From: Poecilobothrus nobilitatus
Taxonomy: Eukaryota > Arthropoda > Insecta > Diptera > Dolichopodidae
DNA length: 64,000 nucleotides
NCBI GenBank assembly: GCA_947095535.1
Contig: OX352772.1
Coordinates: 220,798,988 to 220,862,987 of the forward strand
Direction of reading: 5' to 3'
Shown here: in pieces, positions 1 through 64,000 of the stretch
Position numbering within the stretch: position 1 is the first letter of the stretch
How the letters are laid out: each line of letters starts with the position of its first letter
Notes under the pieces: model-generated
Databases searched by the model: none
What the model was told of the DNA's origin: nothing
What the model saw: the letters and a program-made list of their open reading frames with translations, nothing else
Program-made: the position numbers and the translations under genes

Positions 1-470
1 ATTATTAGTTCGTAAATCGTAGTAGTAATTTTTTTTTTTTAATCCATTAATGATATATGTTTAGTTCATTTTTACAATATAAGTACATATTTGAATAAAT
101 TTGGTATAATGGTAAAGTAAAAATGGTATAATTTATAATAATTAGATAATTTAAGTTTAAGAATAATTTAATTATGACCTTAGCCAAAAAAGCTGTCTGG
201 TCAAAATATTTTAGAAATGCTTTTATGTCTTCTTTTTTTTCTTAGTTTAGTTGTTATAATAAAAGTAACAATAATATTAAGTTATTAATTGTATTCCATA
301 AAATCAAAGCGTAGTAATCATAAAAGCGGTTATTACATAATATTTATTTGCTTCTTACTGGGTTAGCATTAAAACAAAAAAAAAATGATTTATACCTATA
401 GTAACACTGTTAGATTATGATGTAAATCATATTATATTCTATGTATTATTATATGTGTTGGAGTATTTTT
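1..470. other. AT-rich sequence without a recognisable gene
   Basis: No reading frame of note on either strand. The sequence is very AT-rich with short homopolymers. It lies beyond the point where the reverse transcriptase reading of the neighbouring minus-strand LINE stops being recognisable. Confidence 0.6.
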
Positions 471-474
471 CAAA

Positions 475-1895
475 TCCGAATTGTTCTTTGCTTAAAATTG
501 GGTTATTATATAAAAATACTTCAAGTCGTTTCCTAATAAGAGTTTCAAATATCTTAGACAAAGCAGGTAAAACTGAGATTGAACGATAATTTGAACAAAT
601 ATCTGTTGTTCTTTTTTTAAATATTGGAGTTACAATCGCAGTTTTTTAAGATTTTGGAAAAATTTAAGTTTGGAAAGCAGAATTAACAAATTTAATTAAA
701 ATTGGGATTAATTTATCAGAATATTTTTTAATAAATTTGGTAGAAATATGGTCCACACCAGTCGCGGAATTGGGTTTTAGTTGCGATATAACCTCCTTAA
801 TTTCCTAATAATTAGTGTAATAGGTCAAAACGTGACTGTATGTTATATGGAAATTGGTTAAAGTACTCTAAATTAATTTGAGTTTTATCTATTTTTAGTT
901 CATCTGTTATGTTAATAAAATAATTATTTACTGTGTCTGCTATGTCTTGATCATTGTCAATTCTTTTATTAAGATTCTCATGAACTTTGATTTGTGTATT
1001 AGAATTTATACTATCTTTATTTAACATAAATTTTTTGTACACATTCCATAAGTGTTTACTATTATTTGGATTCCGTGATATTTCCTTCTTATTGTTAGTT
1101 AATGGAATCGTTTGCGTATTATTGCAGATGATTAAACTAAAATCGGATAATATATCATCAAAGTTTCTATATAACTCTAATTTTGACCATATAATATTAT
1201 TAGATATATTTTCATAATCCAATATCGTTTTGAACTTTATCTGTGTATTTTTAACGGGTTTATGATCAAAACTTATCAGAAACATTTGGTGATCGGACAA
1301 AGGTGTGTCCAAAATATGCAAAAAATCTGGGTATTTGATATATAATAAAATTTCTAAACCTTATGCAACTCGTAATAACAATATATCGAACACAATAATC
1401 GATCATTTTATTAGACTTAATAAGATATAAATATTTATATATAAATATTGTTATTACGAGTTGCATAAGGTTTAGAAATTTTATTATATATCAAATACCC
1501 ATTACTAAGTAGATTACTTGAATGGACTTTGACATCACGATTGTTATGGTGTAACAGATTAATGTTAAAATCGCCAATTAATGTGTTACTAAACCTGATT
1601 GTTATTTCATTTATTTTTTCTGTAAATTCATTTACACTTGTGTAATGGGATCAATATACTGACATTACATTTATATTTTCCTTCAGTAATTTGACTATTA
1701 AAATATTGGATTTACCTAACTTTTCTTCATAAATTGGAGTACTATTGATACTACTACGTTTAAATATAGCGGATAGTATACAACGTTGCAGTTATTAGAG
1801 AAATCGCATATAGTTCGAGCATTATTCAACTCTATGTAATAATTAACTTTCATACAATCTTCAATATTTACTTCTTCAGTCATTGAAAAATATTA
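475..1895 (-). mobile_element. Truncated non-LTR retrotransposon (LINE) fragment: endonuclease end, linker and RT start
   Basis: Read on the minus strand, the segment holds the end of an apurinic-type endonuclease domain (TPLSDHQMFLISF at about 1,260-1,310, the SDH active-site motif), then a linker of about 150 residues, then the first RT blocks between about 800 and 480, where a TGVDHISTKF-like motif and a later SKIFETLIRKRLE-like stretch can be read with frame changes. The RT catalytic FADD box is absent, so the 3' part is lost. The longest unbroken frame is 812-1321. A 172-bp inverted-repeat element interrupts the endonuclease part. The family is of the Jockey/CR1/I type; I cannot place the clade. 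Confidence 0.75.
1329..1500. mobile_element. 172-bp MITE-like foldback element
   Basis: The outer 53-56 bases at each end (1,329-1,384 and 1,445-1,500) are perfect inverted copies, beginning GGGTATTTGATATATAATAA. About 60 AT-rich bases lie between. The element sits inside the endonuclease region of a minus-strand LINE, with LINE-like coding on both sides, so it inserted later. No clear target-site duplication is visible. It encodes nothing and would be a non-autonomous element. Confidence 0.75.
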
Positions 1896-3694
1896 GAGCA
1901 AATTTACTAATAAAAATAATTGTTATACATATTGATTATAATTTCGATTATTCGAAGTAAAGAGATTGATTGAAAGTTTGGGTAGAGTTGATAATAATTG
2001 AAAACATATGGTTTGAAACCTTGATTATGAATTTTAGCTTTTAGAAAATAAATGCTATATTAACATAATTTGAATACTTTATCATCTAATTGCATTTTAT
2101 AAATTGATAAATGAGATAATGTTAAAAGATAATTGTTATACTTATTGATCTTGTTTGTGGTGAATAAAGAGATTGATTGAATATGTTTTGGAGAATAATT
2201 GAAAATATGTTGAATATTATTTAGAATTGTAATTTTTATTGTGTTCTTTGACATGAAAGTAGTTTTAAAATTATAATTAAAAATTAAAAGTATAATAAAA
2301 ACTAGTAAAACAAAAAAAAAACAAAAAATTATATAAAATTATATCCGAAACGACGATGAACGATAATTAAAATTGTCATTTTTATAGTGTTAATTGTGAT
2401 TTTGCAAGTTTTTTTGTAATTAGCATATTTAAGATAAAAAAAAAATTGAAAAGATTATGTAAAATTATAACAAAAATTAAAATATTTATAGAGTAGGTTA
2501 AGTAAATATACAATGTAAGAAACAAATATAATATTTTAGTAATATTACAAAAAATTAAAGTAAAATATATTGTAAATAAGTTAAATAAAAAATTACTGTA
2601 GTGCAAAATAAAACAAAAAATATAAAAAAGACTAGTTTTGTTCTTGAAAAGTATCATTAACAAATTTAATATCATTTTGCATTATCGCAAATCGAAATAT
2701 CTTAGAATTGATGTGTTGTATAAGAAAAATACAATTATTTTTGAACCCCAGGAATTATAAATTATATTTTCCTTTGATTTCTTTCGCTTCATTTTATAAT
2801 TAAGAATGCAATTGTCATAAGTGGTCTCGAAGAAATATCTCCTTATTCCCTTTGCTACCCAATTTGCGCTGTAAAAAGATGTTTGTAAATTTTCTTCTTT
2901 GACATCAACTCAGATTTTGATTCGGCTGAGTCCATCTTAACTAAATGCAAATTTGAATGTTGAGTTTCTTTGATTCTTTTTGCTAATGAAGTACAGCCGC
3001 TGTCGTATCCTGTAAAGTCGATGGCAAATCCGCTACAAATATATTATTAACAGCTTTTTATTAGCTTGGTTGGGTAAAGGATGGAATATTAGAAGCCATT
3101 TTAAACACACTTCCCGTTGAGCTAGAGACTTGAAATTTTCTTCATTAGATCAGATCCCGATGACAATACATGATTTTAAAATAATAATATCGAAAACCAT
3201 TAGAGAAATTAGCTTAATTTCAAAATTCAATTTTCATACAAAGATATAACAGAATTTTTAACAGAATTATTACAGAGCCAAAATAAAACATTTTATCTAA
3301 ATTTACTAAACTCACCAATACCAATATCAATACGTATGCGTAATACATAAAAGTTTTTATTTTTCTATAAAAGACTATTGTTTTTAATGTAGACCATTGC
3401 ATTGTATGCGTACATATACATAGGTACATACTTCAAAATATGTAATAATATGTGCTTCGAAAATATTTTTGGTTTGAAAACGATGAATTTGAAAGATATG
3501 AATGTGTAAACAAATTAATGTGCTGTACTTGAGAACGCAGTGTAAAATTTAATATGCATTTACTTAAAATTTAGTAAGCAAGTGTTAAATTTAAGTTTTT
3601 TTTCATCAAATCAATTGATTTTTAGTATACATTTTTATTTATAAAAGCAATGTGTTTATTTATACTATTTATATAGATATGTGTTTTTCCTTTC
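1896..3694. other. AT-rich gap with degenerate repeats and a possible decayed coding patch
   Basis: Two degenerate direct copies, about 211 bases apart (from about 1,919 and 2,130), share ATTGTTATAC, AAAGAGATTGATTGAA and ATAATTGAAAA. Around 2,820-3,180 the base composition becomes more balanced and short minus-strand frames can be read, but none matches a family I know. The open frames at 2,060-2,254, 2,382-2,675 and 3,220-3,429 are AT-rich and look like chance. Confidence 0.5.
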
Positions 3695-3889
3695 TTAATT
3701 ATAATTAAAATAGGGCTTTTCTTTCGAAACTCTTAACATATTAAAATCGCATATTATGGCCCTAACATTGATATCTAAATTGGGAGCTGCCTTTAAATTA
3801 AGATCTATTAGGGAATGATGATCTGCACCACTAATGCCTTTTTCTGAAGTATAAAGACTAAGAATATATTTCCAATTATGTAAAAACAT
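3695..3889 (-). pseudogene. Possible P-element/THAP-type transposase fragment
   Basis: A 64-codon minus-strand frame contains VRAIICD followed by VSKEKPYFNYN. P-type transposases carry a similar RNase-H-fold stretch, with an aspartate in a hydrophobic strand (VRAVVCD-like) followed by an EKPYF-like motif. The spacing here is shorter than in the family, which suggests an internal deletion, and no other transposase domain is visible nearby. The match rests on about 20 residues, so it could be chance. Confidence 0.25.
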
Positions 3890-4503
3890 TAAATAACAAA
3901 AAGAATATATTAAAAATAAGAAATCCAGTCTTTTTTAAAAATAGTAAAGAACAACAATATTTTTCTTTTCAATAACAATAATTATGAATTAATCATAAAA
4001 TATATGTTATGTACATATATTTTTTTTTTTTTTTTTTATATATTTTCATTTATTTTCATGAATATACAATTAAAATATTATTTAAAAAGAAAAAATTTTT
4101 ACAATAGCTTTTATTAATCCTAATAGTAAATATATAAATTTAATTAAAATAAAAAAAAAATATTAAATTGCATAAACATGAACAATAAGTACTATCAATC
4201 TGTCGTTCAAAAAAGAACAAGAGGCGAAAGATAATGCAAAAACATATTCCAGGAGCATAATTTAATTGTAGGGTAACTAATTAAAGATGGAATTAGCAAA
4301 AGAAATATGTAACAACAAAAGTTAACAATCTGAATATTAAATTAAGTACATGTAAAAATTATTAAGAAGTCAAAAAAGGCAAATTTAACTATGCTGAAGA
4401 TTAAAAAAAAAACAAATAAGTATTCAAAAGAGCATAGCAATCGAAATAGTGCACAGAACATTAAAAGCTTGAGATATTTACTTGAAAAGAGAACCAAACT
4501 GAG

Positions 4504-7412
4504 TTAGGACTGAATATTAGTGATCATTTCCATCCGCAAGTGATCAAAGCTGAATAGCCACATTCTTATTTTTTTTAAAAAATGTGAAAACTTCCGTTCC
4601 AATTTAATTTCATTAGGTAGTTTATTAAAAATTCTAGGAGCAGTTATATTGCAAAAATGACAAAAGTGCGAAGTGCGGGCTCTTGGAACAACTATATTTC
4701 TATTATTAATTCTTAAGTTATAGTTAGCTATAATACGTTGTTTCAAGTAGCCGGATCTTAAGAAAAACAACTTTAAGGTTTTGAAAAAATATAAGTGTCT
4801 AATAGGTAGAATATTAAGAAATTTAAAGAGTGGGAAACTGGCAGTAAGTCTGTTCTTTTTTAGCATGATTCTAATAATGTGCTTTTGAGCAGTTAATAAA
4901 GGATGAATCCTATTTAAAAATGTACCACCCCAACAAGTAATGCCATATTGGAGTTTAGAATTAAATAAGTCGTAATAGAACAATTTCAAAATTCTTAAAG
5001 AGTAGTAATAACTTAAGTAAAACATATATCTAATAATTTTATTGAAATGGCTCTTTAAGTAATTAGAATGTTCAGACCAATTTAGGTTTTTATCAAATAA
5101 TAAGCCTAAGTACCTAAAATTATTGACATTTTCAATTTTAAAACAAAGTTTATCACAAGAATTAGAACAATTAAAAGAAATGAATGAATTATTGTTGCAA
5201 CTAGAAAAAGTAAATAAAAATCTTTTACACAAAAAAGAGTGATAATAAAGATTACAGTCAACTGGAGAATTGTTAGACAAGCTAAAAATCATATATTTTG
5301 TTTTGGGACTAATTACTAATTTGTGGACAATAAACCATTTGCGAATCAATTCTAAATCATAATTTAAATCCGAAATAAGACCCAACATGCTGCAATTGGA
5401 ATATGAAAAACAAGTGTCGTCCGCAAATGCGGTAGGCTTACCTTTAAAATTTTGCAAAAACAAAGAGTTGATATATATAAGAAAAAGAATTGGCCCCAAT
5501 ACGGATCCTTGCGGAACACCAGATCTAAGTTCAGATATAGAACTTAGTATTCCATTAATTTAACCCTCTGTCTCCTATTGCTTAGAAAAGATTTGAACCA
5601 ATCATACACAAAACCTCTGAAACCGGCATTAAACAACTTCTTTAAAATCAAGTTGTGGTTTATTGTATCAAATGCCTTTGATATGTCAATAAACAGAGCA
5701 GCAGAAAAGCTTCCGGAATTTAGGCTGTTATAAATTTCATTACAGAATTTCAGCAATGCGTCTTCAGTGGATCTGCCTTTTCTGAAACCAAACTGATAAC
5801 AACTGAAAAAATGTTTTTTTTTCTAAAAACTTAACTATTCTATATTTAATACCTTTTTCAAATATTTTAGAAATAGGAGAAAGTAACGAAATTGGCCTGT
5901 AATTATTCGGATCATAAGAATTTCCTTTCTTAAACAAAGGAATAGTTTCAGCTATTTTTAGGTCCTCAGGAAACACACCTTTATAGATACTTATATTAAA
6001 AATAAAGCACAAAACATCTACAATGAAAAAAGAAACTTCTTTTATTAATTTATTAGAAAAGAAGTCAGAAGTAACGCCTCCTGAATTTTTTAAAGTTTTT
6101 ATAATATTGTGCAACTCAAGGGAAGTGAACGGATCAAAGAAAAAACTAATACTAGAAAAATCATCATCCCTAATATCGAGAGAATTGCTCATAAAACAAT
6201 CTGCATTTGCATTACTAATCGCAGAGGATCATTAGTCAGATTACCATTTATTTCTAATGAAACATTTGAAATAGCTTTGTTGTCTTTGTTGAGAATTGAA
6301 TTGACTAATTTCCATTCAGTTTTATTATTACCTCTTGCTTCAATTAGTTTACGACAATAATAATATTCTTTGTAAGTTTTAATTTTTATCTTAATATTTT
6401 TACAGATTTTCTTATAATACAAATAAGATCTATGATTGCGTGGTAAATTTTTAACAGCCAATCTGATTTTATTTCTTTTTCGAATTAAATCTAAAAGGGA
6501 ATTAGTCATCCATGGCTTTAGGCAACTATTTTTTCCTTTTTTTAGCAAGACAGTTTAACAGTTCTTCAAATGAATTTTGAACTGATCACAAAATTTTGAA
6601 TAAGCGTCTGAGGGATCCTCAGAAGAGTAAACATTAGACCAATTTTGCAAAAGCAATTTTCTTTTCAGTAAATCAAAATCAATTTTTTTATTTGTTACAA
6701 AATTAGTATTATTTCTAGAATCTGAAGAGTCTCCAGTTGTATAAATATTAAAGCTAACCATATAATGATCTGAAAGATCTAAATTACAAATTTCACTATC
6801 CCAAGTAAAGTTATTACTTCTCAATAATCTTAAGAATAAGTGATCTAAACACGCTCCTGAAACTAAGCGAGTAGGTTCACTAATTACAGATTCCAGTCCA
6901 AAAGAGGACATTAATAACAAATAGTCGGCAATATCTCAACCTTGGGAAAGCAAATCAATATTAAAATCGCCAAGAATAACTAAATTTTTATATTTAATTC
7001 CATTTAAAAAGACAGAAAATTCATCTGTGAATTCCCCAATACTAAACCTATGAAATCTATACACACAAATAAAGCAATACTGAACACCTTTTATATTACA
7101 CAAAATTTTTATTACATCTGCACTTGATAAACTATAATTAAAAACCTGACTTTTAATGTTATTCCCACAATATACAGCAACACCACCTGATGCATAAGAA
7201 GAATTACAATTAACCGAGAATACATAATTTGGAATGAAATAGTCTTCAACTTCGTCGTTGTATATCCAAATTTCACTTACAAATATAATTTCCGGCCAAG
7301 TCTGCAGGGAATTCAAATAAGTGAGCAAAGGAATAAAATTTTCCCTCAAGCTTCTAATATTCTGATGCACCACATTAAAATTTGCTGTTAAGCTCTTATC
7401 CGAGTTTGACAT
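4504..7412 (-). pseudogene. LINE ORF2: apurinic endonuclease and reverse transcriptase (broken)
   Basis: ORF2 nicks the target site and copies the RNA there. Frame 7412-6936 begins MSNSDKSLTANFNVVHQNIRSL and contains the endonuclease motifs (FVSEIW, VILGDFNIDL). Frame 6920-6555 continues with CLDHLF and LSDHYMVSF. Frame 6548-6189 is the linker. RT follows in 6192-5764 (NNYRPISLLSPISKIFEK), 5756-5544 (ALFIDISKAFDTINH) and 5499-4504 (MGPILFLIYINSL, then the catalytic FADD, and the C-terminal thumb/connection). At least four frame breaks separate these pieces. No RNase H domain is visible. Confidence 0.85.
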
Positions 7413-7572
7413 TATGTCACGAAAATATTAATATAAGAAAAAATTTATATAGAAGAAAAAAATAAAAAGAAGAAGAAGAAGAGTGATGAATAAAATGAAG
7501 AAAAACAAAAACAAAATGATTTGAGAAAATTAAAATTAGAAATAAGCAAAATTTAATATAATATAAAATAAA

Positions 7573-8662
7573 TTAAATAAAATTTAATTTTAAACTTAGG
7601 TTATCAAAATCCTCAAAGCACTTTATCACAAACTTTTCATCACCATCATTCTTTTTTTGAAAAATTTTTGAGTTTCTTACCCACAAATATTTAAATTTAT
7701 GCTCCTCTTTAAATAGCTTTGCTTTTTTTAAAATAGAGTTATAATGATAAGTTAACGATTCATTAATATACACATAATTATTTTTATATTTATCACCAAA
7801 TATTTCAGCAGTTAATTTATTTTTTAGTTCTGATTTTTTATTAATTATATTATTTTTAGTTTTTAAGGAATTAAATTTTACACAAATTATGCTATTTTTT
7901 ATACTATTGTTTACATTTTTTGGTGTCTTAATGAAGCAGTATTCCATATCATCCTGTCTTACTTTAACATTCAGTGTAGTCATAATGTATTTTGCTACTT
8001 TTTCCTTCACATTATCAGCATTAACAAATTTATTGGGAATGCCAACAATATCTAAACATTTTTTCTTCTTTTCTTGCTCAAGTATATTCACTCTTTCAGT
8101 TAAAACAATAATTGCGTTTTTCATTTCCTTCTTTTCGATGATTAATTGATTGATTTGTTTGTTGCATTCACACAGCATCTCTTTCATTTCCAAATTGAGA
8201 GAATATAGCGATTTAATATCTATCTCATCCGGTAACTTTTTTGTGGTTGAAGTATTAACAAAATTGTTAATACTTGCTTGTAGTTAAGTTATTACTTGTA
8301 GTTGTAAAAACACAAGTAGTAAGAGAAGGTGGATTAACTACAGTTAGCAAATCTACTGATGTTGATGTACTAGGTGCAATAGAGAAAGAAGATGTATTTT
8401 GTGTAGTTGTTAAAACAGGAGCAACAGGAGAGATCTGTTCATGTTGTGATGGAGATATAATTGAAGTATCGCAAAATGAGCTTCGGCGTTGTGTTGTACA
8501 TTTTTTACATCTATATGCAGTATTTGTTTTCTTTAGGAAATCAATTTCAATCTGCGACATCGCAGCACAATCAGCATGAACCAAATAACGACAGCCGCTG
8601 CATTCAATATACAAATGATGTCTCTCCACTTTACTCTCACAAACTTTACAATTTGATCTCAT
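7573..8662 (-). pseudogene. LINE ORF1 protein: PHD-like zinc finger, low-complexity linker, coiled coil, RRM-like domain
   Basis: ORF1 proteins of CR1-type insect LINEs bind RNA and chaperone the retrotransposition complex. The first frame (best start at about 8,662, MRSNCKVCESKV) has a PHD-like cysteine/histidine array: CKVC, CSGC, HADC and CKKC. A Ser/Thr-rich linker follows. The second frame (8193-7573, 206 residues) starts with a coiled coil (EMKEMLCECNKQINQL onward) and continues into an RRM-like part with KKCLDIVGIPNKF near residue 44 and the conserved YINESLTYHYN. The two halves are out of frame across about 8,194-8,266, so either one ORF1 has frameshifted or the parts were always separate. 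An extra Met with a Phe-rich lead at 8,713 is probably not used. Confidence 0.75.
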
Positions 8663-8740
8663 TCTACTTGCAAATGTAAAAACAAAAAAGAAAAAAAAAA
8701 TCAAGTAATCCAAATTCCAAATGACTACTTAAAACTAGTA

Positions 8741-9480
8741 AAAAATGTTACTTTGATTGTTTTTAAATATTTTTAAAGGCTATTTCTTATGTATATGTGC
8801 ACATCTGATATTTACCCACATAACAAATAGAAAAAAAAAATATTAAAATGTTATGCTATGAAAATAAAGAAAAAACAAGGCAGTGTATAAATCAAAGTTT
8901 TTAAAGGATCGCATTTTAAGTGGAAATAAAGAACATTATAAAATTGCAATATTTTTATTTAAATTTTGAATTTAGATATGCAACGTTTTCTTAATTTTTT
9001 AAAAATTTTGCCGCATTATGATATAATGCAACACTGAGAAGTTCAGCTCATAATATAGATACATATGTATATGAATGAATATATGGCTATTTATGTATGT
9101 AGTTATAGATTTATTATTTTTTAATATGTAGGCAACAGTTATATTTATATGAATGGACGGTAAACATAAACGAACAAAAAAATATTTTATGTATGCATAT
9201 GAATGGACGGTAAATATAAACGAACAAAAAAAAATTCAGAATGTTCTATAAACTATAATTTATATTTTTTAAATAGAATGCATGTATAAATTAAACATTT
9301 AAAAAAAAAAAAAGAAATACTTAGCGTACCTAAATAACAGAAAACAAAAAAAAAGGAAAATGTAATACTGGAAGAAAAATAAAAAAGAATAGAAAAAAAG
9401 AGAACAAAAAATGTTACTTTGATTGTTTTTAAATATTTTTAAAGTCTATTTCTTATGTATATGTGCACATCTGATATTTA
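8741..9480. repeat. 74-bp direct repeat pair flanking about 590 bp of AT-rich DNA
   Basis: About 74 bases starting AAAAATGTTACTTTGATTGT and ending ACATCTGATATTTA occur at about 8,741-8,814 and again at 9,407-9,480 with one or two differences. The sequence between holds no gene. It contains a short tandem duplication (9,148-9,231). The first copy lies directly at the 5' end of the LINE at 4.0-8.7 kb, so the arrangement could reflect a segmental duplication at insertion. Confidence 0.7.
9148..9231. repeat. Two-copy tandem repeat, about 51-bp spacing
   Basis: ATGAATGGACGGTAAACATA and the following CGAACAAAAAA are repeated almost exactly about 51 bases downstream, with one base difference in the middle. 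No coding potential. Confidence 0.7.
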
Positions 9481-9735
9481 TTGCGACAACAAACGCATAA
9501 CTATAAACTTATATTTTTAAATTTTGCCTCCAGCTTTTATATTAATTTCACAGACTTTAAAACTTATATATACTTATATTTATATATATATTTGACATAT
9601 TGAAATAAACTTTTTCAAAGAAATCTCGATTGTAACAATATACATAGTTTAGAAAATTACCGAAAAATTTGCTATTAAAAATTTATTTTCTACTTTTTAG
9701 TTCAAAAAAGCTGTTTTTTTAAAAATTTTTTTTAT

Positions 9736-10343
9736 TTATTTTATTTTATTTTCGTTTTGTTGTTTTCCATCCATAAGCGACTTAAGTTTATTTAATTGAT
9801 ATTCTAGGTTGACAATTCTTTTCCTTTCCAATATTAAAGTGCCTTTCAATCTCTGGTTTTCCTTAATTATACTTTCATTTTGTTTTAAAATTTTATCAAA
9901 GCATGAAGATATGTATATTTGTGATTTATGCATTTCCGCGACAGCTACTCTAAGTATTTTTATATAATTTAACACTGTATTTTCATTGGATTCTAAAGGA
10001 TCAAATTGTAATAGTTTATTATATATATTTGTTTTAGATGTAGAAGCATGATTGATTTCATTATTGATAGTGTTATTTAGGTGTTTAGAGCTGGGATCAC
10101 ATTCGTTATTATCATTACTATCACTATCGAATCTGGGTCCTCTTAAAATATTATTGAAGTTTCATTTATACTCATTGGACATTCATGGCATTTCCAACTC
10201 ATATTTCCAGCTTTTACGGCTTCTAAAATTTCAGTTGAAACCGCTGCACACTTTGGGAGAAAAACACGATTATATATACCACTACAGGATATGTCTTTCG
10301 CTTTAGCTGTAATTTTTTTATTACAAAATGTACAATTGGCCAT
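9736..10343 (-). pseudogene. LINE ORF1 fragment with PHD-like finger and coiled coil
   Basis: Frame 10343-10143 starts MANCTFCNKKITAKAKDISC and has the CxxC...C...C...CHEC spacing of the PHD-like ORF1 fingers seen at 8.6 kb and 55.6 kb. After a frame change, frame 9975-9736 is a coiled coil (IKENQRLKGTLILERKRI). The ORF2 that should follow is missing, so this is a 5' fragment or a rearranged copy. It differs in sequence from the 8.7-kb ORF1 and so comes from another LINE family. Confidence 0.65.
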
Positions 10344-10705
10344 TTTGCTTTCCAGAGCACTTCACAAATTTATTTTATGTGTAATATGTATTGTCTTTAT
10401 TTATTTAATTTTTTTTTAAATTTTCTGTTTTTTTTTTTTTATTATTTTATTATTTATTGACTTTTTTTTAGATTATATATTTTTTATTTTTTATTTAGAT
10501 TTGTTTTATACAAAATAAATCATATAATAAAAGTTCATGTACAAAATATCTATAATAAAGTATTTTTTGAGCTAGGTACTTGTTTATACTTCAGAATGTA
10601 AATATATATTTATGTTTGCCTCTCGTATATGATTTAATATTGTATATTTACACTGAATTAGTATAGAATATGAATATGATTTTAAATACCAAATGCATAT
10701 TAGTA
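10344..10705. other. AT-rich gap, nothing recognised
   Basis: Poly(T) runs and AT-rich sequence without a usable frame. No repeat shared with the rest of the window was noticed here. Confidence 0.6.
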
Positions 10706-10800
10706 TGAATTGATTTTATTTAAATATAAAACGTTTACTCAGGGGATGTGGGTACCCATTCATAAATTTTATAATATTTTTTTTATAAAAAAAACACAAA
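10706..10800 (+). repeat. Left copy of a roughly 95-bp direct repeat
   Basis: Begins TGATTTTATTTAAATATAAA and includes CGTTTACTCAGGGG and ACCCATTCATAAATTT. A second copy in the same orientation lies at about 13,884-13,985. The two enclose the LINE fragment at 10.8-12.3 kb and the PPP1R15-like frame. Their identity may be a repeat-family end or the mark of a duplicated target. Confidence 0.75.
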
Positions 10801-12318
10801 AGTAACGTTTTTTTAATAGTTTTAACATTTTAGTTGACAGTCCTGTCTTTGACAATTTATAAAAAAGTGCTTGTCTGTTTATTGTATCAAATGCACTTTT
10901 AAAGTCTACAAACAAAACGTATAGTTTTATTTTCTTTTGTAATTGAAACTTAATTATGCTTGTTAAACTGAAAATATTATCTGTAGTGCTATACCCTTTC
11001 CGAAATCCAGCTTGGCATTCATTAAGAATATTATTTTCGTTTACCCATTCCATAATTCTGCTTAACAGTATTCCGGTAAATAGCTTGTAATCGGTATTTG
11101 CAAAAGATAGTCCTCTATAGTTTTCAACTGAGTTTAAATCACCTTTTTTGAAAACGGGAAATATAATTGAGCTGTGGTATGATTGCGGTGTTGCAGCTGT
11201 GTCAAATATTATGTTTATAATATGGCATAGTTGTTTCAAGAATTCAACATTTGCATTTTTATAGTACTCGTACGGTATCCTATCTAGCTCTGGTGCTTTT
11301 GAATCTTTAGCCTTTCTCAATACTGCATTTATTTCGTCAATACTGATTTCACGATCTAGAATTTCTAAAGACACATATGGTTCGGCATGGTGAAAGTAAT
11401 TTTGCTCGTTCAATGGTTTGAATAATTCTGTAAAGTATGCAAAGAAATCTTGCGCTTGAATATGTCGGCCTACCTTAAATCTGCTATTTTTGTAATCGAT
11501 TGCCACTGCCCACCACTCTTTCCAATCTTTAACTATGCTTAGTTGAAATGCTTGGTTCTCAAAATATGATCTTTTCTTTTCTCTGCATAGATTCTTATAT
11601 ATTTTTAATTTTTCCATGTATCTCAATTTGAACTCTGAAAGCCTTAAACATATAATTCCTCGCATTATGGCAATGATTATCAAACCACTTATTTTTTGGC
11701 TTGAATTTGTTTGTTTTTATTATATTCCTATTTGCAAAATCATATATTATATCCTTTAAGCATTTAAGTTTTGCATCAATATCATTATTTTCACAATTCT
11801 ACAAATTTAAATTATTTGACGTTTTTGTATGATAAGCAATGCTTTTTTTTAATCCAAGTGATTCTACTGAATTTTCGGTAAAACCCGTATATTATTTGTC
11901 CTATCCACATCAGTTTTAAAAGATAGAACTATAAGCATATGGTCTGAGAATGGTTTACTAACTACTTTCATATCATTAATTGATTCTATAGGATTCAATG
12001 ATCAGCAGGCATAGTCAATAACCGATGAGCCCATCGCTCCGCAAAATGTTTTAGCGCCAGCAGTATCTCCTCTACACCTTCCATTTATTATGACACCACC
12101 AGTATCATTCATTAGCTCTAATAAAAACTTACCATTATTATCAACCACCTTATCTTCCGAGTTTCTTTGAGCTGATAAATTTGAAGAAATTGTTAATTGC
12201 TTATAATCAATAGTTTGTCTGTTTACAGTTCTGGCATTGAAATCACCTGTAGCACAAAACTCGACATTATCAAGGGTTTCAAGGGTATTTTTGAATTTCT
12301 CGAAATCGTCTTTTCAAT
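10769..12318 (-). pseudogene. Doubly truncated LINE ORF2 (endonuclease and N-terminal RT)
   Basis: On the minus strand the segment starts inside an endonuclease domain at about 12,318 (NVEFCATGDFNARTV, then GAMGSSVIDYAC) and, after frame breaks between 12,000 and 11,700, runs into one 304-residue frame (11683-10769). That frame has RT motifs: SKAPELDRIPYEYYKN, YHSSIIFPVFKKGDL, NYRGLSF, CQAGFRKGYSTTDN and LFVDFKSAFDTI. It ends before the catalytic FADD box. Both ends are missing. The GFRKGYSTTDNIF wording differs from the other LINEs here, so it is a separate family. Confidence 0.8.
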
Positions 12319-12329
12319 TTTGGTTACTA

Positions 12330-12637
12330 TTTTGATATGTTGTGAAAATAATATAAATGGACTAAAGTGGAATGAAGGCAATATTGAATATACTCAAATA
12401 TCTGCTGTTTTAAATCATTATTTAAAACCCTTTGAAAAAATTTTTGTGAAGGGAGAGCAGAAATTAAATTTTTTAAAAAAATGTCTGATTAAACCTGATA
12501 TTATAGATCTTACCAACCATATGACATCACTATATAACATTGAGATCTTCATATCAATGTGTGCTGTAAATAATAGTAATAATTATCCAATTATCCAACG
12601 AATTCTAAAACTAAAGGCGCTGTTAGAAACTGTTTGA
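12330..12637 (+). CDS. Unrecognised short reading frame, faintly Sas10/Utp3/C1D-like
   Basis: The open frame starts formally at 12,197, but its first 40 or so codons are the antisense of the LINE endonuclease, so only the part from about 12,330 is meaningful (roughly 100 codons). The end, YPIIQRILKLKALLE, resembles the HPVIxRLxxLRxLLE tail of the Sas10/Utp3/C1D domain found in ribosome-biogenesis proteins. The upstream LNHYLKPFEKI and LTNHMTSLYNIEIFISM could form the preceding helices. The likeness is weak. It stops 75 bases before the PPP1R15-like frame on the same strand, so the two may be pieces of one captured segment. A start codon cannot be fixed because the LINE has cut the 5' side. 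Confidence 0.35.
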
Positions 12638-12712
12638 ATATATACATACATTTACTAAAGACGAACAAACTTTAACAAACAGATGTAACAAATAAAAAAA
12701 AAACAAGAAAAA

Positions 12713-12916
12713 ATGGTGAGATTTAACTTGAACGTTCAAGTTTTTAATTTATACACATGGAATTTTGCATATTTGGCAGCACGAAAAAGTGTGTGGGAAC
12801 AATATGCTAGAGATACATGCAGTTTCCAAAGACGTATCAGAAGTATTGAAGTTATCATTTCAAAAATTTTAACAACACAACACCGAGAACACATATATAA
12901 AACAAGATTTCAATAA
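12713..12916 (+). CDS. PPP1R15/GADD34-like PP1 regulatory core, 67 residues
   Basis: PPP1R15 proteins hold protein phosphatase 1 on phosphorylated eIF2alpha and so restart translation after stress. The frame begins at ATGGTGAGATTT, close to a favourable AAAATGG context. Visible features: a PP1-docking RVxF-type motif (VRFNL at residues 2-6, with Lys codons just upstream), a YTWNFAYLAARKSVWEQ core with the conserved tryptophans, ARD, then FQRRI and HREHIYKTRF to the end. It aligns without gaps to the Polinton frame at 27.6 kb over 65 positions with about 28 identities. The long N-terminal region of cellular members is absent, so this is a 3' exon, a processed fragment or a viral-type short form. 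The flanks show no Polinton inverted repeat. Confidence is good for the family and low for the status. Confidence 0.6.
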   Translation: MVRFNLNVQVFNLYTWNFAYLAARKSVWEQYARDTCSFQRRIRSIEVIISKILTTQHREHIYKTRFQ

Positions 12917-13883
12917 AGTTATAAGAAGTGAAAAAACAACAAAAAAATTATTATTTGTTAATTAAATTTAATTATAACAACAAAATAAAAGTTTCAAACA
13001 ACAAAATAAAAGTTTAGTCATAAGAAAAATACTTATATGTGTTATATAATACATCATGTTGGAGCCTACATCAGCATCATCAACGATAGAACCTACATAA
13101 ATAATAAAATAAACAACGTACGTATATGAGTATAATTATTAAGTATAAATTACAAGCAAACTGAAATCATTCAAATGAAACAATACTCATTTGCAAATCT
13201 TTCTCCCGCACTATAGGTATACATACATTTTTTTAATAATTGCAATTCTTTAGTTGAGTACAATAATTTTAATTTAAAAAAATATTAAATCATCATCATC
13301 ATCATCATTATATAAATACGCCAGCATTGTTTTTTGGGTCCCTCTTCAGAGAAAACAACTAGACCATCATCATCATTTGAAAGAATGAAGAGAGGAAAAA
13401 CAAAATATGGTTTTATCTTTTTAATCGCGGTGGTAGTTTAGGAAATAACCCTTATCAAAATTTCTTGCCACATATGCATTTTTCTACACGACTTTCTATG
13501 TATTTACATATTAATTCTTTCTTTCTTTTTAGTACTAAAGTAAATAAATAAAATTATAATAGTTAAATTTAGTTTAATTGTCAGACATAATAAGTAGTAC
13601 ATAAAGTATTAGGTGCCTAGATTCAATTTGCAATGAATTCCAATTTTTGTTTTTTTATTGGAATTTTATGTTTTGTTTTTGATAATTACGTAAATGAAAA
13701 GTTTCAAAAGCTTTTTATATAATACATACATATGTATATGTTGGTATGTTTTATATTTTGTAAATTTGGTCGCATAAAATTTTTTGCAAGTGTTTTAAGT
13801 CAAAATTACGATTTACGAATTTAATTTTTTGTAGGTTTTGTAGGTACTTATACAAATAAACAGAGTTTTTTTTTTCAATAAGC
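12917..13883. other. AT-rich gap with CAT microsatellites
   Basis: Holds (CATCAT)n-type tracts near 13,288-13,310 and 13,365-13,377 and a more balanced stretch at 13,320-13,500 that may be a 3' UTR of whatever the PPP1R15-like frame came from. No protein-coding frame of note. Confidence 0.5.
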
Positions 13884-13985
13884 GTGAATGTGATTTTATT
13901 TAAACATAAAACGTTTACTCAGGGGCGTGTGGATACCCATTCATAAATTTGACAATATAATTTTTATAAAAAAAAAAACAAATAT
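13884..13985 (+). repeat. Right copy of the roughly 95-bp direct repeat
   Basis: Same orientation as the copy at 10,706-10,800, with the same CGTTTACTCAGGGG and ACCCATTCATAAATTT blocks and a few substitutions (for example GGGGCGTGTGGATACCC against GGGGATGTGGGTACCC). Confidence 0.75.
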
Positions 13986-15782
13986 AAAATAAAATTTAAA
14001 AAAAAAATGGATTCTATTTTGATTTACATACATATAAATGAATGCATATATATATGTAAATGTGAATGCATATATAAATGTGAATGCATATATATATGTT
14101 TGTTTATTTATGGATGCATATTATATTTACGTTCGTGTTAAGAAATAGAAATTTTTGAGTAAAAAAAAAATAATTGTTGTAGGGTAGTAGGATAATACAT
14201 ATCCGTACATTTGTATTTTGTAAAAACAACAATAAAAATTTTAACGTACAGAAATAAAAATAATATCAATAATATGAGAGTAGGATTTAGAACCTAAAAT
14301 TAATTTAGAACTAATTAATATTTTATGTTAAGATTTTAAGAAAAATTTAAAAGAATGAAATGTATTAATTTATGTAGGACATATATTTAAAAAAAATTAA
14401 ATATGTAATTTTCACTTTTAAAAAATTCAAATTTCAATGCATGTAGTATGGAATGCAGTTATGCACTTATGGCCAACTCTCGTATTACCTATATTATTTT
14501 GTCATTGAAAGAGTGGCATAGTACAGTTCTTACCAAGTACTGACTTACAGAGTACAACCCAATAATAGACATGATGTGAGACATAGCAATATTAACAGTA
14601 ACAATATGAAAATTTAAGAGGCAGTAAAAAATGTTTGTTCCTTAAATTAAAAGTAAATTATTATTTTTTATGGTTTATAGGATTTTGCTTATGTATGTTG
14701 TATATAGTATTGTGGTGACAGTCCAGTGGTGAACCTTTTTTAAACTGTTCAACAGCTTCTCTCTTTTGAAAGATTTGGAATTTAAAATATCAAAGATATT
14801 GAAAAAGGTTACTATTACATTTTAGTAAGTATCGTATAATCGATTTCTTTTTGACTGGATCGAGTATGAATTTTAAAAGTGTTAAATAATAAGTACATAT
14901 ATATATATATGTTACTGTATTTACTGAATAAATTTTTAGATAAATTAGATAAATTTTTGTTATGTATGGGGTGCACATTTGAGAGTCTTAGAATTGAAAC
15001 ATTTTTAAAATAATAGGTCATATATTAAATGCAAACTTTATAAGTTTACGAACTAATATGTAAATATTATAATAATAAATTTTTGAGTTTATTTTATAAT
15101 AAATTTATTTATAAGAATTAATAATACATATCTAAATATGAATTTATGAACCCAAAAAAATTTAATACGTTTTTTTTAATACAATAAATAATATTTATGC
15201 TTTCCGTACTGGACCTCTCCGGCTTTTTATTGAGCCATCTTACTGTGCATATAAAAGCGTGGGCAGTAAGTTGTCTACATGAAAATTTTAAAATAATATG
15301 TAATTAAAAAAAGTAATTGTAATTATAAAATTTTTTATTTGTGACTATTAATACTACTATAATGACTATTAATATATATATACCTCATATAATATGTAGA
15401 CCAATTTTAAGGATTTGTTTTTAATAATTTAAAAGTTTTTTACATTACTTTACTTTTTTTTTATAATTTTCTTTAAAGTAGGTACTTATTTGGTTTAACG
15501 TTTTCGTAATACTAATTTGTGGTTTGCTAAAGTGGTAGTCAGTAACACCCAATCTATCCATGAAACAGAAAGAATCCTCGCTTACACATCACGAACTCAG
15601 ACAACAGCTTTCGGCTTTCGAAAACGGATAAGATGTACACTATGTAGCTGTATTTTAATCTAGATTTGCTCGATTTTCGAGCAGCGGGAAAATATTAGTA
15701 ACAATAAATTGATTAATGGTGTTAAAACTATCGTAAGGTTTACTTGTTTTATTTTTTTTTTAAACACTTTTTTTTACATAAA
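13986..15782. other. AT-rich gap with ATGCATATA microsatellites
   Basis: GTGAATGCATATATA-type imperfect repeats at 14,040-14,130 and AT runs elsewhere. Overlapping minus-strand frames at 14,790-15,021 are AT-rich and look like chance. Between 15,200 and 15,290, and again at 15,540-15,690, the composition is more balanced, which may mark the 5' side of the decayed coding region at 15.78 kb. No promoter can be claimed. Confidence 0.5.
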
Positions 15783-16348
15783 ATGGATTCTGTTAGTAAC
15801 AAATATAAAAAAAGTGAAGAAGTAATTGAACTTAATGCTAATACATACAATATTTGCGGTATGGATGAATGAATTGCAAGGGAAGCATTCCTCCATAATC
15901 TACCCATTAGTGATATATATACATTTTACGTAGAAAGGGAAGACGTTGAAAAGGCTGAACAAATTGAAGATTATGCAGATTTCTATAGAACATGTATAGA
16001 ACATCAACAGCAATATTTTGAAGATTTTAGAGATCCAGAAAAGGGTGAAATATATTACGAAAATAATAAGATGATATTAATGCAATATGTAGTATCATTT
16101 GAAACACAAAAAATGCAACAGATTATCAACTTGAAAATCAATACACACCTCGCTGTTCTACCTGTAGGAGAACTATAAGACCTAAGGTGTTCCCGCTGAG
16201 GAAAGTCAGTAGAATTTTTGAAAGAATATTGACTAATAACTTTTTAGGAAAATATTTTATTATTTATAGTAGTTATTACAGTTTAAATAACAATTATTTA
16301 TCATTCAAATACCATAAAACAAAAATGTTATCTTTTAAAATAGGATAA
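15783..16348 (+). pseudogene. Decayed orphan coding region of unknown family
   Basis: From ATG at 15,783 the frame reads MDSVSNKYKKSEEVIELNAN, meets an in-frame TGA after MDE, then continues for about 100 codons of ordinary amino-acid composition, including DYADFYRTCIEHQQQYFEDF and DPEKGEIYYENN. Near 16,130 the likely frame shifts and gives YTPRCSTCRRTIRPKVF (a possible zinc-binding CxxC) before a stop at 16,348. The coherence of the acidic, Tyr-rich region argues for a real gene that has decayed. I do not recognise it, and no mobile-element signature is attached to it. Confidence 0.45.
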
Positions 16349-16756
16349 TAACTAATTAATTCATACGTTATAAATTAACGAACTTTTTTCCGCAAATTTT
16401 TTGTTTTTACTTTATTATTTTTCTTTGCCTATGTTTAATTGATTAAAGTATGAGAAAAACCCTTAAAAAATAACGAACTTTTTCTTTTAAAAACAATACA
16501 TTAAAAAGTTGATAATTTTAAATTCAAATTTAACTTTAATGTTTTCACCCAATTTTATTTGTTAAATATTATTTGTAGACCTTATGAAAGTTTCCGCAAA
16601 TTTGAAAAAAAAAATTTTTTTTACCTATTTTCCTCTAACTATAATCAGGTGGAATATGTGAAAAATCGTTAAAATGTTTAGTAATAATCTTGAAATTCAA
16701 TACCTACTCTTAGTCATACTAAAAGACATTGCGCTAATATTATAATATTTGCATTT

Positions 16757-16896
16757 TAACTGTCTTTTGTTTTAAAAACTAGTAGGGGGATAATGTTTTA
16801 AAATAGTTATTTTGAAATTTTTATATATATAATTTACAGAAAAACTGTCTTTTGTTTTAAAACTATAGTGGGAGGGTAATATTTTAAAATAGTTAT
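16757..16896 (+). repeat. Two-copy tandem repeat, about 86-bp period
   Basis: AACTGTCTTTTGTTTTAAAA followed by TAG-rich and AAAATAGTTAT blocks occurs at 16,757-16,809 and 16,843-16,896, with small differences. Non-coding. Confidence 0.65.
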
Positions 16897-16918
16897 ACTA
16901 AAGTTTAACCACCCACTC

Positions 16919-17455
16919 TTTTTTAATTCCTTTTCGTGTTAAACTGATCTTTACACCCTTTTTTTATTTTTTATTTATTTCTTAACAAATATAGTGATAT
17001 CTACTAATATTAATAAAAATCCCTGTTAATTACCCATTAAAAATCCTATTTAAAATCATCTTCTAAGACATAAACAACTTTCAAAAACTACTTCTTCGTA
17101 TTAAACTGACCTTTTTTATTCCTTTTCATGTTAAACTGATCTTTACACCCTTTTTTAATTTTTTATTTATTTCTTAATAATTCCTAAAATGTCACAATAC
17201 CTAGCTAATACAATACTCACAAATAATGATCTATACTATTATCAATAAAAAATTCCTGTTAAATACCCATTAAAATTCATTTCCCTATTAACTAACAACT
17301 AATCAAATCCTATTAAAAATCTTCAAATCACTTCTAAAACTCAAAATAACTCGTAAGATCCTATTAAAAATCACTTTCCAACACACAAACAACTTTCAAA
17401 AACTACTTTTTTATTCCTTTTCATATTAAACTAACCCCTTATCCCTTTTTTTATG
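16919..17455 (+). repeat. Degenerate pyrimidine-rich repeats
   Basis: A block with TTATTCCTTTTCATGTTAAA, CTGATCTTTACACCC and a poly(T)/TTTATTTATTTCTTAA tail recurs near 16,919, 17,110 and 17,400. Interspersed AACTTTCAAAAACTAC and CCCATTAAAA blocks also repeat. The plus strand is strongly depleted in G. No gene is present. Confidence 0.6.
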
Positions 17456-17943
17456 ATTTGTTACTACATTCCCAATAATACCATAAACTCGAAAATTGCG
17501 ACATCTATCAATATCAGAACATATTAGACGTTCGCATTAGCTTCCCATTAATCTTACTATTTTTTCCCATTCACTCACTACTAACGACATCTACTAATAA
17601 TAATAACATATTAAACATTCCCATTTATCTTACTCATTTTCCCATTCACTCACTAATAACGGCATGTACTAATATCATAACATATTAAACATTCTCATTA
17701 ATCTTACTACTTTTCCCATTCACTCACTAATAACGACATCTATCAAAACTTACTAAGAACATACTGAAAACCATTTCCCAAGACACTAACAACTGTAAAA
17801 AACTAATCAGCTGATTTTGACTGCCGCAGAAACCCCATATTTATACTACTATTAAATTTTTTGTAGGAATTAAAGCCAAAAAATAGTTGGAAAAATGTAT
17901 GAAAATTTTTGTATTTGCAATTATGTATATGAGCATCATTTTT
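17456..17943 (+). repeat. Minisatellite, about 74-bp unit, three copies
   Basis: The anchor CCCATTCACTCACTA occurs at 17,566, 17,641 and 17,715, so the period is 74-75 bases. Each unit also carries AACGACATCTACTAAT-like and CATATTAAACATTC-like blocks. The array ends shortly before the dispersed repeat that starts at 17,944. Confidence 0.7.
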
Positions 17944-18090
17944 ATACCCGTACGATAGGATCGGGTATAATAAAATTACTCCTCCGTTTGTAACACCTCG
18001 AAATAAGCGAGCTAGATATACCTTCAAAGGTATGGATCGGATCAGAAAAAAATTCTAAGACTTTTGAGTCATGTCCGTCCGTCCGTCCGT

Positions 18091-19006
18091 CCGTCCGTCC
18101 GTCAGCACGCTAACTCAAAAACTAAGAAAGCTAGAATCTTGAAATTTACACAAAATATTTTGGGAGTAATTTGTAGGTTCCCTATTTTTTTTGGTTGAGT
18201 TTGGACCAAGCCTTAGGGTAGCTCTCGAACACCTAACTTTTAGATCTCCACATTTTTTTTGCAATAGAGCTATGAAATTTTAACTACTGATAGATCTCAC
18301 AAAAATATTAATTTTATTTTTAATAACTTTTTTTTGTAGCCCCACCCGTTACGGAGCTACAGCTCCCCAAAGGTTCAAAAAAGCTCTATATTTAAATTGT
18401 TATAGCACAAGTTCTATAAGGTATATCTTCATTTTGAAAACGCCAAAGGATTACTACGTTCATTAGCTTTAAAAGTGTATATACAATAAATATATATTTT
18501 TGGCATACGGTGTCTTAATTTACCGTTATGCGAAACTCAAATTTTGCAAAATTCTTTAACCCTTCCATCTTCTAAACGATTAAAGTTGGAAACTTGAAAT
18601 TTTGACAGAAGTTAGATCTTTGAAAATTAGTATGAGTCATTTCAGAAATTTTTTTTGTATCAAAATGAAGATATACCTTATAGAACTTGTGCTATAACAA
18701 TTTAAATATAGAGCTTTTTTGAACCTTTGGGGAGCTGTAGCTCCGTAACGGGTGGGGCTACAAAAAAAAGTTATTAAAAATAAAATTAATATTTTTGTGA
18801 GATCTATCAGTAGTTAAAATTTCATAGCTCTATTGCAAAAAAAATGTGGAGATCTAAAAGTTAGGTGTTCGAGAGCTACCCTAAGGCTTGGTCCAAACTC
18901 AACCAAAAAAAATAGGGAACCTACAAATTACTCCCAAAATATTTTGTGTAAATTTCAAGATTCTAGCTTTCTTAGTTTTTGAGTTAGCGTGCTGACGGAC
19001 GGACGG
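18091..19006. repeat. Near-perfect palindrome, 347-bp arms and 222-bp spacer
   Basis: Left arm 18,091-18,437, right arm 18,660-19,006. The paired coordinates sum to 37,097 at both arm ends and at an internal check point, so the arms match without net indels. Arm landmarks are CCCCACCCGTTACGGAGC and its inverse GCTCCGTAACGGGTGGGG. The other family A copies hold this sequence once, so the palindrome is specific to this copy and recent. Confidence 0.9.
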
Positions 19007-19017
19007 TTACTTTATAA

Positions 19018-19049
19018 TTGGTTAGGGTTAGGGTTAGGGTTTAGGGTTA
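19018..19049 (+). repeat. Short (TTAGGG)n-like tract
   Basis: GGTTAGGG is repeated three times, then TTTAGGGTTAC. Both sides carry the same GGTTACTTTATAATTG block. In copy 2 of the same repeat family the equivalent position is a single TAGGGTTACTTTATAATTG, so the tract looks like a local expansion of a native sequence and not a captured chromosome end. Confidence 0.8.
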
Positions 19050-19760
19050 CTTTATAATTGACGAAAGTGTTACTTGATTTTTTCAAATTTTCTAACAAAT
19101 TTCATTAACGAATTTTTTCCATTTTGTTTTACTCGATAATTTGAAATTGTTGAGGATATAATGCGTAGTACAAAAAAATGTAATTAAATAAACAACATAA
19201 CGGTTGCTTGAAGAATTTTTATTTATATGATATTGATATATATACATACTTATATAATATCATGTTTATTTACATATCGTATATGTCACTAGTGAATGAA
19301 TGATAAGAGTATAGATGTATATTATATAGCGCCGTATTTACATACACATATGTATTTTATTGTACTTATAAGAAATTATTCTGTCAATGGAATATTTAAA
19401 TATAATATAATATAATATTTAAAATTATATTTACTGTTTTGTACTTAGTAAATTTAATATACATTTACCGCTTAGTATTAAATGGTACTATAGAATATTT
19501 GAAAAAGTTTTGGATTGATAATCGTTATGTGGAAGGTTAAAATCTGCTTTTGAAGAATGTACATATAAACATATAGTTTGAATATATGTACAACCCATAG
19601 TTCTAGAAATTATAAAATTCACCCAAATTATTTTAAAATACTAAAATATTAAAAAAATAATATTGTAAGCAGAGTGACAGGCTGTGAACATACTAACGGT
19701 TCGTACGGGTATCTAAGAGTTGGCAAAGTCAACTGTATTCTTCCTCGTTTTTTAAAGTTT

Positions 19761-20585
19761 TCATTAATACATTTTTTATTGCTAATATAGTGTAAATGTC
19801 AGTAGTAAAGATATATAAAGCATTGGCTATAAGTAAAATTTTGAAGAAAAAAAAAATTAATTTGTTATATAAAAAATTTAAATTGTTATATAATACTACC
19901 TATCTGTTGGCCCGTCATAGAATGACGGAGTTAATTATGGTGGATTTTATTTTTATATACATAGGTATTTATTTTTGTAATTTCGGAATAATGTATAATT
20001 TGTACTTTGCCAAATAATGCAGTAAATAAAAAAAAAGTTATATTTGTAATTTATATACCTAGAAAAAAATATTATGTTTCCATCCGGAATCGTACCTGTA
20101 CACTACCGTGTCAGAGTCAGACACACATAATATGTATACTAATAAGAAGAAATGAAAAAACACTATAAAAATATTTTGTAACTAAATTAAGCTAACTTAA
20201 TGTAAAAAGTGTATAGTTATAAAAAATTATCATGCAGGAAAAAGACAGAATAAAGAAAACGATTTGAAATTGAAACGAAAAATTTTAAAATACTCATTTG
20301 GGTACTTACTACTCATTTGGGATGTGGAAAATAGAAAAATATATTGCACCTACTCTTGAAAATAGAACTTTTTGCTGTGTGAAAAATGCATTAGGTTTAG
20401 TAAAAAGTAAAACTACTTACTATAACTATACTTTGATGGTTTGATTGGTTAACTATACTTGGAAGAAGTATACAGAAGTTCCCAATGGATGTTCCCAATG
20501 AATGTTCCTAATACCAATGTATGAATGTATGAATCACTTCAAATTCCCTCCTAATTCAGATTTTCAGACACACATATATGTACCC
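19761..20585. other. AT-rich gap
   Basis: A 73-codon plus-strand frame at 19,796-20,017 is Lys/Ile/Tyr-rich and unlike any family I know, probably chance. At 20,088-20,135 the minus strand holds GGTACGATTCC, which fits an RNA polymerase III B box, but no A box or cloverleaf can be built. Confidence 0.5.
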
Positions 20586-23500
20586 TTTTTTTTTTTTTTT
20601 TTTTACGAGGGTTGGTGGAAAACTCGAAAGTCACCAAGAGGAACTGCACGTGCTTCCTCAGGCTAGTGTTGGAGTTTAACCAACCAAAACTACCCCCCTT
20701 TTAAAACCAAACTTTAGGATGGAACCTTTAATACGAATGTACAGTTTGGTTTTGGGGATAGGGATGTGGGAAAGATAATTGGGAGAATTGGGAAATTTGG
20801 ATTATGGGGGATAGGTAGGAAAATTTTGAGGGACATTTTGAAGAAAGATGTTGATGTTCTTCTTAAACTGAAGTAAATCGTACACATAAGAATTACCAAC
20901 TTTAGGGAACATATGCGATGGTATATGGTTCCACAGGCGGGACGTGCGCATGACAAACGAATTTCCATAAGCTGTATTTCGCCATCTTGAAATCTCTACA
21001 TGGTAGGGATGAGCTTCTGCTGCCCGCCTTGTTTCTCGCTGAAAAACTTTGAGCGGAGGCATTAACTGTTTTGATTCATTCGAGCAGGTGTTAATACCTA
21101 CGAGATATCTATAAAACAAGGTTAGTGAACAACTGTGCGACGATGACTGAGTGGAGTGAGTATTGAAGTTACACTGGGGTCGTTGATAAGACGAATAGCT
21201 CTGTTTTGCACATTATCTAGGTAACCCAGCGCTGTTTGAGGGCCTGCAGCCCAAATGTGTGCATTATACTCCATTTTCGGCTGAATGTACGTTTTATAGA
21301 TATTGAGAAGATCAGATGCAGAAAAGTAAGTTTTGCAGCGATACAAAAAACCCAAACATTTAGCTGCATCCTTAGCTATACCAAAAATGTGATTTGACCA
21401 AGTCAATTTTTGCTTTAACTTGATACCCAACATGTTTAAATCTGTTGAATGCTGCAAAACCTCTTCCTGTAATAATAGGTTGGGAATAGTAGTGGCAATT
21501 TTTCGCAAGATCAGACAGCATTGGGTTTTTTTTGTGTTGAAATAAACTCTATTGATTTCAACATGAACCATTTTTGAATTTTGACTAAATCGTTATTTAG
21601 CTCACTAATAGTAAAAATTTTTCCTGTCATATTAATCTGGTGATTAGTGTTACAGCGGCTATGAAATTCATAGGAAGCTACAAGGGTGCTGTCGTCTGCG
21701 AAACTATGAATTGGATTGGAGGTTAAAGAAAGTAGGTCATTGATAAATATTAAGAAAAGAGTGGGGGATAGAACTGATCCTTGAGGGACACCAGCAATTA
21801 TTTTGAATTTGTCAGATGAATATTCTTTGACCAGTACACGAATCGTACGATTCGAAAGGAAATCTCCAATCCATTTTAGAAAGACCCTACCTAGACCTAT
21901 TGCTTTGCATTTTGCCAATAGAGCATCGTGCCAAACTCGATCGAAAGCCTTAAAAATATCAAGAGCCACAACATCAGATTCACCAGAATGATGAAGGCTG
22001 ATGCTTAGCTTCTCACAAAGGTAAGTCATGAGATCACCGGTTGAACGACGGGCTCTGAACCCGTATTGATATCATGAAGCAGACCTTTGTGATCCAGGTA
22101 TTTCAGAAGCTTTTGGTTCACAATTTTCTCCATTACTTTGGAGAGGACCGAAGTTATAGCAATAAGGCGGTAGTTGGAGGAATCGCTTTTATTACCTTTT
22201 TTGGGAATTGGGAAAACATGTGCAACCTTCCATTGGGTAGGATGAATACCCGAAGTGAAGGAGAGGTAGAAAAGGTTGCGCAGAGGTTTTGAAATAGTGG
22301 AGTAGGTATTTTTAAGCACCATGGTGGTTATACCATCTGGACCGACTGACTTATTTGTATCAAGATTTTTCAAGATTTTCATCACCGCCCGCGTCCTAAA
22401 GTAAATTTTTCCAAAGGAGCAGCCAACTCAGGGAACAGAAGGTGGCATCTGAGCTGACTGTGGCAGTGTCGAATTAGAAGCGAACTGTTTGCCAAATAAG
22501 TTCGTTTTCTCTCTAGAATCTGATACTGTTTTGTTATTATTATCAACAAGTGGTGGAAAAGAAGACCCTCTAACGTCTTCTTTTAGACTTTTAGCAAAAG
22601 GATTTACTATTCTTTGGCATGTGGATGACCTTACGTTTCAACCCTAGGTTGAACAAGAATTTTTGCTTGTTGATAACTCTCTTGCATCTGTTTCTCACCA
22701 CTATATAGTTGGCCCTGTGAGCCTCCGATCTATTGTTTGATACAGTTTAAAAGCCTCCTCTTTTCTAGAAATGGCTTCTTTGCAAATGCGATTAAACCAA
22801 GATTTGGGCCTCCTCTTAACGGATTTCATGGAATGAGGAATGAATAACCTGATTCCAAGTAAAATAGTTTCACTAATCGCATTTGCAGCAAGGTTAACAT
22901 TCTTATTAAGGAAGCAGAATGACCAATCAAATGTTCTAAAAAAGTTCTTAAGACCCTCCCAATCAGCATGGCTGTAGCGCCAAACTAATTTTTTGGGAGG
23001 GGACCTCTGATTGGGGATTGGGCTCACCCGGAAACTTGTCTTAACCAAACAATGATCGGAATTACCCAGGGGGAAACCAACTGAAACCACATATTTTTCA
23101 GGGTGTTAGGTGAGAAACAGATCCAAGAGGTGACCTTCTTGATCAGCACGGTCCGGGATCCTAGTGGGATTTCTAGCAAGTTGAGAAAGGTGGAACAGTG
23201 TGGAGAATAGTTCAACTTGTTTCCCAATTGAGTTTTGACTCGGGGAAATGTTGCTCGAAAAATGAAGCCAGTCCCTGTTATGAATGTTGAAATCTTCCGC
23301 CAGAACAATTTCAGATTCTGGAGATGCGTCCAAAATTTCATTGATCTGGTTCAATAGATTTTCAATTTCCATAGCAGTTTCTTGTTCATTTAAGTTGGGT
23401 GATCTGTATAGAAAACAGAAATGTATGACATGCTTTCCAACGAGAATTTTTACCCAAATGTAGGGGAAGGTTGGGCTAGAACATTTATATTTTGGAAGTG

Positions 23501-23740
23501 TGTTGAAAGCAATGTCATTTTTTATATAGACAGCGATACCTTGGGTACGAAGTGTGAAATAAGTGAGTAGCCGGTAACATTAAAGTTACTATTGTGATTA
23601 CTGACTTGTGTTTCACATAGGGCTAAAATTGCTGGTTTAATTAAACTAAGATGGCACTCGACGGCGTGAAAATTAGTTTGCAACCCGCGTATATTACAGA
23701 AATTAATATTAAAATTGGTAATTTTGTTGGAAAACAATTA
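20586..23740 (-). mobile_element. Poly(A)-tailed LINE, ORF2 only
   Basis: The element runs from an endonuclease start at about 23,737 to a 19-base T run at 20,586-20,604 on the plus strand, which is its poly(A) tail. Its base composition is less AT-rich than its surroundings. No ORF1 is recognisable upstream. It probably inserted 5'-truncated near the ORF2 start. Confidence 0.85.
20802..23737 (-). pseudogene. LINE ORF2: endonuclease, RT and C-terminal region (broken)
   Basis: Endonuclease: frame 23737-23522 (NINFCNIRGLQTNF, LALCETQ) and 23372-23106 (EIVLAEDFNIHNRDW), then 23090-22701 (GNSDHCLVKTSF, the SDH motif). RT: 22385-22026 (KSVGPDGITTMVLKN, PIPKKGNKSDSSNYRLIAI), and 22029-21511 (DVVALDIFKAFDRVWH, AGVPQGSVLSPTLFLIFIND, catalytic FADD). 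C-terminal: 21571-21122 (LGIKLKQKLTWSNHIFGIAK, IYKTYIQPKMEYNAHIWA) and 21119-20802 (SFVMRTSRLWNHIPSHMFP). The 22385 and 22029 frames overlap, as do 22029 and 21571, each by a simple frame change. The order and wording fit a Jockey/CR1-type RT without RNase H. Confidence 0.85.
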
Positions 23741-26110
23741 ATACAAAACAAAAAAGCAACAAAAAAAAAACCAGAATAACGTTAAAATTTAAATTTAATT
23801 TAAAATTATAATCAAAATCGGAGTTAAAATAGAATCAAATTGTAATTAAAACCAAGATTAACCAAAATCAAAATCTGAATTAAAATAAATTAAAGTATGT
23901 AATTTAAGATTACAGTAAAAATTGAAATGAACAAAAATTAAAATTTAATCAAAATTAAAATCGAAATCAAAAGTAAAAGTGTACGATTTAAATAACCCGA
24001 GCTTGACAACACTTTAAAATAAATTATTAACAATATCGTACTAATAATTTTAATATTTCAATTTTAATATTTTAATATTTTGCTTTAAGCGAGCATACGG
24101 TTTATAACAACGTTCAACAGTTTTTAATATACACTTTTAAGTGACCTTATTGAACGCAGGTACAACCACAAACTCACCAAAAGCAAAACTTACCACCAGA
24201 AATTAAAAAATTAAATTACGGTAATAACTATGGTGGTATTAAAAAAAATTGAGCGAATTGAGAATGAAAGAAGAACTCCAGCATCCATCATACGGGTGGG
24301 AGGGAGACAGACATAAAATTGTTTTGTTTACGACAAATTGATTTTAAGATGAAATAAGAAATAAAAAATAAATATAAATTAAAGTAAACAAAACCAACCG
24401 AGCGCGTTTAATTAGAAGTTATAATTGTAAAACTAAAAATTATTCGAATTTAATAAATAGATATGTAGTTCAAAAATTAAAATGAAAAATAAAAAATAAA
24501 ATAAAAAAAAAAATTGTAATATAAAAAAAAAAATTTGTAATGTGTAAATAATTTTAGAATAAGAAAAAAATTGTATAGTTCTTGTATAGTAAATTATAAA
24601 AAAAAAAAAAAAATACTTATCCTGCCACCATTGAAGTGCAGCCGTATAATTCAATATATTTAGTTACACACTACACTTTTAAAACGTTTTAAGATAAATA
24701 AAAAAAAAAAAAAAAAATTTTAATTAAAAAGTGCACAAATTTTAATTTTGATATAATTTAATTAAAAAAAAAAAAAAAAATTTTTAAATTTATAATATTA
24801 ATAACTTTAAAATAAAGAAAAAAATTTTAATCCGTAATTAGAAGAAGTGTTGTCACTTCGAAGGTTAGAAAGGGATTTGAAGGTTAGAAAGGGACTTATT
24901 CTAGAAAAAGGGGCAATTCTGATTTCGCAACCGTCTATAAAACTTCTTCAAAATAGATACATGTAGGAACCTGCAAATATAAAACAAATAGCTTACCAAC
25001 AAGTTGATTTCATCCAGCGATGATCACCTAAAAAAAATATATTTTAAACAAAGAAAGTATTCTTTAAAATAATTACTTATCTGATAGCACTCCTATCCCT
25101 AGTAGCTCAGGGATAATAACGACAACTTTTTTTAATTTTTTTTTTTTGAAAAAGCAAATTTTTTAAAACTTAAATTTTTTAGTTTAGAATATTATATATT
25201 GTAAACAACCAACAACAACACAAATTAATTTATTTATCAAACTTGAACGAAACGTCAAAGAATTGAACGAAACAACAAAGAATGCTGCCATCGCAGAATT
25301 ACAGAAGGGTTTTTAATTCAAGCATAAAATTATAAATCAATCAGATGAAACGAGTTCGAGTATCGTATAACAAATTATAGTATAATCATAATATCAATCA
25401 TTTAAAGAAAAGAAATTTTAATCAAATATAGGTCATTGGCTTTCACGGTTTTTTTTCGTTGCAAAAAAACGGTTAGGACTAAGAAATAATATTCATTCGA
25501 TCGATCGCTCAGAAATAAAGATATAGCGTTAAGAATAAAATATAAAGTTAAATAAAGATATATAAAGTTAAGAATAATAGATTAAAATTTGAGTTGTTAA
25601 AAGCTAAAAATAAGTAAAGATTAAAATTGGAATTGTATAACGTTAAAAGTAAACAAAGATTAAATTTTGGATTTTGTAAGGAAAAAAGAAGCGAATTAAT
25701 ATTGATTATTTTTTCTAATTTGAAAACTTTAAAAGCTTACCTAGAACTTAAATAATTTTAAACTTAATAGTAAATCCGTTTTTTTTGTAAAAATAAAATT
25801 TGACTTATGAAATATGAAATTAAATTAAATTAGTTTTATTAGTTTTTTGTAATAAATAAAATATTAAAATCAAAAAAAATTAGTGGAATCTTTGTGAATT
25901 TTGTTGATCATTTTCAGACTAAATACAAAAAACGAGTGTAAAACATTGTACATACATATATATACATAAATGTATATGTATACACCCTGACTGGCCGGAA
26001 TTTGGAAAATAACTGTATCCTATTTTATAGTTGTCCGGGGCATAAATTGAAGTTTAGTCTAGAAAGTTTACTCTAAACGATATTATTACATTATTAATTA
26101 TTATCATTAT
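23741..26110. other. AT-rich gap of about 2.4 kb
   Basis: Long (A)n, AAAATTAAAATC-type and TTTTTATTTT-type sequence. A 19-bp tandem duplication (GAAGGTTAGAAAGGG) lies near 24,860-24,897. The minus-strand frame 24,433-24,654 is Phe-rich and caused by poly(A) in the other strand. The more balanced patch at 24,240-24,310 is too short to assign. Confidence 0.55.
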
Positions 26111-26183
26111 CCAGCCAATGGTGTAGTTGTTAAGAATCCGGCCTTTCATACGTAAGGTCTCGGATTTAAACCCCGGCTGGTTC
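26111..26183 (+). repeat. tRNA-related sequence (pseudo-tRNA or SINE head), tRNA-Glu-like
   Basis: CCAGCC at 26,111-26,116 can pair with GGCTGG at 26,175-26,180 as an acceptor stem. TGGTGTAGTTGTTAAG resembles the A box and D arm, and GGATTTAAACCCC sits where the B box/T arm should be but departs from GGTTCGANTCC. The middle, CCGGCCTTTCATACG, resembles a tRNA-Glu anticodon arm (TTC) but does not pair well. It is therefore unlikely to be a working tRNA gene. The 3' side continues as AT-rich DNA. Confidence 0.5.
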
Positions 26184-26765
26184 ATATAGATAAATAGAAA
26201 ATATTAGACATTTTTCTTATAATATATAATTAATAGAATATAATTAAATTAAAAATAAGTATATATGTATGTCCTATAAATTATAATTTAATATCATATT
26301 GTTAATAGCTATATATAATAAAATAATAATAAACTATAATTCTTGTATTAGATAATAGATGGTGTAGAAATAAAAGAAACATAATAGTTACAACCGAGTA
26401 ATCAACGGCTTAGTGAAATTAATGAATCCAGAAACTGAAACTTAGTCAAATATGAATAAATAAATGACTTAGGGGATGCCCAATGCTCCTTATAGGAGTG
26501 GCAAGGAGAGAAAAAAATATTATCATTACAAAAGGAAAATTTGGACTTTTGACTCACTTGAATAAGACAGAAGTGCCTAGGATATATATAGAAGTTCATG
26601 GTATATATAGAAGATTATAAATAAAATTTAAAAAAATTTAGAAAAAATTTCTTTTAAACAAAACAAAAAATTCGAAACAAATTAAAGATTACCCATTACA
26701 ATTTACAATTCATAAACAATTATAAAATATTCCTGCTTCCTATAATAAAATATTTGTTTGGCTTT
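26184..26765. other. AT-rich gap before the Polinton
   Basis: No gene recognised. The frame at 26,402-26,599 (minus) has no family likeness. The six bases before the Polinton end are GGCTTT. Confidence 0.55.
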
Positions 26766-27043
26766 AGTAGTAATAATATGTACGTTCTAGGACTGTCAAA
26801 AGACGTCACATCAAATTTGACAGTTAAGGTATTATGTAATAGAAATTGGAGGTGGAATAATGGAATTGAATTTTCGTTTCTGAAAGTGAATAAAAACGAT
26901 GGTATCAGCGGAGAACTTGGGTTAGGTGCAGAAGCTGGGGCTTGAAGCTGGGACTAGAAGCTGGGGCTAGACACATAATTGCTCTACAGACACTGTAATT
27001 GTTCTACAACTTTGAATAAATATTGACATCTCTTCTATTCAAA
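26766..27043 (+). repeat. Left terminal inverted repeat of the Polinton
   Basis: Matches the inverse of 42,875-43,190, with substitutions and a central indel. The outer 170 or so bases match best (ATGTACGTTCTAGGACTGTC and onward). A GCTGGGGCT-rich mini-repeat sits at about 26,930-26,972, and the inner end (TGAATAAATATTGACATCTC) matches again. The short open frames in both repeats (26,754-26,945 plus and 42,933-43,178 minus) are mirror images of each other and need not be genes. Confidence 0.9.
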
Positions 27044-27561
27044 ACAAAAATTTTTCATACACGAGTACTTCTACAAGTTATAGGTGAAGTTATAGCAGGT
27101 ATCCGTAAAAAGTTGCTAAAAACAAGTACAAAGCTTTTGGAAACTGAAAAAATGTTTATAGTTTATTTTTTAACTGTTAGTCTTATAGTTGTGAGAGATT
27201 ACAAAAAATATGGTTTGTTGAATTTGAAATTAAATATGTGATAAGGAAAATGAAAAATGAATTGTAGAAAAATAGAATTTCTTATCTACATACTACATAC
27301 ATCTTATCTACATAATATAATATAAATTTCGTATGGTTTCTTGAACTTGAAATTTGGTATGTTGAAAAAACAAAAGAACAACAAACAAAAAAACAAAAAA
27401 ATAAAAAAACCACCATAGTAATTGATAAGAAATACTTACTGTATAAGAAATAATAATGAGATCTTTAACATTTTTAAAATTTACTTGAAAATTAAAAAAT
27501 TAAAAAATTTGCGTGTTGCTTGGTAATACGCCTACATAAATTTTAAAATATAAATCTAAAA

Positions 27562-27951
27562 TGACGTCAAAGGACATTCCTTTTTTTAAAAAGATTATTT
27601 ATATTTAAGATAAGTAAGAAAGAGGTTATAGATTTATTCGAGTGGTTGGATGTTTCAGATTCTTCTGAAGAAATCGAGGAGCAGGAAGATAACATTTTAG
27701 ATTCTTCTGAAGAGGACGAGAGTGATGAAGAGAAGATAAAAAAGAGAGTTAAGTTCAATTTAAAACCGCAGATACATATATTATACAAATGGAATACTGC
27801 GTATAAATTAGCTCGACAAAAATATTGGAAATTCATAGCACTGGATCGCTATAGATTCAAACAAAGAATTCAAAATACCAATGATATTATATGTGAGATT
27901 CTAGATAGTAATCATCGGAAACAAATTTTTAATGAAAGATTTTCTAATTAA
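27562..27951 (+). CDS. Polinton-borne GADD34/PPP1R15/DP71L-like PP1 regulatory protein
   Basis: Likely role: dock PP1 and direct it to phosphorylated eIF2alpha, reversing the host shut-off of translation. The unbroken part is 27,646-27,951 (101 residues). Order seen: an acidic Ser/Glu/Asp region (residues 4-32), the RVxF-type motif RVKF (34-37), then HILYKWNTAYKLARQKYW (44-61), ALDRYRFKQRI (65-75) and SNHRKQIFNERF (88-99) at the end. These blocks are the shared core of PPP1R15A/B, African swine fever virus DP71L and herpesvirus ICP34.5. An ATG at 27,562 starts MTSKDIPFFKK but is one frame away across a T run, so the true start may be there with a later indel; the open part itself begins with TTG. 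It is the first gene inside the left inverted repeat. The family call is from motifs, the function is inferred. Confidence 0.7.
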
Positions 27952-28161
27952 TTATAATTATAAATTAGAAATAGAAATATAATAAATTAATAAAATAATA
28001 ATATAATATAAATAAATTAAATAGAAAAAGAAGCAAAAAAAAAAAATTTGCCTCTTTAAAATGAAAAAAATGTTTATTACTAAAATGATGTAACAGAGGA
28101 TTCCTTTTATTAAAATATATAAAAACAAAAACAAAAATATACTACAAAGTTTTTTATTTAT

Positions 28162-28414
28162 TTAATATTTTCGATATTTATAATTTTTTTCTTTAAATTT
28201 CCTTACAATTTTCGCTAATCGCAATAGACATCTCTTAGGAAATTCAATTGAATTTAGAGTAAATAAATCTGTCCATTTATCGTCTTGAACTTCTTATAAT
28301 AATTCCTCAGAAATTTTATATGATATTTAATTTCACTTCTATATTTCTTTTTAAAATCTTTTTTATTTTTAAGAAAAAATTTATTAAACGTAAAAATTGC
28401 TCTTGCGAACTCCA
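28162..28414 (-). pseudogene. Small Polinton cargo gene, unknown function, frameshifted
   Basis: ATG at 28,414 starts MEFARAIFTFNKFFLKNKKD, a basic helical sequence. Near 28,300 the sensible reading moves to another frame and holds one stop, then gives EVQDDKWTDLFTLNSIEFP and a Lys/Arg/Tyr-rich end with a stop at 28,162. The composition on both sides of the break is coherent, which suggests one protein of about 80 residues. It converges with the PPP1R15-like gene. No family recognised. Confidence 0.4.
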
Positions 28415-28675
28415 TTTTATAAGGCGTAGATAAAGATTTATATCTAGGGCGTAGATAAAGATTATTAGGTAGGTTTATAATTATGATATTGTGTTTAGGT
28501 TCGATCCTAGTTCTATGCTCTTACTCAGTGAAGATTTTTTTTATTTTTAACACTTATCTACACCCAAAATTGCAGTGTTTTTTTAATTTTATACTCAAAA
28601 TTGTATAAAAGGTTAATCTTAATATGAAAAATGTCATAACCCGATTAGATTATTAAGTAGAAGCATCATAATGTT

Positions 28676-29397
28676 TTGGCTGAGAACATTGTACATGGTT
28701 ATAAATATTGTATTTGTGGTCGGAAGTGGGCTTCAATCAAAATAATTCATTGGAAAATATTTCATAATTTTTTGGAGGTTTATATAACTCCAGAGGGTGG
28801 GGAAAAAATTTGTTTATTTAAAATTAGAAATGGTGAGTCATTAACTATCAAATTTGATTTATCTCCTTTGGATTCGCAACATTTAAAAATCGAAGTATAT
28901 GGTGGTGATATTACCATTATTGGTAAAATAAGAGATTCAAGAAATAAAAAAAAGGAAATACCTAATCATTTTCATACTGATTGCCCATTTGCTGAAGAAG
29001 ATGATTGGGAAATGATTGAGAAGAATATTTCAAAAGTACTATCAAAAGATAAGAAAAAAGCAATTATGCAAACTATTGAATCATTGTCAATTAAAATAAA
29101 TGAATATGAAGAAAATCAAAATGAACTGAAAAACAATGATAGGCAAACGAATTGACGATGGAATTATATTTATAGCATCAATAGAGAATATGTATAATGA
29201 AAAAAATAATAAGTCAAAAATTGGTGACGTGCTAACTAATTTTAGAAAATTATTTAAAACTTTAAAAAAGGGAATATTTAGATTATATGGAAGCTTATTC
29301 AGATGGAAGAGATAGATTTTTGCCGCTCTTTATGTACGTTTGCTCTATTATAAGTCAAGTAAAGTTTGTACATAATAAAGAAATTTCTGAAAAATAA
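28676..29397 (+). pseudogene. Polinton cargo gene of about 240 residues, unknown function
   Basis: The longest frame is 28,676-29,155 (159 residues); it has no ATG near its start, so the 5' end is uncertain. It reads as a globular protein with beta-rich stretches (NGESLTIKFDLSPLD, LKIEVYGGDITIIGKIRD), then an acidic EEDDWEMIEKNISKVL helix region. Coding-like sequence continues in the next frame from ATG 29,136 (MIGKRIDDGIIFIASIENMY) and then, after another shift near 29,285, as DYMEAYSDGRDRFLPLF with a stop at 29,397. I read this as one gene with two frameshifts. It lies in the block between the PPP1R15-like gene and the integrase. I do not recognise the family. Confidence 0.5.
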
Positions 29398-29487
29398 AAA
29401 GTATAAATTATATATTTTTAATTTCTAACAAAATATTTCTGCGTTAACCTTTAAAGAAGATACATCATACTTCCTTTTGATTAACTA

Positions 29488-30077
29488 TGAAAACGATTGT
29501 TCATATTCTGTTTGTTAACTATTCAATCAAATTCCGCTCCAATTTCTAATATTAGATTAGATGAATCAGCATTTGGGAGCACTTACTTTAATATACTACT
29601 TCCAAATAATGAGACCGTGAAAGTAAATTTATCAGTCCAGCTATTAAAACATGTAATTTCACCAGAATTAAACAAAGCAACAACAACAACAGTAGCATCA
29701 ATAATTACTTTGGGAGTAGATGAGCAATTACTTAGAGATAAAGCTGATTCAGTACCTCAATATGTTTCTATAGATGACGCTATTGAGGCTTTTATTGTGG
29801 AATTATAAATAGCAAAAATATATTTTACAGACATTTTTAATTGGAATATGATAATAATAAAGATATTCATATAAGATGTGAATGTGATAGCAATTTTAAA
29901 CAAAAGGCTCTCGCAATTAAATGTTTAGAATATCGTGAAGTATTAGCAGATAGAATTTTAAGTAATGGAGAGGTGGAAACAGTTCCTATTATAGATGCAG
30001 ATTATAAATCAGACTACACTATACTTGATTTGCGAAACATAATACGAAAAATATCATATCAAATGGAAATTTCTTAA
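29488..30077 (+). pseudogene. Polinton cargo gene, unknown function, possible signal peptide
   Basis: An ATG at 29,488 begins MKTIVHILFV, a hydrophobic lead typical of a signal peptide. One frame away, 29,497-29,808 continues the hydrophobic stretch and reads SNSAPISNIRLDESAFGSTY and ISPELNKATTTTVASIITLG. A second frame, 29,841-30,077, reads HIRCECDSNFKQKALAIKCL and ends ...ISYQMEIS. The two frames may be one protein of about 190 residues separated by a frame change near 29,820. A secreted or envelope-associated product is possible but unproven. Confidence 0.4.
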
Positions 30078-30148
30078 TTTATCAAAATAAAACAATATAT
30101 TAAAATAATTGTAAAAAAAAAAAAAAAATTAAATAAAATATAATATTT

Positions 30149-30968
30149 TTATAATAAATCTTTTTTATTTATTCATGAATTATGATTAACAGAAAATCCT
30201 AACCATTTAACAAAAATTTTATTATCTCTAGTTTTAAGAATTTTTTCAATCAAAAACACATGTTTTTTTTCAGTTTTTAACAATTCATATTCATAGAACC
30301 CCCCTTGTATGGGTTGACCTTGATAATCTTCCAGTAAATATGTGACACAGTTAGTGATTTGAACTTTTCTTATTTTAAATACTTCCGTTGTCTAATGTTG
30401 TTATTCGAACTGAATCCGCAATTTTAAATTTGCCCGGCGGAGATATTTTTATATGATTGTATACAGTTTTAAGTAAATTATTGGCATTATGTTTTCTAAT
30501 TAACTTAATCCATTTGTAATTACCATTAAAACTGAACTCTTTCTACATTTTTTCTTTCAAAGTTCGATTAAAACTTTCTACAATAGATGCTTTTAATGTG
30601 CTAAATGTTGGATAATGATTTATTTGATATTTATCCATCAATTTTTTGAATATTTTATTAAAAAATTCTTTCCCGTCATCGGTTTGTAAATTTTGTGGTT
30701 GTCTTTTAGAAGTTTCAAAAATATTTTGCATTGCTTGTGAAACATTCTCTAAAGTTTTTCTTTTTATAGGGATCGCCCATGCATATTTGGAGAAAGTATC
30801 AATCACAGTTAATAAAAATTTAAAAACTTTATTCTCTTTAGAATATGACCCCATTTCTACTAAATCAGCTTGCCACAGATCATCAAATCCCTTAATTATA
30901 ACTCTACGTCGTTTAATATTCCTCCGAGCTGGCTTATGCAATTCATCGACAACCTCTTTTTTACTCAT
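30149..30968 (-). pseudogene. Polinton integrase (rve core plus C-terminal chromodomain)
   Basis: Joins element ends to host DNA. Frame 30968-30543 holds the retroviral-type core: LHKPARRN and DLWQADLVEM (first catalytic Asp), FLLTVIDTFSKYAWAIP, LQTDDGKEFFN (second Asp) and ASIVESFNRTLKEK (Glu), with about 33 residues between the last two. Below 30,543 the reading passes a stop, then NYKWIKLIRKH and PPGKFKIADSVRITTLDNG (the SH3-like part), a frame change near 30,390, and FLIEKILKTRDNKIFVKWLG, a chromodomain of the kind found at the end of Polinton integrases, with an in-frame TGA just before the end. The N-terminal zinc-binding part is missing or lost upstream of 30,968. Confidence 0.88.
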
Positions 30969-31069
30969 TTTAAATAAAACAAAAATAAATTTTCAATACA
31001 ACAAAATATATTCTTTATTTATTTAAATATATATAATATAACAATATTAGAAATTTTTTTATTTTTTTT

Positions 31070-31267
31070 CTATTCTTCTACTATCAGGTAGACTTGTGGA
31101 GTCCTCTAGTGAATATGGACATATATCCCAATAATATCCATATTCTTTTGTTTCAATTTGAATAGAATTTTGAAATAATTTAACTCTTCATAATGCTCTT
31201 CTAGTAAAATATCCTCATACTTGTTTAAAAATTTGTTTAAAGAATATCCAATTTGATGTATATCCAT
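31070..31267 (-). pseudogene. Small Polinton ORF, unknown, frameshifted
   Basis: ATG at 31,267 begins MDIHQIGYSLNKFLNKYED, an acidic helical peptide. After about 30 codons the coherent reading changes frame to IQIETKEYGYYWDICPYS and an acidic Ser-rich tail that stops at 31,070. It sits between the integrase and the coiled-coil gene in the same orientation. Function unknown. Confidence 0.4.
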
Positions 31268-31332
31268 TATGGAAGTTAATGAAAACTAACCACAATTAAT
31301 TCTTTGAATTATTAATTAAATCTAAGCTTTTA

Positions 31333-31809
31333 TTAATTAAATCTAAGTCGTGCATTAATAAATCCAATTGGTTTTTTAACTTGAAATTCAATAAAATCAT
31401 TCATTTTTGAAAATTTTTCATTTAACATAGCAGAAAATTTGATGTGGATATTCTCTAAACTATCTTGCATTTTTTCTTCTAAAAGTCTTAATTTTTCTTT
31501 TGCTAATTTAAGTTCTATAGATATTGCTGTCTCTGTATGTTCAAACATTTCTCCTATGTAGTTTTTTATTAATTCTTTGTGAAAGAAAATTTGGTTATTC
31601 ACAAATGTTTGCGTTGCTGCATCATTTCCGTTAACTGGTTCTTGAACATTTAATTTTACATTTGAACATAAATTTGAACATAAAATTTTGTTATTTAAAT
31701 CATAATTTCCTTCGGAAGTTAATTTGAAACCTATACCGGGAGGACCTTCAGTATGTAATTTTCTAGAAGTAGATGAAGTCATGCTACGTCCAAACTTATC
31801 TAGCGGCAT
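31333..31809 (-). CDS. Polinton coiled-coil protein (MPLDKFGR start)
   Basis: 158 residues, intact. It starts MPLDKFGRSMTSSTSRK, a short conserved-looking basic N-terminus. A middle part with GIGFKLTSEGNYDLNNKILC follows, then a long amphipathic coiled coil from about residue 75 (KELIKNYIGEMFEHTETAIS onward) to 145, and KKPIGFINARLRFN at the end. Proteins with this start lie next to the integrase and WDD genes in insect Polintons. It may be a structural or spike-related protein, but no function is established from sequence. Confidence 0.65.
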   Translation of the reverse strand: MPLDKFGRSMTSSTSRKLHTEGPPGIGFKLTSEGNYDLNNKILCSNLCSNVKLNVQEPVNGNDAATQTFVNNQIFFHKELIKNYIGEMFEHTETAISIELKLAKEKLRLLEEKMQDSLENIHIKFSAMLNEKFSKMNDFIEFQVKKPIGFINARLRFN

Positions 31810-31840
31810 TCTGATTTTTACTGATTGCTAATGTAAAATG

Positions 31841-32807
31841 TTATTGAATTATATTTGCTTCTCTCAATTCTTCAATTATAGATACAATTGTTATGATTAT
31901 TGTTACCAGCTGTTTCTGATGCAATTAAAATCCTTAATCAATCAACTAACTCATTAGAATCATCCCAATAAATATATTGATTCGATTGATTTGTAAAATT
32001 TAATTGAATTCTTGGTGATTTAAATAAAAAGTTAGTAAAATTTTTTTTTGAATAACATGAACCAGTTTTTTTATGTCTAGTGTTGTAATCATGTTCATAT
32101 AATTTTCTTAATATATTCTTATATTTAAAACCTTTATTCCCTTTTATTTGTTCTAAATGATTATAATTTCTTCTATGTGTATTTGTTTTGTTAAGTATTT
32201 GATGGTATGTACTTAAATCACTTTCAGTATAGTTTATAGGTTTTTTTTTAAATATTAATTCATATAGACCATTAGTTCCTTCAAAAACTTCATTATCAAT
32301 CAACATATTTTTACTAATTTCATCTATTTTGAAATTAGCATGCCCAAGTTTTCGAACATTTAATGAAACATTAAAATAGGGGCCATATGACCTATCAAGT
32401 TCTGACTTGTTAAAAACAGGAAATTGTGAAATTGATGATTCATCACTGAAATTATCAATTATAGATGGTATTTTAAATTTTATAGTATTCGGTGTTGAAG
32501 TTTTAAATTTGCTGTAAGAATTACTTTTGTTGCTAGGTGTTTTAGTTTCCTGCATGAATGACTTAGTCATTCATCTAGTATTATTATCATCATCATCAGG
32601 CGATTTAATTTCAGGTTTGATAAAGTTACCTGAAAATTGTTATTGTTGTTTAACAACATTCGTTAATTCTTTCAATGGTTTTATAATTGGAGTAAATGCT
32701 TCTTGTCGATTAAGATCTTCTGATAGCTTTGCAACTTTTAAAAATTGAAATTTCTTTTTTAAACTTTTTCGAGTTTTAATTAAATTTTTCATAAGTTGTT
32801 CATCCAT
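31841..32807 (-). pseudogene. Conserved Polinton protein ending in a WDD...ELVD motif (unknown function)
   Basis: From ATG at 32,807 (MDEQLMKNLIKTRKSLKKKF) the coherent frame runs through an N-terminal helix, a TAA stop near 32,640, a second stop near 32,575, then 32570-31938 (210 residues) with SYGPYFN, GTNGLYELIFKKKP, LRKLYEHDYN and YIYWDDSNELVD. After a further stop the end reads LRILIASETAGN and, in another frame, IVSIIEELREANII. A protein with this ending occurs widely in insect Polintons beside the ATPase. Its job is not known; a virion role is possible. At least two stops and one frame change show decay. Confidence 0.7.
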
Positions 32808-32982
32808 TTTTAAATATTAACTGAACTGGTTAATTGTTAACTGCAAATTATCAACTTAACTGCTCTGTTGCTAACTGCTAAAAGACCTGTACAGTTAGTA
32901 ACTGTTACCTGCTGACGGACCTATTCTCTTGATTACTAAAATTTAGCAACTGTATCAAAATTTTTTCTATAGCGACCATTGT
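32808..32982. other. Remnant between conserved protein and ATPase
   Basis: The 3' two thirds of the packaging ATPase, including Walker B, should lie about here but are absent. The sequence has direct GTTAACTGC/CTGTTA-type short repeats and no frame. Confidence 0.5.
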
Positions 32983-33255
32983 TTAAACTACTATCTTTGC
33001 AATTAATAGAAAACCATAATTATCATTCCAGCAGCATGCACTCAATTTTTTTAAATCAATGTAAGACATATCAGAATTTACATGATCGTTATAGATATGT
33101 TTTAAATTTAAATTTGTTTTACCACAATTTGACGGTCCAACTGTTAATCCTCTTATACTATTTGGCAAGAATTCTCCATGTTTTTTTATTGTTTTCCTAG
33201 AATTTTGATCAAATGTTTTTACTTTTATCGCGTTATCTTCTTTTATAAATTTCAT
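32983..33255 (-). pseudogene. Truncated packaging ATPase (FtsK/HerA type)
   Basis: Pumps element DNA into capsids in relatives. The 90-residue frame begins MKFIKEDNAIKVKTFD and carries LPNSIRGLTVGPSNCGKTN, where GPSNCGKT (residues 40-47) is the Walker A loop that Polinton ATPases share. Family members are usually above 200 residues. Here the reading stops soon after a short C-terminal part (CCWNDNYGFLLIAK), with no Walker B, so an internal deletion removed most of the enzyme. Confidence 0.8.
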
Positions 33256-33355
33256 CTTTAAACCAGTAGAAGAATCGTTGTTTTAAATGATATTAATGGA
33301 TTTCTTTGAAAGGTGTTTAGTATTTGATTAACTTCCTTAAACTAAACTACAAATC

Positions 33356-34204
33356 ATGCCTGACAATAATAAATATTCAAATATTAATAAAAAATCTGTT
33401 AAAGGAAGAGGAGTTGTTAATTCTTTAATAAATAAATTGCCATTTGAAGCTCATTTACCTCGTTATAATTATTGTGGACCTGGAACAAAGCCGGAAAAAC
33501 GATTAGCCCGAGGTGATAAAGGAATTAATCGTATAGATGGCGCTTGTCGTGATCATGACATAGCATATTCTCAAAATACTGATCAAAATAAACGTCATAT
33601 AGCTGATAAGATACTTGTAGAAAGGGCTTGGCAAAGAGTCAAAGCTAATGATTCTGGTTTAGGAGAAAAGGCGAATGCTCTTTTAGTTATAAACGCTATG
33701 AAAGCTAAAGTTAAGTTCGGTATGGGGTTGACAAAGAAAACTGTAAAAAAACAAAAACAACAAAAAAACAGAAAAAAACAACAAAAAAACAAAAAAAATC
33801 AATTGAAAAATGTTATAAAACAAGCAAAAACAGTAGTTCAGACTTTAAAAAAGCCCATGAATGATGGAAATATTATAAAAATAGCTTTGCATGCAGCTCG
33901 AAAACTTTCAAAAGGACAAAAAAATGCAATTGATACACCTCGAATTATTCCAGTGCCTAAAATTGGTGGTATTTTACCTTTAATTCCAATATTTGCAGGC
34001 TTATCGGCTGTTGGAGCACTTACAGGTGGTGCTGCAGGAATAGCTAAGGCTCTAAATGATGCTAAAAGTGCGCAAAATCAGTTAAAAGAAAGTGAACGTC
34101 ATAATAAAATGATGGAAGCAATAGCATTAAAAGGGGGTAATGGATTACACTTAAAACCATATAAAAAAGGGTTAGGTCTTTATTTGAACCCAAAAAACCA
34201 TTAA
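33356..34204 (+). CDS. Phospholipase A2 / core-like protein of the Polinton
   Basis: 282 residues from ATG 33,356, intact. The N-terminal third is a parvovirus VP1-type PLA2: YNYCGPGTKPEK (calcium loop, residues 37-48) and GACRDHDIAY (catalytic His67-Asp68). In parvoviruses the domain breaches the endosome during entry. A Lys/Gln-rich basic middle (TKKTVKKQKQQ onward, 125-165) follows. A conserved Gly/Ala-rich hydrophobic segment (GGILPLIPIFAGLSAVGALT) and a GLGLYLNPK tail resemble adenovirus core/pX-like cleaved peptides seen in adintoviruses. The protease frame follows directly, out of frame by one step. This is one of the best preserved genes in the element. Confidence 0.88.
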   Translation: MPDNNKYSNINKKSVKGRGVVNSLINKLPFEAHLPRYNYCGPGTKPEKRLARGDKGINRIDGACRDHDIAYSQNTDQNKRHIADKILVERAWQRVKANDSGLGEKANALLVINAMKAKVKFGMGLTKKTVKKQKQQKNRKKQQKNKKNQLKNVIKQAKTVVQTLKKPMNDGNIIKIALHAARKLSKGQKNAIDTPRIIPVPKIGGILPLIPIFAGLSAVGALTGGAAGIAKALNDAKSAQNQLKESERHNKMMEAIALKGGNGLHLKPYKKGLGLYLNPKNH

Positions 34205-34566
34205 ATAAGCTACACAAAAAACCACTTACAAATTATGATTTAGAAAAATTTGGTAAAAAATACTTGAAACATTTTCGAGGGGTTTTTATGAGAGACAATT
34301 TACCTGCAAAAAAGCCTTGGAAATTTGAATGTGGTATAATAAACTTAGATAATTCTATTAGAAATGGAACACATTGGGTAGCTTATTTTAAAAATGCAGA
34401 AATAACGCACTATTTTGATAGTTTTGGGAATTTACGTCCACCATTAGAAGTTATTAAATATTTAGGTGATAAGCTTATTTATAATTATAATAAATATCAA
34501 AACATTAATACATATAATTGTGGTCATTTATGTTTAGAATTTTTATTTCATATTATTAAAAAATAA
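34198..34566 (+). CDS. Adenain-like cysteine protease
   Basis: Processes capsid precursors in adenoviruses and Polintons. The frame is open from about 34,198 (PLNKLHKKPLTNYDLEKFG); the first ATG inside it is at 34,288 (MRDNLPAKKPW), which leaves a short protein. Catalytic elements in order: GTHWVAY (His), HYFDSFGN (Asp) and YNCGHLCLEF (Cys in NCGH). The upstream frame has no ATG and abuts the PLA2 gene one step out of register. So either the two were once a fusion and an indel separated them, or a start has been lost. About 120 residues is close to the usual length of the core domain. Confidence 0.85.
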   Translation, partial: PLNKLHKKPLTNYDLEKFGKKYLKHFRGVFMRDNLPAKKPWKFECGIINLDNSIRNGTHWVAYFKNAEITHYFDSFGNLRPPLEVIKYLGDKLIYNYNKYQNINTYNCGHLCLEFLFHIIKK

Positions 34567-34900
34567 AGCAAAATTATCAGTAAATAAAACATAATTAAAC
34601 AAAAATAATTTTTTTATTATTAGTCTAGCTTTATTAAAACTAACCTACATTAATAATTTTGTTCAAGTTCAAGGTTATTTCTTTCTTTCTATTTGAATAA
34701 AAAGAAACATAAAACTATCTGATAAAGAATACTTAGAATTTAGTTGTAATACAAGAAATTTAAAGAAAAATTAGAATTAGAAATATTATATAGGTATACA
34801 TTTATTATGATGATGATGATGATGATGATGATGTATTAGCCTTGAAAATCTATAAAAGCAGAATAGATTCACGAAATATCTCATTATTTCAATTAAGGAC
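34567..34900 (+). repeat. Intergenic gap with (ATG)n microsatellite
   Basis: About nine ATG/TGA triplets at 34,806-34,833. The remainder is AT-rich. It separates protease and minor capsid gene and probably contains the latter's promoter, although TATAAAAGCAG at about 34,851 is only a TATA-like hint. Confidence 0.7.
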
Positions 34901-35575
34901 ATGTCAATAAAATTAACTTTAAACGGAAATTGTTCCATATTAACCACTAATTATTTTCCTCCTATAGACCTAAAGTGGGAACAATATACAAGTGGTTTAG
35001 TAGATCTTCAAACATATAATTCAATACCGAATATAGATGAGAAAAATAATAAATTTATTATTGATAATAAATCCATTTTTCTTCCCACAGGTTCGTATGA
35101 AATTGAAGATATTGAAGCATTTCTCAGAAAAAAATTGAATATTGTTAAAACAGACAATGAGAAGTTAATTATAAGACCTAATAATAATACATTAAAATGT
35201 GAAATTTTTGCTGATAAGGAAATTGATTTCGAAAGAGAAGATACTATTGGTAGGTTATTAGGTTTTAGCAGAAAAAGATTATTGTCAAACAAATGGCATA
35301 CTTCAGATCTATTTGTTGATATTAATAATATAAACATAATAAGAGTGGAATGTAATATTATTTCCGGAACTTATATTAATGGAGCAGAAGCTTAACGTTA
35401 GTCCTGGCTATAAAATAATTGAAGTTCCTAATAATGTAATTTATTTACCAGTAACCGTTAATCAGATAAGTTCTATTACTATAAAACTGCTTGACCAGAA
35501 TGGTAATTTAGTTATTTTTGTGGAGAAACAATAACAATTAGATTGCATTTAAAGCCTCAAAATGCTAACATTTAA
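34901..35575 (+). pseudogene. Minor capsid (penton-type, single jelly-roll) protein
   Basis: Forms the five-fold vertices in Polinton/adintovirus capsids. From ATG 34,901 the frame runs 164 residues with IDLKWEQYTSGLVDLQTYNS, IFLPTGSYEIEDIEAFLRKK and IGRLLGFSRKRLL, up to INGAEA. After a frame change near 35,390 it continues with VSPGYKIIEVPNNVIYLPV and ISSITIKLLDQNGNLV, then another change and ETITIRLHLKPQN to a stop at 35,575. GYKIIEVPxxVIYLPV and ITIRLHLKP are hallmarks of this protein. It overlaps the next start by 14 bases. Confidence 0.85.
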
Positions 35576-35753
35576 TCAAAATCAATCTCATCAATTCTAT
35601 ATACCTTCACAGAGTAGGAAACAACAATTTAATCAATCAAAGTTATTCAAAGGAGTAGGAGGTGGTTATCAACATTTAGAATATAAAAAACGATTATCAT
35701 TTGAGAACAAAGAATATCTAAAATCTCTTGGGTATTTACTAAAAGCAAATTAA
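35562..35753 (+). CDS. Small conserved Polinton ORF between the capsid genes
   Basis: 63 residues from ATG 35,562, intact. Gln/Ser-rich start (MLTFNQNQSHQFYIPSQSRK), a Gly-rich LFKGVGGGYQ, then RLSFENKEYLKSLGYLLK, which resembles the LTxENxxFLxSLG tail of small ORFs at this place in other Polintons. It overlaps the minor capsid gene by 14 bases and ends 1 base before the major capsid ATG. Function unknown. Confidence 0.6.
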   Translation: MLTFNQNQSHQFYIPSQSRKQQFNQSKLFKGVGGGYQHLEYKKRLSFENKEYLKSLGYLLKAN

Positions 35754-35754
35754 A

Positions 35755-36961
35755 ATGGAGCTTTTTAATGATCCTGTTTTTAATGAAACTATAACTAGCG
35801 CTCAATGGCATTCATATTCACCATACACAAGTTCATTTGGATTAAGTGATATCATTAAAATACAAATACAAAATCAGAATTTAAATATATTACCTTCAAC
35901 AAGTCTAATTTATATAGAATAATATGCATCAAAACATGATGGATCAGCTGTTACACATACTAAACTAGTTAATAATGCTATACCATTTCTATTTGATGAA
36001 ATTCGTTATGAACTTAATGGTAAAGAAATTGATCATAATCGTAATGTTGGTATAACTTCAACATTAAAAAACTGTATTTCACTCAATCAAAATGAAAGTA
36101 CCGCTTTATGTAATGAAAGTTGGTCACCTAATGAATAAATTAAAATGAATGGACTTTATTTCAATTTTTGTGTACCCTTAAAGAGATTATTAGGATTTGC
36201 AGAAGATTATAAAAATATTATTCCAAATGCAAAACATGAACTGATATTAACTCGCTCTCGATTAAATGATAATTCATTATTATGTAATGCCACTAATGCT
36301 GCTATTGAAAAACTGAAAATTCTTATTACAAAAATATATTGGAAGGTTCGACATATTAACTTAGGTGATAATCTTCAATTAAATTTATACAAAAGTATTC
36401 AAAAAGGTTCGGTTATGAAAATTCCTTTTTGGAAATTGGGAATTAATGAGTATCCTACATTACCAGCAGGAATTACACATCATATTTGGAATGTTAAAAC
36501 AGCTTTACAACTTGAAAAACCTCGGTTTATTATTTTTGCTTTACAAACTGATAAACAAAATAAACTTGAGGAAGATCCATCGAAATTTAATTATTGTGAT
36601 ATTGAAAATATAAAAGTATATTTAAATTCTAAATCATATCCATATGAAGATATGAATTTAGATTTTGGTAAAAATCGTTATGCATTAGCATATGAAGCAT
36701 ATTCGAATTTTAGAAGCTTCTATTATAATAGTTCAATATCAGAACCTTTAGTTCATGGGACAACTTTAAAGATGATTCTCCAATCTTCATAATTGATACT
36801 CGTTATCAAGATGATAAATTTAAAATGGGTCCAGTTGATGTCAAAATTGAATTAAAGACTTTAAAAAAAATCCAGACAATACTACAGTTTATTGTCTTAT
36901 TTTACATGATCATTTAGTGGAATTTAAACCGTTAACAGGGGAAGTTAACAAAATTATTTAA
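35755..36961 (+). pseudogene. Major capsid protein (double jelly-roll)
   Basis: Builds the capsid shell in Polintons. From ATG 35,755 (MELFNDPVFNETITSAQWHS) the frame has in-frame stops near 35,920 and 36,135, the latter before a 215-residue piece (36,145-36,792) with LYFNFCVPLKRLLGFAEDYK, INLGDNLQLNL, WNVKTALQLEKPRFIIFALQ and LAYEAYSNFRSFYY. Frame changes near 36,780 and 36,865 precede the end, HDHLVEFKPLTGEVNKII, with a stop at 36,961. The order of motifs (LGFAEDY, EKPRxxIxALQT, YxxFRSFY) is that of the Polinton capsid protein. Length of about 400 residues is slightly short. Confidence 0.85.
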
Positions 36962-36996
36962 ATGATCAATTCTAATTACATATTTATAAATTTAAT

Positions 36997-37466
36997 ATGA
37001 AATACATTGTAATTGATATTCAAGGTTTTCGGGATAATCAAAATAAATGTATTACAAAAGAAATTGCATGCTTATCATTAAACTGTGAAATTTAGCATTT
37101 TATTATAAAAGCTCCTTATGGATATCATATTATACAAAAATAATAAATAAATGGTTAACAAAAAATCATCATGGATTTGCTTGGAACAATGGATCATCTC
37201 ATTTCTGTAATGTAATCAATTTTTTAAAATCATATATAGATTATCAAACTATAGTTTACCTTAAATGGGGTGAAAAACAAAAAATTATTCAAAGTTTTTT
37301 CAAGCGAAATAATGTTATAAACTTAGATGAACAAGTATGAACAAGTTTAAAAATATTAAAAAAGTTCTATGAAAATCAGTATAAAAAATGTCTATTTAAT
37401 CATTTTGGGTTCTGCGCTCTTCAAAATGTTTACATTTTAAAATCATTAATAAAAAAGCTGACTTAA
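36997..37466 (+). pseudogene. Conserved Polinton protein with MKYIVIDIQGF start (RNase H-fold-like?)
   Basis: ATG 36,997 begins YIVIDIQGFRDNQNKC, with an Asp in a first hydrophobic strand followed by KEIACLSLN. This resembles the first strand of RNase H/exonuclease folds, but no full catalytic set can be shown. Stops at about 37,095 and 37,140 and frame changes lead to HHGFAWNNGSSHFC, IVYLKWGEKQKIIQ and HFGFCALQNVYILKSLI, ending at 37,466. Genes with IDIQGF and CALQNVYIL follow the major capsid gene in insect Polintons. Function unproven. Confidence 0.65.
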
Positions 37467-37593
37467 ACATTTTAAAAGTATTTAAACCAGTTTTGAAGTA
37501 AAAACCGTATTAGTCAAAATATTTGTTTCTTTTGAAAATCATTGGGTCACCAAGTTCATCACACTCTGATAAAAGTTTGGTTTTTACAATCAT

Positions 37594-37777
37594 TATGGAT
37601 AATAAAGAACAAGAAAAAACAAAAATGGCTCAACAACAAGAATATAGGAGTCCAAGTAAATCTAAGACATCAGCATCTTGCACAATATCATGTATGCATT
37701 CATCATCATCAACTAGCGTAAAATATCAAAAACAACACAAAGCTAATAGCAATGGAAGTTGTTGTAGATTATCATAA
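37594..37777 (+). CDS. Low-complexity small ORF
   Basis: About 60 residues from an ATG at 37,594 (MDNKEQEKTKMAQQQEYRSP), rich in Ser, Lys and Gln and ending SNGSCCRLS. A longer open frame extends to 37,523. No family recognised. It lies at the plus-strand gene end, facing the minus-strand OB-fold-like gene, and could be real or chance. Confidence 0.3.
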
Positions 37778-38104
37778 AAATCTGTTAAAATAATAAATTC
37801 GACTTTTTATTTTCTTATTCAATAAAAATATAAAAAAGAAAAATTTTTTTATTTAAATTTTTTATGTTTCGTTTATTCAAATAGCTATACAATTTATCAA
37901 CAAGATAAACTTTACAGATGTAGTATGAATCTAAAAAGAATTTTATGTAAAAAATTTTAAGTCAATGGTACGGTGTAGAACTGGTATCTCCATATAAATA
38001 AAACTCTTTTTTCTTATTTAGATTGGAAAAATTGGAAATTTTAAAAATTAAAAACTAAAAAAATGAGTTCTTTAATTTTTATTATCTTTATTTTTTTTTA
38101 CTTT

Positions 38105-38542
38105 TTATAAATTTTCACATTTAAAGTCGATGACAAAAAATTTTTCCTTTTTTTCGATTATTTCGAAAAAATATTTAATATCATTATTTGATATTTTTCG
38201 GTTTAATATTTCCACTATTTGTTGACTCTGCTTTAAAGTATAGTATTTGGGTAAATAGGTAAAAAAATTATTTGTGTGTACTACTACACATCTGACTTGA
38301 TCCTTCTCAGTTTCTGCGAACTTCGAAGTCGTCTTCTGTAACTGCAAAATCTCATATTTCTGCTTTTCCTGCAATTCTGACATCGAAATAAACCTGCTTC
38401 TCTTGTTGATATCATACAAAAATTCCTTTAAAATATTTTACTCATCCTTCCTCGTTTCTTGATCGATATCGATCATAAAATTGCTTAAGATATCATCTTC
38501 TTCTGCACTCATTTTAATCTTTTTTGCTCTTGGTTGCTCCAT
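38105..38542 (-). pseudogene. Polinton OB-fold-like small protein, one stop
   Basis: From ATG 38,542 (MEQPRAKKIKMSAEEDDILS) the frame meets a TAA after RKDE and then runs from about 38,430 to 38,105. The main part has ISMSELQEKQKYEILQLQKT, VRCVVVHTNNFFTYLPKYY and FEIIEKKEKFFVIDFK. The pattern of a KKYxIxxLxxVxTKFG-like strand, a central VxxxLPxRY-like strand and a final hydrophobic strand is that of small OB-fold, single-strand-DNA-binding-like proteins found in Polintons. It is inferred to serve replication with the polymerase. Confidence 0.5.
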
Positions 38543-39021
38543 TTTTATATTTTTTTTTTATTTACTATGTTTAATTGAACTGTTCAGAAAAGAATAAGAT
38601 CTTAAGAAATGTTAGCTGCTTTTTATTTGAAAATTTTTAAATGATTTTTTTTTTTTTTCTTCAATTTTTTATTATCATTATCATATAATAGAATTTTTAT
38701 GTGATAAAACAAATTTTTTAACAGAAATCGGTTTTATGTTCTGTGTCATGAAGTTTGATTATACTAATTTCAAGAGCTTAAAAGTACTTTAAACATTTAT
38801 TATATTAATTAAATGGTTTATGCTTTCTAACTTATCTTGATTCAATTTTTAACACAGGTTTTTAAATTTTTTTTTGGGGATGTATGTGGTTTTATGGTGC
38901 CAACATTCCTCAAAAATGTCTTTCTAAATTGTTAAAAGAAAAATATATATAAACTTAATACAACAATAATTGAATTTATCTTAAAATTATTTAATTTTGT
39001 TTTTTTATTTTATAATTTTTT
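38543..39021. other. Gap between OB-fold-like gene and polymerase
   Basis: AT-rich, with poly(T) runs near 38,560 and 38,645. No gene. Confidence 0.6.
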
Positions 39022-42000
39022 TTATTTTATTGCAAAATGACCCCAAGCCAATGTGTGTACATTATCATCTAAAACATATCTTTTATCATCGTGGTAACAT
39101 AATGAAATTTTATTTAAATTTTGTGTATACAAATTATGAATCTTACTTCTAAAACTTAACATATTACTTTTAAAAAGTTTTCTTTTATATAAACATTCTC
39201 TGTAATCACTTAAAGTGAATAATTTTACAATATTTCTTTTGATACATTTTGCTTTAACTATAACATTTTTATTTTCAATATCAATCGAATACATTTTCGC
39301 TTTTAATCCAATAAATTCTTTAATTACACTACCATTGCACTCATTCTTCATCATACCTAGAACCTTTTTATTTTTCAGAGTAATTTTATAAGAATTATCA
39401 ATTGAATATTCTGATGTATCATAAAACTTTTCTATGTCAGATTTAATATCTTCGTAAAAATCTTCTGTTGTAATGGTATATATAAATGAGTCAGTATCCA
39501 TATAATTCAATTTAACATTTTTATTAAATTTTGGTTTAATATAATCATAGTGGAAATCATACATTTTGTGTTTTGAAATTTCTAATACAGAAAAACCTAC
39601 ATATAAAGTCTTATTATAGTATACATTAGTTCTATTCAACTGAGTTGCAACCATATCACTTGTAAATTTAGCTAAACTGTGAAAATTTGGTTTAGATATC
39701 AAAGCTCTTGTCCCCAAGACTTGTCACTGACTTTCCCAACTTGTTACAATTTTAATATTTTTTCACTTATCTATATTTTCAATAGTTTTTCCATATATCG
39801 CATTATTTAACAATTTAAATGTATTTTTTTCAAAATTATTTTTAGCTAGTGTTCGGTGATAGTTATTTAAATCTATATAACTTTTCAACCAACAATCTTG
39901 GTTAAAGCTCAAAGCTCGGTGAATCTTTTTTAATATTAATCCATGTTTTACACATTGTTGAAGGTTTGTATAATGGATATTATATTTCTTTTTTTCTTCT
40001 AAACTGGTAATTAGCTTTATACTTTTCATTTTTGAATGTTTTTTATTTTCTGGACAAAATGGAAGATCGTTGTGATCATCATGTTTATCGACAGGATATT
40101 CTAATTCTACTTCCTATATTAATGTATCCTATATTTGAATCAGAAGGTATATTCAAAAAATCAATATTTTCTATTTTATCACACCAGTAGAAATTAGATA
40201 TAGGTAAGAATTTAGACATAGCAAACCCATACAGATTGTTAACATCTAAATATGTTATAAAATTTGAAGGTTTTGTTTGAACACTGTCAAATTCCATCTC
40301 TAACACCCCTTTTGAAAAAATTATACATATTAATATCAGTTAGTAACTGAAGTTCTACTTTTGTAATATTTGAGCATAGCATCCCAACTAAAACCAGGTA
40401 ACGTATAATATTGGCATACATCTAATTCATATATCTGCTTACATACTTTTCGAAAATTATCGAATACATCTGCTAATAGAATAACATCTGTTTTTAAATA
40501 TATTTCTAAATAGTCTTTAAAATATTTGCATTCAAATGTTTCCCAAACAGTCTTTCCATGTTGATAGTCTTTATCTGAAATTGTTGTTTTCGAAAATTTA
40601 TTATCAAAACTTCTTTGACAAGGTAACCCTGTTTGATACAATTTTTCAAAAGAATTTAAATATTCATAAGGAAATATCCCCTTTCGGTTCACTAAATTAA
40701 ATTTATTTTCGTTTGGATACATTTTCTTTAATATGACATAAACCGAAATGAATCTAAGAACCTCAACTCTATAGATTCCCCTTCATCAACCTCAATCCAT
40801 TTTGATAAAGAAATATACTTATTCATAGGAATAACATTAATTTTACCCAAACATTTTATTAAGTTTTTAATAAATAATAAATAATTTTAATTAAAATTAC
40901 AAAATTAATGCGCTGGTCCTCGATATATTCCGGTTAAATGACAATGGTCTGCAACCATATTTTCATCTAACATTTCATTACAAACATGACAATTTATAAA
41001 TGAATTATTCGTTCTTCATCTGTAAGAATTTTCATTGTAATAATATTTTTATAATACTTACTATAAATTTGTTTCACATCTTCTATTAATTTCTCCAAAA
41101 AAATGCTATCTATGCAATCAGTTCCAGTATCCTAATACATCCTAAACATATTAGAGTTTTGATCGAAAGATGGTTTGATGTAATATGCCATCGCACATGG
41201 AATATGTTCTTGAATGTTTGTTGTTGTTGATGTAGATGAATCTGGTAAACATGTTGTTATATCTTGAATAATGCATTCAAAGTCTGCATACACGACAAAT
41301 GGTACATCCATTTTTTTGTATTAATTATTGTATTAATTATACATAATTTTGTATTAATTTTCTATTATTCTTTGTAATTTGCGAATGTAATAGTCGAGAA
41401 ATATTTTTAATCCAAACATGTGTTCTCTGATCCTCTTGTATTAATAGCAATTTAATATGATGAAGTTTCTCTTCTTTTGTACATTGAAATGGACCTACAA
41501 TTTTGTAGAATGTATTTTGAGATGTTTCTTGTTTTTCAAAACCAAAAACATTGATACTAATTGTTACTAATTGTTCAAATTTTTTTATATCAGCAACTTT
41601 CATAGGAAATTCTAAAACATCAAAATTTAGTATAATATTTTGTAGTTGTATTTTATTCGATTGTATATCAGCAATCCCTTATGTTTGTGTTCGTACAAAG
41701 CTGATATTATACTCCATTTAAAACAATACTCATCAGCGTTCATCACGTTGATACAAGCCTTTTTAGTCTTCAAAAATTTTGCTAACGGAAGATATTGTGA
41801 TCCTCGTAAAGGTTTGTATTGATTAATGTTTACTTCTAAATGTATTATTCGATGTAGAGCCCAACCACTATCCCTTTCTTGAAATTATTCACTTTTAACA
41901 ACAAGACACTGCAATAATTTATCTAACTTTTCTAATATTTCGGTTGGTTGTAGTATAATTTCCATTTTCGTATTGAAAGACTTTATTGATAAATTAAAAT

Positions 42001-42379
42001 CTTCTAAGTCATCCAAATTATTATTATACGTTTTCAAATATTTTATATATTCAATAAATAATTTAAAGTTAAATTTGAAAAAATTATGTTTTTTCAAAGA
42101 ATTTTCTAATAATTTAATTATTTTATCCTTGGAACTATGTAAAAATTGTTCTGGTAACAAAACATTTTCCTCATTATTTTCCAATATAAATGTTTCTATT
42201 CGTTTATTGAAACAGCTTTTAACACTTTTTAGATTTGCTTCAATATAATCACCACTATTTGTTTTATGTAAAAATATTCTTATATGATATAACCCTTCTT
42301 TCAATGGTATATCGTTTTTACAGGTTTCACAGAACTTAATATCTGACTCACTGAAGGTTTTACTACCAGATCGTTTCAT
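39022..42379 (-). pseudogene. Protein-primed DNA polymerase B of the Polinton (broken)
   Basis: Replicates the element from a terminal protein. N-terminal frame 42379-41885 has a C2H2-like CETCKNDIP...HIRIFLHK region. A remnant at 41,880-41,680 reads RDSGWALHRIIHLEVNIN. Frame 41603-41337 has TISINVFGFEK and HVWIKNISRLLHSQ. The exonuclease motif YADFECI is at about 41,275-41,300. Frame 40722-40336 contains LEIYLKTDVILLADVFDNFR and YYTLPGFSWDAMLKYY. Frame 40306-40085 has motif A (LDVNNLYGFAMSKFLP). Frame 40029-39763 has motif B (LLNNAIYGKTIEN). Frame 39717-39022 has motif C (YMDTDSF, 39,504-39,484) and a C-terminal KCIKRNIVK. The span of about 1,120 codons fits the family. At least six breaks show it is dead. 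Confidence 0.92.
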
Positions 42380-42874
42380 TTTTTTTTTCTTTTTTTTAAA
42401 TTTTTAATAAGAACAACAATTTTAATTTAATAATAAACAATTAATAATAAGTTTTTCAAACAACACCTTTTATTTATACAAATTCTGTTCATCCATATCA
42501 TCATATCATATCATTCAAATGTGTGCGGGATTGCCTGACATCATTTTTTAAGTTTATTAATAATAAGTATAATAAAATATGTATCACAACATTTTATGAT
42601 ATAGACATTTTTTTATACTTTATATTCTTAAAACCGCAACATTTTTTCATTCAAAAATTAAAATTTTTTGTTTATTTTTTTTTATACTCTAATTTTTATT
42701 TTTTATACACTGTAATATAAAAACCGCAACTTTTTTTCATTGAAAAATAAAATTTTCTTATCACAAACACAATTCATTTTTAAATTTCTGATTTCCTGTA
42801 AATTATAGGATAGGTACATCTAAATATTTTGATTACATTATGTTTAGCTTGGAAATATGAATACTTTTAATGAA
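42380..42874. other. Polinton right end, non-coding
   Basis: AT-rich, including ATCATATCATATCAT near 42,500 and two CCGCAAC(A)TTTTTTCATT blocks near 42,635 and 42,725, about 90 bases apart. The frame at 42,523-42,720 (plus) is Phe/Tyr-rich and not convincing. Confidence 0.55.
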
Positions 42875-43190
42875 TATAAGAGATGTCAATATTTATTCGA
42901 AGTTGTAGAGCAATTCCATATGTGTGAGATCATCACATATTCACATTGATATCGGTTAACGAAAGCAAAACTTCAAGTATTTTTATTTTATTTTTGTTCA
43001 TATTCCAGCTTCTAGCCCCAGCTTCTGCACCCAACCCAAGTTTTCCGCTGAGACCATCGTTTTCATTCACTTTCAGAAACGAAAATTCAATTCCATTATA
43101 CCACCCCCAATTTCTATTACATAATACTTTAACTGTCAAATTTGATCTGACGTCATTTGACAGTCCTAGAACGTACATATTATTACTACT
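42875..43190 (-). repeat. Right terminal inverted repeat of the Polinton
   Basis: Inverse of 26,766-27,043. The inner end begins at GAGATGTCAATATTTATTCG, the outer end at 43,190 is ATTATTACTACT. A segment of about 80 bases near 42,925-43,005 has no match in the left copy, so the two have diverged by an indel. Confidence 0.9.
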
Positions 43191-43855
43191 TTTTTTTATT
43201 TAAATCTATAAAATGACATTTTCAAATTATAAAAACACTTTGTTTGTATTTATGCATATATGGATATGTATGTTATATGTATGTCAAATAAAATTAATTA
43301 AAAAAAAAAATCAATTCGAAGAAATTAATGAATGAAAAATTAATTCTTTTTTGTTATTTTATTATTTTTTTCTTTCCTTTCATCCTTTTGTAATGTATCA
43401 TAGTTTTAAAAAATAAAAATATTTCAAATTAAAAATTATATCTATAAAAAATAATAAATTATATCAATAAAAAAAAAAAATAAAGAATAAAGTGAACTTA
43501 AATTATAGTAAGTGCATTTAAAAAAAAAGTAAGTAAGTAAGGACAAATCTTACTGAATTTGGTTCGACAACAGGAAAAGGAAACGAGGCCCTCGAGTAGT
43601 CATAGAACAAAAAGGAGCCACCATACTGTGCCATTAAACACAACAAGTGCGAGTTGGCAGCCGCCTATTCTGTCGACCCTAACGACTGCGAGTGGTTCTG
43701 CAATGGGACTCCGTGTAGCCTCTTTTATGTAAGTCAGTATTTTTTTTTTTTTTTTTTTTGGGGGTATAAAAATTTAAAGGTTAAAGAAAATCTATAAGGA
43801 AAATATAAAATATAACAAGTAAATGTAACAGTAAGTCGATACAACCGACTTATTA
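43191..43855. other. Gap with a GC-richer, exon-like block (43,560-43,735)
   Basis: The block at 43,560-43,735 is clearly less AT-rich than its surroundings. One frame reads FGSTTGKGNEALE and another KRGPRVVIEQKGATILCH, which recalls the start of FLYWCH zinc fingers; a third gives CELAAAYSVDPNDCEWFCNG. It ends at TTTTATGTAAGTCAG, which contains a consensus 5' splice donor (GTAAGT), and a 21-base T run follows. It may be a host exon or a fragment of another element. Confidence 0.4.
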
Positions 43856-43959
43856 ATACCCTACACCTGAATAATTCGAATTAAATAAAAAATCCATAAG
43901 TTTTTTTGGCAGCTGCTTCAACTTCTTCCCTTTTCTGTCTTATTCAACTCGTATTTCAG

Positions 43960-44433
43960 GAACGTAAAAGAAACATCCTCTTGGGATATGCTTGAAACCT
44001 TTGTAAAAAATTTTAAGTTTCTATCTTTATTAATTTCGAAGATTGTTAGTCCTTGGGAGGTGTGTGTCAGGTACCCGAATTACCACTCCAATTCATCGAA
44101 TCCATCTCAGGAACGTAAAGAAAACATGCCAGAACACCATTGTACTAAATTTAAAGGTTCTACTTTTGTTGGTTTTGGGGATATGCTCGTTGCTCTTGTG
44201 CTCGTCCGGAAGTTTCCAAAATACGAACCCATGGTTCAAATTCTTTCAATGGCACTTTCCAATTTTACAGAAAAGGAATCATAATAGAACACCTTTGTAC
44301 TAAAAATAAAAGTTCTACCTTTGTTGGTTTTGGAGATAATCTCGTTTGCTCTGGGGCTCGTTTGGAAGCTTCAAAAATACGAATCCATGGTTCAAATTCT
44401 TTCAAATGCCAGTTTCCAATTTTATAGAAAAGA
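43960..44433 (+). repeat. Left part of the 147-158-bp tandem array
   Basis: Repeat anchors GGTTTTGGGGATATGCTC (about 44,169) and GGTTTTGGAGATAATCTC (about 44,327) are 158 bases apart. A more diverged unit precedes them. Each unit contains CAGGAACGTAAA-like, TTGTACTAAA, GGTTCTA and GGAAG(C)TTCC blocks. Short open frames in these units have no independent support. Confidence 0.8.
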
Positions 44434-44649
44434 AACATAACAGCATGGTCGGAAAAAATCCCCAATCCAAACCATCCTCGTGGGTGCCGACCGGAAATAA
44501 TCACCAGGTAGGTGGTTAGGTACTAAGGGAAAGGTAAACTGAGTCTGTCTGAGGTGTGAAAGGTGTGAGTCTTAATTCTGGCAATCATCTATGAGGGGTT
44601 AGAGGATGGGGGTATTTCTCCCAGTAACTGGAAGAAAGTTGTTTTTGCT

Positions 44650-45375
44650 TTAAACACAACATTCTTCCAGGTACTGGAAGAAAACCCGGGACCACCACCC
44701 TCCTGTAGAGACGCTGGCTGGCATCAGGGCCACGTCAAATTGACTGCTTGTGCTGATCAGAGATCGGCAGATCTCTACAAGCGGGCGATAGGTAAGGTGG
44801 GAAGTCTGTGGCTAGGGGCCAAGCTCAAAGCCGTAAGCAGGGATGAAATCCCTAGCAGGGCAAGAGCTAGGGTATGGCTGCCGAGGGAACCTGCCGAAGC
44901 AGACACGATCATCAAAATGATGAAAGTGTCAAACCCCCAACTTCCAACTCACAATTGGAAGATTGCCAAACTAGGGGAAGTATTAGGAGAATCCCGACAG
45001 GCGTTGGTCATTGTCAATAAGGACTCCCTACAACCCCTAGCGAAAGCCAAAGGGGTCATAAATTACGGCTTCACAGCGGTTACACTGAAGGTGTATAAAA
45101 AGGATGAGGTGGAGGCCTCAAGGAGCATCGGGAAAGGCCCAAGTCAAGCCCAAGAGGCAGACTCTGACCGATCCGATGCCGTTGACGGAGCATCCTCTTC
45201 GGCTCCAAAGAGAGTGAATGATGTCATCAAGGCTGACGATGAAGAAGATCTACTTAGATCTGATTCCGACAGCTTTGATGATGCCAAAAGCTTCTCAATG
45301 GACTTCGAGGATGAAGCTAACGCGACGGCGGTGGAGATTAAGGATGGCTCAGGTAATGAAGCTACTCCAAATTAA
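44650..45375 (+). CDS. LOA-type ORF1 with DUF4780 domain
   Basis: DUF4780 is an ORF1 domain of LOA-like elements, presumed to bind element RNA. The clear part begins near 44,720 (GWHQGHVKLTACADQRSADL) and contains VGSLWLGAKLKAVSRDEIPS, ARVWLPREPAEADTIIKMM and NPQLPTHNWKIAKLG, followed by an acidic Ser/Asp-rich tail (AVDGASSSAPK, EEDLLRSDSDSF). The frame is open without an ATG back to at least 44,650, so the true start is uncertain; an upstream frame change is possible. Its last 20 bases overlap the ORF2 start at 45,356. Confidence 0.75.
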   Translation, partial: LNTTFFQVLEENPGPPPSCRDAGWHQGHVKLTACADQRSADLYKRAIGKVGSLWLGAKLKAVSRDEIPSRARARVWLPREPAEADTIIKMMKVSNPQLPTHNWKIAKLGEVLGESRQALVIVNKDSLQPLAKAKGVINYGFTAVTLKVYKKDEVEASRSIGKGPSQAQEADSDRSDAVDGASSSAPKRVNDVIKADDEEDLLRSDSDSFDDAKSFSMDFEDEANATAVEIKDGSGNEATPN

Positions 45376-48300
45376 TCTCCATCATTCCAAAGCGGCTTCC
45401 GCCGCGCTTGAAATCCGCCTCAGGAAAACGGGCGAGGATATTATCTTGATCCAAGAGCCATGGGTGATAAAAAAAACATGTTCATGGACTCAAGATACCA
45501 GGGTACACGTTGTTGTACAATAAAGAGGTATGCAGACCTAGAGCGTGCATACTTGCTAAAAATACATTAAATTTAACTTTTATGTATAATTACAGTGATG
45601 CTGATCTGGTCGCGGCGAGCCTAAACCTAAAAAACTTAAGGCTCTGGGTTGTTGCGGCGTATCTTCCTCACGAGTCGCAGGATCCACTCCCTCCATCCAA
45701 TCTGGCAGGGTTGATAGCGAATGCTAGGAGGATGAACATTGGGGTCATCATAAGCTGCGACGCCAATGCTCACCATGACATCTGGGGTAGTTCGGATACC
45801 AACGAAAGAGGTGAGTCACTTTTTGATTACATTTTAAGTACTAACCTTCTTATCTGTAACATTGGCAGGGAACCTACCTTTGTTACTAGTAATAGGCAAG
45901 AAGTCCTAGACATAACCTTAGTCTCGGACTTCATTTATTCTAAAATAAACTCATGGAAAGTTTCTGATGAGCATTCCTTTTCAGATCACAGATACCTTAA
46001 GTTCAGTCTGGACGAAAGTCCTCCAACAAAGTCAATCTATAGAAATCCTAAGAGAACTGACTGGAACAAATATAGGGAGCACTTAAAGTCAACGCTTCCC
46101 TCCTTAACACCTGAAATTCCTAAAAATATCCAGGATCTAAATAGCCTAGTAAACGTTTTTACTAAGGCCTGCAATAAGTCCTTAGAGCATTCATGTCCCA
46201 TCAGTAAACCTAGGGGTAAACCTAAACCACCTTGGTGGAATGATGAAATCAAAGCTCTAAGGAAAGATAGTAGGAGGGCCTTTTAATAATGCCAAAAAAA
46301 CAAATGAGATACAGGACTGGAGCTCTTATAAAGCAGCTCTTAGTCAGTACAAAAAAGCACTTAAAAAGGCGAAAAGAGATACCTGGAGACTATTCTGCGG
46401 AGGTATAGAGAACGTCTCCGAGGCATCTAGACTTAGGAAAATTCTATCGACAAACCCCATGGTACCCAGTCTTCTTAAAAAAGAGGATGGCAGCTGGGCT
46501 ACCACAAACGAGGAGTCGTTGGAATTACTTTTAAAAACCCACTTTCCTGGGTGCTCAAATAACAGCTCAGAGGTGGCTTGTCTTCTGAATCCTCTCCCTA
46601 CTATTTCAGAGGTGGTGGTTACAGGGGACAAACTACAATGGGCTAGAGATAGTTTCAAACCATTCAAGTCAAGCGGACCGGATGGAATTATACCCGCTGA
46701 GATCCAGCAAAATGCATCTACTACCCTGGCTTGGTTAAAAAGTATTTTCTGTGGTTGTCTTAATTTGGGGCTTATCCCGGATAAATGGAAACAGGTCAGA
46801 GTAGTGTTCATACCCAAGGCTGGCAAAAGTAGTCACGTCCATGCGAAGGACTTTGGCCTATAAGCCTGTCATCCTTCCTTCTAAAAACCTTAGAAAGATT
46901 GATCGACATCCATATCCGCTGCAACTTAGATAAAAATCTGTTGTCAGCCTCTCAACATGCTTACTGTAAAAGGAAGTCAGTGGATACTGCACTTCACACT
47001 TTGACAAGCTCGATTGAAAAATCTTTAAATTGCAAAGAGTATACTCTTGCAGCTTTTATAGACATTGAGGGAGCGGTTAATAACGTCAATCAGGCAGCAA
47101 TTGTGGACGCACTCATAAGCCTAGGAGTTGAACCGGAGCTAAGAGCACTGATAGCTAATATGCTAAGTAGCAGGGCCATCAGTGCCAACTTTGGCAACGC
47201 TTCAGCAAAAAGGTTTGTGAAAAGAGGGACTCCGCAAGGAGGGGTGCTATCTCCCCTTTCTTTGGAATATGGTAGTAAATAAACTGCTGAAAATCCTGGA
47301 AGAGGTGGGCTGCACAACTATCGCCTATGCGGACGATATTGCTGTCGTGGTCAGTGGCAAGTTTCCAGACAGTCTCAGGGACGTTTTGCAACTTGCACTA
47401 AACAAAATCACAACATGGGTTACAGGCTGTGGACTGTCAGTAAATCCACAGAAAACAGAACTGGTCCTTTTTACAAGGAAATATAAAATTACTAAAATAA
47501 AACCGCCTTCGTTAAATGGCTGCACTCTTGCCTTTAGCGAAACGGCGAAATTTCTGGGTCTAATTCTAGACAGGAAGTTAAGCTGGAAAGCTAACATCTT
47601 AGAAAGAGTGAAGAAGGCCTCAATAGCACTCTACTCGTGTAAAAAAGCCATTGGTAGGAAATGGGGGCTTCAGCCATACATGACTTACTGGCTATACACA
47701 TCCGTAGTAAGACCCATTCTTATGTACGGAGTCCTAGTATGGTGGAAGGCTATCGATAAAGAGGTCAACCGCAAAGCAATCGCTAAAGTCCAAAGAACTG
47801 CCACACTATGTATTAGTGGCTCTTTAATAACACCCCTTCTGCGGCATTAGACATCATGCTTAATCTGATGCCTGTAGAATATTATAGTAAATTTGCAGCC
47901 GCAAACACAGCTGTGAGATTAAAAGCTACATCCCAGTTGATCAATTCACGAGAAGGTCACTCGGATATCATAAACCAATTCAAGTCCACTCCCACCTTGG
48001 TGGACTACACGTCCCCCACTTACTTCTTCGCGAAATCTCATGTGACGAGCATACCAAGCCGTGAGAGTTGGAGCTCGAACACAGTGATGACCTTCGAAGA
48101 AGTACAATTCTACACGGATGGTTCAAAAATTAACAGCAGTGTAGGATGCGGGGTAGGATTCTCAGATAATCTGAATATCAGTCATAATTTTCGATTACCA
48201 GACCATTGTAGCGTCTTCCAAGCGGAAATTATGGCAATTCAAGAAGCCTTGATTCTACTGAATAGAAGCGTTTTGACTGTGAAGCAAGTACGTATTCTGT

Positions 48301-48944
48301 CAGACAGTCAGGCTGCGTTAAAATATCTGGAATCAACATGCACAACCTCGAAGACTGTAGTAAACTGCCGAAAACTTCTTAACGAGATGGCCAGGCAGTT
48401 TAACATTCAGCTTTGCTGGGTACCAGGTCATCGAGGTATTCCGGGAAATGAAAAAGCTGATGAACTCGCAAGAATTGGTACAACCTTACAAGTTCTGCCG
48501 GATAGGGCAGGACTAGGGGTACCTCTATCCACAAGCAAAACGTTATTTCGTAAGGAAATAACGGATATGGTAAATTACAAATGGTCAAACTTAACCTCGT
48601 GTAATATCACAAGATTGATATGGCCCAAAACCGATTTAAGACGATCCAATGATCTGCTTTCTCTCAAAAGGGCAGACATTAGAATGGCAATAGGTATAAT
48701 CACCGGTCACTGTCTAATAGGGAAGCATGCCAGAAGACTTGGCTTATCCGCAAGCGACTATTGTAGAGCCTGCAAGGATGAAGAAGAGGAGGAAACTACT
48801 CTTCATCTCCTTTGCACATGCCCGGCCTTGTCGGCAAGAAGGAATACCCATTTGGGGCAATATCTCTTCGACAGCCTTAGCGACCTGTCAGGTAAAAATG
48901 TGAAGAGTATTCTTCGCTTTGCAAAAAGCTCAAATTGGTTTTAA
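45356..48944 (+). pseudogene. LOA-type ORF2: endonuclease, RT and RNase H (few frameshifts)
   Basis: ATG 45,356 begins MKLLQINLHHSKAASAALEI. Endonuclease: IILIQEPWV, a frame change near 45,510, then LWVVAAYLPHESQ, ISCDANAHHDIWGSSD and FSDHRYLKFSLD. RT: SSGPDGIIPAEIQQN (46,672 on), FIDIEGAVNNVN, VKRGTPQGGVLSPL, and after a shift near 47,270 AYADDIAVVVSG with the YADD catalytic pair. RNase H (47,856-48,944 frame): QFYTDGSKINSSVGCGVGF (Asp), CSVFQAEIMAIQEA (Glu), ILSDSQAALKYL (Asp) and GNEKADELARIG (Asp), then a CRACKDEEEEETTLHLLCTC zinc-like end. Breaks lie near 45,510, 46,285, 46,862, 47,270 and 47,850. Confidence 0.9.
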
Positions 48945-49020
48945 CGAGTGGGATAGAAAGGCTTCTATGTGGTATCACAATGGACCAAATACGGTCTAAG
49001 TGTGCCTTTTTGGCAGCCAC

Positions 49021-49040
49021 CTAACCTAACCTAACCTAAC
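49021..49040 (+). repeat. LINE tail of four CTAAC units
   Basis: Exactly four CTAAC pentamers at the 3' end of the LOA-type element, preceded by GGCAGCCAC. The unit is the same as the complement of the insect telomere repeat TTAGG. LOA-like elements often end in short tandem repeats, so this is more likely a tail of that kind. Confidence 0.9.
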
Positions 49041-49045
49041 ATAAT

Positions 49046-49600
49046 ATCACACTCTTGTACTAAAAATAAAGGTTCTATCTTTGTTGGTTGTGGAGATATA
49101 CTCGTTTGCTCTGGGGCTCGTTCGGAAGCTTCCAAGATAAGAACCCATGAACCAAATCCTCTCAAATCTCAGAGACTTAAATAAAACATGAAAGAACACC
49201 ACTCTGCCAAATTTAAAGTATATATCTTAGTTGGTTTTGGAGATAATCTCATTTGCTCTGCTGTTCGTTCGGAAGCTTCCAAAATCCAAACCCATGGACC
49301 AAATCCTCTTAAATTACAGAGACATAAATCGAACGGGAAGGAACATCATTGTACAAAATTTAAAGGTTATATCTTTATTGGTTTTGGAGATAATCTCATT
49401 TGCTCTGGTGCTCGTTCGGAAGCTTCCAAAATCCGAACCCATTGACCAAATCCTCTTAAATTTCAGAAACATAAATCGAACGAGAAGGAACATCATTGTA
49501 CAAAACTTAAAGGTTCTATCTATGTTAGTTTTGGAGATAATCTCGTTTGCTCCGGACTCATTCGGAAGCTTCCAGAATCCGAACCCATGGACCGATGTTG
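49046..49600 (+). repeat. Right part of the tandem array, about 147-bp unit
   Basis: The GGAGATAATCTC anchor recurs near 49,086, 49,234, 49,381 and 49,528 (periods 148, 147, 147). Each unit has GTACAAAATTTAAAGG-like, TCGTTCGGAAGCTTCC and CCATGGACCAAATCCTC blocks. Units become more alike toward the right. The frames at 49,188-49,617 follow the repeat and are not genes. Confidence 0.88.
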
Positions 49601-49869
49601 TCCAGATTCGAACTTAGCCTTCCTTTTGTAATTAGCAACCTACTATATAAATTTCAGCAAGATAGCTTTATTAGTTTTTGAGTTATCGTGCGAACGGACA
49701 AACGGACGGACGGACGGACATCGTTAAATCGACTCAGGAGGTGATCCTGATTCAGAATATATATACTTGTCCATATCTAACTCGCTTCCTTTTGGTGGTT
49801 ACAAACACCATACCTATACTTTAGGTGTTAATATAAGTTAATATACCCTATACTTTAGGTGTAGGGTAT

Positions 49870-51027
49870 AATAAAAAATATAAAAAAATAATAAGACGAA
49901 AAGAACTATTTCTGTTTTATGAGATACTGTGACTCAAGCCTACTCGTCGTTATCTAAGGTGAGGCTGCCTTAGACACAAGTTATCCATAAAACAAGCAAA
50001 AAAAGGAGAAATTTAAATAAATATTCTATTTAATATTTTTAAAGAAATAAAATTGATATTTAAGTTGCCAATAATAAAAAAAAAAAAAAAATTATTAGTA
50101 ATAAAACAAGTTATTTAAAGGCAAATAATTTAATAGGTACCGAAGATAACACTAAACTGATATCAGAAGTGAAATTTAAATTCAAAACAAAGTATCCACA
50201 TCTGTATGGAGAAAAGTATTTGAATTTCACATAAAGATTTAATTCATTTTAAAGAAAAAATTTTATGAAAAAAATAAAAAATATAAAAAAGGAAAAATTA
50301 TATTCATAAGCCTGCAGGAAAATTTAAAAGAAAAAAATTAATAAAAAATATATATCGTATGAAAATTGAATGATCATTTATTTTAAATAAATTAAATTAA
50401 TTAGTATTACGCAATATCGCACTATAATTTCTGTGATTCATAAATCAATTTTGTTTAAAAAAAAAAGAAATAAATAATATAAGTAAAAATTAAGAAACAA
50501 TTATAAATAATTAATGATTTTATTTTGAGGAAAAAAGTATAAATCAATCAATAAAATTTAGAAAAAAATAATAAGTATTAATAGAATTAACTTTTTAAAT
50601 TAAATTTTTTTTTATTTAAAAAAAAAAAAATAGTATAATATCTAATATTTGCTTGAACGTTATTGTAATTTATTGATTTTTGTAACCTATAATCAAAGCC
50701 ACGTGAAATACCTTTTGCTCATTATTAATTATCTCTTCTAAATTATATTATTATTTTAAATAAAATAAATATTTTCTTTTTACTTTCTGGTCAACGTTAA
50801 GAAAACAAAAAACCCTACAAAATATTATTTTTGTTTTAATTTAAATAAACTTTAATAATTAAATATCAACATTTTTTTTTAAAAAAAAAAAAAAAAGAAA
50901 AATTTTTTTTAGGTAAAATAAAATTTTAATTGTCTTGAAATAAACCATTGTTAATCGACTTGTACTTAATAATTGAGTTTATAAGATTTTGAAATTTTTA
51001 GTAAAAGGGGAAAAGGAAACATCATTA
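49870..51027. other. AT-rich gap; could include a 5' LTR
   Basis: No gene. The more balanced stretch at 49,918-49,990 (CTACTCGTCGTTATCTAAGG) may be LTR-derived, but no second copy downstream of the gypsy remnant was found by eye. Many poly(A)/(T) runs. Confidence 0.45.
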
Positions 51028-51530
51028 TGACTCCACCCGTATCAATACTTAGACCATTTTTTTTAAATACAAATTAAATAAACCCAACGGCAGAAACAAG
51101 TTCTAATAATTATCCAAATTCTAATATACCAAACGAATCATTTAGAAAAATTATTTCAGAAATTTTTCAGACTAAAATAAAAAATTTTTTTAAATTTCAG
51201 AGTAAAGCAAGAACCTGCTGATACTGATGAAATTATAATATCAGAAAATGATTTGAACTTGTCCCGTTTGGAAAAGATACCCGAAGTTATAAAGAGTTTG
51301 AGAGATTTTTCAGGGGAAAAAGGGAATTCGGTTCATGGAAAAAAAGCGTTGAGAGAATTCACAAGGAAAATTTAAAAGGAATGTCAAAATATTATGGTAT
51401 TCTTACTGTAATAAGAAATAAAACAACAGGCGATGCAGATACTGCACTAGAATCATATAATACGCCCCTGAATTTGGGAAAAAATTGTTAAATGTTTAAA
51501 CATGCATTATTCGGATAAGCGTGATATAGG
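51028..51530 (+). pseudogene. gag-like remnant
   Basis: Starts MTPPVSILRPFF at 51,028, then meets stops. Across several frames one can read NLSRLEKIPEVIKSLRDFSG, LKGMSKYYGILTVIRNKTTG and LNMHYSDKRDIGT, wording typical of errantivirus gag (a SIPxxIxxLxxFxG-like start, then a KIxGxA-like part). No zinc knuckle is seen. It ends where the deletion joins it to the RNase H region. Confidence 0.5.
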
Positions 51531-51619
51531 TACCAAATAACCACCATTATGCAAGGAAATAATCGTATGGGCTCTAACGTCTCTCAGAAATTTCCTTTAC
51601 TGATCAAAGAAAGTCCTTA

Positions 51620-52874
51620 TTTATACAGACCATAACCTCTTACCTATGCACTGAGCAATAAGAATAGCAATAGTGAGATGAAAAGGTGGAAGGCAATAAT
51701 TGAAGAATATAATTACGAGCTCAAGTATAAGCCAGATCACACTAACGTAGTGGCTGATGCTTTATCAAAAATAGTTCCAGAGACAGAAATTAACACATTG
51801 ACTACAACCCAACATAGCGATGATAGTTCATCCCATAATTGCATTCAATTTGTAGAAGCACCTTTGAATAGTTTCCGCAACCAAATAATATTAAAAGTAG
51901 GCAATAATACTAGCTATGAATTGGATCATTCTTTCCCAAACTTTAATAGAAATATTCTTATACAACCCGAATTTTCTGAAAATAATTTAATTGACATCTT
52001 AAAAAAATATCTTAACCCCCACAACTTGAATTTTATTATGACAGACGAAAACATCATGGGAAAAATACAGCAGATTTATCCACATCATTTTCAAAACTAC
52101 AAAATTCGCTTTACACGAATTTTTTTAATAGATATCAAAACTAGCGATGAACAAGATGAGATAATAATGACAACACATCGTCGTGCTCATAGAAATTCAG
52201 AGGAGAATAAACTACAGATCCTTCAAAAATATTACTTACCAAAAATGGCTAGTAGAATGAGGAATTTAGTAAAGAATTGTTCAATCTGTCAAGAAAACAA
52301 ATACGATAGACATCCTACTAATCCCAAAATTTAAAAAACTCCAATACCAACCTACTCAGGCCATACTTTGCATATTGGCATATTCTCAACGGAATCAAAG
52401 ATAGTTCTAACCGCAATAGTTAAATTAACTAAATTTGCTCAAGCAAGAATGATTGTAAGCAGAGCAATAGAACATAGGAGACTGGCATTACGAGACATTA
52501 TGTTTTATTACGGTGTCCCAGATTGGGTAATAATAGACAATGAGAAATCACTAAATTCGGCTTCTACTAATGCCATGATGGAGGATAAATTAAAAATTAA
52601 TGTATTCACCATTCCATTGTATAAAAGCGAGGTAAACGGTCAGACTGAAAGATTTCACTCGACTCTGCCTGAAATAATGAAATGTCTGAAAGCTGAGGGT
52701 ACAAACCGATCATTTGAAGAGCTTCTCGAAAGAGCAGTACACGAGTATAATTACACCATACACTCAACTACCGGAAAAAAACCTATAGAACTGGTTCTTG
52801 GGAGAACTCCTAACATGGCCCCAGAAGAATTTGAGAAAACTAGGTTATCGAATATAAAAAAAGTTAAGGATTGA
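51620..52874 (+). pseudogene. pol remnant: RNase H end and integrase
   Basis: Around 51,620 the other frame reads KKVLIYTDHN, then 51,678-52,334 begins MKRWKAIIEEYNYELKYKPD and HTNVVADALSK, the end of gypsy RNase H. The integrase zinc-binding part is HRRAHRNSEENKLQILQKYY...CSICQENKYDRHP. After a stop near 52,333 the core follows in 52,368-52,874: HIGIFSTESKIVLTAIVKL (the region of the first catalytic Asp), WVIIDNEKSLNSAS (Asp) and YKSEVNGQTERFHSTL (Glu), then HEYNYTIHSTTGKKPIELVL. The reading stops at 52,874, but coding-like sequence continues a little further. Confidence 0.82.
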
Positions 52875-53149
52875 AATATTTAAGGTTCCATAATAAAAAT
52901 AGAAAACCCCTAAAACAATATGAGATAGATCAAATTATTTATGTAAAACATAGCCTTTTGTTATCTAATCTATTTGGGATCTAAGTTAACACATCGTTAT
53001 ACAAAAGAAATAGTAAAACGAAATAATAACACTACAGTTATGACTAACTCTAATAGGAGAATTCATAAATCAAATATTAAAAATTAACTTAACTATTTTA
53101 GGTTTTTCCTACAATTAATACTAGGGGAAATACAGATTCTGGACTATAC

Positions 53150-53990
53150 CAATTAACATATAATAGTCATTCATGTTGGAAGAGCCAAAATACAGGAAGG
53201 GAAATTTGAATTAGTTTAATAAAGAAAAAACTTCATAACATTTTGGGTAAACAGGTAATAAACATATATAGTAATAAACAGCTAATAATTAATAGTATTT
53301 ATAATGATAGGTTAAACAAAATAACTCAACGTACAAATCAAATTAATGAAATAAATTTTTGAAAAATTTTAACTAATAATTTTAAAATAATAAAATGTAT
53401 GGTATAAAAAATAATTATTGTAAAACGATAAATTCAATATCTATTTGTAAAAAAGATAATCTTATAAGTTTGGAGGACTTTACTTGCATACCGAATCTTC
53501 TAAAAAGTAGAAATTCAAATTGCAGATTACCAATAATCAACACATACTAACAATTGAGGAAATAGATGAAGGCGTAATCTTATTAAATTAGTTTAATGGG
53601 ACAATATTAATAAATAGTGAGCAGCACAATCTTACTGGTACTTACGTTACCAAGTTTGATAATGCAAATATCACAATTCTGAACAGAGTTTTTGTAGTAA
53701 ATTATCACACTCAATATCTTACCAGCTATTTTACCACCAAAATCTATGGCAAACCAATTTCATGAGCATTTATCTTTGGAATTGTTAAAAGAAATTCATA
53801 TAAATAATACTATGCATATAAGTAAGTTACAAGAAGAAGAGTTCATCGATAATTTCATCAATTATAGCATCTCAACAATCACGATACACGATTCCTAGGA
53901 GTAGTATGTACTTTACTCCTTAAGAAAAAGGGCCAAATTATAATTAATAACGATCACTCGAAGATTTAGAAATAAACAGAAAAATTATGA
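53150..53990 (+). pseudogene. env-like remnant
   Basis: Scattered frames give QHILTIEEIDEGVILL and, one step away, FNGTILINSEQHNLTGTYVT followed by KFDNANITILNRVFV. This resembles the late ectodomain of errantivirus Env, a baculovirus-F-like fusion protein. Several stops break it, and no signal peptide, cleavage site or transmembrane segment can be laid out. The identification rests on this short stretch and on its place after the integrase. Confidence 0.45.
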
Positions 53991-54160
53991 TGATGTGAAA
54001 GCTGAGAATCGACCACCAGAACCAGTTACTAGAGCCAAATCTGAAGTTCGAAGGAAGAAATTTTACGATACACCGTTTTTTTTAATCAATTCATCAAATG
54101 TGGACAATTGAATTTGAAGAGGGAAGAGTGACCGATTTAGAACCAATCTCCAACACTACT

Positions 54161-55008
54161 ATTTAAATTAACTCTAAATTATGCTTATTTTGCTTATTCA
54201 TTCATTCAACTTTGTGCTACTTTCGATTTCATTCAACTTTGTTATTATTATCAACATAAATCATTCAACTTTGTATTATGAACGATTTTAGGAAATACTA
54301 AAATTTTAAGCAGCAGTTTTTATCTTTATTTTAAAATAAACAATGAATCAACAAAATATGCGATTGGTATGTACTGAACTTAAAAAGATTATTACGGAGT
54401 CTTATTAAATTTAACTTATATAAAGAATTCGACTTGTGTAAATTTAAGGTTATAAGACGTAGAAGTTTGTAAATAAAGAAATTGGAATTAATGTATGAAA
54501 ATGAAATTATAGTTTATATGTGAATACTGCAATTTAATATTAGATGTAAGAATATATGAATACGTTCATGTATACATATGTTGTCAAGAATTTGTTTATA
54601 AGTTTTAATTATTAAAAAAACTAAACAATAAAGAAAAAACTACAATTTAATATTAGTATGATTTTAAATATTCTATGAAAATTAGTGTAAAAGCATTTAT
54701 AAAAAATTATAATATATAGTGGTTTTATAAAATTTAAAGTAAACATTTGTGGTAGCTTAATTACTAAATCTATTTGTAATGAATTTAATGTCGTTAAAAT
54801 TTTCAATTCTATATATTTTTGAACCTTCATTTTGACGTAAAAAGATTGTGTTGTTTGTAATCCAAAAAAATTTAAATTCAAAAGTTGTTTTGATTTGTCG
54901 TGTTTCACAACATTATCACATTCTTGTAAATCCACATCAGTTGTATATAGATGTTTATGATTTTTCTTTTTTGCAAATAGCTTATTTTTCTTTTCTTGAG
55001 ATTCTAAT
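54161..55008. other. AT-rich gap with one unassigned frame
   Basis: ATTCAACTTTGT recurs three times at 54,205-54,275. The minus-strand frame 54,621-54,935 (MDLQECDNVVKHDKSKQLLN) has a composition closer to coding than most AT frames and may continue the LINE ORF1 next to it, but no domain is visible. Confidence 0.45.
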
Positions 55009-55672
55009 TCAAGTATGAGATTTTTTTTTTGTGTTTTTATTTTTCTTAGAATTTGGTTTGATTAGTGTTATGTTTTTTATATCTTCTTTGCTCACATTTG
55101 CTTGAATCTTTTCTGTTATTTTGGAGAAGGCATCCACTGTATTAAATAATTCAGTAGAAAAACCCGCGAAAATCAGATTATTTTTTCTTTTTGATTGTTC
55201 AGGTAAGTCTACCTCATATTGTAAAGTATTTACAATTTTTTCCAATGCGTAGGAATTATCTTCCGATTTCTTCAGTTTTTCTTTTAATATTCTATTTTCT
55301 TCCAGTATTTGGTTATTTTGTAATTTTATATCTTCCATTTGTTTGTTGAAGAATGAAAGTGAAAGTTGTATATTATTTACTGACTCTGACAGTTGCTGTA
55401 GCCATTTGGAAATTTTATCATCCAATTATTCACTATGTTTAACTGTAAAAGTGGTGTTTTAGCAACTTCAGCTTGCATAGGCGTGTTAAGATAATCGTTT
55501 CTCTCCCCCTCAAACCCTAGAGATTCATTCCTTGGATTTGGACAATTAATACAACTCCATGTTACATGTCCTTTTTGAACTGCTTCAAAAACTTCTTCTG
55601 CCACAGCTCACATTGAATTCCTCTTGATTTCCCATTCCCAGGTTTTTTGCAAACATTACAAAGTTTCGTCAT
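55009..55672 (-). pseudogene. LINE ORF1 fragment: PHD-like finger and coiled coil
   Basis: ATG at 55,672 starts MTKLCNVCKKPGNGKSRGIQ; after a stop and a frame change, frame 55604-55377 gives MAEEVFEAVQKGHVTWSCIN with a second Cys pair. Frame 55425-55009 is a coiled coil (LQNNQILEENRILKEKLKKS) followed by SKRKNNLIFAGFS, an RRM-like start. It parallels the ORF1 fragments at 8.6 and 10.3 kb. No ORF2 follows. Confidence 0.65.
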
Positions 55673-55796
55673 CTTGATTAAATTTTTGTTTTGTTTTCTT
55701 TTTCTTTTTTTATTACTTATTTTGTACTATATTTTTTATACAAATATTATTCTTTTTTTTTGATTTAAATGTTGCAAATTTTTTAAAATGTATAAA

Positions 55797-57381
55797 AACG
55801 AGGAAGAATACAGTTGCCTTTGTCAACTCTTAGATACCCGTACGAACCGTTAGTATGTTTACAGCCACTCTGCCTACAATATTATTTTTTTAATATTTTA
55901 GTATTTTAAAATAATTTGGGTGAATTTTATAATTTCTAGAACTTATGGGTTGTACATATATTCAAAATATATGTTTATATGTACATTCTTCAAAAGCAGA
56001 TTCTAACCTTCCACATAACGATTATCAATCCAAAACTTTTTCAAATATTCTATAGTACCATTTAATACTAAGCGGTAAATGTATATTAAATTTACTTAGT
56101 ACAAAATAATAAATATAATTTTAAATATTATATTATATTATATTTAAATATTCCATTGACAGAATAATTTCTTATAAGTGCAATAAAATACATATATGTA
56201 TGTAAATACGGCGCTATATAATATACATATATACTCTTATCATTCATTCACTAGTGATATATACGATATGTAAATAAACATGATATTATATAAGTATGTA
56301 TATATATCAATATCATATAAATAATAATAAAAATTCTTCAAGCAACCGTTATGTTGTTTATTTATTTACATTTTTTTATACTACGTATTATATCCTCAAC
56401 AATTTCAAATTATCGAGTAAAACAAAATGGAAAAAATTCGTTTTAAAGAAATTTGTTAGAAAATTTGAAAAAAATCAAGTAACACTTTCGTCAATTATAA
56501 AGTAACCCTATATTATTAAAAAAAGTTGTTAACAGAAATAAGAGTATAATGTTGAAGCTTTAATTTTTGTGTATTACTTCAAAAAAATTTTAACAGGTGT
56601 TCAAGTTACAGGTGTTTAAAAATAGGAAATTTTCAGTTTTTGACCCCTTACAGCTCCTAAACGGGGGGTGATACAAAAAAAATTTCTGAAATGACTCATA
56701 CTTATTTTTAAAGATCTAACTTCTGTAAAAATTTTAGAAGATCGAAGGATTAAAAACCGTTTAGAAGATAGAAGGATTAAAGGATTTTGCAAAATTTTAG
56801 TTTCGCATAACGGTAAATTAAGACACCGTATGCCACAAATATATATTTATTGTATATATACTTTTAAAGCTAATAAAAGTAGTAATTGTTTGGCGTTTTC
56901 AAAATATATCTTCATATCTTCACAACTTGTGCTATAACAATTTAAATATAGAGCTTTTTTGAACCTTTGGGGAGCTGTAGCTCCGTAACGGGTGGGGCTA
57001 CAAAAAAAAGTTATTAAAATAAAATTAATATTTTTGTGAGATCTATCAGCGGTTAAAATTTCCTAGCTCTATTGCAAAAAAATGTGGGGATCTAAAAGTT
57101 AGGTGTTCGAAAACTACCCTAAGGCTTGGTCCAAACTCAACCAAAAAAAATAGGGAACCTACAAATTACTCCCAGAATATTTTGTGTAAATTTCAAGATT
57201 CTAGCTTTCTTAGTTTTTGAGTTAGCGTGCTGACGGACGGACGGACGGACATGGCTCAAAAGTCTTAGAATTTTTTTCTGATCCGATCCATACCTTTGAA
57301 GGTATATCTAGCTCGCTTATTTCAAGGTGTTACAAACGGAGGAGTAATTTTATTATACCCGATCCTATCGTACGGGTATAA
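55797..57381 (-). mobile_element. Family A repeat, copy 2
   Basis: Inverse of most of 17,944-19,760, without the internal palindrome. The right end is CGATCCTATCGTACGGGTATA, and ATACCCGTACGAACCG lies at about 55,838. The (GGAC)n tract is at 57,232-57,249. About 1.6 kb, which is probably the unrearranged length of the family. The frame at 56,296-56,505 is not conserved in a way that suggests a protein. Confidence 0.85.
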
Positions 57382-58129
57382 AGAAGAGAATGAAAAGCAA
57401 AAAAAAAAAAATATAGTAAAATATATAATATGTAAAACTTTTTTCATTTATTTTTTTTCCTTTTAAATAAAGCACGTCCGCTTACTTTGACATTTTTGTT
57501 TTTCTTGTTGAACCTTACGAATCTAGACTTAAACTAACTTTTACATTTTACAAATTTTATAATTAACGTTCATTTTTAAATATTGATTATTATTAATATT
57601 TTGCAAAGAAAATAAGAAAAAGAAATTTATTATACTTTCAAGTGCTTTCAATTTCAGTTATTTCACTTGAAAAGGAAATTGTGTAAGAATTTAATTTTAA
57701 ATAAAAAAATAAAAAAAAAAAACGTCTTGCATTATTTGTAATTCGATCTCTTATTTTTAATTGACTTAATGACTAAGTTTTAGTTTATTGTACTTGAAAA
57801 AGAAATTTTGTAAGAATTTAATTTAAAATAAAAAATTTGGTCTAGCTTGTTTGTTTATTTGATCCTTTTGCATTTAATGAAATAGTTTTAGTTTATTGTA
57901 CTTTAAAACGAAATATTGCATTTTACTTAATAGCGGTCAATGGAATAAAAGAAAAGAAGAACAATCAAAAAATTTTATAATATCAAGTATGTTGAAATAC
58001 TTGTAATTGATTAATATCAAATTAAGAGAAAGAATTATGAAAATTATATCATGAAATTAATTAACACCTCCTAGAAATTACATCTTCTAAGATTTGGTTT
58101 GTTGGATATATGACATGTATACCAATATT
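57382..58129 (+). repeat. Gap with degenerate repeats of about 120 bp
   Basis: CTTGAAAAGGAAATTGTGTA at about 57,667 and CTTGAAAAAGAAATTTTGTA at about 57,793, each followed by AGAATTTAATTT, are two diverged copies. A third, shorter copy starts near 57,900 (TTTATTGTACTTTAAAACGAA). No gene. Confidence 0.6.
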
Positions 58130-59050
58130 ATATAAATATAAATTCTTCATGAAACCCTACATTTTTTATTTATTCAAATTTTTTTGTACTACAACAATTT
58201 TAAATTATCGAGTAAAAAAAATAAATTCAAAAAAATCGTAAGAGAAATTTGTTAGAAAAGTTGAAAAAAACAAGTCACACTTTCGTCAATTATAAGCTAA
58301 CCCCATATTATGAAGCAAAGTTGCTAACAGAAAGAATTTATGTATTACTTCAAAAAAATTTGAACAGCTTTACAGCTCCTAAACGGGGGACGATAGAAAA
58401 ATATTTTCTGAAATGACTCGTACTTATTTTCTAAGATCTAACTGCTCTAAATTTAAAAATAATTTCAACTTTCTAACTTAAACCGTTTGGAAGTTAAAAG
58501 GGTTAAAGAATTTTGGTACAAATATATATTTATTACATATATACTTGTAAAGCTCATAAAAGTAGCTATCGGTTGGCTTTTTCACATTAAATATATACTT
58601 ATAGAACTTGTATTATAACAATTTAAATATAGAGCTTTTTCAAACTTTGAAGAGATGTAGCTCCGTAACGGCTGGGGCTACCAAAAAAAGTAATATCTAT
58701 CAGCAGTTAAAATTTCATGGCTGTACTTCTAATTTGTAGAACTTTTGAAAATTGTTTACTACAAATGTGAAGAATCAAAATTAGTTGTTCAAGAGCTAAC
58801 CGAAGTTTTGGTCGGATCTCAACCAAAAAAAAAAGCGAACCTACAAATTGATCCAATAATATTTTCTGTTAATTTCAAGACTCTAGCTTTCTAAGTTTTT
58901 GAGTTATCTTGTTGACGGACAGACGGACAAAGCTAAATAGACTCAGAATTTGATTCCGATCCGATCCATACCTTGGAAGGTATATTCTTTCTTATTTCGA
59001 GGTGTTACAAACGGTGGAGCAATTATAATATACCTTATCGTAAGTGTATA
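58130..59050 (-). mobile_element. Family A repeat, copy 3 (diverged)
   Basis: Has GTAGCTCCGTAACGGCTGGG at about 58,658, GTTGACGGACAGACGGAC near 58,910, and GATCCGATCCATACCTTGGA near the right end. More diverged than copy 2 and shortened at its left side. Confidence 0.8.
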
Positions 59051-59279
59051 AATATTGACCAGATGATTAAAATAAAAATAATATTTCAAACCAAGCCAAA
59101 TTCAGGCCAAATTATCCGCAGAATTTTTTTTTTGGAATTTTGTTTTCGGGATTTCTTTTTTCGGGATTGTTTTCAGTAAAGTGTCATAAACCCATGTACA
59201 TACAGTTGTTGCTTGTTGATATTTGTTAATAAGGGTGAAGATTTCGTTACATTTTACTATATTATCGGTTTCTAATAAA

Positions 59280-59990
59280 ATTTTCTTATTATCTACAACT
59301 AGTAGGATATAAAAGATTTTGATTACAAATGTTTTTAATTTTTGGTATTTGTACAATATATTTTATTTGATCTATGGAACTGTAAATTTTTATCAAGAGA
59401 ATGGCGGTAGTGGGTAATAAGAGAATGGCGGTAGTGGGTATTGAATAATGCAGTTGAAATATTTTATTAATTTCAAATAGATTTAAAATCGAAGGGTTCA
59501 CTAGGTGTAATTTTGAAAATGCGATACCGTTAAGTATATTTGTTGAATCGGATATTATCATTCTATTTCTTATCATGACTAAATCAAAAATTGAATCTTG
59601 CAAGTTATTTTCTTTTAATATTTCATTTTAAGAATCGACTAATTGATTCATTTTTTGGGTAAAGTTAATATGTGGTGATAAAATAGTTAAACTTTAGATA
59701 AATATTTTAAATTATCTCTATGAATTATTTGGCCATTGGTTAGCCTGACAGGACAACTTAGGTCTTAGGAAATCGCGACATCTTTCTATATATCTTTAAT
59801 TTTAATATTGCTGCCAAGTCTAGTGTTTATTTTAAGTAAAGCTTTTGTGCCAGATTCAAAATCTTTTTGAAATTTATTTTTATTGTGAAATTTGTTGGAC
59901 TTTTTTAAAGCTATTCCTAATTGAAATATAATTTCATTTTTGAGTTTATTAGATTGTTGCTTGAGAATGGCAATTGATCTGTATACTGTA
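59280..59990 (-). pseudogene. Env-like (F-type) fragment with 24-bp tandem duplication
   Basis: Frame 59603-59289 reads MQDSIFDLVMIRNRMIISDS, then GIAFSKLHLVNPSILNLFEI and IDQIKYIVQIPKIKN, the part of errantivirus Env in which helices precede a beta-rich section. Upstream, out of frame, INNTTVYRSIAILKQQSNKL and KNEIIFQLGIALKK can be read. Within the frame, a 24-bp unit (AAGAGAATGGCGGTAGTGGG) is duplicated in tandem at 59,396-59,443, adding eight codons. Confidence 0.5.
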
Positions 59991-60049
59991 GTAGAATTTA
60001 TCGATATATTATATTTATGTGTACTAGAGAGTTATATTTATGTGTACTA

Positions 60050-60340
60050 CTAGTTCCCTAAGTCCATTTGTGTATTTCTGGCATGGCAACATCTTACTAT
60101 TTCTAAGGTTGAATGAAACCTTTCCGCTTGAGCGTTACTTTTACTATGAAGGGGAGGAACTCTATGATGTAATATACCTAGATTTGTTAATAACGTTTGT
60201 ATAGTTTGTGAAGTTTTGTGAACAAAACATTTTTCATTATCTGTTACGATCGTTTTAGGATTTAAGTATGATATTATTTCTAGAAGACATAGCTTAATGT
60301 CAATTATAGATTTTGATTTAATAGGCTTAACATTAGCCAA
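60050..60340 (-). pseudogene. Gypsy integrase core fragment
   Basis: 96 residues: KPIKSKSIIDIKLCLLEII, then NPKTIVTDNEKCFV (second catalytic Asp), HHRVPPLHSKSNAQAERFHS (Glu in AERFH). The first Asp would lie upstream, where the frame is lost. PPLHSKSNAQAERFHSTL is characteristic of gypsy-type integrases. Confidence 0.8.
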
Positions 60341-60790
60341 TTTTAAAAATTTATCTAAGCAAGTTAAAATCAGCTGCTCTCTACTGGCGAAAATATATCT
60401 AGGTGTAAAATTTAACCTATTTGTTCAGAAATCGGTGTATTTCCTATGATTTGGAATCTAGAGGTTTTCTATCATATGTCGCTTTTTGACATATTTTACA
60501 ATTGATTGTAATTAACTTTACTATTTTTTTTTTAAAAGGGTAATAATTCATTACAGAACTTCGAACTTTATTTAACCGGTTTAATAAAACTTTCGGCATC
60601 ACTTCTGAGCAGACAAACTCTGATCTTAAATCTTATACTTCTCAAGTCTGCTCTGAGAGAATTAATTATTTGCAACGAACGCGTGATAATCACGTTAAAT
60701 TTTTTCGTCCCTTTCAGAGCCAGAAAAAACAATAATTTTATTCCAATAAATTTAGTTAATAGAATATTATTACTGATAATTTAATTAATT

Positions 60791-61900
60791 ATACCTGTAC
60801 GATAAGGATCGGGTATATTAAAATTGCTCCAACGTTTGTAACACCTCTAAATAAGAAAGCTAGATAAAGCTTCAAAGGTATGGATCGGATCAGAATGGAA
60901 TTCCGAATCGATTTAGCTTTGTCCGTCCGTCTGTCCGTCAACAAGATAACTCAAAAACTAAAAAAGTTAGAGTCTGGAAATTAACAGAAAATATTGTTGG
61001 ATCAATTTATAGGTTCCCCATTTTTTTTGGTTGAGGTCCGACCAAAACTTCGGATGGCTCTCGAACAACTAACTTTTTCACCACATTTTTCATATACATT
61101 TTCAAAAGTTCTACATAATTTGAACTAGAGCCATGAAATCTTAACTGTTGATAGATATCATAAAAATATTAATTTTATGGTACAACTTTTTCTGTAGTCC
61201 CCACCCATTACGGAGATACAGCCCCCCAAAGCTCGAAAAAGTTCTATATTTAAATTGATATACCACAAGTTCTATAAGGTATATCTTCAATGTGAAAACG
61301 CTATACGATAAATGCTTTTATTAGCCATACAAGTATATATATGATAAATACATGTGCCATACGGTGTCTTAATTTACCCTTATGCGAAACTTAAATTTTG
61401 AAGAGTTCTTGACTGCTTCTATCTTCCAAACGGTTTAAATTAGAAACTTGAAATTTTGAGAGGAGTTAGAATTTTCAAAATAAGTATAAGTCATTTTAGA
61501 AAATAATTTGTATCGTCTCCAGGGGGTGTAAGAGAATGAAAATTCTCTATTTTTAACATCTGTACATCATCAAAAAAATGAAAATTCTCTATTTTTAACA
61601 TCTGTAATTTGAACAGCTGTTTAAATTTTCTTGAAGTAATACATTAAAATTAAAGTTCGAATATTATACTTTTATTTCTGTTATATAGTTATTTCTGTTA
61701 AAATTGACGAAAGTGTGACTTGATTTTTTTCAAATTTTCTAACAAATTTTTTTAACGATTTTTTTTTACTCGATAATTTAAAATTGTTGAAGATGATGAT
61801 GCGAGTACAAAAAAATGTAAATAAATAAACAACATAAAGGTTGCTTGAGGAATTTTTACTTATACGATATTGATATACATAGTTATATACAGAGTCGATA
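60791..61900 (+). mobile_element. Family A repeat, copy 4
   Basis: Starts TATACCTGTACGATAAGGAT, has GTCCGTCCGTCTGTCCGTCA near 60,920, CCCACCCATTACGGAGATAC near 61,201, and AATTGACGAAAGTGTGACTTG near 61,701. Same orientation as copy 1 and opposite to copies 2 and 3. A short direct duplication (ATGAAAATTCTCTATTTTTA) lies at about 61,536-61,600. The right end is less clear. Confidence 0.8.
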
Positions 61901-62340
61901 TGTATATGTATGTGGGTTGCATCTGGCAATGATCTACAACTTTGTGACAGTCAACAGTCATACCAACTGTACAACGTGCAGACTCGCGCGCAGTCTGTCA
62001 CATTACTTATCCGGTCGAGTAGAACGCGTAACGTACCGTGTTTGGCAACGAGATTTAGCAACAAAGATTTAGCAAATTTAGATAAAATTACAATATATTT
62101 TGAATTAACGCAATAAATTGAAATTAAATGATGAAAACGCTTCTTTTAATAATCAGACAGAACCCCGATAATAAACAGAACCCATAAAATTTGATGTCAG
62201 AAGTGCGTCTAATTTTTTTTATAAGTGAAGTGTTCAAGTGAAAGGTGAAAAGTAAAATTAAAATTTACTTATAAGAGTTATACCAATTTGATTAATGTGG
62301 AAATTTGAGCAATGGCTCCAACTACATAATATATTATACC
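61901..62340 (+). other. Possible LTR end and primer-binding site
   Basis: From about 61,940 to 62,175 the DNA is less AT-rich (GTGCAGACTCGCGCGCAGTC), as in many LTRs. Shortly after it comes TTTGATGTCAGAAGTGCG (62,198-62,215), which resembles the GGTGTCAGAAGTGGG primer-binding site of some gypsy elements. No partner LTR is visible, and the coding body that should follow is not there. Confidence 0.3.
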
Positions 62341-64000
62341 TTATTCTTGATAGTATATGACTATTATAGATAAGCTTGGCTGACTATTATAGATAAGCAT
62401 AGCTAATATTATAGGCATAACTTTTTTCTTCACGTTATTGATATGATTGTCGCATTTCAAATTATCATCAATTATTATTCTCAGATGTTTAACATTATCT
62501 ACTCTTTTAATAGTTGTATCTCTTATTTTAAGAGTAATATTTTCGTTATTTTTTCTTTGTCTTTTAAATAGCAAATAGTTGGTTTTTCAGCATTTATGCA
62601 GAGTTCATTGTAATCTAACCAATATCGCATTTAGATCCTTATTTAGTATATTCCTAGATCCTTATTCCAGTTCAATGATATTAGTGTCATCTGCATAAAC
62701 GTTATAATTTCAAATAAAATTATTCTTCGGTATATTCATTATATATAAAGGTACAACAACGGTCCAAGCAGTGAGTCTTGCGGTACACCAGTTTTTATAA
62801 TAAATTCATCGATGAGCACTTCGTTCACTTTAACACATTGAGTTCTATTTGTTTAATAACTGCTAAATAAAAGATTACTAGTGCATCTTAGCCCCAGTAT
62901 ATCTAGAAAATTAATTAGTCTACGATGGTTTACTACATCAAAAGATTTTGTAAGATCTATATTAATTAATTTTTCATACACTTTGGATATTGAGTTCAAG
63001 ATGGAATTTGGTCTATAATTACGACATTCATCTTTAGATGCACTTTTATGGATTGGCACTATGTATACTTTTTTTAATGAATCTGGGAATACACCTTCTT
63101 CAAAGCATTTATTTATCAATGTTGCCAATGTTTGTTTGATAATATTAACTAATTCTTGTAAATCCTTTACTGTTATTTTATCTAATCTTGGAGCTGAATT
63201 TCTGTTTAACTTCATGATAATTTGATAAATCTCTGTTTCTGTAACTGGTCTAAGAAATAATGTTTTATAGTTACTATATAATTTTTTTTATTCCTTTTAT
63301 AGTGGATTTTATAGTGGGCTTCATTAAAAAATTAATTTATTGTGTTTGCCGTTTCGTTTTCAATTTTCTAGAGTCACTTCCAGCATTTTCAATGCTTTAA
63401 TGATATGGTTTTTTTAGCCTCTTTTATTTGTTTATCGACATTTCTCTTAAATAAATTATATTTTATTTTTTTATCTCTGTTATTTGGATCTCTTTTATGA
63501 ATATCGTATAGTGATTTTCTAATTTTTAATTCTTTTTATCGACGTTGTTATCCAAGTATTATTCCTAGTTCTATTGACATTTAATTTATACATAAAACTT
63601 TTGCTTCTTGTATTATTTTTCTTAACGTGTCTATTTCCAAAACGGTAGTATTTTTTATTTTATTATGTCCAATTTGAGATATCTAGTTATAATCAGTTTT
63701 ACTTATAGTGTGCTTCTTCATTGATATTTTTATAATACTTATTGCTCTTAGTGATACTATAGCCAATTGGTGATCTGATAGATTGTTATTTTCTATTGAA
63801 AATTTAATATCATATTTATCATTTGAATTTGTTAAAATGTGATCAATTAAGGTATTGGAATGGGCTGTGTTTCTTGTACTTTGTGTTTTGTTTACTATAC
63901 TATAACCAGTTGTTGCTATAACGTCTTTATACTTAATTACGGTATTAGAATTATCAAAGAAATTTAAATTAGTATCAGCAAAATATATGCTTCATTATTT
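62341..64000 (-). mobile_element. LINE fragment running off the right edge
   Basis: On the minus strand, an endonuclease end with HSNTLIDHILTNSN and NNNLSDHQLAIVSL (about 63,870-63,740), a decayed linker, then RT in frame 63215-62853 (KLNRNSAPRLDKITVKDLQE, KKVYIVPIHKSASKDECRNY, DLTKSFDVVNHRRLINFLDI). Near 62,790 the other strand encodes GVPQDSLLGPLL-like sequence and the catalytic region follows, then frame 62574-62341 (VKHLRIIIDDNLKCDNHINN). Broken by several shifts. Wording resembles the LINE at 0.5-1.9 kb, possibly the same family. Confidence 0.75.

What the first reader, a model, noticed from the sequence alone, without database searches (positions are those of the whole stretch)
27562..27951. 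A Polinton carries a GADD34/PPP1R15-like PP1-docking protein
Seen: an acidic N-terminus, RVKF, WNTAYKLARQKYW, DRYRFKQRI and SNHRKQIFNERF in this order, inside a virus-like element right beside its left inverted repeat. Known: PPP1R15A/B, DP71L of African swine fever virus and ICP34.5 of herpes simplex share this core and recruit PP1 to dephosphorylate eIF2alpha. Inferred: the Polinton lineage captured this function to counter eIF2alpha-kinase shut-off. I do not recall a Polinton with such a gene being described. The frame stayed open while most structural genes decayed, although one short gene staying open could be luck.
Basis: partly seen in the sequence, partly recalled or inferred. Interest (0 to 1): 0.93.

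Follow-up and report, generated by a model that had tools for sequence, protein, structure and literature searches.

The report
Polintons carrying a GADD34-like gene
Virus-like Polinton elements in an unnamed animal genome carry, in many copies, a small gene related to the cell's own GADD34/PPP1R15 protein, which restarts protein synthesis after stress; such genes are known from herpes, swine fever and insect viruses, and finding one in Polintons suggests that these elements act on their host cell as viruses do.

Summary
The frame 27565-27951 matches the PPP1R15 family (PF10488 26.4 bits, cut-off 26.1; core alone 26.7); 11 of 13 mapped PPP1R15A positions are identical. It lies in a decaying Polinton (186-nt inverted repeats, integrase, PolB, capsid, PLA2). 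It is not a one-copy insertion: a genome search reported 151 matches, with 150 of 2111 candidates scored; a terminal repeat lies upstream in 26 of 30 window-type loci, and the integrase directly downstream in 20 of 20 others that I chose. Between subfamilies the core shows purifying selection (median dN/dS 0.20; neutral simulations 0.8-1.2). A second, stronger-scoring group (up to 42.8 bits) sits near an A32-like ATPase. A probable host PPP1R15 gene is a separate locus; the window core is closer to two unnamed-sample proteins (41 and 42 of 68) than to it (33 of 68). Against: this copy has lost its start Met, 6 of 8 relatives scanned score below the Pfam cut-off, two eIF2alpha contacts are changed, and one of two integrase loci looked at lacks the gene there. 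PP1 recruitment to eIF2alpha is inferred, not shown. New member of a known kind: viral PPP1R15 homologues.

The parts
26766..26951 (+). left terminal inverted repeat of the Polinton
   Evidence: 186 nt, 95% complementary to 43005-43190; a TIR lies 5' of the gene in 26 of 30 window-type loci, this one included
43005..43190 (-). right terminal inverted repeat
   Evidence: the flanking 6 bases (GGCTTT / TTTTTT) are not an intact target-site duplication (read)
27565..27951 (+). PPP1R15/GADD34-like frame (stop to stop); start Met lost in this copy
   Evidence: PF10488 match; relatives with Met
27745..27948 (+). 68-codon conserved PPP1R15 core, RVKF to end
   Evidence: 26.7 bits for 27733-27948; 11 of 13 mapped human PPP1R15A positions identical
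27745..27756 (+). RVKF, the PP1 RVxF docking motif
   Evidence: aligned to human PPP1R15A 555-558
27826..27870 (+). WKFIALDRYRFKQRI, matching Trp582-Ile596 of human PPP1R15A (PP1, G-actin and eIF2alpha contacts)
   Evidence: contacts from PMC8500838 (passages)
28661..29155 (+). 164-aa frame of unknown function, next gene after the PPP1R15-like gene
   Evidence: no match over a cut-off; a match to it in 21 of 30 window-type loci
29497..29808 (+). 103-aa frame of unknown function
   Evidence: matches in some relatives
30543..30992 (-). retroviral-type integrase (rve) frame, 149 codons; other copies have open frames up to 428
   Evidence: PF00665 56 bits; other copies
31333..31827 (-). 164-aa Polinton frame; in the integrase-adjacent subfamilies the PPP1R15-like gene lies between this and the integrase
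31938..32570 (-). 210-aa Polinton frame, unknown function
33341..34204 (+). phospholipase A2-like protein
   Evidence: PF08398 48.1 bits
34165..34566 (+). adenain-like protease, weak match
   Evidence: PF00770 14.4 bits, below its cut-off 21.3
34856..35395 (+). possible penton-like frame (label recalled, no family match)
36139..36792 (+). double jelly-roll major capsid protein, part
   Evidence: PF21738 219.8 bits, profile positions 66-261 of 316
40336..40782 (-). piece of DNA polymerase type B
   Evidence: PF03175 34.9 bits over 25.8
39022..39723 (-). probable further piece of DNA polymerase B (assigned by a YMDTDS motif, recalled; no polymerase family match)

Best explanation
The frame is a Polinton-borne PPP1R15/GADD34 gene that an element lineage took from an animal host and has kept. 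Most open copies would make a protein of 106-125 residues. Its RVxF, Arg-pocket and Trp contacts would wrap PP1. Its C-terminal helix would bind G-actin and present the PP1 to the eIF2alpha N-terminal domain, so that phospho-Ser51 is removed and translation continues while the element makes DNA and capsids. Shown here: family resemblance of the sequence, location in the element, many copies in two Polinton settings, purifying selection on the core between subfamilies, a separate probable host gene. Inferred: PP1 and actin binding, eIF2alpha as target, benefit against eIF2alpha kinases (in insects PERK and GCN2, recalled). The window copy itself has lost its start codon and is probably inactive.
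For: PF10488 over its cut-off with and without most of the acidic stretch; a sibling copy scores 31.7 bits and a second-group copy 42.8. Best PDB sequence matches, with modest E-values, are PPP1R15B 0.0019, PPP1R15A 0.0029 and, fourth, ASFV DP71L 0.053. Identical to human PPP1R15A at V556, F558, H565, L567, R578, W582, D588, R591, F592, R595, I596, and to PPP1R15B at H691, R692, F696; roles of many of these from PMC4394352 and PMC8500838. Polinton gene set and TIRs. Genome copies. dN/dS: 11 representatives of 50 loci, 55 pairs, 5 with dS up to 0.15 dropped; median 0.20 over 50 pairs, against 0.17 for integrase (7 of the 11, 21 pairs); neutral simulations reach 0.21 or less in 0, 0 and 0.1%. 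Copies L040 and L041, on different chromosome-size contigs, are 100% identical over 6300 bases, so the family moved recently.
Against: Two eIF2alpha contacts of human PPP1R15A differ in the window copy: R587 is L and R594 is Q; the L is constant over the 10 window-group rows aligned, though damaged copy L071 reads R. The window copy has no start Met. Of 8 relatives scanned 6 score below the Pfam cut-off (18.4-25.2), as do P0001 (19.5) and P0038 (19.6). At L078, an integrase locus of another subfamily, the gene is absent between the neighbouring genes, so not every Polinton has it there. Some pairs among other subfamilies have dN/dS of 0.37-0.55, within the neutral range. Pairs are not independent. 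No expression or binding data.
Confidence: 0.8

Rival explanations
1. The protein docks PP1 but sends it to another substrate than eIF2alpha, for example a viral or innate-immune phosphoprotein.
For: Two eIF2alpha-facing arginines (R587, R594) are changed in the window copy, R587 to L in all 10 window-group rows aligned.
Against: G-actin contacts F592, R595 and the R612 equivalent, and eIF2alpha-facing D588 and R591, are kept; generic PP1 docking does not need them. The second-group rows aligned keep R587.
Confidence: 0.12
2. It is a host PPP1R15 fragment that landed in this one element copy.
For: The host-like gene shares a DELLEWLD-type stretch and the core with it; the AU test does not reject host plus window group alone (p 0.067).
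Against: 151 matches reported, and Polinton context (TIR or integrase) in 46 of 50 loci examined; closer to P0001 and P0037 than to the host gene.
Confidence: 0.01
3. It acts as a PP1 decoy that keeps PP1 away from host regulators, without directing it to a substrate.
For: For DP71L, mutants that still bind PP1 gave lower reporter translation, possibly by sequestering PP1 (PMC5346070, passages).
Against: The core including residues of its C-terminal actin/substrate half is conserved between subfamilies.
Confidence: 0.05
4. Chance resemblance of an acidic, basic-patch frame to the family.
For: The window frame is only 0.3-0.6 bits over the Pfam cut-off, and 6 of 8 relatives are below it.
Against: A sibling at 31.7 bits, second group at 42.8; pattern absent from 100 shuffles; 11 of 13 mapped positions; selection on the core.
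Confidence: 0.01

Closest known systems
Cellular PPP1R15A (GADD34) and PPP1R15B (CReP)
   Same: Core order and spacing RVxF - Arg pocket - Trp - actin/eIF2alpha helix; ungapped to human PPP1R15A over 51 residues, 17 identical.
   Different: No long N-terminal part; R587 and R594 changed; carried by a mobile virus-like element.
DP71L of African swine fever virus and gamma34.5 (ICP34.5) of herpes simplex virus
   Same: Short viral proteins with the same core; DP71L is a weak PDB match of the window frame (0.053) and the best match of relative P0001 (0.001); function from PMC5346070 and PMC10807198 (passages).
   Different: Other virus classes; here many genomic copies in Polintons.
Insect-virus PPP1R15 (coGV-gp036) and the baculovirus PPP1R15A homologue
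   Same: Insect DNA virus genes of the same family; coGV-gp036 is in the alignment of PMC4394352 (figure legend; that it is a granulovirus gene is recalled); PMC5704228 calls a baculovirus PPP1R15A homologue most likely of lepidopteran origin (passage).
   Different: Baculoviruses, not integrating Polintons; sequences not compared here.
Probable host PPP1R15 of this genome (L070, 197 aa)
   Same: Core 33 of 68 identical to the window frame; shares an EWLD stretch before the acidic region.
   Different: Longer at both ends, no Polinton gene match or TIR in 9.5 kb; keeps R587 and R594.
Polintons/Mavericks (adintoviruses) of Drosophila
   Same: Integrase, PolB, protease, capsid gene set.
   Different: The paper on three Drosophila-associated adintoviruses (PMC8363768) has no occurrence of PP1 or eIF2 in its main text.

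Membership tests
PPP1R15 (GADD34/CReP) family | PF10488 match over the curated cut-off | tested here: met
   Window frame 26.4 and 26.7 bits over 26.1 for two of three cuts, 25.6 for the longest. Of 8 window-group relatives, 2 over the cut-off (L054, L013), 6 below (18.4-25.2); P0037 26.6 over, P0038 and P0001 below; second-group L073 42.8
PPP1R15 (GADD34/CReP) family | RVxF, phi-phi, Arg-pocket and Trp contacts to PP1 | tested here: met
   V35, F37, H44, L46, R57, W61 aligned to human PPP1R15A
PPP1R15 (GADD34/CReP) family | G-actin contacts F592, R595, R612 | tested here: met
   F71 and R74; R91 by ungapped extension of that alignment and by alignment to PPP1R15B R692
PPP1R15 (GADD34/CReP) family | eIF2alpha contacts R587, D588, R591, R594 | tested here: inconclusive
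   D588 and R591 kept; R587 is L, R594 is Q
PPP1R15 (GADD34/CReP) family | recruits PP1 and dephosphorylates eIF2alpha | not testable with these tools
   needs protein assays
Polinton/Maverick | terminal inverted repeats of 100 bp or more (length recalled) | tested here: met
   186 nt, 95%
Polinton/Maverick | rve integrase, PolB, double jelly-roll capsid | tested here: met
   PF00665, PF03175, PF21738 over cut-offs
Polinton/Maverick | adenain-type protease | tested here: inconclusive
   PF00770 14.4 bits, cut-off 21.3
Polinton/Maverick | A32-like packaging ATPase | tested here: inconclusive
   not found in the window frames scanned; in L073 one frame over the Pox_A32 cut-off and another below it
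Polinton/Maverick | 6-bp target-site duplication (recalled) | tested here: not met
   GGCTTT against TTTTTT at the two ends; may be decayed, since the arms differ by about 5%

The most novel reading that the evidence does not exclude
Polintons of this animal took PPP1R15 at least twice (the window group and the ATPase-adjacent group), placed it in three gene positions, and keep it under selection, one group with a derived change at an eIF2alpha contact. That would mean that these elements meet the integrated stress response as infecting viruses do, and that Polintons are, or very recently were, live viruses with a counter-defence gene in a present-day animal.
Probability: 0.35. Interest if true: 0.87.

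Novelty: new member of a known kind. Interest (0 to 1): 0.72.

Why it matters
Whether Polintons of animals are infectious viruses or only transposons is an old question. A host-derived gene whose best-known viral relatives keep translation running in infected cells, under purifying selection between Polinton subfamilies, some of them recently mobile, points to a virus-like life with an effect on the host cell. It also gives a directly testable protein of about 115 residues, and a natural set of PPP1R15 core variants (host, two Polinton groups) in which two eIF2alpha contacts differ.

Tried and rejected
The single-sequence protein search found nothing at E up to 1, although P0001 shares long words with the query and came up; no explanation. 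IMG/VR scans with the gene and with the capsid protein gave no confirmed relative; 8 pattern hits were frames with no [RK]VxF in the stretch printed. Single-sequence AlphaFold gave one long helix 27-99 with pTM 0.37; not used as evidence. The idea that the frame is merely a lucky survivor in a dead element was tested: staying open is not remarkable for this copy; the selection signal comes from comparisons between subfamilies. Short upstream ORFs before the gene occur in 38 of 42 parsed loci, but ATGs are frequent in such A+T-rich DNA, so I draw nothing from it. A neutral simulation in a wrong frame was discarded and redone. Chance, one-copy insertion and decoy readings are set out as rivals.

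Paper searches: Polinton with PPP1R15, 0 papers; any two of Polinton, GADD34, DP71L, adintovirus, Maverick, 178 papers of which 20 were listed, none of these 20 with GADD34 or DP71L beside a Polinton word; Polinton with 'protein phosphatase 1', 2 papers, neither on such a gene in a Polinton (passages); Polinton with eIF2, 3 papers, listing and abstract starts only. The preprint PMC11071296 has no GADD34, PP1, phosphatase or eIF2 in its main text. The adintovirus paper of Starrett et al. is not held, and two further queries failed. Absence from print is shown only for those searches.

Full report
What is in the window. It matches Pfam PF10488 (PP1c_bdg) at 26.4 bits as 101 residues and 26.7 bits as the 72-residue core, over a curated cut-off of 26.1; with the longer upstream part it scores 25.6, just under. 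By sequence its nearest solved structures are PPP1R15B (0.0019) and PPP1R15A (0.0029, 0.034), then DP71L of African swine fever virus (0.053). In the ungapped alignment printed there, 17 of 51 residues equal human PPP1R15A, among them 11 of the 13 positions that I mapped: V556, F558, H565, L567, R578, W582, D588, R591, F592, R595 and I596 are kept, R587 and R594 are not. H691, R692 and F696 of PPP1R15B are kept too. The papers assign many of these to PP1 (RVxF, Arg pocket, Trp), G-actin (F592, R595, R612) and eIF2alpha (R587, D588, R591, R594) (PMC4394352, part of one section and passages; PMC8500838, passages).

The element. The frame lies between terminal inverted repeats 26766-26951 and 43005-43190, 186 nt, 95% complementary. 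Between them are an rve integrase (56 bits), a PLA2-like protein (48.1), a double-jelly-roll capsid piece (219.8) and a PolB piece (34.9), all over their cut-offs, and a protease match below its cut-off. No target-site duplication is intact. This is a decaying Polinton: the integrase frame is 149 codons where other copies have open frames up to 428, and only one polymerase piece matches a polymerase family.

This copy is probably dead. It has no ATG in the frame.

The gene is a part of the element family. A search of the window's own genome (943.8 Mb, unnamed) reported 151 matches, with 150 of 2111 candidates scored and the table cut; counts are lower bounds. I examined 50 loci: the 30 best (including the window) and 20 of my choice from lower groups. 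In 26 of the 30 the terminal repeat lies within 1.3 kb 5' in the same orientation; in 20 of the 20 the integrase starts within 150 nt 3' on the same strand; four have neither in the stretch held. So the gene sits in two different places in related Polinton subfamilies. In 35 of 50 a Met-led frame runs through to the end. Six have no Met-led frame (the Met is lost in L009, the window, and L053; a stop is in the way in L026, L027, L037 and L038), 5 are interrupted, 4 were not parsed by the script (one of them, L036, reads open by eye). Copies L040 and L041, on different chromosome-size contigs, agree over 6300 bases without a difference. The gene is not universal: of two integrase loci picked for a look, L079 has it before the integrase and L078 does not.

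Selection. Among 11 representatives (of the 50 loci) the core gives 55 pairs; with 5 pairs of dS up to 0.15 dropped the median dN/dS is 0.20, and it is 0.14-0.21 for the window copy against the seven integrase-adjacent representatives. Three of the pairs printed between other subfamilies are higher, 0.37, 0.42 and 0.55 (L043 against L054, L055 and L045). The integrase gives 0.17 (7 of the 11 usable), the 164-aa neighbour 0.45 (6 of 11), the acidic N-terminus 0.39. The nearest sibling pair printed, window against L013, gives 0.98 on 5 differences. Neutral simulations have medians 0.79-1.20, 5th percentiles 0.39-0.58, and reach 0.21 or less in 0, 0 and 0.1% for three transition biases. Pairs share branches and are not independent.

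A second group. Searching the genome with the Pfam family gave 150 scored of 1569 candidates, all 150 over the cut-off (34.6-42.7 bits), with open frames most often of 83 codons, in a sequence group unlike the window's. In L059, L067, L069 and L073 the gene lies next to a frame with MVKQV and near an ATPase of the A32 kind; the ATPase of L059 and of L073 is over the Pox_A32 cut-off. L073 and L060 show pieces of window-type Polinton genes close by; whether these are one element or nested ones I cannot tell, so that the second group rides on Polintons is likely, not shown for each. The L073 gene product scores 42.8 bits.

Host gene and relatives elsewhere. A pattern made to avoid both Polinton groups hit two places. 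One, L071, is a damaged Polinton-type copy. The other, L070, is a 197-aa frame with a PPP1R15 core (26.1 bits, at the cut-off), an ELLEWLD stretch and an acidic region before it, and no Polinton gene match or repeat in 9.5 kb: probably the host PPP1R15. Three proteins from unnamed samples match a profile of the Polinton gene. P0001 and P0037 share 42 and 41 of 68 core residues with the window copy, the host gene 33. The maximum-likelihood tree of the core puts the window group with P0001 and P0037, apart from host, P0038, the second group and vertebrates (aLRT 94.6, ultrafast bootstrap 88). The AU test does not reject a clade of host and window group alone (p 0.067); it just rejects a clade of both Polinton groups with P0001 and P0037 (AU p 0.049, while KH 0.056 and SH 0.17 do not). 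An old capture, perhaps two, is favoured, not proven. No contig context for P0001, P0037 and P0038 could be had, so that they are Polinton genes is inference from their shape.

Mechanism. Known relatives in herpes simplex virus and African swine fever virus recruit PP1 to dephosphorylate eIF2alpha (PMC10807198, PMC5346070, passages), and a baculovirus PPP1R15A homologue is considered of lepidopteran origin (PMC5704228, passage). By analogy, with the contact residues above, I take the Polinton protein to do the same. The change of R587 to L in all 10 window-group rows aligned, where host and second group keep R, is the result that speaks most for a changed substrate contact; the damaged copy L071 reads R there, and P0001 and P0038 read L.

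Place among known things. By sequence it belongs to the PPP1R15 family and, as far as residues tell, works like the viral members. A Polinton with such a gene was not found in the searches.

Noticed in passing
L059, L064, L067, L069, L073 (genome loci): A second, higher-scoring group of PPP1R15-like genes, open frames most often 83 codons, near an A32-like ATPase and next to a frame with MVKQV; 1569 first-look candidates in the genome, 150 scored.
   Followed up: partly
L078 (G000:C1:33691350-33692050): A Polinton integrase locus, whose integrase score many rows share, lacks the PPP1R15-like gene between its neighbours; whether it has it elsewhere is unknown.
   Followed up: partly
L049-L052: The acidic N-terminal stretch is repeated in these copies, giving frames of 158 (three) and 238 (L051) codons from the Met.
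   Followed up: no
27562-27569 and 43148-43155: TGACGTCA (a CRE/ATF-type octamer, name recalled) occurs twice in the window, in the right repeat and just before the gene; 2 of 100 shuffles have two or more.
   Followed up: no
L039-L058, 5' of the gene: The leader of the gene in several loci resembles the start of the integrase gene (ATGAGTAAAAGAGAG...), as if the integrase leader had been copied.
   Followed up: partly
L060-L063 (C1:97.41-97.44 Mb): Four neighbouring copies, with equal match scores, of a further diverged PPP1R15-like gene; L060 and L061 share a stop codon in it. L060 alone has window-type penton-like and capsid pieces just downstream.
   Followed up: no
28661-29155: 164-aa frame beside the gene, matched in 21 of 30 window-type loci, dN/dS about 0.45, weak Hsp20 resemblance (15.2 bits, cut-off 20.8).
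   Followed up: no
L075, L077 (contig ends): Two of three contig ends analysed carry 336-bp and 497-bp satellites; no TTAGG-type array was reported in the three.
   Followed up: partly
The single-sequence protein search missed P0001 (53% identical) that the alignment search found; unexplained behaviour of the search.
   Followed up: no
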